A DNA stretch of 35,156 nt from Candidatus Cloacimonadota bacterium. GTDB lineage: Bacteria; Cloacimonadota; Cloacimonadia; Cloacimonadales; Cloacimonadaceae. The notes beneath the pieces are model-generated. The model worked only from the letters and a program-made list of their open reading frames with translations. It did not search any database and had not been told where the DNA came from. Positions 1 through 35,156 of this stretch are shown in pieces. The stretch covers positions 1-35,156 of the forward strand of contig JAQVIX010000018.1 of NCBI GenBank assembly GCA_028695495.1, in the 5' to 3' direction. Made by a program: the position numbers and the translations under genes. Position 1 is the first letter of the stretch. Every line of letters begins with the position of its first letter.

Positions 1-572
1 GAGTTATTTTGATTTCCTCTATTCTTATAAGCTTTGTGTTCAATCCCTACAATATCCTGCAATATTCTTGCCACAGTGCATGATTTCCCTGATCCTGTAG
101 AGCCTACAATTGCTAAATGCTTGCTAAACAGATAATCTCCATTTACCATAAGGCTCACTTCTTTATTTACAGACAATTTCCCCATGGGGAAATCATACAT
201 TTCAGATGAAATAAATATTGAATCAATATCTTCTTGTGATGGTTTATATACAAGTTCAGTCGGCAATGGCAACAAAACGCTTCCTCGTTTAAATCTATAC
301 TTGCTTTCCAACTCCTCAATCAATGTGCCAATCGGCTGACACTCAATTATAAATTGCAGATTTTGAGGATCATCCGCGTTAAGTATTGCGCTTTTTACAT
401 TCCTTATTACTGCGAGTGTATAGTCACAGTTTCCCGTTGCAATTTTTAAGTATTTACCTATCTGAAGGAAATCTTTGGAGCCTTCAAACGTTTTCACATC
501 TTCAATTTCCACAATTATTGATTGTGGTGAACAAGACAAAACTGAACCAATTCTTTCTTCACTATCTTTCAT
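1..572 (-). CDS. HerA-type ATPase (DUF87/HAS-barrel), 3' end beyond window
   Basis: This is the N-terminal 190 residues of a HerA/FtsK-clade P-loop ATPase; the rest lies beyond base 1. The first ~140 residues are beta-rich and fit a HAS-barrel-like domain (SIFISSEMYDFPMGKLSV precedes the ATPase core). A clear Walker A, GSTGSGKS, occupies residues 157-164, after the hydrophobic strand HLAIV. The ATG at 572 is preceded by AGGAGT at good spacing. The gene overlaps the stop codon of the upstream nuclease-like gene by 11 bases, so the two are probably co-translated. HerA proteins are hexameric DNA translocases; with a partner nuclease they form HerA-NurA or the antiphage DUF4297-HerA and SIR2-HerA pairs. 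The coupling to a DUF4297-like protein points to the defence role. Walker B and the arginine finger are out of view. The region is visibly AT-rich compared with genes further right. Confidence 0.85.
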   Translation of the reverse strand, partial: MKDSEERIGSVLSCSPQSIIVEIEDVKTFEGSKDFLQIGKYLKIATGNCDYTLAVIRNVKSAILNADDPQNLQFIIECQPIGTLIEELESKYRFKRGSVLLPLPTELVYKPSQEDIDSIFISSEMYDFPMGKLSVNKEVSLMVNGDYLFSKHLAIVGSTGSGKSCTVARILQDIVGIEHKAYKNRGNQNN

Positions 573-1779
573 TGTTTACTCCTAAAACATAATTTAACTC
601 TTTAAACGATACGCCATCCAGCAAAAAAACAGATGCATCTAATTTTTTGATATTAAAACAATCTTTCCCAACTATATAAATATCATCAGGTGTTTTATCC
701 TCAAAGCAGTCTTTGTTAAATCCCCAGTTCATTATTCTGATGTCAAATTCGACTTTTCTGTCACTTTTCTTGCCAATAATCAGCGGATCTCTGAAAAGAT
801 CGTCCTTACTAAAATACCTTCCAGTATATCCATCAGCCATTTTAATGCCTGCTTTTCTGAGTCGCTCTTGTATTGTGTAAAACGTATCCATATCTGTTCT
901 TATGCAAAAAAGAGGGGTTTTCTTATGGAGCGGTTTGTGATGATATTTGTATATATAACCTTTAATGAATTTAATCACATTCTGCTCAAAATCTTCGTAG
1001 CCATCAGAATTGATTAAAAACCATCTTTCCCTTACATTAAAACTAAGATTTGTTTTTAACTGTTTGTTTAATGTATCTAAGAGTTTTTTCCTTGATATCA
1101 ACTCTTGTGTCCATCGCGTTAGCAACACTGCTTTCATATTCTTAAGTTTATCCAGTAGCATCGTTTTGGTTATAGTTCTTTCTTTTGTTATATGTTTTGT
1201 GCTTAGTGAGGCGATTAACTGAATAGAATTGGGATAGAATAAATCTTTCGCATCACTTTTTATAACTCCATTATTTTCAAACGAAGAAATGATTTGCATT
1301 TCTAATTGATCAAATGATGGACCATATTCAATCCTAAATTTTGACAAAAAGCCATTAAGATCAAAACAATCAGGAATGTCATTAATGAGATTTTTTAAAG
1401 ACTTATCCTGAGAATTAAGTATTGTTTTCACGTCATTTTCAGTTATGAACAACGTAGCAGATTTATAACCAGGGTCATGGATGAATAGAATGTATTCTAT
1501 TGTTTTATCATTGTGTTCTTGATAATGTTTCATCATTTGTAATAAAGGACTGTATATGCCGCTAAGTGTTACTTTTCTGGCAGATTCATGGTATTTACAC
1601 TGAATAGCGGTAATTCTATCATTTGTGGTAACATCAATATCTTCGATTATGCCCTCGATAGTTATAGTGGTACCATCATTAGAATTTAACACTACTAATA
1701 ACGTTTTAAGAAACTGATATAAGAATCCCTTAATCGAATAACTGGCTGTTCTAATCTTGGGTTGTCTGAGATTATTCAT
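562..1779 (-). CDS. DUF4297/Cap4-like PD-(D/E)xK nuclease-domain protein
   Basis: A 405-residue protein. Its N-terminus resembles the dsDNA-nuclease domain of DUF4297/Cap4-type defence effectors: SIKGFLYQFLKTLL (residues 15-28, the conserved GF.YQ helix), then E46-D47-I-D49, then IQCKYHE with Q60 and K62. That spacing fits a PD-(D/E)xK active site of the E/D...D...QxK kind. Residues ~190-405 resemble no domain I recognise and could be a sensor or HerA-docking region. It starts at an ATG preceded by GGAG. Its end overlaps the start of the HerA-like ATPase, and the SD of that gene lies inside this one. It begins 90 bases after the hsdM-S stop with no hairpin between them, so it could be read as part of the restriction operon. 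The likely role is DNA cleavage with HerA in an antiphage complex. The family call rests on motifs and gene context only. Confidence 0.6.
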   Translation of the reverse strand: MNNLRQPKIRTASYSIKGFLYQFLKTLLVVLNSNDGTTITIEGIIEDIDVTTNDRITAIQCKYHESARKVTLSGIYSPLLQMMKHYQEHNDKTIEYILFIHDPGYKSATLFITENDVKTILNSQDKSLKNLINDIPDCFDLNGFLSKFRIEYGPSFDQLEMQIISSFENNGVIKSDAKDLFYPNSIQLIASLSTKHITKERTITKTMLLDKLKNMKAVLLTRWTQELISRKKLLDTLNKQLKTNLSFNVRERWFLINSDGYEDFEQNVIKFIKGYIYKYHHKPLHKKTPLFCIRTDMDTFYTIQERLRKAGIKMADGYTGRYFSKDDLFRDPLIIGKKSDRKVEFDIRIMNWGFNKDCFEDKTPDDIYIVGKDCFNIKKLDASVFLLDGVSFKELNYVLGVNNER

Positions 1780-1869
1780 TCAAACCATTCTCCACGTTTT
1801 TATTATGCATAACAGGATGCTTGGAAGAAGCGTAACTATCCAAACACGTATTATTATATGTTCTTAGAA

Positions 1870-4452
1870 TTAAGTCCACATTTTCTCCATTTTGTCATTT
1901 ATCTTTTGCTTATAAGTCTTTTCTATTTCTTTTATGGTCATTATGCTATCTAATTCCTTTATCAATCCGGCTACTATCTTTTTTTGCTCGTTCATAGGGG
2001 GAAGATAAATCTTATAATCCTTAACTATTTCTTTGGGAACTCGTTTTTGACCCGCAGACCCAGTCATTAAAGGAGTTGTATGCTTATGAAAATCTACAGA
2101 TGACAGGTAAAGATAGATTATTTCGGGTAAAACTACATCCCTACACCTTAAAACATGGTATTCTGTAGATCCAAATCCCATGTTGTTTGTCAGGTTTTTG
2201 ATTATGCCGATCTTCCCATTTTCAAAGCAAGGTGTGATCTTCGCTAATAACACATCCTCATTAGTAAATTGAGTATATCCTTTTCTCTTTACATCACCTA
2301 TTGTAATCGTATTCTGTGGAGTAGCATAAATACAATTTATTTCTAAATCAGTCATTGGTAAGAAACCAACAACAGTCTCATCTTCTATCATCTCCAAGGC
2401 TTTAAACATCGGATTAAACTCTACTATGTCTCCAAGTTTCACTATCTCCCACTTTGGATCAATCTCAATCTTGGGTTTCCAGTTATCAATTACCATGCGG
2501 GCGCCATCAATGATTTTTTGGTATGAATCTAATTCTGCTACGATTTCTTCTTGGGCGGAAAGGGGTGGGAGCGGGATTTTGATTGATTCAAAACTTGTTT
2601 TTGATACCTCTTTATATGTGCCGCCAGTTCCAAGAGATTCTAATAATCTTTTCATTCCACGCATCATATATGCCAAATATCTATAATTCAAGATTTCGGG
2701 ATTCTTAACAATTAGGTTTTTGAACCCTTGGTTTGTTGCAACAGGTTTAATGTTTATAGCAACTCTTCCAATGGATGCTCTTGATGAAACAAGAACAGTG
2801 TTTACAGGTAATAGCTTAGCTGAGGATGATTTCAAGCCTTCTTTAGTAATCTGTCTTTCAGTGCTATTTATTTCACTTACATACTCTGTAGCTGGCAAAT
2901 CAACTAAAGTGACCCAATCAATTTCTCCGTTCCAGAATGATTCGTTTTTTGTGTCTGGTGTACCGCCTGACACAATCTCCGCAACCTCGCCCAAGTTCAC
3001 CATTTCAAATACAGTGCTATTTTTTCCCTTTTCCTCATACCTCCCCGCACTCAAATTATAATCCCCACTCTCCGCCAGCCTGCTCTTTTCCACCAGGCTT
3101 ATTCTCTCATCCTTGCAGGTGAAATCTTCATTTCTCTGCACCGCTTTTTTGTAGGCTTGTGCAATGGCAAAGATATCCGGCAGGTCATTTTCAGCAATCG
3201 CTTTGCGTTGGGCACCCAGGTTATAGCCATCGTTATTTACCTTGCAAAAGATGATCTTATCCGTTTTGCGAGCTATGGATTTATCCAGCCAGAGGATGGA
3301 AGTTTTTACGCCGCTATAGGGATTGAATACGCCATTGGGCAGGGAGATTACGCCTACCAAATAGTTTCCTTCCACCAAGGTTTTTCTCAGTTCTTTATAT
3401 GCCTTTCCGCTTTGGAAGATAATCCCTTCGGGCACGATCACCCCCGCTTTGCCATTTGCCGTCAGGTGCTCTAAGATATAATCCACAAAAAGCACTTCGC
3501 TGCGTTTGGATTTGATGGTAAAGCGATTATGCGGCACGATGCCACCTTTGGGCGTCATAAAGGGGGGATTTGCTAAGATTACACTTGCGTGTTCGCTCCA
3601 GCGGTCATCGCGGGTCAAGGTATCATATTCATGGATTTTGGGCGTGCTAAAGCCATGCAGATACATATTTACCAAGGAAAGGCGTACCATTTCAAAGGCG
3701 ATATCGTAGCCTACGATGTTTTGATGCAGATATTCCCGCTGGTTGGGGTTCATTTTTTCGCCGCGGTAGTTTTTACCATTGATTACCAGTTCATCCAAAT
3801 CCTTGCCACTTATAGCAAAGCTATGTGGTTCTTTTTGGGGATTATAGTTTGCGCTATTGTTTTTGAGGATGTGTTTATAGGCAGAGATCAAAAAGCCAGC
3901 GGTGCCGCAGGCGGGGTCCAGGATGCTATCATCCTTTTGGGGGTCCACAAGCGCTACGATAAAATCTATAATATGGCGGGGGGTGCGAAATTGCCCGGCA
4001 TCCCCCTGCGAACCTAAGATTGCCAATAGATACTCAAAGGCATCTCCCAATTTTTCGCTATGGTCGTAAGTAAACTCATTGATTGCCGAGAGGAAGAGCC
4101 GCAGGGTGGCGGGATCGCGATAGGGCAAAAAGGCGTTTTTGAAGATATCGCGAAAGAGGGTGGGGATTTCGGTATTGGTGGGAATTTTGCCAAGTGCTTC
4201 CTGATAAAGAATCACGCGCCCTTCGCCGCTTAGCTCTGGCGCAAAGAGTTTGTTCCAGGCATATTTGGCATATTCTCCGGTAAAATACTGGGGATTCCCG
4301 CCCATTTCCACGCTTTCGCTATCCATGTCGTACATGAATTTATAGATGAGCGCCACGGTGATTTGCTCCACCTGCGAGCTGGGCACGGGCACCTTGCCCA
4401 CCAGGATGTCGCGGGCATCATCTATTTTCTTTTTGGTTTCTTTATCTAACAC
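1870..4452 (-). CDS. Type I restriction-modification HsdM-HsdS fusion
   Basis: A single 860-residue chain joins a type I N6-adenine methyltransferase to a two-TRD specificity subunit. Residues ~1-470 are HsdM: helical N-terminal domain, SAM motif I DPACGTAGF at 179-187, and catalytic NPPF at 295-298. Residues ~483-640 form the first target-recognition half, ending in the typical IKIPLPPLSAQEEIV and a helical spacer (DSYQKIIDGARMVIDNW). Residues ~668-850 form the second half, with YKIYLPPMNEQKKIV and another helix. HsdM alone is usually ~500 residues and HsdS ~400, so this is a full-length fusion. The start is GTG (rc of 4450-4452) with AAGGA upstream, 10 bases after hsdR. It methylates a bipartite target and gives specificity to the HsdR complex. 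The TRD-coding parts are AT-rich compared with the M part and the central conserved spacer. Confidence 0.92.
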   Translation of the reverse strand: MLDKETKKKIDDARDILVGKVPVPSSQVEQITVALIYKFMYDMDSESVEMGGNPQYFTGEYAKYAWNKLFAPELSGEGRVILYQEALGKIPTNTEIPTLFRDIFKNAFLPYRDPATLRLFLSAINEFTYDHSEKLGDAFEYLLAILGSQGDAGQFRTPRHIIDFIVALVDPQKDDSILDPACGTAGFLISAYKHILKNNSANYNPQKEPHSFAISGKDLDELVINGKNYRGEKMNPNQREYLHQNIVGYDIAFEMVRLSLVNMYLHGFSTPKIHEYDTLTRDDRWSEHASVILANPPFMTPKGGIVPHNRFTIKSKRSEVLFVDYILEHLTANGKAGVIVPEGIIFQSGKAYKELRKTLVEGNYLVGVISLPNGVFNPYSGVKTSILWLDKSIARKTDKIIFCKVNNDGYNLGAQRKAIAENDLPDIFAIAQAYKKAVQRNEDFTCKDERISLVEKSRLAESGDYNLSAGRYEEKGKNSTVFEMVNLGEVAEIVSGGTPDTKNESFWNGEIDWVTLVDLPATEYVSEINSTERQITKEGLKSSSAKLLPVNTVLVSSRASIGRVAINIKPVATNQGFKNLIVKNPEILNYRYLAYMMRGMKRLLESLGTGGTYKEVSKTSFESIKIPLPPLSAQEEIVAELDSYQKIIDGARMVIDNWKPKIEIDPKWEIVKLGDIVEFNPMFKALEMIEDETVVGFLPMTDLEINCIYATPQNTITIGDVKRKGYTQFTNEDVLLAKITPCFENGKIGIIKNLTNNMGFGSTEYHVLRCRDVVLPEIIYLYLSSVDFHKHTTPLMTGSAGQKRVPKEIVKDYKIYLPPMNEQKKIVAGLIKELDSIMTIKEIEKTYKQKINDKMEKMWT

Positions 4453-4462
4453 AGGTATTTCC

Positions 4463-6985
4463 TTATCTGTAAGTATTTATATTTACATAGTCTTTGATGT
4501 ATTCGGGGATGCTTTCCCGCCAATCTGCTGCCACTGCGCGGAGGTCTTGCATGCCAAATTTGGGATAGGTGTTTAGCTTGGCGTAGCTTTTGTCGTCTAT
4601 GATATTTTGCAAATCCTTATCTGTAATATAGGCTTTGAAATAGTATTTTAGCGCAGGGATATTGTCGTTTCCGGTGGGGCGCATAATGGTGATGAACTTC
4701 TTGAATTCCCCTTCCAAAAGCTCTTCTTTGCTTTTGAAGCCGGGGATGAAGCCAAAGATTTTTTCCACAATTTCCCTAAGGCTCACGCGCCGATCCAAGG
4801 GGATGGCTTTGCGGAGTTTATCCAGTGTAAAATAATCTTCGGGGCGATTGATGAGAGTGCCATTGATATAATCTTCCACAAAATCCCAATTGCCTTCCTG
4901 AACGCCTTTTTGGATGATGCGGTCGTTTTTCACCTGCTCTTCAAATCTTTGAAACAGCATTCTATCCACGCGCATACCGTTTTCGGGTATTTGCCTTTGC
5001 TCCATTGTTTTTAAGGGGTCTGGAGTATATATTTCGGCGCCGTCTATTTTCACTTCCTGTGGGCGGTCGGCTGCGCTGGATTCGCCGGAAGGCTCTGCCG
5101 GCAGCGTCAGCACCCGGTCGTAATCGTATTTCTCTTCAAAGTATTCGCACACGGCAAAGAAATCGAAAATCATGTAATGCTCTTTTACTTTGTCCAGATG
5201 CCGGGCTTTGAGGGCAGGGTCTATGATCTCCTGGCTAAAATTGTGGCGACGGGTGCCTCTACCTTTGATCTGCACAAATTCCGAAGGGGAAAAGATGGGA
5301 CGCATCAGGCAGATATTTAAGAGGTCTGTACAATCGTAGCCGGTGGTCATCATGCCTACGGTTACGCATACGCGGGTTTTGGAGCTACGGTAATCTTCTA
5401 TAAAGTTTCCACGTCCGGAAAGATTGTTATTGGAAAAATTGATGGTCATTTGCTGGGCATCCGGCACTAATGAGGTCACCTGAATGGCAAAATCCGAATT
5501 GTATTTATCCGGATACATTTCATCTGCCATTTTGTTCAGGATTTGGGTGATTTTGGCGGCGTGTTTTTGGCTAACGGCAAAGATGATGCTTTTGCCTATT
5601 TCGCTGCTAATGGGGTCTCGCAAGGCGTTTTCCAAAAAGACCTTGCAAATGGTGATATTGGTGCGATGCGAAAAGAAGCGTTTTTCATAATCCCGTTCGC
5701 GAAAATATACTGTGTCAAAATCGTGTTCCTGATCTTTTACAATATATTCAAAGCCTTCATCCGAAAGCAGCTTTGTGGATACATCCGTACGGGCATCTAC
5801 TACAATGGGATTTACCAGATAGCCATCCCTTACGCCATCTACCAGGGAATAGCGGAAAGTAGGTTCCCCGCTTTTACAGCCAAAGGTTTCGTAAGTATCC
5901 ATCAGTAATCTGCGTTCTATATCGCGGGGGCTGTGCGCTTCGGGGTCTCTATTTTTCAAATAATCTTTGGGCGTGGCGGTAAGCCCCAGCTTGTAGCCCA
6001 CAAAATATTCAAATACGGCGCGTGCATTTCCGCCAATGCTGCGATGCGCTTCGTCTGAGATCACCAAATCAAAATCTGTGGGGCTAAACAGCTCTTTATA
6101 TTTATCTGCGATGATCAGGCTTTGCACAGTGGAGATCAGGATTTGAGCTTTGTGCCAGTCAGTCCGATTATCTTTGTAAATCATGGCTGTATAATCGTTG
6201 CTCAGATACTTTACCATGTTTTTATAGGCTTGATTTTCCAGCTCTAAGCGGTCCACCAAAAATAGCACGCGGTGGGCATTGCCGGTTCTGAGAAATAGCT
6301 TGATAATTGCCGCCGAAACTAAGGTCTTGCCGGTGCCGGTTGCCATCTCAAACAAAAAGCGGTTTTGCTTTTTTCTTACCGCGTTTTGGATGGATTCTAC
6401 AGCTTGCACCTGATAATTTCTCAAAAGGCTGAGGCCGTATTTTTTAAGATAATCGTCTCTAAGCAGGGGGTCATGAAAATCCGGATCAAGGTCGTAATCG
6501 CTTCTTTGACTGCTGGCGATATAGCCGGAACAGATTATCTCATTGACCAAAGCCTGGGGATTGGGCTGGTAATTTACATAACTCTCCATGGACAAAGGGC
6601 TGGGAAAGCTGGTAATAATGTAGGGGTTGCCCTGCAAGGTATCCCAAAAATAATGTAAATTGCCGTTGGAGAGGATGATAAAGCGACAATTTTGGGCTTT
6701 GGCATAAGTGCGGGCTTGTTCTTTGCCAAAGAGGGGGTCGTGTTTTTCGCTTTTGGCTTCCAATACAATGAGGGGGTGAGAACGCTCATCAATAAGTAAA
6801 AAATCTATAAAACCACTCTTGGTCTTTTCAAAATCGTTGCCATACTCGTTTATCTGAGTTTGGCTTAGCTTGATGTGGTTTTCCAATACAATATTGGCTT
6901 TGAGGGCGCCTTCATCAAAGAATCTCCATCCGGCTTCTTTGAGTAGCTCGTTTATCTTGATGCGGGCATTTGCTTCTTTTTGCAT
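4463..6985 (-). CDS. hsdR: Type I restriction endonuclease subunit R
   Basis: An 840-residue ATP-dependent translocase/endonuclease subunit. The N-terminal nuclease domain has D61 (GFIDFLLI) and the E77-A-K79 motif in LIVLEAKSEKHD. The SF2 motor follows: RNYQVQAVESIQ (Q-motif region, ~189-200), Walker A ATGTGKT at 215-221, DEAH at 311-314, GLTATP at 334-339, and a second RecA-like lobe with GYDCTDLLNICLMRP and QIKGRGTR. The C-terminal ~200 residues fit an EcoEI-type R C-domain. The ATG at 6985 has GAGG about 9 bases upstream. It is the first gene of the block, and hsdM-S follows after 10 bases. It cuts unmethylated DNA after translocation when assembled with the fused M-S subunit. All key motifs are present, so it looks active. 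Confidence 0.93.
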   Translation of the reverse strand: MQKEANARIKINELLKEAGWRFFDEGALKANIVLENHIKLSQTQINEYGNDFEKTKSGFIDFLLIDERSHPLIVLEAKSEKHDPLFGKEQARTYAKAQNCRFIILSNGNLHYFWDTLQGNPYIITSFPSPLSMESYVNYQPNPQALVNEIICSGYIASSQRSDYDLDPDFHDPLLRDDYLKKYGLSLLRNYQVQAVESIQNAVRKKQNRFLFEMATGTGKTLVSAAIIKLFLRTGNAHRVLFLVDRLELENQAYKNMVKYLSNDYTAMIYKDNRTDWHKAQILISTVQSLIIADKYKELFSPTDFDLVISDEAHRSIGGNARAVFEYFVGYKLGLTATPKDYLKNRDPEAHSPRDIERRLLMDTYETFGCKSGEPTFRYSLVDGVRDGYLVNPIVVDARTDVSTKLLSDEGFEYIVKDQEHDFDTVYFRERDYEKRFFSHRTNITICKVFLENALRDPISSEIGKSIIFAVSQKHAAKITQILNKMADEMYPDKYNSDFAIQVTSLVPDAQQMTINFSNNNLSGRGNFIEDYRSSKTRVCVTVGMMTTGYDCTDLLNICLMRPIFSPSEFVQIKGRGTRRHNFSQEIIDPALKARHLDKVKEHYMIFDFFAVCEYFEEKYDYDRVLTLPAEPSGESSAADRPQEVKIDGAEIYTPDPLKTMEQRQIPENGMRVDRMLFQRFEEQVKNDRIIQKGVQEGNWDFVEDYINGTLINRPEDYFTLDKLRKAIPLDRRVSLREIVEKIFGFIPGFKSKEELLEGEFKKFITIMRPTGNDNIPALKYYFKAYITDKDLQNIIDDKSYAKLNTYPKFGMQDLRAVAADWRESIPEYIKDYVNINTYR

Positions 6986-7197
6986 AATAATACCTCGGCT
7001 TTTTAGTGAGCGGGTGTTTTATAGGGTTATTGCGCTACAAAACGCCAGTTCAATAAGGTTATCATCTTCGCTCCAAAGTTTATTTATTTGTTTGAATGCA
7101 AAGGTGTTGCGCTGGGTTCAAAGTGTGTAAGGCACGCCATTTTGCATCTGGAACCAGCTTTGAAATTTGCTTTTTAATCGTCAAGGATTATTTTTGG
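6986..7197. other. 5' region of hsdR, no gene seen
   Basis: This AT-rich stretch must carry the hsdR promoter on the minus strand. A TATAAA lies near 7018-7024, but I could not pair it with a convincing -35 at normal spacing. No ORF with an SD and no RNA gene was recognised. Confidence 0.4.
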
Positions 7198-7277
7198 CTC
7201 ACTTTAAAACTTGGCGGGTAGCCATCGAATATATTGGATGCGATTATTTCTCGAAATGATGGCATCCTACCAGTCTT
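7198..7277 (+). repeat. Dispersed repeat R1, copy 1
   Basis: An ~80 bp stretch (core GGGTAGCCATCGAATATATT, then GATGCGATTATTTC and GAAATGATGGCATCCTA) recurs nearly unchanged at 11917-11998 in the same orientation. Both copies are the left end of a larger repeat field. This copy runs directly into the MITE-like element. It is non-coding as far as I can see. Confidence 0.85.
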
Positions 7278-7520
7278 GAGACTGTCCATAAATGCCAAAA
7301 CCAAACACGATATCTAACGAAACGGGAGTGTAGGGGCGCAAGGTTTTGCGCCCGCTTTTAACAAAGCGTGCGCGCAGCGCACACCGTAATAAATTGATAC
7401 ATAATCCGTAATGCTTACCTGTTGTGGGAATATTTCGGCGGGTTCAAGGCATTGAACCCCTACATATCAGGTGTGGATATTTCTTGTTGTTGTGTTATTT
7501 GCGTATTACTGGACATCCTC
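7278..7520 (+). mobile_element. MITE-like element, copy A (243 bp)
   Basis: Begins GAGACTGTCC and ends GGACATCCTC, degenerate versions of the GAGGCTGTCC/GGACAGCCTC terminal inverted repeats of copies C and D. Inside are nested inverted repeats: GTGTAGGGG against CCCCTACAT, a GGGCGCAA/TTGCGCCC hairpin, a GTGCGC/GCGCAC palindrome and GGGTTCAA/TTGAACCC. There is no ORF of transposase size, so it would need a transposase in trans. No target duplication was evident at the edges. Confidence 0.75.
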
Positions 7521-7530
7521 TTAGCGGTTC

Positions 7531-7756
7531 AGGTAGCCTAGGGTGATCGTGCCCCAATTTTCGCAAACTCATATTGGGGCACTAAGGTCTGGGCTAGCTA
7601 AACCATTGTCCCTAACGGGACAAGACCTTTACACAGCTTGAATATGAAGCCATCTTAGGCTTCATTTTTTTCCGTATTGGCTCATTGTCTTTTTTCTTTA
7701 CCCACTAGATTTGAAAGAGAGCCTTATTTTTGGCTTCGCTGCGCTCAGCAAATGAA
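7531..7756 (+). repeat. Long direct repeat (P1 stem-loop plus R3), copy 1
   Basis: Bases 7541-7756 match 12231-12446 nearly base for base over 216 bp. The left part is a P1 stem-loop: GTGCCCCAAT pairs perfectly with ATTGGGGCAC around the loop TCGCAAACTCAT. Then come a small TGTCCC/GGGACA palindrome and a hairpin followed by seven T. The left edge AGGTAGCCTAGGGTG looks like the reverse complement of the usual right edge of P1, as if two inverted copies had recombined. Confidence 0.85.
7645..7671 (+). terminator. Terminator-like hairpin inside repeat R3, copy 1
   Basis: TGAAGCC pairs with GGCTTCA across a 6-base loop and is followed by seven T on the plus strand. It has the shape of an intrinsic terminator but follows no plus-strand gene here; it is carried by the repeat. 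Confidence 0.5.
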
Positions 7757-7860
7757 TGGTGAACAATGAATGATGAATGATGAATGGTGAATGATGAACA
7801 ATGAATGATGAATGATGAATGGTGAATGATGAACAATGAATGATGAATGATGAATGATGA
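7754..7860 (+). repeat. Tandem ATGAATG/ATGATGA array
   Basis: About 105 bp of irregular 7-base units (AATGAATG, ATGATGA, with GGTGA and ACA variants), with a higher-order period of ~40 bp in which AATGGTGAATGATGAACAAT recurs. A shorter version follows the same R3 repeat at 12440-12471. The regular phase leaves frames open on both strands, which creates false ORFs. Confidence 0.85.
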
Positions 7861-7921
7861 AGGTATTGCTCGCAGGCTCGCAATGGTTTATTAGAAGCTG
7901 GCGCATGGTGCGTGGAGCTTG
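7861..7921 (+). repeat. Dispersed repeat R4 (CGCAGGCTCGCAATGG), copy 1
   Basis: GGTATTGCTCGCAGGCTCGC followed by AATGGTTTATTAGAAG occurs here and at 11880-11916 and 12472-12532. In two of the three copies it is the right end of the repeat field. It is non-coding. Confidence 0.75.
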
Positions 7922-7948
7922 GCAGACGAATTACCGCCCGGGCGCAGC

Positions 7949-8026
7949 CCTGCCACCTGCTACCTGCCACCTGCAACCTGGCGAAGCGCAGCCCTGCCAC
8001 CTGCGACCTGCCACCCGCCACCTTGC
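7949..8026 (+). repeat. CTGCCACC minisatellite-like array
   Basis: Irregular 8-base units (CTGCCACC, CTGCAACC, CTGCGACC) are interrupted by GCGAAGCGCAGCC. Similar arrays occur at 10506-10534 and, on the other strand, at 28197-28219. The array abuts the terminator of the gene to the right. Confidence 0.75.
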
Positions 8027-8058
8027 AAAAAAAATGGGCAGAACCGCATTCTGCCCAT
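8027..8058 (-). terminator. Intrinsic terminator of the CGYC surface protein gene
   Basis: On the minus strand ATGGGCAGAATGCGGTTCTG is completed by CCCAT and then eight T. This is a strong stem starting ~22 bases after the stop codon of the 8080-9966 gene. Confidence 0.9.
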
Positions 8059-8079
8059 CTATTATTTTTTTTTACTATA

Positions 8080-9966
8080 CTATTTCATTTTGATCATTTT
8101 GCCGGTGCTGCTCTTTCCAGCGCTTTCTACTCTGTAGAAGTAGATGCCGCTTTCCAGATCGCTCTTTTCCAGGATATGGTTGGCAGAGCCACTGGAATCG
8201 GTAATACCGCTCCAGCTTTCGATCAATTGACCTTTTACGTTGTACACGCTCAGTTTGATTTCGCTATTTGCCAGGCTCTTCATGCGGATTTCGGTAAAGG
8301 CGCCGAAGGGATTGGGATAGGCGTTGGCAAAGAAGACGGGGCTTTGCACCGGGTCTTCATTGGCATTTTCGCCAACCACTACAGTTACCGAGGGGCTGGG
8401 GTCGGAGAGCACCATGGGGTTATTAAATAGCGAGCAAACCCAATACTCATGGGTGCCATCGGGCACGTAAGTATCTACAAATTGCAGGGTACCGGGATTG
8501 GTAATGGTGGAGATATTGAGACCATTACGGAAGATGCGGTAGCCCACAAAAGCCTTGGCGCCGCCAAAGTGTGCAGGGCGTTCCCAGGTAAGTTTTACAT
8601 TGCTTGGAGGCAAGATTTCGGCTGCAAGATTTTGCGGAGCGGGCAATTCCTCGATGGGAATGGTGTATTCGCTCATTACCGAAGCGCCGGCAGCGCCGTG
8701 TTCGTCCACCGGAGTAATCTCGTATGCAATCTGATAGCCCAGGTCTTCTTCGGTAATGCTGTAACCATCTTCATTGGCTCCATTGATCAATTGTGGAGTG
8801 CCATCGCCCAGTTTGCGATACCATTTGCGGATGCTATCCCCTTCGGTATTGCCATCGCCATCGCTAAAGACGTAGCTGCCCAAAAGGTTTTGAAAAACAA
8901 CCGGAGCGCCCATCAATTGCACGTTTGTAGCTACTGGCGGAACGTTTGCAAAGCCGGTGCCGCTTAGCGTTATGGAAAGATTGGGGTGATTTGCAAAGTT
9001 TCCGCTAATGCTGAGGTTGCCGTTATAGGTTTGAGCGGCAGTGGGCGAAAAAGTAACCTGCACGGTTTGGAACTGCATGGCAGGGATAGTAATGGTGCCA
9101 GCACTTACGGCAAATATGGGGTTATCCACACTAAGGGTGGCATTTACCAATTCCTGGCTGCAATTGCTAAACACGAGATTGCGGGTAGCCGTACCATTTA
9201 CAAACATGGGGTCAAAATTGATAACATCCGTGGAAATCGGGTAGCCGCTGGTAAGTTCCGAAATGGAATACTTCTTACCTTGCAGGATTTCCTTGGTGCT
9301 TACGTTTTGCAGCCAAAGCACCAGTTCCAAATCCGTCGTATTCCAGCCACTATTTAGAGTAAAAGTAAGGGTTACGTTCGTATCCTCACCAGTGGCGAGA
9401 TCGATGGGAGTACCGCTTTGGCTCGGAGCCATCAGGCGGTTTACGTTATCCACCGTGGTTTGATTTCCCCAGTTAAACGGAATGTTGCTTTGGGTAAGCG
9501 AAGAATGGAGAACCACGCCAGTATTGGTATCCTCTTCCGGCTTGGCAACGTTTACGGTTACGGTCAAAGTATTGCCGTCCAGTAAGCCCATTGCCATGAT
9601 GCTATAATGCGAAGGCACACCCAAACGGTAATTTACTTTGGGTAGATAGTTGCTATACATAGAAGAAGAGGCACTTCCACCCACGCTGGCATTTCTACCG
9701 TCAAAATAGGCGGTAGGAAAGCCGCTGGGATTGTAATAACTATTACGAGCGTTGGAATAGGTATTGGCGAAATTATCGCCATTATGATTCTTTATGATGG
9801 CAACGGCATGACCATTTGCCACAAGATCGTGGGCGCCCATGGCTGCACCCGGACAGTAGCCGCACCAGGTACCGGTGGCTATTTCCACCACTACCAGTTC
9901 ACGTGGCAGAGCGAAAAGAAAAGCTGCCGCTACGATGAGCAATAAGACCAGAACGTTCTTTTTCAT
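8080..9966 (-). CDS. Secreted thioredoxin-like/choice-of-anchor protein with sorting domain
   Basis: A 628-residue exported protein. The start at 9966 is chosen over an in-frame ATG 15 bases upstream because AGGAAGG lies directly before it. Residues 1-19 are a signal peptide. Next is an Omp28/thioredoxin-like domain with the redox-type motif W34-C-G-Y-C38 and a later GFPTAYFDG that fits the cis-Pro segment. Residues ~245-345 are a choice-of-anchor D (ASH-like) beta domain (FSPTAAQTYNGNLSISG). Residues ~350-440 are an Ig-like unit and ~445-540 a fibronectin type III-like unit (LTWERPAHFGGAKAFVGYRI). The last ~75 residues are a FlgD-like T9SS-type sorting domain (AYPNPFG ... SGIYFYRVES ... KMIKMK). 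The protein is probably on the cell surface or released. It stands alone, followed by its own terminator. Whether CGYC is redox-active or a structural relic is unknown. Confidence 0.85.
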   Translation of the reverse strand: MKKNVLVLLLIVAAAFLFALPRELVVVEIATGTWCGYCPGAAMGAHDLVANGHAVAIIKNHNGDNFANTYSNARNSYYNPSGFPTAYFDGRNASVGGSASSSMYSNYLPKVNYRLGVPSHYSIMAMGLLDGNTLTVTVNVAKPEEDTNTGVVLHSSLTQSNIPFNWGNQTTVDNVNRLMAPSQSGTPIDLATGEDTNVTLTFTLNSGWNTTDLELVLWLQNVSTKEILQGKKYSISELTSGYPISTDVINFDPMFVNGTATRNLVFSNCSQELVNATLSVDNPIFAVSAGTITIPAMQFQTVQVTFSPTAAQTYNGNLSISGNFANHPNLSITLSGTGFANVPPVATNVQLMGAPVVFQNLLGSYVFSDGDGNTEGDSIRKWYRKLGDGTPQLINGANEDGYSITEEDLGYQIAYEITPVDEHGAAGASVMSEYTIPIEELPAPQNLAAEILPPSNVKLTWERPAHFGGAKAFVGYRIFRNGLNISTITNPGTLQFVDTYVPDGTHEYWVCSLFNNPMVLSDPSPSVTVVVGENANEDPVQSPVFFANAYPNPFGAFTEIRMKSLANSEIKLSVYNVKGQLIESWSGITDSSGSANHILEKSDLESGIYFYRVESAGKSSTGKMIKMK

Positions 9967-9981
9967 TGTTTCCTTCCTCAT

Positions 9982-10214
9982 TAGGATTTTATTTAGTATA
10001 TCTCCAATACATTATATGCAAAATCTGTGCCCAAGGCAAATGATTTTTTGATTTTGCGCAGGATAAGGGGTTTGGAGATGGGCGCTGCTTTATGGGCTTT
10101 GAACCAGAGATAAAGGGCAGCAGAGGCGTAATGGCAATTTCAAATGAGAATATTTTCCCAAAATATATTTTTGCAAAGCGTAGCGGAAATTTCAGGAGCT
10201 TTGCTCCTTTCTCG
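9982..10214. other. Intergenic, no gene recognised
   Basis: Upstream region of the minus-strand surface protein; its promoter should lie here, but no clear -35/-10 pair was seen. The short open frame through it on the minus strand reads across the neighbouring palindrome and has no SD, so it is not called. Confidence 0.4.
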
Positions 10215-10275
10215 CCCTCGCAATGCCCTCGCCTCGACCGGTAATTTGTGGGTCGAGGTGAGGGCATTGTGAGGG
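10215..10275 (+). repeat. Palindromic repeat P4, copy 1 (61 bp)
   Basis: CCCTCGCAATGCCCTCGCCT continuing to CGACC pairs with GGTCGAGGTGAGGGCATTGT continuing to GAGGG, around a short AT-rich loop. The same 61 bp unit occurs in inverted orientation at 28500-28560. GGAGGCAAAC flanks the same end of both copies, so the repeat unit is a little longer than the stem. Confidence 0.85.
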
Positions 10276-10283
10276 AGGCAAAC

Positions 10284-10534
10284 CAGGTGTTAGGTTTTAG
10301 GTGTTAGGTTTTAGGGCTGCGTTCAGGGTGGAATTACCTTGTTGTTTAGTTTTTAGTTGTTTAGTTATTTAGTGCTTAGTTTTCAGGCTGCTATTCGCGT
10401 AAATTAGCGTATCAATTTGCGTTCATTCGCGGTTAAAATCCGTTGTATCCGTCAAAATCCGTTCAATCCGTGTAACTATTGGGCAAACACAATTTCAGTG
10501 CGTGCGCAGCCCTGCCACCTGCCACCTGCGACCT
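10284..10534. repeat. Low-complexity arrays between surface protein and dGTPase
   Basis: In order: TTAGGTGTTAGGTTTTAGG units (10288-10315), a TTTAGTTNTTTAG run (10340-10375), degenerate CGTNNATTCGC / AATCCGTNNAATCCGT units (10396-10470), and a CTGCCACC array (10506-10534). Each type recurs elsewhere in the window beside other genes. No ORF or RNA gene was recognised. From 10535 to 10670 I see only a fragment of palindrome family P5 (GCCATTAACTCCACGGGC, ~10589-10606). Confidence 0.6.
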
Positions 10535-10678
10535 TACTATAAGTCAATGTCGGCTGGTAGTTTCGGTATCGGTATAAATTTCTTGCCGCCATTAACTCCA
10601 CGGGCATTCCGTAATCCATCTTGTTTTATCATCAAATCGCATTAAAATATCTAAACATAACGCTTTTGGGAGATATGA

Positions 10679-11830
10679 ATGAACGATAGATTCGATACTG
10701 TTTTCAAAGAGATAAAGTGCCGGCACGATTCCTGGCTAAGCAACCGCGCGTTTCGGGATCAAAATGCCTGGCGCATGAAGCCGGAAAATGAGGATGTAAT
10801 GCGCTCGCGCTTTGCGGTGGATAGGGATCGCATCCTGTATAGCGGTGCTTACCGGCGTTATCATGGCAAAACCCAGGTTTTTTCCTTTACCAATCTCATT
10901 GATGAAGAGATGACGAACCGTAATCTGCATATTGCTTATGTATCGCAGATTGCGCGCACCATCGGCAAATATTTGGGGCTAAATACCGAATTGATTGAAG
11001 CGATTGCGCTGGGGCACGATTTGGGGCATTGTCCCTTTGGACACGATGGTGAAAAGGCGCTAAGCGAAAGTTGCGAAGCGGCGGGAATCGGGCATTTTCA
11101 TCACAATATCGAAAGCCTGCATATAGTGGATCATATCTCGCGGCGCGGCAGCGGTTTGAACCTTACTTTTCAGGTGCGGGATGGCATTATATCCCATGAC
11201 GGTGAGGTGCACAATACCCGGCTGGTGCCCTATAGCAATAAGAGCCAGGCGGATATTGACCGCTATATCAAGATCAAAAAGGCGGGGGAACATTTTAGCT
11301 GGATGCCTGCCACTTTGGAAGGCTGCGTGGTGCGCATTACAGATACCATCGCCTATATTGGGCAGGATATCGAGGATGCCATTCGCTACAATCTGCTAAG
11401 GCGCGAGGAGCTACCCAAAGAGCAAACGGAGTACTTGGGTAATAAGAATTCGCAGATTATCGAAACTCTGGTAAAAAGTGTAATCGTAAATAGTTATGAA
11501 AATGATTATGTAGCCTTTGACGATGAAACTTCGGCACAGCTTTTGGCGCTAAAGAAGTTCAATTATGCCCGCATCTATACGGATGAGAATGTAAAAAAAT
11601 CGAACGCCATCATCTATCGCACCATGCGCATTATGTTCGATAAATATCTGGAAGATATTACCAAAGAACGGCGCGATTCCAAGATTTACAAGCATTTCCT
11701 CAATCATAAGAATCCGGAATATCTGGAAGCCTTCCAGCCAGCGGAGCAGGTGCGCGATTTTATTGCCACCATGACGGATCGCTATTACAATGAGGAAGTA
11801 AAGGCGTATATGCTGCCGTGGAGAGGGTGA
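10679..11830 (+). CDS. dGTPase-like HD-domain triphosphohydrolase
   Basis: A 383-residue HD-superfamily enzyme of the deoxyguanosinetriphosphate triphosphohydrolase family, which hydrolyses dNTPs to deoxynucleoside and tripolyphosphate and so adjusts dNTP pools. The motif path is RDRILYSGAYRRYHGKTQVF (family N-terminal signature), H84 in RNLHIAYVSQIARTI, the metal-binding pair H113-D114 in ALGHDLGHCPFGH, and DTIAYIGQDIEDA near residue 230 supplying the late aspartate. An ATG four bases upstream is out of frame and stops after four codons; the ATG at 10679 has GGGAG 6 bases upstream. Length fits the shorter, non-E. coli branch. The gene is isolated, with repeat fields on both sides. Some dGTPases act in phage defence by depleting dNTPs, but nothing here specifically shows that. 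Confidence 0.92.
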   Translation: MNDRFDTVFKEIKCRHDSWLSNRAFRDQNAWRMKPENEDVMRSRFAVDRDRILYSGAYRRYHGKTQVFSFTNLIDEEMTNRNLHIAYVSQIARTIGKYLGLNTELIEAIALGHDLGHCPFGHDGEKALSESCEAAGIGHFHHNIESLHIVDHISRRGSGLNLTFQVRDGIISHDGEVHNTRLVPYSNKSQADIDRYIKIKKAGEHFSWMPATLEGCVVRITDTIAYIGQDIEDAIRYNLLRREELPKEQTEYLGNKNSQIIETLVKSVIVNSYENDYVAFDDETSAQLLALKKFNYARIYTDENVKKSNAIIYRTMRIMFDKYLEDITKERRDSKIYKHFLNHKNPEYLEAFQPAEQVRDFIATMTDRYYNEEVKAYMLPWRG

Positions 11831-11879
11831 ATGATGCTTCGCTTCGCAGGTGTCAGGAAGTCAGGTGTCAGGTTCTGGC

Positions 11880-11916
11880 GGTATTGCTCGCAGGCTCGCA
11901 ATGGTTTATTAGAAGG
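11880..11916 (+). repeat. Dispersed repeat R4, copy 2
   Basis: GGTATTGCTCGCAGGCTCGC and AATGGTTTATTAGAAGG, as at 7861 and 12472. Here it sits to the left of R1 instead of at the right end of the field, so this field is bracketed by R4 on both sides. Confidence 0.75.
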
Positions 11917-11998
11917 CTCACTATCAAACTTGGTGGGTAGCCATCGAATATATTGGATGCGATTATTTCCCGAAATGATGGCATCCTATCTGTCTTGT
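11917..11998 (+). repeat. Dispersed repeat R1, copy 2
   Basis: Near-identical to 7198-7277 with a few substitutions (GGTGGGTAG for GGCGGGTAG). Here it leads into the large palindrome, where copy 1 leads into a MITE. Confidence 0.85.
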
Positions 11999-12310
11999 CC
12001 CGTCAGGGACAGTGGTTTAGCTAGCCCAGGGTGTGCTTGTCAAAAACGAGCTTGCGAGTTTTAGGCAAGATCACCCTGGGTAAAGAAACGCGTTTAAAAA
12101 AGAAAAAAAACCCCCAGCCCCCCCCTTGTAATTTACGGCACAAAACCCGGGGGTTTTGTGCGGTAAATTACAAGGGGGGGGGGGCTGGGGGATAAAAAAG
12201 ATTTCATCAAAACATACCTGTCACCCAGGGTGATCGTGCCCCAATTTTCGCAAGCTCATATTGGGACACTAACACCCTGGGCTAGCTAAACCACTGTCCC
12301 TGACGGGACA
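11999..12310. repeat. Nested ~310 bp inverted repeat (P1 - P2 - P1)
   Basis: The outer arms are GTCCCGTCAGGGACAGTGGT (left) and ACCACTGTCCCTGACGGGAC (right), reverse complements of each other. Moving inward they carry GGTTTAGCTAGCCCAGGGTG against CACCCTGGGCTAGCTAAACC, i.e. an inverted P1 stem-loop (12016-12081) facing a forward one (12222-12290). The ~80 bp hairpin P2 sits at the centre. The unequal distances on the two sides (about 30 bp of A-rich sequence at left) make it imperfect between P1 and P2. Confidence 0.85.
12111..12191. repeat. Long hairpin palindrome P2, copy 1
   Basis: CCCCCAG, eight C, then TTGTAATTTACGGCACAAAA and CCC on the left pair with GGGTTTTGTGCGGTAAATTA, CAA, eleven G and CTGGGGG on the right. 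There is one mismatch, a slightly unequal G/C run and almost no loop. GGATAAAA follows the right arm, as in the copy at 28820-28886. Confidence 0.9.
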
Positions 12311-12446
12311 AGACCTTTACACAGCTTGAATTTGAAGCCATCTTAGGCTTCATTTTTTTCCGTATTGGTTCATTGTCTTTTTTCTTTACCCACTATATTT
12401 GAAAGAGAGCCTTATTTTTGGCTTCGCTGCGCTCAGCAAATGAATG
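12222..12446 (+). repeat. Long direct repeat (P1 plus R3), copy 2
   Basis: Bases 12231-12446 repeat 7541-7756 at identical length. The P1 part has an outer stem CCCAGGGTG/CACCCTGGG, an inner stem GTGCCCCAAT/ATTGGGACAC with one mismatch, and the loop TCGCAAGCTCAT. R3 with its hairpin and T run follows, then a short ATGATGA array. Confidence 0.88.
12333..12359 (+). terminator. Terminator-like hairpin inside repeat R3, copy 2
   Basis: Same TGAAGCC/GGCTTCA stem plus seven T as at 7645. It lies ~500 bases after the dGTPase stop on the same strand and could end a read-through transcript, although the P2 palindrome lies in between. Confidence 0.45.
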
Positions 12447-12471
12447 ATGAATGATGAATGATGAATAATGA

Positions 12472-12532
12472 AGGTATTGCTCGCAGGCTCGCAATGGTTT
12501 ATTAGAAGCTGTCGCATGATGTGTGGAATTTG
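12472..12532 (+). repeat. Dispersed repeat R4, copy 3
   Basis: Matches 7861-7921 through CGCAGGCTCGCAATGGTTTA and on into AGAAGCTGTCGCATGATGTG. It follows the short ATGATGA array, in the same order as at the 7.8 kb locus. Confidence 0.75.
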
Positions 12533-12540
12533 GAAAGCCT

Positions 12541-12610
12541 TTTGGACTCCTTGCCGCCTGCATAGGGCCTTGGTAGCGTTTGAAGGCGGATAAGCGGCAA
12601 GAAGTCCAAA
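12541..12610. repeat. Palindromic repeat P5, copy 1
   Basis: TTTGGACTCCTTGCCGC pairs with GCGGCAAGAAGTCCAAA with single-base slips; AAGGCGGATAAGCGGC is the family signature. It lies ~19 bases left of MITE copy B, the same order as P5 and MITE at 29515-29849. Confidence 0.8.
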
Positions 12611-12628
12611 ACATGCACACCGAGCAGA

Positions 12629-12865
12629 GAGGCTGTCCCAAAATGCCAAAACCAAGCACTATATATACCGAAACGAGAATGTAGGGGCGCAATGCTTTGC
12701 GCCCGCTTTTTACAAAGCGTGCGCACACCGTAATAAATTGATATTGAATCCGTAATGATTACCTGTTGCGGGTATATTTCGGCGGGTTTGGGTGCCTTGA
12801 ACCCCTACATTTCAGGGGTGGACATTTCTTGATGTGGTGTTGTTTGCGTATTTCTGGACAGCCTC
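12629..12865 (+). mobile_element. MITE-like element, copy B (237 bp)
   Basis: Perfect 10 bp terminal inverted repeats, GAGGCTGTCC and GGACAGCCTC. The interior matches the other copies (AATGTAGGGGCGCAA, CGGCGGGTT, TTGAACCCCTACATTTCAGG) with a few small deletions. There is no coding capacity for a transposase. Confidence 0.85.
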
Positions 12866-12868
12866 ACA

Positions 12869-12978
12869 GTAATAAATGGATATACTTACCGTAACGATTA
12901 CCTATTGTGATTAAATTTCGGCGGGTTCAACGCATTTAACCCCTACAGTTTGGGATAGATATTCCTGATTATGTTGTC
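12869..12978 (+). mobile_element. Decayed right half of a MITE-like element
   Basis: GTAATAAATGGATA, GTAACGATTACCTATTGTGA, TTTCGGCGGGTTCAACGC and AACCCCTACAG follow the order of the right half of the MITE, with many substitutions and no terminal repeats. It lies directly against copy B, so it is an older copy or the remnant of a tandem pair. Confidence 0.65.
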
Positions 12979-13003
12979 CTTTTCTTGTTTCGGGGGATAA
13001 TTT

Positions 13004-13780
13004 CTAAAAGAAGAGATTCCAGATAATGCGCAGCATGAGTAGCGCCAGCGCCAAGATGAAGATGCGGCGGATAAAGAGATTGCCTTTTTGGATTACCAGG
13101 CGTGCGCCTATGAGGTTGCCGGCTATGCCGCAACATGCTGCGGGGATGGCAACTGGATAAAACACCTTGCCGGCGAGGGCAAAGGTAATAAGCGCAGCGA
13201 TATTGGAAGCGAGATTTACCACTTTGGTAATGGCATTGGCACGATCAAAACTATAACGCAAAAAGTAGGCAAAGATTAGGATCAAAAAGGTGCCGGTACC
13301 GGGACCAAAAAAGCCATCATAAAAGCCAATAATCCCGCCAGCGAGCGCTGCCCAAAGTAATTTGTAAGCAATTTTTAGCTGCTGGGAATTATCCTCTAAA
13401 CCCAGTTTTTTATTGAACAAAGTAATAAAAGCTATGAGGGGGATGAGGATGATGAGCAGATAGTTCAAGAAGTCGTTTGATACATAGAGCACCGTTTTGG
13501 CGCCCAAGTGCGAGCCGATAAGGGCACAGGCGGCACTTAGTAGGGCAACCGGCAGATCGATAAGCCCCGCTTTGAAATAGCGCAGGGTAGAAAAACTGGT
13601 GCCCAGGCAGGAAGAAAACTTATTTGTACCCAAAGCGAGGTGTGCCGGAAGCCCAATGCCCCAATATGCCGGCAGCGAGATAAGCCCGCCGCCGCCTGCC
13701 ACAGAATCGATCAAACCCGCCAAAAAGATGAGGGGCAATACTATCAGGTAATCCCAGATGTTTAAAGAAATAAGGGTCAT
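13004..13780 (-). CDS. TauE/SafE (TSUP) family permease
   Basis: A 258-residue integral membrane protein with about eight hydrophobic segments. The N-terminal signature LAGLIDSVAGGGGLISLPAY and, after LGTNKFSSCLGT, a second-half repeat IIGFYDGFFGPGTGTFLI are characteristic of the TauE/SafE/TSUP family, which is thought to move sulfur-containing organic anions such as sulfite, sulfoacetate or taurine-related compounds across the inner membrane. The substrate cannot be read from sequence. Its ATG overlaps the TGA of the upstream barrel gene (ATGA), so it is probably translated by coupling; GGAG lies ~14 bases upstream. No terminator hairpin was seen after it before the repeat field. Confidence 0.9.
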   Translation of the reverse strand: MTLISLNIWDYLIVLPLIFLAGLIDSVAGGGGLISLPAYWGIGLPAHLALGTNKFSSCLGTSFSTLRYFKAGLIDLPVALLSAACALIGSHLGAKTVLYVSNDFLNYLLIILIPLIAFITLFNKKLGLEDNSQQLKIAYKLLWAALAGGIIGFYDGFFGPGTGTFLILIFAYFLRYSFDRANAITKVVNLASNIAALITFALAGKVFYPVAIPAACCGIAGNLIGARLVIQKGNLFIRRIFILALALLMLRIIWNLFF

Positions 13781-16700
13781 AATTCTGCTTTGAACTCCAG
13801 TTTGAGATTGTGTTTGCTCTTATCTTTGGGGTATTTATTGAAGCGGTATTCCAAGCTGAAACTGCTAAAACTATTTAGACGATAGATAGTAAGTAATTGT
13901 GCTTCGCTTTGCCAGCCGGCACGCTTTTGGGGCAGGAAGTTCAGGAAGTCTGTGCCGCTGCGCAGGTTGTAACCCAGGCTACCGCTGGCTGTTATGCGGT
14001 ATTTTTGCATCAAAACGCTTTTGAAGGCAGGCGCCATGCCCAGATAGAGCAATTCATAGCTCTGGTTTGCATCGCTTTGTTGGCTGCCCCGTTCCCGCGC
14101 CGCGCTAATGCCCAATTGTGCGCTATGTGAAGTGCTGAAATACTTTTCACTAATGCTTTTTAGCGCCTGATAGCGCACCAATGAATTGTAGCGGCTTTCT
14201 TTGCGCCATTCGTCCTGTATTTCTATTCCTTCGTTGATGCCATAGTAGCCCCTAAAATCCAGCTTCAGGCTGGCAAGGCGCTCTTCGCTGCGTTCGGGCG
14301 TTTGATAGCGTTTATCCAAATCGCGGCTGTATTCCAATCCTAAATTGCTGAGGATGCGGCTTTGGTAAATATCCAGCCAAAGGTGTTGCAAGAGGCTTTG
14401 CCGGGCGTAAATGCTGTGTTCGCTCCCAAAATCGAAAAGGGGCTTCAGCAGGGCATCGCTAAAGGATTTCTGCTGTTCGCTTTGGTGGTTTATACTGGCG
14501 CTGATATCTCCCTGAAGTTTTTGCCAAAAGGGCTGTTTAAAGAGCAAGCCGGGTTTGTAATAAAAGCTGCTAATGGCATTTATTTCGCTGGAAAGGCTGC
14601 CCACGGAAGCGCTGATGTATTCGTAAATATAATCGCCATTGGGGATTTCCACTCCGGTGCTATCGTATATACCCATGCCGCTGCCGATATAAACAAGATC
14701 GCGGATTTTGGGATAGAATTCCGTTTGATTGAGCTGAAAATTGTTATGGAAATTGAAGGCGTTTTTGAGGAAATTATGAGAGGAGCGGAATTTGAGGAGG
14801 TCGTAATTGTGTTTAGGCTCAGTTTCCTGGGGCTTTAGCGTTTCTTTGTGGCTGTAATCCAGCTCGATGCTATGATTTGCTAAATTGCTATTGTGGAGAA
14901 GGTTGTAAGTATTGGAGCTTAAGAGATTTTCCCATTTGCCGCTTTTGAGTTCGCTTTGCTCTTGTTTGTAGCTAAGGCGGCTAAAGTGGCTGTTGCCCTT
15001 GATGCCCAGGGCAGGCTCAAATTGATAGTAGCGGGTGCTGCTGAAGGATTCCTCTTCCAATTGGTTCAAAAGTGCGGCAAATTGCCAGAAGTAAGAACGG
15101 TAATCCCAAGCAAGATTGAGATTGTGGTATTGTAAAAAGCCGGCATCTTCGCCCTCTTGTAGCGAGAAGCTGCTCTGGAGATTGGTGGCGGGGAAGATCA
15201 CGCCTATTTGGGGGGAAAGGGAGCCAAAGCGCAGGGCTTTTTGGTGGTAGTGTTTATCTAAATCTCGATAGCGCAAAAGCAGCTCCGGATTCCAGTAGCG
15301 GCTTTTGAATCCGCCTTTGATATCCACGGTGCTTTGCGCCAGCGAATCCGCCTTGTTTAAGAGGGCAAAATCATGCTCAGGCAGGCTTTCCAGGCTAAAG
15401 CGGTAGCTATTTGGCAGACGGTGTTCGCCCAAGACATCAAAAAAGTAAGCGCTTTCCGCTTCTTTATAGCCCAGGTTTAGCGCAAAGAGACCGCCCTGAT
15501 TGTCGTCATCATCAATGGCGGAAAAGGTATTGCGATCGTTTGCCGTATAAAGCGCATCAATTGCCGCCTGCCAGCCGCTATGTGTGTAGTTCAATCCCAA
15601 AGCAAAATTGCTGCGTTTGGTGGCGGGAACTAATCTCTTTAAGGGCAAATAGCTGCCCAATCCGGCGCCTACCCAGCGGTATTTATTGATGGAGTACTCT
15701 TCGTAATCTCCCTTGCCGGCACCCACATAGCTAAAGATGATGTCGTAAATAGCGCTGCTATCTGCGGGGGCATATTCATAGTAATCCATTCCTTCGGGGC
15801 TGCTAATAAGGCGGTAAGAGCCGCTATCCGAGCTAATTACTCCGCTTACATATACTTCGTTATCTCCGGCAAGGCGCAGGCTATCCAGATCGCTATCCGA
15901 AAAGCTAAAGAGCAGGGGAGAGCTTTTATCATCTATCTGATGGATAAGCTGATGGCTAAGGGAAAGATGCGGAGCCAGATGGAGCTTGGCTTCGCTAAAG
16001 TAGCTGTTTTGGCGGTAGTTTTCCTCGGTATATTGGAAATAGATGGTGATGATATCCTGAGTGCTAAGCAGGCGGTGGAAGGTGACGGAGCCTTCGGAAT
16101 AATCGATGTAGTAATCCTGCCCACGCTCTAAGAGCCTGCCATTCAGATACAATAGTTCCGAGGCTGCTACCACCATAAAGCTGCGCTGATAGTCGTTTGC
16201 CACCAGATAGTAGGGACCCTGCTTGCCCTCGACAATGGGCAGAGTAAGCGAGGCGCTCTTGCCGCCGCCGGCGCTATAGGCTGCACTTACAATATGCTGC
16301 TTATCATAACGCGCTGAGATGCCTTCCAGCTTGCTTTGGTAGGGCAAATAACGGTTTGGCAAAAACTTCAAATCCAAATCTCCCATACCCAGCTCCCAAT
16401 ATCGGGAATATACGCGGATAAAAACTTGATCCAGCGAGGAAAGCTCTTTGGAATCCCCTTCCGGACTTAGCTTGCTTTGGCTATCGCTAAGCTGCGCCTG
16501 GATGTTTATGCCCGCACTCAGTTCGCCATCGAGATTTACATATAGCGATTGCATCAGGTCTGTTTCGCCAGTCTCGGAAAAGCTGAGGGCAAAGGTTTTG
16601 CTGCCCGAGATATTTAGCTTGCTATCCAGCTCCCAGGTATTGCGGGGCGGGGCAAAGCTCTTTAGGCTATCTGCCAGGCTTTGATGCTGGTAGCTAAAAC

Positions 16701-16998
16701 GGGGCTTGCTTAGTTCTGGCGGGGTGATAAGGTAAGAGATTTTGAGATTTGCAGAAGGGGGCGGCTGGGGAAAATAAAGAATGCCTGCCTGATAATCTAT
16801 GCGGTAATCCGTAAGCGGATTTAAGAGCAGGCTATCTGCAAATACGCTTTCGCTATGGTGGATGAGCTTTTGGTGCTTTACTCTAAGCTGAGTTTGCCCC
16901 AGGCTAAGCTGATATTCTTCGTTTACAATGTATTCGCTGGCAAAGAGCAGCAGGGGAAGCAGCAGAGTAAAAAGAAGAATAAAGCAAGCTTTTTGCAT
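13777..16998 (-). CDS. Outer-membrane beta-barrel-like protein
   Basis: A 1,073-residue exported protein with a signal peptide (residues 1-20, FILLFTLLLPLLLFAS). Two copies of a small beta module are visible: TDYRIDYQAGILYFPQPPPS near residues 62-82 and QDYYIDYSEGSVTFHRLLST near 283-302, each followed by an alternating hydrophobic strand (LKISYLI, ITIYFQY). From ~residue 330 onward the protein is a long series of amphipathic strands with aromatic girdle residues and short turns (e.g. YRFSLESLPEH, WDYRSYFWQFAALL), which suggests a large transmembrane barrel. The (D)YxIDYxxGxI(Y/T)F module also occurs in SprA-like and related Bacteroidota outer-membrane proteins; I do not claim orthology. It lacks the sorting domain seen in its neighbours. 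It starts within TAATG overlapping the stop of the umuD-like gene. Confidence 0.75.
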   Translation of the reverse strand: MQKACFILLFTLLLPLLLFASEYIVNEEYQLSLGQTQLRVKHQKLIHHSESVFADSLLLNPLTDYRIDYQAGILYFPQPPPSANLKISYLITPPELSKPRFSYQHQSLADSLKSFAPPRNTWELDSKLNISGSKTFALSFSETGETDLMQSLYVNLDGELSAGINIQAQLSDSQSKLSPEGDSKELSSLDQVFIRVYSRYWELGMGDLDLKFLPNRYLPYQSKLEGISARYDKQHIVSAAYSAGGGKSASLTLPIVEGKQGPYYLVANDYQRSFMVVAASELLYLNGRLLERGQDYYIDYSEGSVTFHRLLSTQDIITIYFQYTEENYRQNSYFSEAKLHLAPHLSLSHQLIHQIDDKSSPLLFSFSDSDLDSLRLAGDNEVYVSGVISSDSGSYRLISSPEGMDYYEYAPADSSAIYDIIFSYVGAGKGDYEEYSINKYRWVGAGLGSYLPLKRLVPATKRSNFALGLNYTHSGWQAAIDALYTANDRNTFSAIDDDDNQGGLFALNLGYKEAESAYFFDVLGEHRLPNSYRFSLESLPEHDFALLNKADSLAQSTVDIKGGFKSRYWNPELLLRYRDLDKHYHQKALRFGSLSPQIGVIFPATNLQSSFSLQEGEDAGFLQYHNLNLAWDYRSYFWQFAALLNQLEEESFSSTRYYQFEPALGIKGNSHFSRLSYKQEQSELKSGKWENLLSSNTYNLLHNSNLANHSIELDYSHKETLKPQETEPKHNYDLLKFRSSHNFLKNAFNFHNNFQLNQTEFYPKIRDLVYIGSGMGIYDSTGVEIPNGDYIYEYISASVGSLSSEINAISSFYYKPGLLFKQPFWQKLQGDISASINHQSEQQKSFSDALLKPLFDFGSEHSIYARQSLLQHLWLDIYQSRILSNLGLEYSRDLDKRYQTPERSEERLASLKLDFRGYYGINEGIEIQDEWRKESRYNSLVRYQALKSISEKYFSTSHSAQLGISAARERGSQQSDANQSYELLYLGMAPAFKSVLMQKYRITASGSLGYNLRSGTDFLNFLPQKRAGWQSEAQLLTIYRLNSFSSFSLEYRFNKYPKDKSKHNLKLEFKAEL

Positions 16999-17450
16999 TA
17001 GAGGGCATGGATCACGTAGGTAACCACTCCCCAGATGGCAAAATCTATGTCTTCGGTAATGGGGATAGGGTTAAAGTCGTCGTTTTCGGGCACCAAATAG
17101 TATTTGCCTGCCTCGATCTTCAGGCGTTTGAGGGTAAGCTCGCCATCCAATATCGCCACCACTATCTTGTTATTGGTAGCTTCCAAAGCGCGATCTACGA
17201 TAAGCAGGTCGCCGGGGAAGATGCCGGCATTTTGCATGGAATAGCCATCTGCCTGCATAAAGAAGGTGGCGGAAGGGTGGCGGATGAGGTGGGTATTCAG
17301 ATCAAGGACACCTTCTATATAATCCTGGGCGGGGGAGGGGAAGCCAGCGGGAATGCTGCTGCCTATCAAAGGGCGCTCCAGCTTCATTAGCTCTTTGTAT
17401 TGGTAGATGGCGCTAATGGAACCATCGGTCTTTAAGTGTTCTTTTTTCAT
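16998..17450 (-). CDS. umuD: UmuD-like S24-family autopeptidase
   Basis: A 150-residue LexA/UmuD-type self-cleaving protein. The cleavage site region AGFPSPAQDYIEG (residues 35-47) closely matches E. coli UmuD CGFPSPA. The catalytic pair is S71 in DGYSMQ and K108 in DGELTLKRL, 37 residues apart as in UmuD (S60/K97), with GDLLIVD between them. There is no N-terminal helix-turn-helix, so it is not LexA. An in-frame ATG 33 bases upstream (17483) would translate through a terminator hairpin, so the ATG at 17450 is preferred, although it has no SD. No umuC/DinB partner is in the window. The stop is shared as TAATG with the following barrel gene. In known systems cleaved UmuD activates translesion polymerase V; here the role is uncertain. 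Confidence 0.87.
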   Translation of the reverse strand: MKKEHLKTDGSISAIYQYKELMKLERPLIGSSIPAGFPSPAQDYIEGVLDLNTHLIRHPSATFFMQADGYSMQNAGIFPGDLLIVDRALEATNNKIVVAILDGELTLKRLKIEAGKYYLVPENDDFNPIPITEDIDFAIWGVVTYVIHAL

Positions 17451-17452
17451 AC

Positions 17453-17478
17453 AAAAAAGGCGGGCATAATAGCCCGCC
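17453..17478 (-). terminator. Intrinsic terminator between TPR lipoprotein and umuD-like gene
   Basis: On the minus strand GGCGGGC pairs with GCCCGCC across a short ATTAT-type loop and is followed by six T. It lies 18 bases after the TPR gene stop, and its T run ends two bases before the umuD-like ATG. It may therefore also act as an attenuator for the genes that follow. Confidence 0.88.
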
Positions 17479-17495
17479 TGCATATTTGAAATGGG

Positions 17496-18686
17496 TTATT
17501 TGGGTAAGTTTTTCAGGATGCCCTGCGCCTGAGCGCCGTAAGTGGCGTCGTTTTGGATTCTTTCCAAATCCGTGCGGGCGCTGGCGTAATTCTTTTGCTG
17601 TACATAAGCTACACCGCGCAGCATTCTGGCGGTGGCGTTGTTGGCATCGGAACCCAGCACGGTGCTGCTGTGGCTTATCACTTTTGCCCAGTTCTTCTGC
17701 CCGTTGTAATAGCTCGCCAGGCTCAAAGCGGTATTGGGGTCTTTATCGATGGCTACGGCTTTTTCCAGGAATTCTGCCATCTTGGCGCTATTGCCAAGCT
17801 GTTGGTAGTTTTGCCCAATCTGTTTGTAAACCAAAGCTAAGGTTTGGTTATCCGGCTTGGTGGCAGCCAGTTTTTCCAGATAGGTATTTGCCTTGGTCCA
17901 TTGATTACTGGCGCGGAAGAAATTACCCAGGCGGGCATACATATCCGCATCTTCGCGCAGGCTGAGCGCTTTCATATAGGCTTCTTCGGCGGCTACGAAA
18001 TTGCGCTTGTCGGCATAGCTATCTGCCATAAGTAGATAAGCTGTATCCGTATTTGCTACCTCGGCGTAGGTTTTGAGTACTTGAAAGGCGCGTTCATCGT
18101 CTTTGATGTTATCGCTTAAGATGCGGAATTTGTTATTTAAAACCTGGTCATTAGCTGGTTCTATTTCCAAAATTGCATCGTAGTATTCCAGGCTCTTTTC
18201 ATATTTGCCGGCATCACGGGCTACAAGCGCCATATTGCTATAGAGGCTCAGGATGTCTCTATCCAGCTCTTCCCGGCTTTTCCTGAGGGGGATGTGCTTT
18301 TTGTAAATCTGTAAAGCTTGTTCGTAGTGGCTTAAGGCTTCATCATAAAGGGTAAGCTCGCTACTATCATAAGCCAATTCAATATGGCTGGCAGCAATGT
18401 TCATCTTCATTGTTTCCATCTTGTAAGCTACAGAATCTTCCGGGGCAGCAGTAGCCAAAACTTCATGATATAGCTCATAAGCCTTTTCACTTTCTTCGAT
18501 GGCAAGCTCATATTGATGGTCGGTGATGTTTTGCACGGCAGTATTGTGGGCTTCAATAGCCAATTTTAAGGGGTCGCGCACGGGCGTAATTTCTACCTGC
18601 GCTTCCGCCACCTTGTTCGAGGTGCAGGCACCCAAAAGCAGCAAAACCGCGAGCGCTGCGAAAACTAAATATCTTTGATTCAGCAT
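17496..18686 (-). CDS. TPR-repeat lipoprotein
   Basis: A 396-residue protein with a lipoprotein signal: hydrophobic FAALAVLLLLGAC with the lipobox cysteine at C21, followed by TSNK. No Asp at +2, so outer-membrane anchoring is plausible. Residues ~50-390 are tetratricopeptide repeats, e.g. AYDSSELTLYDEALSHYEQALQ... (~107), NMALVARDAGKYEKSLEYYD (~155), ADSYADKRNFVAAEEAYMKA (~224), ARLGNFFRASNQWTKANTYL (~251) and IGQNYQQLGNSAKMAEFLEK (~288). They should form a protein-binding superhelix. AGGAGG lies 6 bases before the ATG. It faces away from HU and shares a ~300 bp divergent region with it. The terminator after it separates it from the umuD-like operon. The binding partner is unknown. Confidence 0.88.
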   Translation of the reverse strand: MLNQRYLVFAALAVLLLLGACTSNKVAEAQVEITPVRDPLKLAIEAHNTAVQNITDHQYELAIEESEKAYELYHEVLATAAPEDSVAYKMETMKMNIAASHIELAYDSSELTLYDEALSHYEQALQIYKKHIPLRKSREELDRDILSLYSNMALVARDAGKYEKSLEYYDAILEIEPANDQVLNNKFRILSDNIKDDERAFQVLKTYAEVANTDTAYLLMADSYADKRNFVAAEEAYMKALSLREDADMYARLGNFFRASNQWTKANTYLEKLAATKPDNQTLALVYKQIGQNYQQLGNSAKMAEFLEKAVAIDKDPNTALSLASYYNGQKNWAKVISHSSTVLGSDANNATARMLRGVAYVQQKNYASARTDLERIQNDATYGAQAQGILKNLPK

Positions 18687-18971
18687 TAAATCCTCCTGAT
18701 CTTTATCTGTTTACATAGTTATGAGACGGGTTTTTTTGTCAACTGAAAAAGCCGGAGTGCGGCAAAAGCAAAATAAATACAAGATTTTTTCAATTCTTTT
18801 TATGTATGTGCTAAGATGTTTATTTTCAGTGGATAGCGAGATTGCGATCCTGATTTGATGAGGGCAAAATAAGGAAAAAATTGTATCAAGCGTAATTTTT
18901 ATGTTGACAGAATATCTGAATGCACTTTTCTTTCACCTCATAAAGCTCTCAGTGCTTATTAAAGCAACCAT
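18687..18971. promoter_or_regulatory. Divergent intergenic region, TPR gene / HU
   Basis: 285 bases holding the promoters of both genes. It is AT-rich with T runs. A TTGACA hexamer lies at 18904-18909 on the plus strand, but no convincing -10 follows at 17 bases. A TAAGAT at 18812-18817 is another weak candidate. No operator palindrome was recognised. Confidence 0.35.
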
Positions 18972-18978
18972 AGGAGGT
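18972..18978 (+). promoter_or_regulatory. Shine-Dalgarno site fixing the HU start
   Basis: AGGAGGT, three bases before the ATG at 18982. It decides against an in-frame ATG 81 bases upstream (18901), which would add 27 residues foreign to the HU family. Confidence 0.9.
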
Positions 18979-18981
18979 AAA

Positions 18982-19257
18982 ATGAGCAGAGACGAATTGA
19001 TTAAGAAGATCGCGGCGGATGCCGGCATATCTCAGAAAGTTGCCGGTCAGGCACTCGCATCCGTTCTTGAAGGCATCACCCAAGCGCTTAAAAAGGGTGA
19101 TAAGGTATCGTTGGTAGGTTTTGGTTCTTTCAGCGTAGCAAAACGCAAAGCCCGCAAAGGCATCAATCCCAAAACCAGAGAACCTCTCAAGATTCCGGCT
19201 CGCAAAGTACCCGTATTCAAAGCTGGAAAGAAACTCAAAGACGCAGTCAAGAAATAA
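18982..19257 (+). CDS. HU-family DNA-binding protein
   Basis: A 91-residue basic histone-like protein, the standard HU length. The N-terminal dimerisation helices (MSRDELIKKIAADAGISQKV, AGQALASVLEGITQALKKGD) are followed by KVSLVGFGSFSV, the DNA-binding arm RKARKGINPKTREPLKIPA and the C-terminal VPVFKAGKKLKDAVKK. The GFGSF and INPKT/KIPA motifs are the family signature. It binds and bends DNA non-specifically and organises the nucleoid as a homo- or heterodimer. It has a strong SD and its own intrinsic terminator. Whether it is HUalpha-, HUbeta- or IHF-like cannot be told; the lack of IHF-type extensions favours HU. Confidence 0.95.
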   Translation: MSRDELIKKIAADAGISQKVAGQALASVLEGITQALKKGDKVSLVGFGSFSVAKRKARKGINPKTREPLKIPARKVPVFKAGKKLKDAVKK

Positions 19258-19289
19258 CCCCCCCCCGTTATTTACTTGACCAAAGAATT

Positions 19290-19320
19290 GGCAGAGTCTC
19301 GCACTCTGCCTTTTACTTTT
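19290..19320 (+). terminator. Intrinsic terminator of HU
   Basis: GGCAGAG pairs with CTCTGCC around TCTCGCA and is followed by TTTTACTTTT. It lies 32 bases after the HU stop codon. Confidence 0.88.
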
Positions 19321-19546
19321 ATATCAAGGAGCAGCCTATCGCGGTAAAGCTTTATTTGTGGAAAAACGGCGGGTATCGGGCAGATGCGCAAAAGATTTTA
19401 CTTTACAACTTTATTAGTTTTGTTTTTTTGGCATTAGGAGCTTTTACGGTTCTAAATAAAGGATAATAGAGGATCTAATATAAGGACAGAGATTATAGAA
19501 CTTATCTAGCATAAGCAATAAAATAAGCTTTAATGGAGCGTTATAG

Positions 19547-19702
19547 ATGAAAACGAAGAAACTTGCCTGCTCGGATTGCTCTTCGGGTTTTGGAATATTT
19601 ACTATTGCCATAGTAAAAGGAGAATTGCATCCTTACTATCGCAGATTGGCTTTGATTATGTATCATGGCGCCATGCCGGATTATCTGGGGAGCGCCGCAT
19701 GA
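19547..19702 (+). CDS. Possible small protein (51 aa), unrecognised
   Basis: ATG at 19547 with GGAG 8 bases upstream opens a 51-residue frame: MKTKKLACSDCSSGFGIFTI and then a short basic and hydrophobic segment (PYYRRLALIMYHGAMPDYLG). It has a CxxC pair and no match I recognise. It lies between the HU terminator and the giant surface protein on the same strand. A competing 60-residue frame exists on the other strand, so this is weakly supported. The flanks 19321-19546 and 19703-19805 show nothing else except the leader of the next gene. Confidence 0.22.
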   Translation: MKTKKLACSDCSSGFGIFTIAIVKGELHPYYRRLALIMYHGAMPDYLGSAA

Positions 19703-19805
19703 GACCTTACATTCAGATATCAATTCGTATTAAAAGAAACAGGCAATACCTTTGCCTCAGATTATCAAATAACTCACAAGACAAGCTCAAGAATGGAGAA
19801 AGACC

Positions 19806-22800
19806 ATGAAAAAACCACTTGTAGTCATACTATTCCTACTTATGCTAATGGGAATAGCGCTTCACGCTCAAGCCCTTATTACCATAGGCTACGATACCAC
19901 TGCGAATACCACTACTGGTAATCCCTCGCCTTACGGTACATTTTACAAAAACTTTCGTCAGCAGTATCTTTATACCGCCGCGGAGATTGAAACCGCCGGA
20001 GGTGGGGCAGGCCCATTACTTCTCTGGCATTTAATGTGGAAAATCCGAATACCTGTTCACCTATGCCCGGCTTTAAGATTCGCATGAAAAGCACAAATCA
20101 AGCTGCGCTTACTACTACCTTTGAAGCTGGAACCTATACCACGGTATTTCAGCAGAACGATTTCGTTCCCATAGCCGGCTGGAACACGCATGAATTTACT
20201 ACACCTTTCAATTGGGATGGTTCTTCAATCATCATCGTAGATGTGGTTACCACCCTTATCCCCGGAACTTATACCCAAAATGCTTCCGTATTTTATACTA
20301 CAACCGCGCCGGTAAATACCTGTCTGCGCTATCAGAGCGATAGTATAGATGCCGAAAGCAGTACGGCTACCGGCACAGTATCTACCTTTAGGGCAAATAT
20401 CCGCTTCAATATGACGGCAGTGGTGGTTACAGACCCGCCCAATCCGGCAATACTGGTATCTCCCGGCAATGCTTCGGAGAATAATTCGCTTACTTCTACT
20501 CTGAACTGGGCGCCCGGCACCGGACTTCCCACAGGCTACAAGCTGTATCTGGGCACCACCAATCCTCCGCCTTTTGTAGAGGATGTGGGTAATGTGCTTA
20601 CTTACGATCCGGTTTTGGATTATAGCAACACCTACTATTGGCAGATAGTGCCTTACAACGCCATTGGCGAAGCTACGAACTGCCCGGTATGGAGCTTTGG
20701 CACCGTACCGCAAGGCTTGGTATATATCGGCACGGGAACTACCGGTCAAAGGCAACCCTTTGGCGCCCTATACGGTTATGAACGCTCCGCTTCCATTTAC
20801 ACTCCTGCCGAGATTGGCGCCTTTGGTAATGTGAATCTTGTAGGCTGGGATTGCTCCAATACCGGCACTTCCGGCTCTGCCTCTCTGCCTTACAAAATCT
20901 ACCTCAAAACCGTTACCGAGGGCACCATTACCCCCACTCCCTGGAACGACCTGATAGCCGATGCCCAATTGGTAAAAGAAGGCAGCCACATTTTCAATAC
21001 TTTGGGTTGGCATGGCTTCAGTCTGGATACTCCCTTCCTCTATACCGGTGGCAATCTGATGGTATTGGTGGAAACGAACTATGGCGGCAGCGGCGCCAGC
21101 GGGATGTATCCTTCCTTCTATTATACTTCTGGCACCACGGGTACCCACCTTTACTACAATACGGATACCAATCCGCCCGCTACAAACGGCACGAATAACG
21201 CCAGTCGCCCTAATCTCATGCTCCACCTCAGCCCGCCTTCGGATGTGCCGGTACTATATTACAGCCCCGAAAGCTGGAACTTTGGTGATACCCTGATGAA
21301 CTCCAATAAAACCAGGGATATCTTCCTATCCAATGGCGGACAAGGCACGGTAAACGTGCAAAGCATCAGCATTACGGGGGAATACTTCAGCATTTTGGAT
21401 AACCCCGCTCCCGTAGCGCTTACCTTGGGGCAAAATGCCATCTTTACCGTAAAGTATGCACCCACCGAGGCAGGCACCCATACCGGAACCATCACCATCG
21501 TGGATGATATCCGCCAAACGCACACTATCCAACTAAGCGGCACCAGTATAGATGCTACCATCTACGAGATGAGCCATTTGGAAAACTTCGACAGTGTGGC
21601 GATTCCAAACCTACCTTTAGGCTGGACCAGCATCTATCAGGCATCGGTGGCTACCGGCTATGTAAAGACGGTTACCACCACTCCGCATAGCGCACCAAAT
21701 TGCGTAACCATCTATAACCCCACGGATATCAATACCATCGCCATGCTGATAGCCCCACCTTTGGCAAATAGTATCCCTACGAATACCGTTCGTGTAAAGT
21801 TCTGGGGTAAAGGCTCTACAAACTACGCCATCAAGGTGGGCATAATGACGGATCCTAGCGATCCCACTACCTTCACCGAGCTGGGTACCCATACCTTTAC
21901 TGCCACCTGGACGGAGTATCAGCAATCTCTGGCAGCCTATACCGGCAATGGGCAATTTATCGCCCTCAAACACGCCTGTAATGCCGCTACCCAAACCCTG
22001 TATGTAGATGATATAGAGTTTGAGCTGATGGGCGAAAACGACCTGGCAGGGGTAAGCATTACCGGAAATAGCACGCCCAGTGTAAACGCCGCCAGCCCCT
22101 ATACCATTCACGTATTAAATAACGGCACCGCCGTACAAAGCAACTATACGGTAAAGCTCTATAGTGCAGACCACAGCGAATTAGCCAGCGCTACCGGCAC
22201 TACGGTGAATCCCAACGATATCGTGCAGATTCCCATATCCTGGACTCCCACTGTGGAAGGCCCCATGAGCATTTACGGCAAAGTGATCCTGGATGGCGAT
22301 ATAAATCCCGGAAACGATACCACACCGTTAATGCAATTGGCAGTGCAGCCGGAAGGGGTGATCAGCGTTACCATCGGCGATGGCAGCCAAACCGGACGCA
22401 TGCCCCTGGACTTCTACTATAAGAATAGCCTGTATCAGGGCTTGTGGTTCCCAGATGAGATCGGTATGGTAGGCAATATCACCAGCCTTACCTTATATAC
22501 AAACTTTACCAGCAATTTATCTGATAAGCCGGTAAAGATAGTAATGGCTACTACGGATGCAACCGACCTGAGTAGCAACTGGGCAACGGGCACCAATATG
22601 GTGGAAGTATTTAATGGTACAATGAACTTCCCCAGCGGTGAAAATACCATTACCTTCCCCTTTAGCACTCCTTTTATCTACACCGGCGGCAACCTGGTAA
22701 TTACCTTCAACCGCCCCATGGATGCGGGTTACCACTCCTCTACGGATTACTTCAAAACCCAAACCGGTGTGGTGGGCAGAGCACGCAATGTCTTTAGCGA

Positions 22801-25800
22801 CACCGTGGAATATGATCCTTACAATCCCACTGCCGGAGCCGCTACAGGGGTGTATCCCAAGATTAGCCTTACCCTTACGCCCATGACGGGAGACCCCTTA
22901 TTTATAGTGAATCCGGAAAGCTGGGACTATGGCGATGTAAATATCGGCGGATTCACGAGCAAAAACTTCAGCATCATCAATGCCGGCGGCGGAAACCTGG
23001 GTATAAACAATATATTGATAACCGGCAGCCCTGCCTTTACGCTTAGCACCATGCCCACCCTGCCTGCCAGCCTGGCTACAGGCGAAAGCGCGGTATTTGG
23101 GGTTACCTATACCCCTACTACCACCGGTGCCCATTCCGCAACCGTTATCATTACAGATAACCGTGGCATGCGCAGCACCCACAGTGTGGAAGTAAACGGC
23201 AACGGCGTATATGAGCTTACCATCGGCGATGGCAGCCAAACCGGCAGAATGCCCCTGGATTTCTTCTATAAGAATTCCATTTATCAGATGATCCTTACGG
23301 CAAATGAAATCAATAACTTTGCCGGCATAATTACCGGAATCAAGCTCTATAACCAGTTTGCCACAAACCTGCCGAATAAGCCCGTGCAGATTTGGATGGG
23401 TACCACCACGCAAAACGACCTCAGCGCCGGCTGGATACCTGCTTCTCAGCTTACTCAGGTGTTTGATGGAACGGTGGATTTCCCCAGTGGTACCAATACT
23501 ATCAATATCGAATTCCCGAATCCTTACCTCTTTACCGGCGGTAATATGGTAATGATCTTCAAGCGTCCTACCGCTACTGAATACCACGCTTCTACGGATT
23601 ACTTTAAAACCCAAACCGGTACTGCCAATAGAGCGCGTAATGCCTTTAGCGATTCCGTGGTTCATGATCCAGAAAACCCCAGCGGCACCACCCTTACCGG
23701 AGTGTATCCCAAGATTAGCATTTCCTATATCGCGGGAGATTCCGGCTCGCTTACCGGTGTAGTAAGCTCTTCCGGCACACCCCTCGAAGGCGTGCAGCTG
23801 CACATAAACGGTACAAACTTCAATGCCACCACAAATGCTAACGGCATCTATCTCTTCCCCTTCCTTTTGGTGGATGATTATACCATTACCGCCCACAAGA
23901 TAGGCTATGAAGACACCACCCTGCCTTTTAGCATTAGCGATGACGAAACTACTACCCTCAATATCAATATGCCTGCCTCCACTACGGTTACGGTATCTGG
24001 CACCATCTATGGCAGCGATAACCCCGGCGTGGGGCTTTCCGAAGCTACCATTGCCTTAAGCGGTCCGCTTAGCTATGAAGGCACATCAAACGCCTCCGGT
24101 CAATTTAGCATTCCAAACGTGCTTTCCGGCAATACCTATAACTATCTGATCACCCGCGCCGGCTACCAATTTGAAGCCGGTACCATCGTAGTGGGTTCTT
24201 CGGATTACAGTATGGGCAATATCACCTTAAATGAGCTTACCCTGCCTCCGGGCGGTGTAACTGCCGAGCTAAACGCCACGGAAACCGCCATCAATATCAC
24301 TTGGCGACCTCCGGGACAAGGTGGCAGCGCCCTCAGCTTCGATTTTGAAGATGATGACGGTGGCTGGGAACCCAGTGCAAGCTGGGGAGATGGCATTGGC
24401 GACTGGGAACACACCTCGGATTACAATGTAGCAAACTTCGTAGATTCCTATGGCTCCACCTCGGTAATACCTCCCACTTCGGCACATTCGGGCACCGGAA
24501 TGTGGGGTACCAAGATCAATACAAACTACACAAACTCCGGTGGTTCAAACTACCTTAGCAAAACCTTTAACTTTACCGGACTTACAGACGCCCACCTCAG
24601 TTGGTATAGCTGGGAAAACGTATTTGGCGATTTTGACTATTGCCAGGTAAAGGTAAATGGCAATCTTATCTGGGGTCCCTCCTGGGATTACACTGGAACT
24701 CAGTGGAGATTGCGCGAGATCGATCTCTCTGCCTACGATGGAAATGCCGAAGTGGAAATCACCTTCGAGATGTATGCCACCACCGTGGTAAACTACGCCG
24801 GATGGTATATAGACGACGTAGAGATTACCCAAGGACCCCGCAGCGTAATGGCTTACAGCCCCATGCCGCAAGTGCCGGCTATCCTGCGCGGGCTTAGCGA
24901 GGAAGAAGCTGCCCGGATTGCGGAAAGCCTACCCCGCAGCAATCCCGCCCCCGTGCTAAGCCAAAGCATAGCGCAAGCCCCCAACCGCATCCCCGTGGGC
25001 TACCACGTATATAAACTGATGAATGGACAAGAGCAACAGCAACAGCTCTGGACTCAGCTTACCACCACCGCCATTACGGATACTGCCTTTGTGGATCCTT
25101 CCTGGACTACTCTGGAGAATGGCGTGCACAAATGGGCGGTAAAAACCGTATATACTGGCGGTGTGCTCTCTGACCCCGGCTTCTCCAATGGTCTCAGGAA
25201 GTGGCCAAACGATATTAGCGCCCTTAGCATTCAGGGAAATACCACCCCCACCGTGGCAACGGCTTCCACCTATATCGTAAGAATCAAGAATACCGGTTCT
25301 TCCACCCAAACTGTAGGCGCCTATACGGTAAAGCTCATGAGCGGCGCCAATGAATTGGTTTCCGTGCCCGGTCCTACCATTACCCCCGGTCAAAGCCTGG
25401 ATGTACAGGTAGTATGGACTCCCGGTTCCGCCGGCACCATGCAGATCTTTGGCAAGGTGGTACTGCCCGGCGACCTCAGCCCGGAAAATGATAATACCGA
25501 TCCCATGAACGTTCTGGTAATGCCTGCCGGTCAATTTGACTACACCGTGGGTAATGGAGGTACAGCTGCCCGCAATCCCATCAATATGTACTACAAGGCA
25601 AGCATCTCGCAAACCATGTATTACCCGCAAGAGCTGGGCAATTTCTACGGCTTCCTGCACGGGATTCAGTATTACAATAGCTTCACTACAAACCTGCCCA
25701 ATAAGCCCATCAAGATCTATCTGGGCACCACCACTCTGGCAGACCTCAGTGCTGGCTTTATCCCTGCCGATAATACCCACACCCTGGTCTTTGATGGCAC

Positions 25801-28120
25801 GGTGGATTTCCCCACGGGCGTAAACACCATTACCATTCCCTTCAATAACCCCTATATGTATATGAATGGCGAAAACCTGCTGGTAACGGTGGTAAGACCT
25901 CTGGATACCGCATACTTTGCCACTACGGATAACTTCGATTGTCAAACTATTGGCAGCAACCGCAATCGCATCACCCAAAGCGATAGTATAGATTACGATG
26001 CTGCCAATCCGCCTGCTACTACTACCTTATCGGGAATATTCCCCAAGACTACCTTCCTGGGCATCCCCGGCGGTGTGGGAGATTTTGAAGGTGTGGTACA
26101 GGGCGCGAATCTTCAGCCTTTGGCAGGCGTACTGGTAGAGCTGGTAAATGCCGGCTATCAAGCTATTACCAATGCTCAGGGCGAATATTATATCCAATAT
26201 ATCCTGCCCGAAGATTACACCGCCAGATTTAGCAGACATGGCTATATTACGCAGGAAATCCCCATCGAAATAGAAGAAGATGAAACCACCACGCTGAATA
26301 TCACCATGAACCTGATGCCGCAGGTAAACGTAAGCGGCACCATCCTTGCCAGCGATACCGGAGCCGGAATAGCCGGAGCCAATATCCGCCTTAACGGATA
26401 TGAAAATTATACCGGCGCTTCCGTAGCCAATGGCGGCTTCACTATCCAAAACGTATTTGCAAATCAAAGCTACGAATACGTAATCTCTGCCGCGGGCTAT
26501 ACCACCACTACCGGCATAATAGACGTGGGCGCCACAAACCACAATATGGGTAATATCACATTATCCGAAGTGGCGTATGCTCCGCGCGCCGTAAGCGCCA
26601 CCTTGAATGACACCTACGATGCGGTAAACCTAACGTGGATTGCCCCCGATCCAAACGCAGTGGAAATTACCGAAGGCTTTGAAGACGCCGAGTTCCCGCC
26701 CTCAGGCTGGAGCCAGGTAATTACCAATACGGGACCCACCAATAGCCTGGGCGTATATCCCACCTGGTGCAGCTTTGGCGCCATCAATACCGGCAGCGGT
26801 TTGGTAGCTCCCTCCGAAGGCACCAAACAAGCTGGCCTCTGGTGGGTAACCGAGCATCAGGATGAATGGCTCAAGACCCCCGCCTTCAATTGCCCGCCAG
26901 ATGCCTACATGGTGTTTGATACTCACGCTAATTTTGGCTCCCCCAATGGCGACCACTACTACGTAAAAATCTCCACCAACGGCGGCAACACCTGGACAGC
27001 CCTCTGGGATGCCAGTGTATTGCCCGAAGGCACAAATCATTATCAAACCCCGATCCAAATAGACCTCTCCGGCTTTGCCGGCAGCGAGGTAATACTCGCC
27101 TTCCACGCCGAGGATCCGCCTTCAAACGACGGGCTTTGGTACGTATGGTTTATCGATAATATCTATATCGGTAATATGATGCAAACCATTAGCTTCAATG
27201 CCAATGAGCTTATCCCTGGCAGAATAAGCGTAAATGCTGGCTTAAGCACAAATAGCAGCCCGAATACGGATCTGAGCCGTGCACCCAGCTATCGCCAGCA
27301 GAGCCTGGATATGGCTACTCAAAGCGCAGCCCCTGCCAAAGTAAATACCCGTGCTCTGATAGGCTACAAGATATGGCGCTTAACCGCCGGTCAGGAAGCT
27401 AATGAAAGCAGCTGGGTTTCCATTACCCCGGAAGTAATCACCACCCTGAACCATGTAGATACTGCCTGGCCAGACCTCAATAACGGCAACTACAAATGGG
27501 CGGTAAAAGCGGTTTACACGGCAAACGTGCTTTCCGCACCTTCCATCTCCAATAGCCTGGTAAAGGAACAGCTCAATGGCACCGTGGTAGGCTTTGTGCG
27601 CCGCACGAACAACCAAGGCATCCCCGGCGCCGTGGTTACTGCCTCCGATGGCAGTACTGCCACCACCAATACCGCCGGTGCTTATAGCATGGTACTCCCC
27701 GTAGGCATATATAGCTTTACCGCTGTTGCCAATGGCTACCACCCGCTTACCCAGGATGAGATCAACGTGGTACCAAACCAAAATACCACGTTGAATTTCG
27801 TACTGATCCCCACAAGCAACGAAGACGAGGTGGTGCCGGTTACCGTAACGGCACTGAAGGGCAACTACCCGAACCCCTTCAACCCGGAAACCACCATTAG
27901 CTACGAGCTAAAGGATGCTGCCCAGGTAAGCCTGGAAGTATATAACCTGAAGGGTCAGTTAGTCCGCAGCCTGATAAATAAAGCTCAGGCTTCCGGACGC
28001 TACCGCATTGTATTTGACGGTAAGGACGATAGAAAACAAGCTCTGCCCAGCGGAGTGTATCTCTACCGCTTTAGCGCCGGCGAATATCATAAGACCCGGA
28101 AGATGATGTTAATGCAATAA
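19806..28120 (+). CDS. Giant modular surface protein (~2,770 aa), frameshifted near start
   Basis: ATG at 19806 (GGAG 8 bases upstream) gives a signal peptide (KKPLVVILFLLMLMGIALHA). The frame breaks near 20001-20010 and continues one frame over as PITSLAFNVENPNTC to 28120; adding one G to the GGGG at 20003-20007 restores it. Approximate modules (residues of the repaired protein): a ~170-residue unit A starting with GDGSQTGRMPLDFYYKNSxYQ, repeated at ~22, 305, 853, 1136 and 1908; Fn3-like at ~210; choice-of-anchor D at ~478 and 1028; choice-of-anchor J-like at ~590, 1508 and 2281; CARDB-like at ~742 and 1800; carboxypeptidase-regulatory-like at ~1310, 1395, 2093, 2175 and 2590; FlgD-like sorting domain at ~2676 to the end (NYPNPFNPETTIS). 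It is likely an adhesin or fibre exported by a type IX-like route. Two unit A copies are strongly similar in DNA (22371 and 23218). Confidence 0.85.
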
Positions 28121-28133
28121 ACTCTCAATGTGA

Positions 28134-28169
28134 AAGAAGCCCGGCTCCGGTCGGGCTTCTTCTTTTTTT
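28134..28169 (+). terminator. Intrinsic terminator of the giant surface protein gene
   Basis: GAAGCCCGGCTCCGGTCGGG closes with CTTC and is followed by TTCTTTTTTT; it starts ~15 bases after the stop codon. Confidence 0.92.
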
Positions 28170-28196
28170 AGATAGCTCGAAGGCTTCGTTTGGGAA

Positions 28197-28219
28197 GGTG
28201 GCAGGTGGCAGGTGGCAGG
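28197..28219 (-). repeat. CTGCCACC array, inverted
   Basis: GGTGGCAGGTGGCAGGTGGC, the reverse complement of the arrays at 7949 and 10506, again near a gene end and again beside CGCTGCGC. Confidence 0.75.
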
Positions 28220-28239
28220 CGCTGCGCAAGGAGGTTTCC

Positions 28240-28305
28240 AGGAGTTCATGACGCTTATCCGCCTTTTACCCTATCAACGCCTTTTGAAAGCGGCATGGAC
28301 TTTTG
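28240..28305 (-). repeat. Palindromic repeat P5, copy 2 (inverted)
   Basis: Reads GCTTATCCGCCTTTTACCCT then ATCAACGCCTTTTGAAAGCG, the reverse complement of the P5 signature at 29515-29584 and 33074-33144. Confidence 0.75.
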
Positions 28306-28499
28306 GTAGTCGTGTTTTGAGTTATGGGTTATCTGTAAGTGAAAATAAACCACCGCTAATATACGCGAATTGAAGCGAATTATCGCGAATGCCACTACTA
28401 CGAGCGCAGCTATAATCAACCTGCGCTTGCGCAGCCGCCATTATTCATTTTTCATTATTCATTAGCTGAGCGCAGCGAAGCAAGCTTGCTCGTTTGCCT

Positions 28500-28560
28500 C
28501 CCTCACAATGCCCTCACCTCTACCCAGAATTTGCCGGTCGAGGTGAGGGCATTGCGAGGG
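28500..28560 (-). repeat. Palindromic repeat P4, copy 2 (inverted)
   Basis: A 61 bp stem-loop: CCCTCACAATGCCCTCACCT then CTACC, pairing with GGTCGAGGTGAGGGCATTGC then GAGGG. One arm has TACC where full pairing would need GACC. Flanked by GTTTGCC, as copy 1 is on the opposite side. Confidence 0.85.
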
Positions 28561-28810
28561 CAGCAATAGAGTAAGAGTGTCTCATACTGAAATTGGTTGA
28601 CCAATAATTGAGCCAAATGAGATGATTTATACTAGGCAAACGATTAAAAAATATGTCGTGTATAAATAATCTTATAAGCTCAAAGCTTTTCCAGGTTCAA
28701 AAGCTCATAAAAGATGGAAGTTTAAACAGGGAATATCATGCATGGCTGCCGAGCGGAACCCCGTTAGGGGTGATATTTTAGATAGCAATCGCGTTATATA
28801 GCAATATGAT
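28561..28810. other. Intergenic, no gene recognised
   Basis: AT-rich sequence without an SD-led frame. The only structure noted is a small ACCCCGTTAGGGGT stem near 28756-28769. A 70-residue minus-strand open frame runs through the adjoining palindrome and is not credible. Confidence 0.4.
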
Positions 28811-28819
28811 AAATAAACC

Positions 28820-28886
28820 CCAGCCCTATGCCCTTTGATGGCAGAAAACTCATGAGGTTTTCTGCCATCAAAGGGCATAGGGCTGG
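28820..28886. repeat. Long hairpin palindrome P2, copy 2 (30 bp perfect arms)
   Basis: CCAGCCCTATGCCCTTTGAT then GGCAGAAAAC pairs without mismatch with GTTTTCTGCCATCAAAGGGC then ATAGGGCTGG, around the 7-base loop TCATGAG. The ends (CCAGCCC/GGGCTGG then GGATAAAA) match copy 1 at 12111, while the middle of each arm differs. Confidence 0.93.
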
Positions 28887-28918
28887 AGGATAAAAGACAA
28901 CCATCAAAACACATCAAT

Positions 28919-28987
28919 TACCCAGGGTTTATCTTGCCCAAATATCGCAAGCTCATTTTTGGGCAAGAACACCCTAGGCTACCCAAA
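28919..28987 (+). repeat. P1 stem-loop, copy beside MITE C
   Basis: Outer stem CCCAGGGT/ACCCTAGG, inner stem CTTGCCCAAA/TTTGGGCAAG (perfect), loop with TCGCAAGCTCAT. It starts 33 bases after P2 copy 2 and ends 5 bases before the MITE. Confidence 0.88.
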
Positions 28988-28992
28988 CTATA

Positions 28993-29236
28993 GAGGCTGT
29001 CCCGAAATGCCAAAACATGCACGATATCTAACGAAACGAGAATGTAGGGGCTTGAGGGCTTTGCGCCCGCTTTTAATAAAACGTGCGCGCAGCGCACACC
29101 ATTATAAATTGAAACACAATCCGTAATGATTACCGGTTGCGTGCTAATTTCGGCGGGTTCAAGGCCTTGAACCCCTACATTTCAGGTGTGGACATTTCTT
29201 GTTGTTATATTGTTTTTCGTATTACTGGACAGCCTC
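28993..29236 (+). mobile_element. MITE-like element, copy C (244 bp)
   Basis: Perfect GAGGCTGTCC/GGACAGCCTC ends. Nearly identical to copy D (I see only a few substitutions, e.g. CTAACG/CCAACG and AAGGCC/AATGCC), so the two are recent relative to A and B. Internal TGTAGGGG/CCCCTACA pairing is retained. Confidence 0.9.
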
Positions 29237-29514
29237 AAGCTCGTTTATTGATCTCAAATAGCATGAGTCCAGCTCATCATTTTGGCAATGCCTAAGAAAA
29301 CCCTCAAAAACACCCATTAAACAATGCTAATTCTATTGCAAAAAAGAGTCATGCGCCATGGAGTTCATAGCGGCAAAATATTTCCTGGGGTGCCTTGCCT
29401 CCGATTTGGCACAAGCAGTGTAGCGAAGCGAAACTGCTTCCACAAAAACACCAAAAGCAATGATCAACCTGCGCTTGCGCAGCCTTCATTGTTCATTTGC
29501 GAGCATTTCCGCCA
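29237..29514. other. Spacer between MITE copies C and D
   Basis: No convincing gene. It contains a short stem (CAGTGTAGCGAAGCGAAACTG) and GCGCTTGCGCAGCC as at 28423-28436. An 80-residue open frame here has no SD and runs into the P5 palindrome. Confidence 0.4.
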
Positions 29515-29584
29515 CTTGAAGTCAATGCCGCTTGTGAAAGGCGTTGATCGGGTAAAAGGCGGATAAGCGCCATTAACTCCAAGG
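29515..29584 (+). repeat. Palindromic repeat P5, copy 3
   Basis: ACTTGAAGTCAATGCCGCTT ... AAAAGGCGGATAAGCGCCAT then TAACTCCAAG; its arms are roughly complementary. It lies ~21 bases before MITE copy D. Confidence 0.8.
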
Positions 29585-29605
29585 GCTTGCATGCCCGACC
29601 AGCTT

Positions 29606-29849
29606 GAGGCTGTCCCGAAATGCCAAAACATGCACGATATCCAACGAAACGAGAATGTAGGGGCTTGAGGGCTTTGCGCCCGCTTTTAATAAAACGTGCG
29701 CGCAGCGCACACCATTATAAATTGAAACACAATCCGTAATGATTACCGGTTGCGTGCTAATTTCGGCGGGTTCAATGCCTTGAACCCCTACATTTCAGGT
29801 GTGGACATTTCTTGTTGTTATATTGTTTTTCGTATTACTGGACAGCCTC
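29606..29849 (+). mobile_element. MITE-like element, copy D (244 bp)
   Basis: Same length, orientation and ends as copy C. It ends 5 bases before an inverted P1. No transposase frame is present. Confidence 0.9.
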
Positions 29850-29854
29850 GACAG

Positions 29855-29922
29855 TTCAGGTAGCCTAGGGTGTTCTCAGCCAAAAATGAGCTTGCGAGTT
29901 TTTGGCAAGATAAACCCTGGGT
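29855..29922 (-). repeat. P1 stem-loop, inverted copy, with P2 remnant
   Basis: Read on the minus strand: CCCAGGGT outer stem, inner TGCCAAAAA/TTTTTGGC, loop CTCGCAAGCTCA, then CACCCTAGGCTACCTGAAC into the MITE. Beyond it (29943-29970) TTTTTTATCCCCC is the trace of a P2 arm, as if the palindrome had been lost. Confidence 0.82.
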
Positions 29923-29970
29923 AATGGATGCGGTTTGGATGAATCTTTTTTATCCCCCGGCGCAGCGCCC

Positions 29971-30000
29971 TATCACCTAAGCCCTAAAACCTAACACCTA
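29971..30000 (-). repeat. CCTAACACC/TTAGGTGTTAGG array
   Basis: CACCTAAGCCCTAAAACCTA then ACACCTA. Similar arrays lie at 10288-10315 and 33208-33241, and the last also directly abuts a terminator. Confidence 0.75.
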
Positions 30001-30022
30001 AAAAAAGGCTGCCGAGGCAGCC
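30000..30022 (-). terminator. Intrinsic terminator of the 30027-32981 gene
   Basis: On the minus strand GGCTGCCTCGGCAGCC is followed by seven T, only 4 bases after the stop codon. Confidence 0.92.
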
Positions 30023-30026
30023 TTTT

Positions 30027-32981
30027 TTATTTCATCATTATCATCTTTCGCGTAGCGCTATAGCGCCCGTTTTGCAATCTGTACAGATAAATGCCGCTGC
30101 TTAGGTTTTTGCCGCTATCATCTTTGCCATCCCACACAAAGCTGTGCGAACCGGCGGGTAATTTCTGATCCTGCGCCAGGCGTTTTACAAGCTGACCTTT
30201 TATGTTAAATATATTTAAGCTCACTTCTCCCGCGCATGCCAGGTCAAAGGAAATAGTGGTTTCAGGATTGAAGGGATTGGGGTAGTTTTGCTTGAGCTGC
30301 GTAATCTTGGGCACAGGCAGATACTCGTTTTCTATAGACATAGGGAAGGCATCCAGTTTGCGGGCATAACTCGAGAATAAATAATTCTCGCTGTCCAAAA
30401 CTCCATGCCGGGCGTCTGTCCACACTACGAGCGCATTGTTTCCTACTCTGGCTGCGTTTAAATCGTATCTGTCCAGCCAGGCATCGCAAAATACTTCTAC
30501 CGCTCCTGCTATCTCGCCATCCTGCCCTATTTTGCGACAGTAAATATTTCTAAGCCAGGTATCTGTATTCGGTGTGGCCATCCATACAAAGTAGATTGCC
30601 CCATTATCATATTTGATTAATTCCAGGTCTGAATAGATTCTTAAGCCGTTTTCAAGGATTTTTGTGCCGGAAATCAGCATTTCCCCTTCCGCATCCATCT
30701 TATATAGATATATGTCATTTGGGCTATCTCCGCGTTCAAATAATAGCCAAAAATCACCTGCATCTTTTTTAATGTAATTTAGCCATCCGTAAGGCAGGAA
30801 AAGCCCCGGATCGTCCCACTTTTTGGTGGCATCCGCATATACTTTTTGCATTACAAAAGTGCGTCCCGAACCTTGATAGGCATATACGATAATATCCTCA
30901 CCGCTATGCACTGCAGATCTAAACACATACCAAGGGTCTGCTTGTGATAAATACGGTTCAAATAGCTCTACACCACTTTCTGGCCAAGCGGCATCCATTT
31001 CTCCCGCAGCGTTTATTTTAAATAATCTGTGTCCTTCCGCACCCGGACTCGCATATTTGAGTATGATGTATCCATCCTGAAAGTGATGTAGATCATATAT
31101 GGGAAAGTCCGGTTCATTTGCTACCAATATTTTTCCGCCTTCTTCCCATTGGATAATCCCATTTGTGATCTTTTGCCCCATGACATCACCAGTTAACCAA
31201 GCAACATAAATATCATTCCCGTCGTTGGAGATTAAAGCCTGAGAGTAAAAAGCGCTTGATGCCAAAAGTAAGCCCGGCTTTGGGAAGAGCAATTCACCGG
31301 TAGGCAAAACTTGCTGCAAATAAAGTGAGTATCCAGCACCCCAGCTTTCCCTGATAGTAATGAGCAAAGGCAGGCTAGCATCCTGCATGAGCGGGCTTTT
31401 CTGGATTGTAATAGATTCATAATCTGTGGCTCCAAGCGAGCGTCCGTTCGGCTCGCAAAGGGCATTCATGTTCAGATCGTAAATCTGATAGTAGATTTGG
31501 TCTCGCCCGCTGCGTGTATCAACCCAATGTACAAAGTAGCCGGTATCCATAGCGGCTACATCAGTAGAAAAAGCAGTGCCGCCAAGGTGAGATATGAAAG
31601 CTTCGCCACCATTGAAGGATTGCGAGCTGGTATTTGAAATATATTCCCGCTTCAATGCTGTAAAACCGTTATTCAAATCATGAAACACACAGAGCGCACC
31701 ATCGGTATTTGCCTGTAAAAAAGTGTTTTCATAATTCAAGTTTCCGCTACACAGCGTGTTACCGGGTACGCCCCAGTTTAGATTTCCATTCGCATCGATG
31801 CGTTGGATTTTCAAAGAGCTTTCTGCATCATAGCTTGGTTTCTCGTTCCAGCTTAACCAAAAGCCGCCCGCATCTGTGCCCTGAAATCGAGCCCAGTCAT
31901 TATCATAAAATGAAAGCTGCTCGGCTGCCAAGACGCCGTTTTCATCCCATAAATGCTGAAACTCACTATTCAGCCGGATGATGCGCGCCTGGGTATGATG
32001 TAGGTTAAAATCCACAATATCGCGATGAAAAAGGCAAAACGCCATGCCACCATCTGCCAGCGCCAGCACCTGATCGCGGGCAGAAACATAGTAACCATTT
32101 AGTTCAAAATCAAAACTAAGAGTGATGGCTTGAGGAAAATCCAGGTTTCCATTTTTATCCATACGCTGCAAATAAAGCTGGTTCTGCTGCGTTTTCCACA
32201 AAATGAATTTACCATCTTTATCAGGCAAAATCCGGTAATCCGTACTAGGGAAAGCAGTGGGCGGAAGAAGCGGCGCCGAGCCAATGGGTTCGAGCGCTTC
32301 CGTGAAGCGGTAAAGTGTGATATCGTGGTAAGAAGACGGGTAATAATAACTGTTGTTTATGGCTAATATAAAGCCACCTTCACCATCCTCAAAAGCTTCA
32401 CAAGACCAAAAGGATCTTTCGTTATCCAGCAAGATTTGTCCGGGAGCCTGGTTTAAGATATTGCCATAAGTATCTATATTGTAGCAATATACATTGTTAT
32501 CATGAAAGGGTTGATAAATCAAAAAAACCCCACCCGATTGATTGGGCACCAGATCATACTTAAGCAAAAATCTGGTGCCGGATTGCAGTTCACAACCTTC
32601 CTCTCCCCAGAGCAATTGACCATTTGCATCAAACTTTTGTAGGAGATAACGAGATTCAGGTTCCTCACCTTCGCTTATATAGAGGATCACGAAACTACCA
32701 TCATTTGTTTTGATGCATTTATAGATATACGGTTCGCCCGCATCGCTGGCAATTACTTTTGGCTGCGCCCAGATTATCTCTCCGGTGGGGCTGAGTTTCT
32801 GAGCGTAAATATCTGCATTTCCTGCATCGGTATCCGTGTAGATCACGATAATGGAACCATCGGAACACTCTAAGGATTGTCTGTGCATATCCAGCTTCCA
32901 GGCTTTGCGCACGGCAAAGTCTTCAGCTGCCAAAAACACTGTAACAAAAAGCAGCAAGACTATGACTAATCCGCGTTTCAT
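30027..32981 (-). CDS. Exported beta-propeller-like protein with sorting domain
   Basis: A 984-residue protein with a signal peptide (KRGLVIVLLLFVTVFLAA). GGGAGG precedes the ATG by a few bases. The body consists of repeated ~50-70 residue beta units of the type 'YxQKxxxxGxxxW ... DGxFxxxW', e.g. YAQKLSPTGEIIWAQP, LLQKFDANGQLLWGEE, YLQRMDKNGNLDFPQA, KIQRIDANGNLNWGVP and YLYKMDAEGEMLI, which suggests one or two beta-propellers. The last ~95 residues are the FlgD-like T9SS-type sorting domain (NYPNPFNPETTISFDL ... SSGIYLYRLQNG ... RKMIMMK). It probably sits on the surface; substrate or partner unknown. It has its own terminator 4 bases after the stop. The next gene upstream (33273) is in the same orientation but separated by a terminator and ~260 bases. 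Confidence 0.85.
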   Translation of the reverse strand: MKRGLVIVLLLFVTVFLAAEDFAVRKAWKLDMHRQSLECSDGSIIVIYTDTDAGNADIYAQKLSPTGEIIWAQPKVIASDAGEPYIYKCIKTNDGSFVILYISEGEEPESRYLLQKFDANGQLLWGEEGCELQSGTRFLLKYDLVPNQSGGVFLIYQPFHDNNVYCYNIDTYGNILNQAPGQILLDNERSFWSCEAFEDGEGGFILAINNSYYYPSSYHDITLYRFTEALEPIGSAPLLPPTAFPSTDYRILPDKDGKFILWKTQQNQLYLQRMDKNGNLDFPQAITLSFDFELNGYYVSARDQVLALADGGMAFCLFHRDIVDFNLHHTQARIIRLNSEFQHLWDENGVLAAEQLSFYDNDWARFQGTDAGGFWLSWNEKPSYDAESSLKIQRIDANGNLNWGVPGNTLCSGNLNYENTFLQANTDGALCVFHDLNNGFTALKREYISNTSSQSFNGGEAFISHLGGTAFSTDVAAMDTGYFVHWVDTRSGRDQIYYQIYDLNMNALCEPNGRSLGATDYESITIQKSPLMQDASLPLLITIRESWGAGYSLYLQQVLPTGELLFPKPGLLLASSAFYSQALISNDGNDIYVAWLTGDVMGQKITNGIIQWEEGGKILVANEPDFPIYDLHHFQDGYIILKYASPGAEGHRLFKINAAGEMDAAWPESGVELFEPYLSQADPWYVFRSAVHSGEDIIVYAYQGSGRTFVMQKVYADATKKWDDPGLFLPYGWLNYIKKDAGDFWLLFERGDSPNDIYLYKMDAEGEMLISGTKILENGLRIYSDLELIKYDNGAIYFVWMATPNTDTWLRNIYCRKIGQDGEIAGAVEVFCDAWLDRYDLNAARVGNNALVVWTDARHGVLDSENYLFSSYARKLDAFPMSIENEYLPVPKITQLKQNYPNPFNPETTISFDLACAGEVSLNIFNIKGQLVKRLAQDQKLPAGSHSFVWDGKDDSGKNLSSGIYLYRLQNGRYSATRKMIMMK

Positions 32982-33073
32982 GGGAACCTCCCGGCTTGAA
33001 TTGTATTTGCCATATACTTATGCAATATTTGTTCCAATGATGGCATTGATTGCAATCTTTTGTGGACAAGGCT

Positions 33074-33144
33074 TCTTGAAGTCTATGCCGCTTGTGAAAG
33101 GCGTTGGCAGCACTAAAAGGCGGATAAGCGGCATAAACTTCAAG
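33074..33144 (+). repeat. Palindromic repeat P5, copy 4
   Basis: CTTGAAGTCTATGCCGCTT pairs with AAGCGGCATAAACTTCAAG, the best-preserved arms of the family, with GTGAAAGGCGTTG and AAAAGGCGGAT inside. GAGGCTG follows immediately, possibly a MITE end remnant. The rest of 32982-33241 holds only the promoter side of the minus-strand gene and a CCTAACACC array (33208-33241). Confidence 0.85.
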
Positions 33145-33241
33145 AGGCTGGACGCTGCGCTTTCTACCCAATCGGAGTTTTGCAGACCAAGTGCCACCCC
33201 GAGCGCAGCGCCTAACACCTAAGCCCTAACACCTAACACCT

Positions 33242-33266
33242 AAAAAAAAGCCCCGCCGAAGCGGGG
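33242..33266 (-). terminator. Intrinsic terminator of the partial surface protein gene
   Basis: On the minus strand CCCCGCTTCGGCGGGG is followed by C and eight T, starting ~7 bases after the stop codon at 33273. Confidence 0.92.
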
Positions 33267-33272
33267 TTTTTA

Positions 33273-35156
33273 TCATTTCATCATTATCATCTTGCGCGTG
33301 GCGCTATAGCTACCCGCCTGCATCTTGTAGAAATAGATGCCACTGGCTACGGGGCGTCCTTTATCGTCTATCCCCTTCCAGATCAGGCTATGGTTGCCGG
33401 CATTCATCTTGCCATTTACCAGGGTATTTACTTTTTGCCCCAGCATATTGTATATCTCTATTTTTACATTTCCGGCAGATTGCAGCGCAAAGCTAATGGT
33501 GGTTTCCGGATTGAAGGGATTTGGATAATTCCCCTTTAGTGCGGTATTTACTACGCTTACCAAATCTTCATTGCTTACTGGCGAGGCGCTGCCCATGAGC
33601 GGGATATTTACCTGCTGCGCATTGGGATCATCCGAAGTGATCACCAAAAATCCGGTAAAGATACCCTCTTCGGTGGGGGCAAAGCCAACGGAAAGCGCCA
33701 AACTTTGTTCCGGCTGCAATACATAATTCATAAAGCGAATATCCTGCTGATCCGTTCTTTCCAGGTAATAAGGTGTGGGGATTTCCAGAGTGCCTATCAT
33801 GGAGTTAGTGCCGGTATTGGAGATGGTAAAAGGCAGATATGCTTCGGTTCCGGCTCCTATATCACCAAAATCCAGATTACTTTGGTCGATTACCAAGGTG
33901 GGGCTACCCGTTTGTTCATCTTCGGCGGGGAAGATTACGTCGTCTATCAAAACGCAATCGTTGCCGCTGGCTACCGAGCCATCTTTTACATATTCCCAGC
34001 GATAGATATTGGTACCGGCATTTACCATAAAGCTTGCCTGAGTCCAGTTTTCATCTTCGCCGCTCCATTGATTTTTGAGCACGTCGTTGATGTAAAACTT
34101 AAAATAATCGCGTCCGGCTTCGCTGGATACTTTTTTCCAGAAGGAGATGAAGCCATTGGCGGGGTTGTGCATAGTAATAGCCATGCTGGTGGATTGATAG
34201 TTCCCGATATTTGCGCTTTTGGCTGCCGTGGTGCCCAAATAGCCGCCGCTGGTAGTAGTCCAGCCGCCGCCAAAGAAGGTCCAGGGGAAATTGCCAAAAC
34301 CGTTTTCAAAGTTTTCCAGCAATACCCCGATTACCACGTTATAGGTATGCAGTATGGTATATTCGCCCATGCTGATCATGGCTATTATTTCCACTTCGGC
34401 GCCCGGCTCGATCATGGAAGAGAAGGTAATCTCATTCATGGCGCTTTGATAGCCATCTATTTCCAGAGCGGGGAAATCGTTCAAAATAGGATTTAATACA
34501 TAATCTCCGCCGCTGATAAGCAGGGTGAGATTTATTTCGGGGCTGGCAGCATGTCCCGTATTGCTAAAGGGGATGCTGAGGATAAAGGTTTCGCCGGGAT
34601 CAATGCGGTTATTGCCATTGCCCATGCTATCATCCACAGCCATATAGCCAAAGGTAATCTGCGGGGCATTGATGAGCAGGCTGTGTTCTTTTGTAAAGAT
34701 TTCGCCATCTTCCAGCTCGATCCGAATCGTGAAAAAGGCTTCGTGTTGATCCGGTGTACTGGCAGCGATTTGCAGGTTTACGCCTTCGATGGTGCTGCCT
34801 GTGGCATTGGCAGAGATGAGGGGGATAAGATCCGGATTGCCCACCACCGTAAGGAAAGGATCCTCGCTGGTGATAGTAACGGATACCATTTCGGCGGGGT
34901 CATTGCCCACGTTTTCCATATCCACCTGAACGTTTACAATTTCGCCATAATTTATGGGGTTGCCATTATTTACTTCCACACCGGTTACGATGAGGTAAGC
35001 GCCATCGGCGGGCAAAACCTGAACTGTGCCCAAATGGGTGATCTTATTGAAAGCCACGATGGTAAGGGTAAGGTCCATCGGCTCGGCAGGCAGGGGAGCC
35101 AGGGTAATCATTGCGGTGCCGGCATTATCCGCCGTGGTTTTGCCATAGATTATGCC
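33273..35156 (-). CDS. Exported sorting-domain protein, 5' end missing (possible C25-type peptidase tail)
   Basis: The frame is open to the window edge, so the ATG at 35111 is internal; 627 residues are visible, starting GIIYGKTTADNAGTAMITL. The first ~60 residues (LTLTIVAFNKITHLGTVQVL then PADGAY) resemble the Ig-like domain that follows the catalytic domain in gingipain-like C25 peptidases; the catalytic part would lie to the right. Next are two CARDB-like units (NYGEIVNVQVDMENVGND, RIDPGETFILSIPFSNTGHA), a choice-of-anchor J/MAM-like domain (NFENGFGNFPWTFFGGGW ... CVLIDDVIFP), a choice-of-anchor D domain (LDFGDIGAGTEAYLPFTISN) and the FlgD-like sorting domain (NYPNPFNPETTISFALQSAG ... KMIMMK). 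The peptidase guess is tentative. Confidence 0.75.
   Translation of the reverse strand, partial: GIIYGKTTADNAGTAMITLAPLPAEPMDLTLTIVAFNKITHLGTVQVLPADGAYLIVTGVEVNNGNPINYGEIVNVQVDMENVGNDPAEMVSVTITSEDPFLTVVGNPDLIPLISANATGSTIEGVNLQIAASTPDQHEAFFTIRIELEDGEIFTKEHSLLINAPQITFGYMAVDDSMGNGNNRIDPGETFILSIPFSNTGHAASPEINLTLLISGGDYVLNPILNDFPALEIDGYQSAMNEITFSSMIEPGAEVEIIAMISMGEYTILHTYNVVIGVLLENFENGFGNFPWTFFGGGWTTTSGGYLGTTAAKSANIGNYQSTSMAITMHNPANGFISFWKKVSSEAGRDYFKFYINDVLKNQWSGEDENWTQASFMVNAGTNIYRWEYVKDGSVASGNDCVLIDDVIFPAEDEQTGSPTLVIDQSNLDFGDIGAGTEAYLPFTISNTGTNSMIGTLEIPTPYYLERTDQQDIRFMNYVLQPEQSLALSVGFAPTEEGIFTGFLVITSDDPNAQQVNIPLMGSASPVSNEDLVSVVNTALKGNYPNPFNPETTISFALQSAGNVKIEIYNMLGQKVNTLVNGKMNAGNHSLIWKGIDDKGRPVASGIYFYKMQAGSYSATRKMIMMK

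Follow-up and report, generated by a model that had tools for sequence, protein, structure and literature searches.

The question raised by this stretch of 35,156 nucleotides from a Candidatus Cloacimonadota bacterium (hereafter the window, meaning all of the DNA analysed) is why a hairpin, P1, recurs along it with a stem that changes from copy to copy and goes on pairing. The original prediction attributed the persistence of the folded hairpin to selection or copying, as would apply to an RNA element or a single-strand DNA substrate. The five P1 copies that it named are all present in the window, and as single-stranded DNA their folds are much stronger than those of dinucleotide shuffles (z of -3.1 to -5.1; -4.6 for P1 12016-12082 and -5.1 for P1 12222-12290). 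The hairpin is ~55 nt long and its elements run in the order TTYAGNTAG, CCCAGGGTG, internal loop, inner stem, TGAGCTTGCGA, inner stem, internal loop and CACCCTGGGT. A small hairpin (H0) and a palindrome (P2) accompany it as follows:

7535-7602, minus strand: P1 copy with a degenerate outer stem and a TAG foot on both sides
7603..7623, minus strand: H0 (GTCCC GTTA GGGAC) of the 7535-7602 P1 copy
~11915..12400, plus strand: host MITE A..B with ends GGCTCACTTTCAAA / TTTGAAAGAGAGCC, containing the unit H0-P1-P2-P1'-H0'
11995..12015, plus strand: H0 (GTCCC(GTCA)GGGAC) plus AGTGG, the 5' part of the module
12016-12082, plus strand: P1 copy with foot TTTAGCTAG, outer stem CCCAGGGTG/CACCCTGGG, loop GAGCTTGCGA and inner stem CTTGTC-AAAAAC/GTTTT-A-GGCAAG
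12111..12191, no strand: P2, a long and nearly perfect palindrome in the middle of the dimer
12222-12290, minus strand: inverted P1 copy forming a head-to-head dimer with the 12016 copy
12291..12311, minus strand: H0' at the right end, its loop in inverted orientation, within a 50-nt terminal inverted repeat
28820..28886, no strand: P2 of the 28920-28987 copy, with 30-nt arms that are 100% complementary
28920-28987, minus strand: P1 copy with the H0 slot occupied by an end of the GAGGCTGTCC MITE
29855-29922, plus strand: P1 copy with the H0 slot occupied by an end of the GAGGCTGTCC MITE and without P2

A covariance model (R1) built on 34 copies identified at least 85 P1 copies in the 2.72-Mb genome, and later searches found at least four more; only two of the 85 lie within a predicted ORF. 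The NTAG foot is present in 84 of the 85 (GTAG in 36, ATAG in 31, and CTAG in 17) and the remaining copy has CAAG. Some copies carry the foot on both sides, a "double foot" form that is already known for subclass 2.4 REPs (PMC6006769). The loop that had been described as constant is largely so, with the sequence TGAGCTTGCGA, except that at least two copies have TGCTAA instead. The P1 model had no match in 59 relatives, 11 congeneric genomes among them, and a GTDB-wide scan (which possibly did not include this genome itself) found the P1 sequence in no other species; P1 as such is species-restricted. Because the covariance model found nothing in the 59 relatives, we adopted a wider pattern (TAGCCCNGGGT...ACCCNGGG) for P1-like hairpins in those genomes, the reversed control of which gave no matches.

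The paired substitutions first seen in the inner stem proved to be statistically supported covariation across 85–90 copies, and the variation is therefore not confined to the five in the window. With 86 distinct aligned copies, the inner-stem covariation score was 0.155, compared to 0.068 for shuffles and 0.026–0.055 for slid partners; both sides had changed in 98 cells, 9 of the 11 inner pairs vary on both sides, and a tree of the copies had 16 double events in which one Watson-Crick pair replaced another. These covariation and tree counts are biased toward the structure, to which the alignment had been fitted. The arm-swap test does not share this lean: after 84 of the 85 copies were split into arms without using complementarity, a copy's own inner arms scored 17.2 versus 14.7 for permuted arms (sd 0.30, 0/2000), a result that applies to the overall test alone (the within-subfamily version failed to separate subfamilies). 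Some copies, those of the GCCGCC... type, are unpaired at the bottom of the inner stem. The same tree had no Watson-Crick to Watson-Crick double events in the outer stem in this genome, where the outer stem is maintained by sequence. It had been predicted to be intact in all five window copies; it is damaged in some P1 copies genome-wide, including the one at 7531, where it is largely lost (CCCAGACC...ACCCTAGG). Between genera, the fourth outer pair is A-T in 15, G-C in 15, and another combination in 4 of 34 distinct relatives, both of its positions having been unconstrained in the search pattern used on relatives.

H0 lies upstream of 65 of the 85 P1 copies, ending ~5 nt before TTYAG, and in 15 copies its slot is taken by an end of the GAGGCTGTCC MITE. 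H0 stems also vary in matched pairs (TCCC/GGGA, CCCC/GGGG, GCCC/GGGC, GTTCC/GGAAC, and CTCC/GGAG), and the H0 at 11995..12015 has 50 copies in the genome at three or fewer mismatches. P2 follows 70 of the 85 P1 copies, starting ~28–61 nt downstream (mostly 29–41) with arms of 20–37 nt, and has 56 distinct sequences that are perfect or nearly perfect palindromes. P2 diverges widely among copies yet remains self-complementary, with pairing variation at least as strong as that of P1, and a few copies have mismatched halves drawn from two types, which suggests arm-to-arm copying in P2. There are 12 head-to-head pairs of P1, 129–342 nt apart, and the entire dimer unit at 11990-12316 folds with a z of -22.7.

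The A..B repeat that hosts this dimer is bounded by terminal inverted repeats, has a centre that is itself a hairpin, and occurs again at window 7196-7640; its A end has 33 matches in the genome. In five A..B copies (L249, L251, L255, L257, and L260) the site is empty, with only GTCTTGTCCC-GTCA-GGGACAAGAC or a close variant, whereas most other examined A copies are filled at that point, either by H0-foot-P1 and so on or by the GAGGCTGTCC MITE. We rejected a simple target-site duplication because at filled sites the H0 on the right points the opposite way to the one on the left and is often a different hairpin; an interchange of a single hairpin and an inverted doublet would look like this. Three other repeats were noted in these regions. 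A ~240-bp MITE with ends GAGGCTGTCC...GGACAGCCTC (window 7278-7521, 12629-12865, 28993-29236, and 29606-29849) repeatedly fills the H0 slot by P1 and also truncates the tnpA gene on contig C68. A second palindrome family (TTGCTCC..CCTCGCAATGCCCTCGCCTCGACC...) has two differing copies in the window (10201-10281 and 28486-28566) and another at C102:6076 (L027) just downstream of P1, in the usual place of P2. Tandem ATGAATG / ATGGTGAATG arrays adjoin P1-bearing repeats at window 7737-7876 and 12425-12487.

The original prediction had also proposed looking for a RAYT/TnpA-REP-like or other hairpin-binding gene elsewhere in the genome; a Y1/HUH gene does adjoin one P1, but it belongs to subclass 1.2 and not to the RAYT class. 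The genome has two Y1_Tnp genes, on contigs C68 and C80. The C68 gene encodes the motifs DHIH, WQ, and YIRNQVEHH, the signature of TnpA subclass 1.2 (DH[IV]H, WQ, and Y---Q--HH in proteins of ~148 aa; Quentin 2018, PMC6006769), of which the H, W, Q, and HH were invariant in our alignment of subclass 1.2 proteins. It is a truncated remnant that has lost its N-terminus to a MITE at its 5' end, it is the sole subclass 1.2 gene found in this genome, and its 3' end is ~100 bp from a P1 with H0. This gene is of the class 1 type without the Y motif (YxxxNP) of class 2 TnpA-REP (RAYT), and it scores under the NCBIfam cut-off for REP transposases; its relatives exceed the NCBIfam cut-off for transposases of the IS200/IS605 family and have profile matches to HUH transposases with solved structures, of the IS608/ISDra2 type. 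The C80 transposase was rejected as a partner for P1, as its contig has no P1 and its flanks have unrelated TGGCATCTTGCC-type repeats. That gene (L032, 1483-2055, NHVH type) sits among short repeats of its own (GGCAAGATGCCGCC / TGGCATCTTGCCACAG), with which it apparently forms a separate REP system. Elsewhere in the window, on the minus strand at 562-6985, a DUF4297-like protein (below the NCBIfam cut-off) adjoins a type I restriction-modification pair consisting of an HsdM/S fusion and an HsdR-like protein, and this region is probably a defence locus.

Subclass 1.2 genes were found in 27 of 60 genomes searched (this one included), to which we added 80 loci from GTDB (Bacteroidota, Planctomycetes, Verrucomicrobiia, Acidobacteria, Poribacteria, Marinimicrobia, and others). 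A strict H0-foot motif occurred 69 times within 600 bp of 97 such genes, compared to 0.64 for shuffled sequence and 9 across 150 kb lying farther from the genes, these occurrences being carried by only 25 of the 97 loci. At 30 of 91 loci, the inverted repeats spanning the gene exceeded the 99th percentile for mismatched pairs; a 5-bp hairpin is present in 26 of these 30 repeats, versus 4–9% of background windows. The arrangement around the gene recurs in several genera: both flanks in G004 and G036 have H0, ~10 nt, TAG, and a CCCRGGGT...ACCCYGGG hairpin equivalent to a short P1; four loci (L047, L056, L060, and L161) have the gene flanked by H0, TAG, and a CCC-hairpin; and three (L036, L037, and L034) have it flanked by H0 and TTTAGNTAG arrays. 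The tnpA1.2 gene of a Planctomycetaceae locus has GTAG proper as the foot in both flanks. Quentin et al. (2018) described subclass 1.2 as having no REP and generally no IS200-type terminal structures (PMC6006769); the published lack of REP is contradicted by these flanking hairpin modules, which are far above chance. In the open-access literature we found no link of subclass 1.2 or of Acido-Lenti-1 (see below) to REP. As a separate observation, AGTCCCATCGGGACGACAG...TTAACAACGGGTTTCAACCCGGTG repeats surround the tnpA1.2 gene of G020 (L041, flanks 1200-1350 and 1820-1860); the H0 there is of the same kind, but the second hairpin that follows it is different.

A search of the window with Rfam at gathering cut-offs had no match, and weak microRNA matches were discarded as chance similarity to long hairpins; a link to RF01687 (Acido-Lenti-1) emerged solely via the relatives. 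Read on the other strand, the module matches RF01687 in having a hairpin, CUA, a spacer, and a small hairpin: its complement reads as a CCYRGGGY...ACCCYGGG hairpin, CUA, ~9 nt, and a small GC hairpin, and the two-hairpin order with CUA after the first hairpin is also present in the P1-module alignment. RF01687 had matches in 22 of 60 relatives with up to 50 copies per genome, related modules passed its gathering cut-off (37 bits) in 15 of 60 genomes, and 14 control genomes had none. Among genomes with RF01687, 7 of 25 tnpA1.2 genes had a match within 1 kb, compared to 0.35 expected; such matches were above the cut-off beside the tnpA1.2 genes of G004, G014, G030, G035, and the Planctomycetaceae locus L161, and below it beside that of G020. 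Co-occurrence of RF01687 and tnpA1.2 over the 60 genomes was modest (p 0.026). No copy from the Cloacimonadota genome itself reached 37 bits against RF01687, the best having 23.9 bits (E-value 0.017). This best match was the P1 beside tnpA, the only one of 20 segments to span both hairpins, and it aligned over the full length of RF01687 with a 39-nt loop insertion located at P1's inner stem. P1 thus differs from RF01687 in having a long covarying inner stem in place of a 4-nt loop, and also in having a spacer of 14 rather than 12 nt; moreover, RF01687 is annotated as RNA and the module looks like DNA here. Since the copies in this genome score below the cut-off, we state that P1 shares the architecture of RF01687 and do not claim membership.

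We consider it likely that P1 forms part of a REP-like DNA module with two hairpins (H0, ~10 nt, NTAG, and P1) that belongs to HUH/Y1 TnpA subclass 1.2 and is mobilised as composite BIME/REPIN-like elements. The module, its copy number, covariation and dimers, the empty and filled sites, and the position beside tnpA genes in several genera were observed directly; we infer binding and cutting by TnpA and transposition, which could occur as follows. H0 and P1 would fold when the strand becomes single-stranded, e.g., on the lagging strand at a replication fork. TnpA would recognise the hairpins and the NTAG foot and cut and join nearby, as TnpA-REP does with GTAG REPs. The unit H0-foot-P1-P2-P1'-foot-H0' would then spread as a non-autonomous BIME/REPIN-like element, some units being carried inside an unrelated TIR-bounded MITE. 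The foot and the lower stem would be held by sequence and the upper stem would need pairing alone, so that it could drift by compensatory change or have one arm copied from the other; the cause of the compensation may accordingly be selection on the fold or such copying. The copies now in this genome may no longer move in this way, given that the single subclass 1.2 gene identified here is truncated.

What the original prediction left as two branches, an RNA element or a DNA substrate, can be weighed with these observations, and they favour the DNA branch. That P1 and Acido-Lenti-1 are functional RNAs (small RNAs, 3' UTR elements, or terminator hairpins with a fold under transcript selection) would agree with the Rfam listing of Acido-Lenti-1 as an sRNA of unknown function, with the grading of the family as "probably" RNA by its authors (Weinberg et al. 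2010, PMC2864571), and with the stem covariation, which is real. However, neither gene orientation bias nor a G.T excess gave any sign of RNA function in P1: relative to flanking tandem genes the P1 strand was the same in 18 cases and opposite in 17, and by a simple ORF caller the gene contexts were 35 tandem, 22 divergent, and 14 convergent, with no preference for gene ends and no depletion between divergent genes. Transcript selection acts on one strand and should favour G.U, but G.T was little above A.C (43 versus 31 in P1 and 13 versus 7 in P2, a weak test). In addition, matched-pair variation is no weaker in the P2 palindrome than in P1, and the head-to-head dimers, the MITE ends that replace H0 in 15 of 85 copies, and the empty and filled sites are traits of mobile DNA. 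The weak G.T/A.C result together with the dimers, MITE substitutions, and empty sites favours mobile DNA, and we regard an RNA function for P1 as quite improbable.

A mobile origin that needs no HUH enzyme is also conceivable, P1 being a passive palindrome spread only by DDE-type MITEs (A..B and GAGGCTGTCC) and kept paired by intrastrand template switching. The A..B flanks shared by many copies (33 copies of A) fit such an origin, as do the broken tnpA of this genome and P2, which is perfect yet diverse with a few half-switched arms, as arm copying predicts. However, many P1 copies lack the A flank and have H0s of other types, and the same module is found beside tnpA1.2 in further genera and in a second phylum, so we think this origin unlikely. 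Gyrase, IHF, or Pol I binds to some REPs of other bacteria, and P1 could by analogy be a site for gyrase, IHF, or another nucleoid protein in chromosome organisation, for which its high copy number in intergenic DNA would be suitable. Such a role is very improbable: none of the 11 congeneric genomes searched has P1 as such, which would be unlikely for a conserved architectural site, and the tnpA linkage would be left without explanation.

Returning to the TnpA1.2 module, we lean somewhat toward a broader reading in which Acido-Lenti-1 is not an RNA gene but a two-hairpin single-strand DNA substrate of subclass 1.2 HUH transposases. It would constitute a new kind of REP, present in several phyla, with the guide TAG between a small and a large hairpin, and to which this genome adds a covarying stem and a self-correcting palindrome. 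If true, this would provide the cognate DNA element for a transposase subclass that was described without any (PMC6006769), as well as a testable identity for an Rfam "sRNA" of unknown function that is still read as possibly regulatory; a 2026 paper reported Acido-Lenti-1 near Tannerella proteases as a possible regulator (PMC13298647). Covariation is the usual evidence for a structured RNA, and since it can come from a mobile DNA hairpin, lists of candidate RNAs should be screened for REP-like elements.

The P1 module is a variant of REP-like elements, its interest raised by the linked transposase subclass and the Rfam family. It shares several features with GTAG REPs, BIMEs, and REPINs: a (G)TAG immediately on the 5' side of a hairpin that is imperfect and bulged, a large number of intergenic copies, double-foot forms, and dimers arranged head to head. 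As in the GTAG REP/RAYT systems, an HUH Y1 gene lies beside it, and GTAG REPs are known to form head-to-head dimers and to have paired stem variants that differ between subfamilies (PMC3733652, PMC6006769). Compared with the definition of the GTAG REP super-family (Di Nocera 2013; Quentin 2018), P1 is likewise high-copy, intergenic, and self-complementary, and its dimers correspond to the inverted pairs of BIMEs and REPINs. The GT[AG]G foot of that definition is matched by GTAG in 36 of the 85 copies, compared to 84 for NTAG, and in place of a flanking class 2 TnpA-REP (RAYT) gene the P1-linked gene is class 1. Unlike in GTAG REPs, the first base of the foot is free (G/A/C), there is an extra upstream H0, and the hairpin is ~55 nt; unlike in canonical REPs, the NTAG lies between two hairpins. 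Subterminal hairpins with guide tetranucleotides are also a feature of IS200/IS605 ends (IS608 and ISDra2); unlike those elements, the hairpins here occur in many gene-less copies, and we found no complete IS bounded by a left and a right end. In E. coli, TnpA-REP reads GTAG and parts of the lower stem by sequence, the upper half being structural (PMC8266576), and P1 is divided in the same way, with a fixed foot and outer stem and an inner stem that is free but paired.
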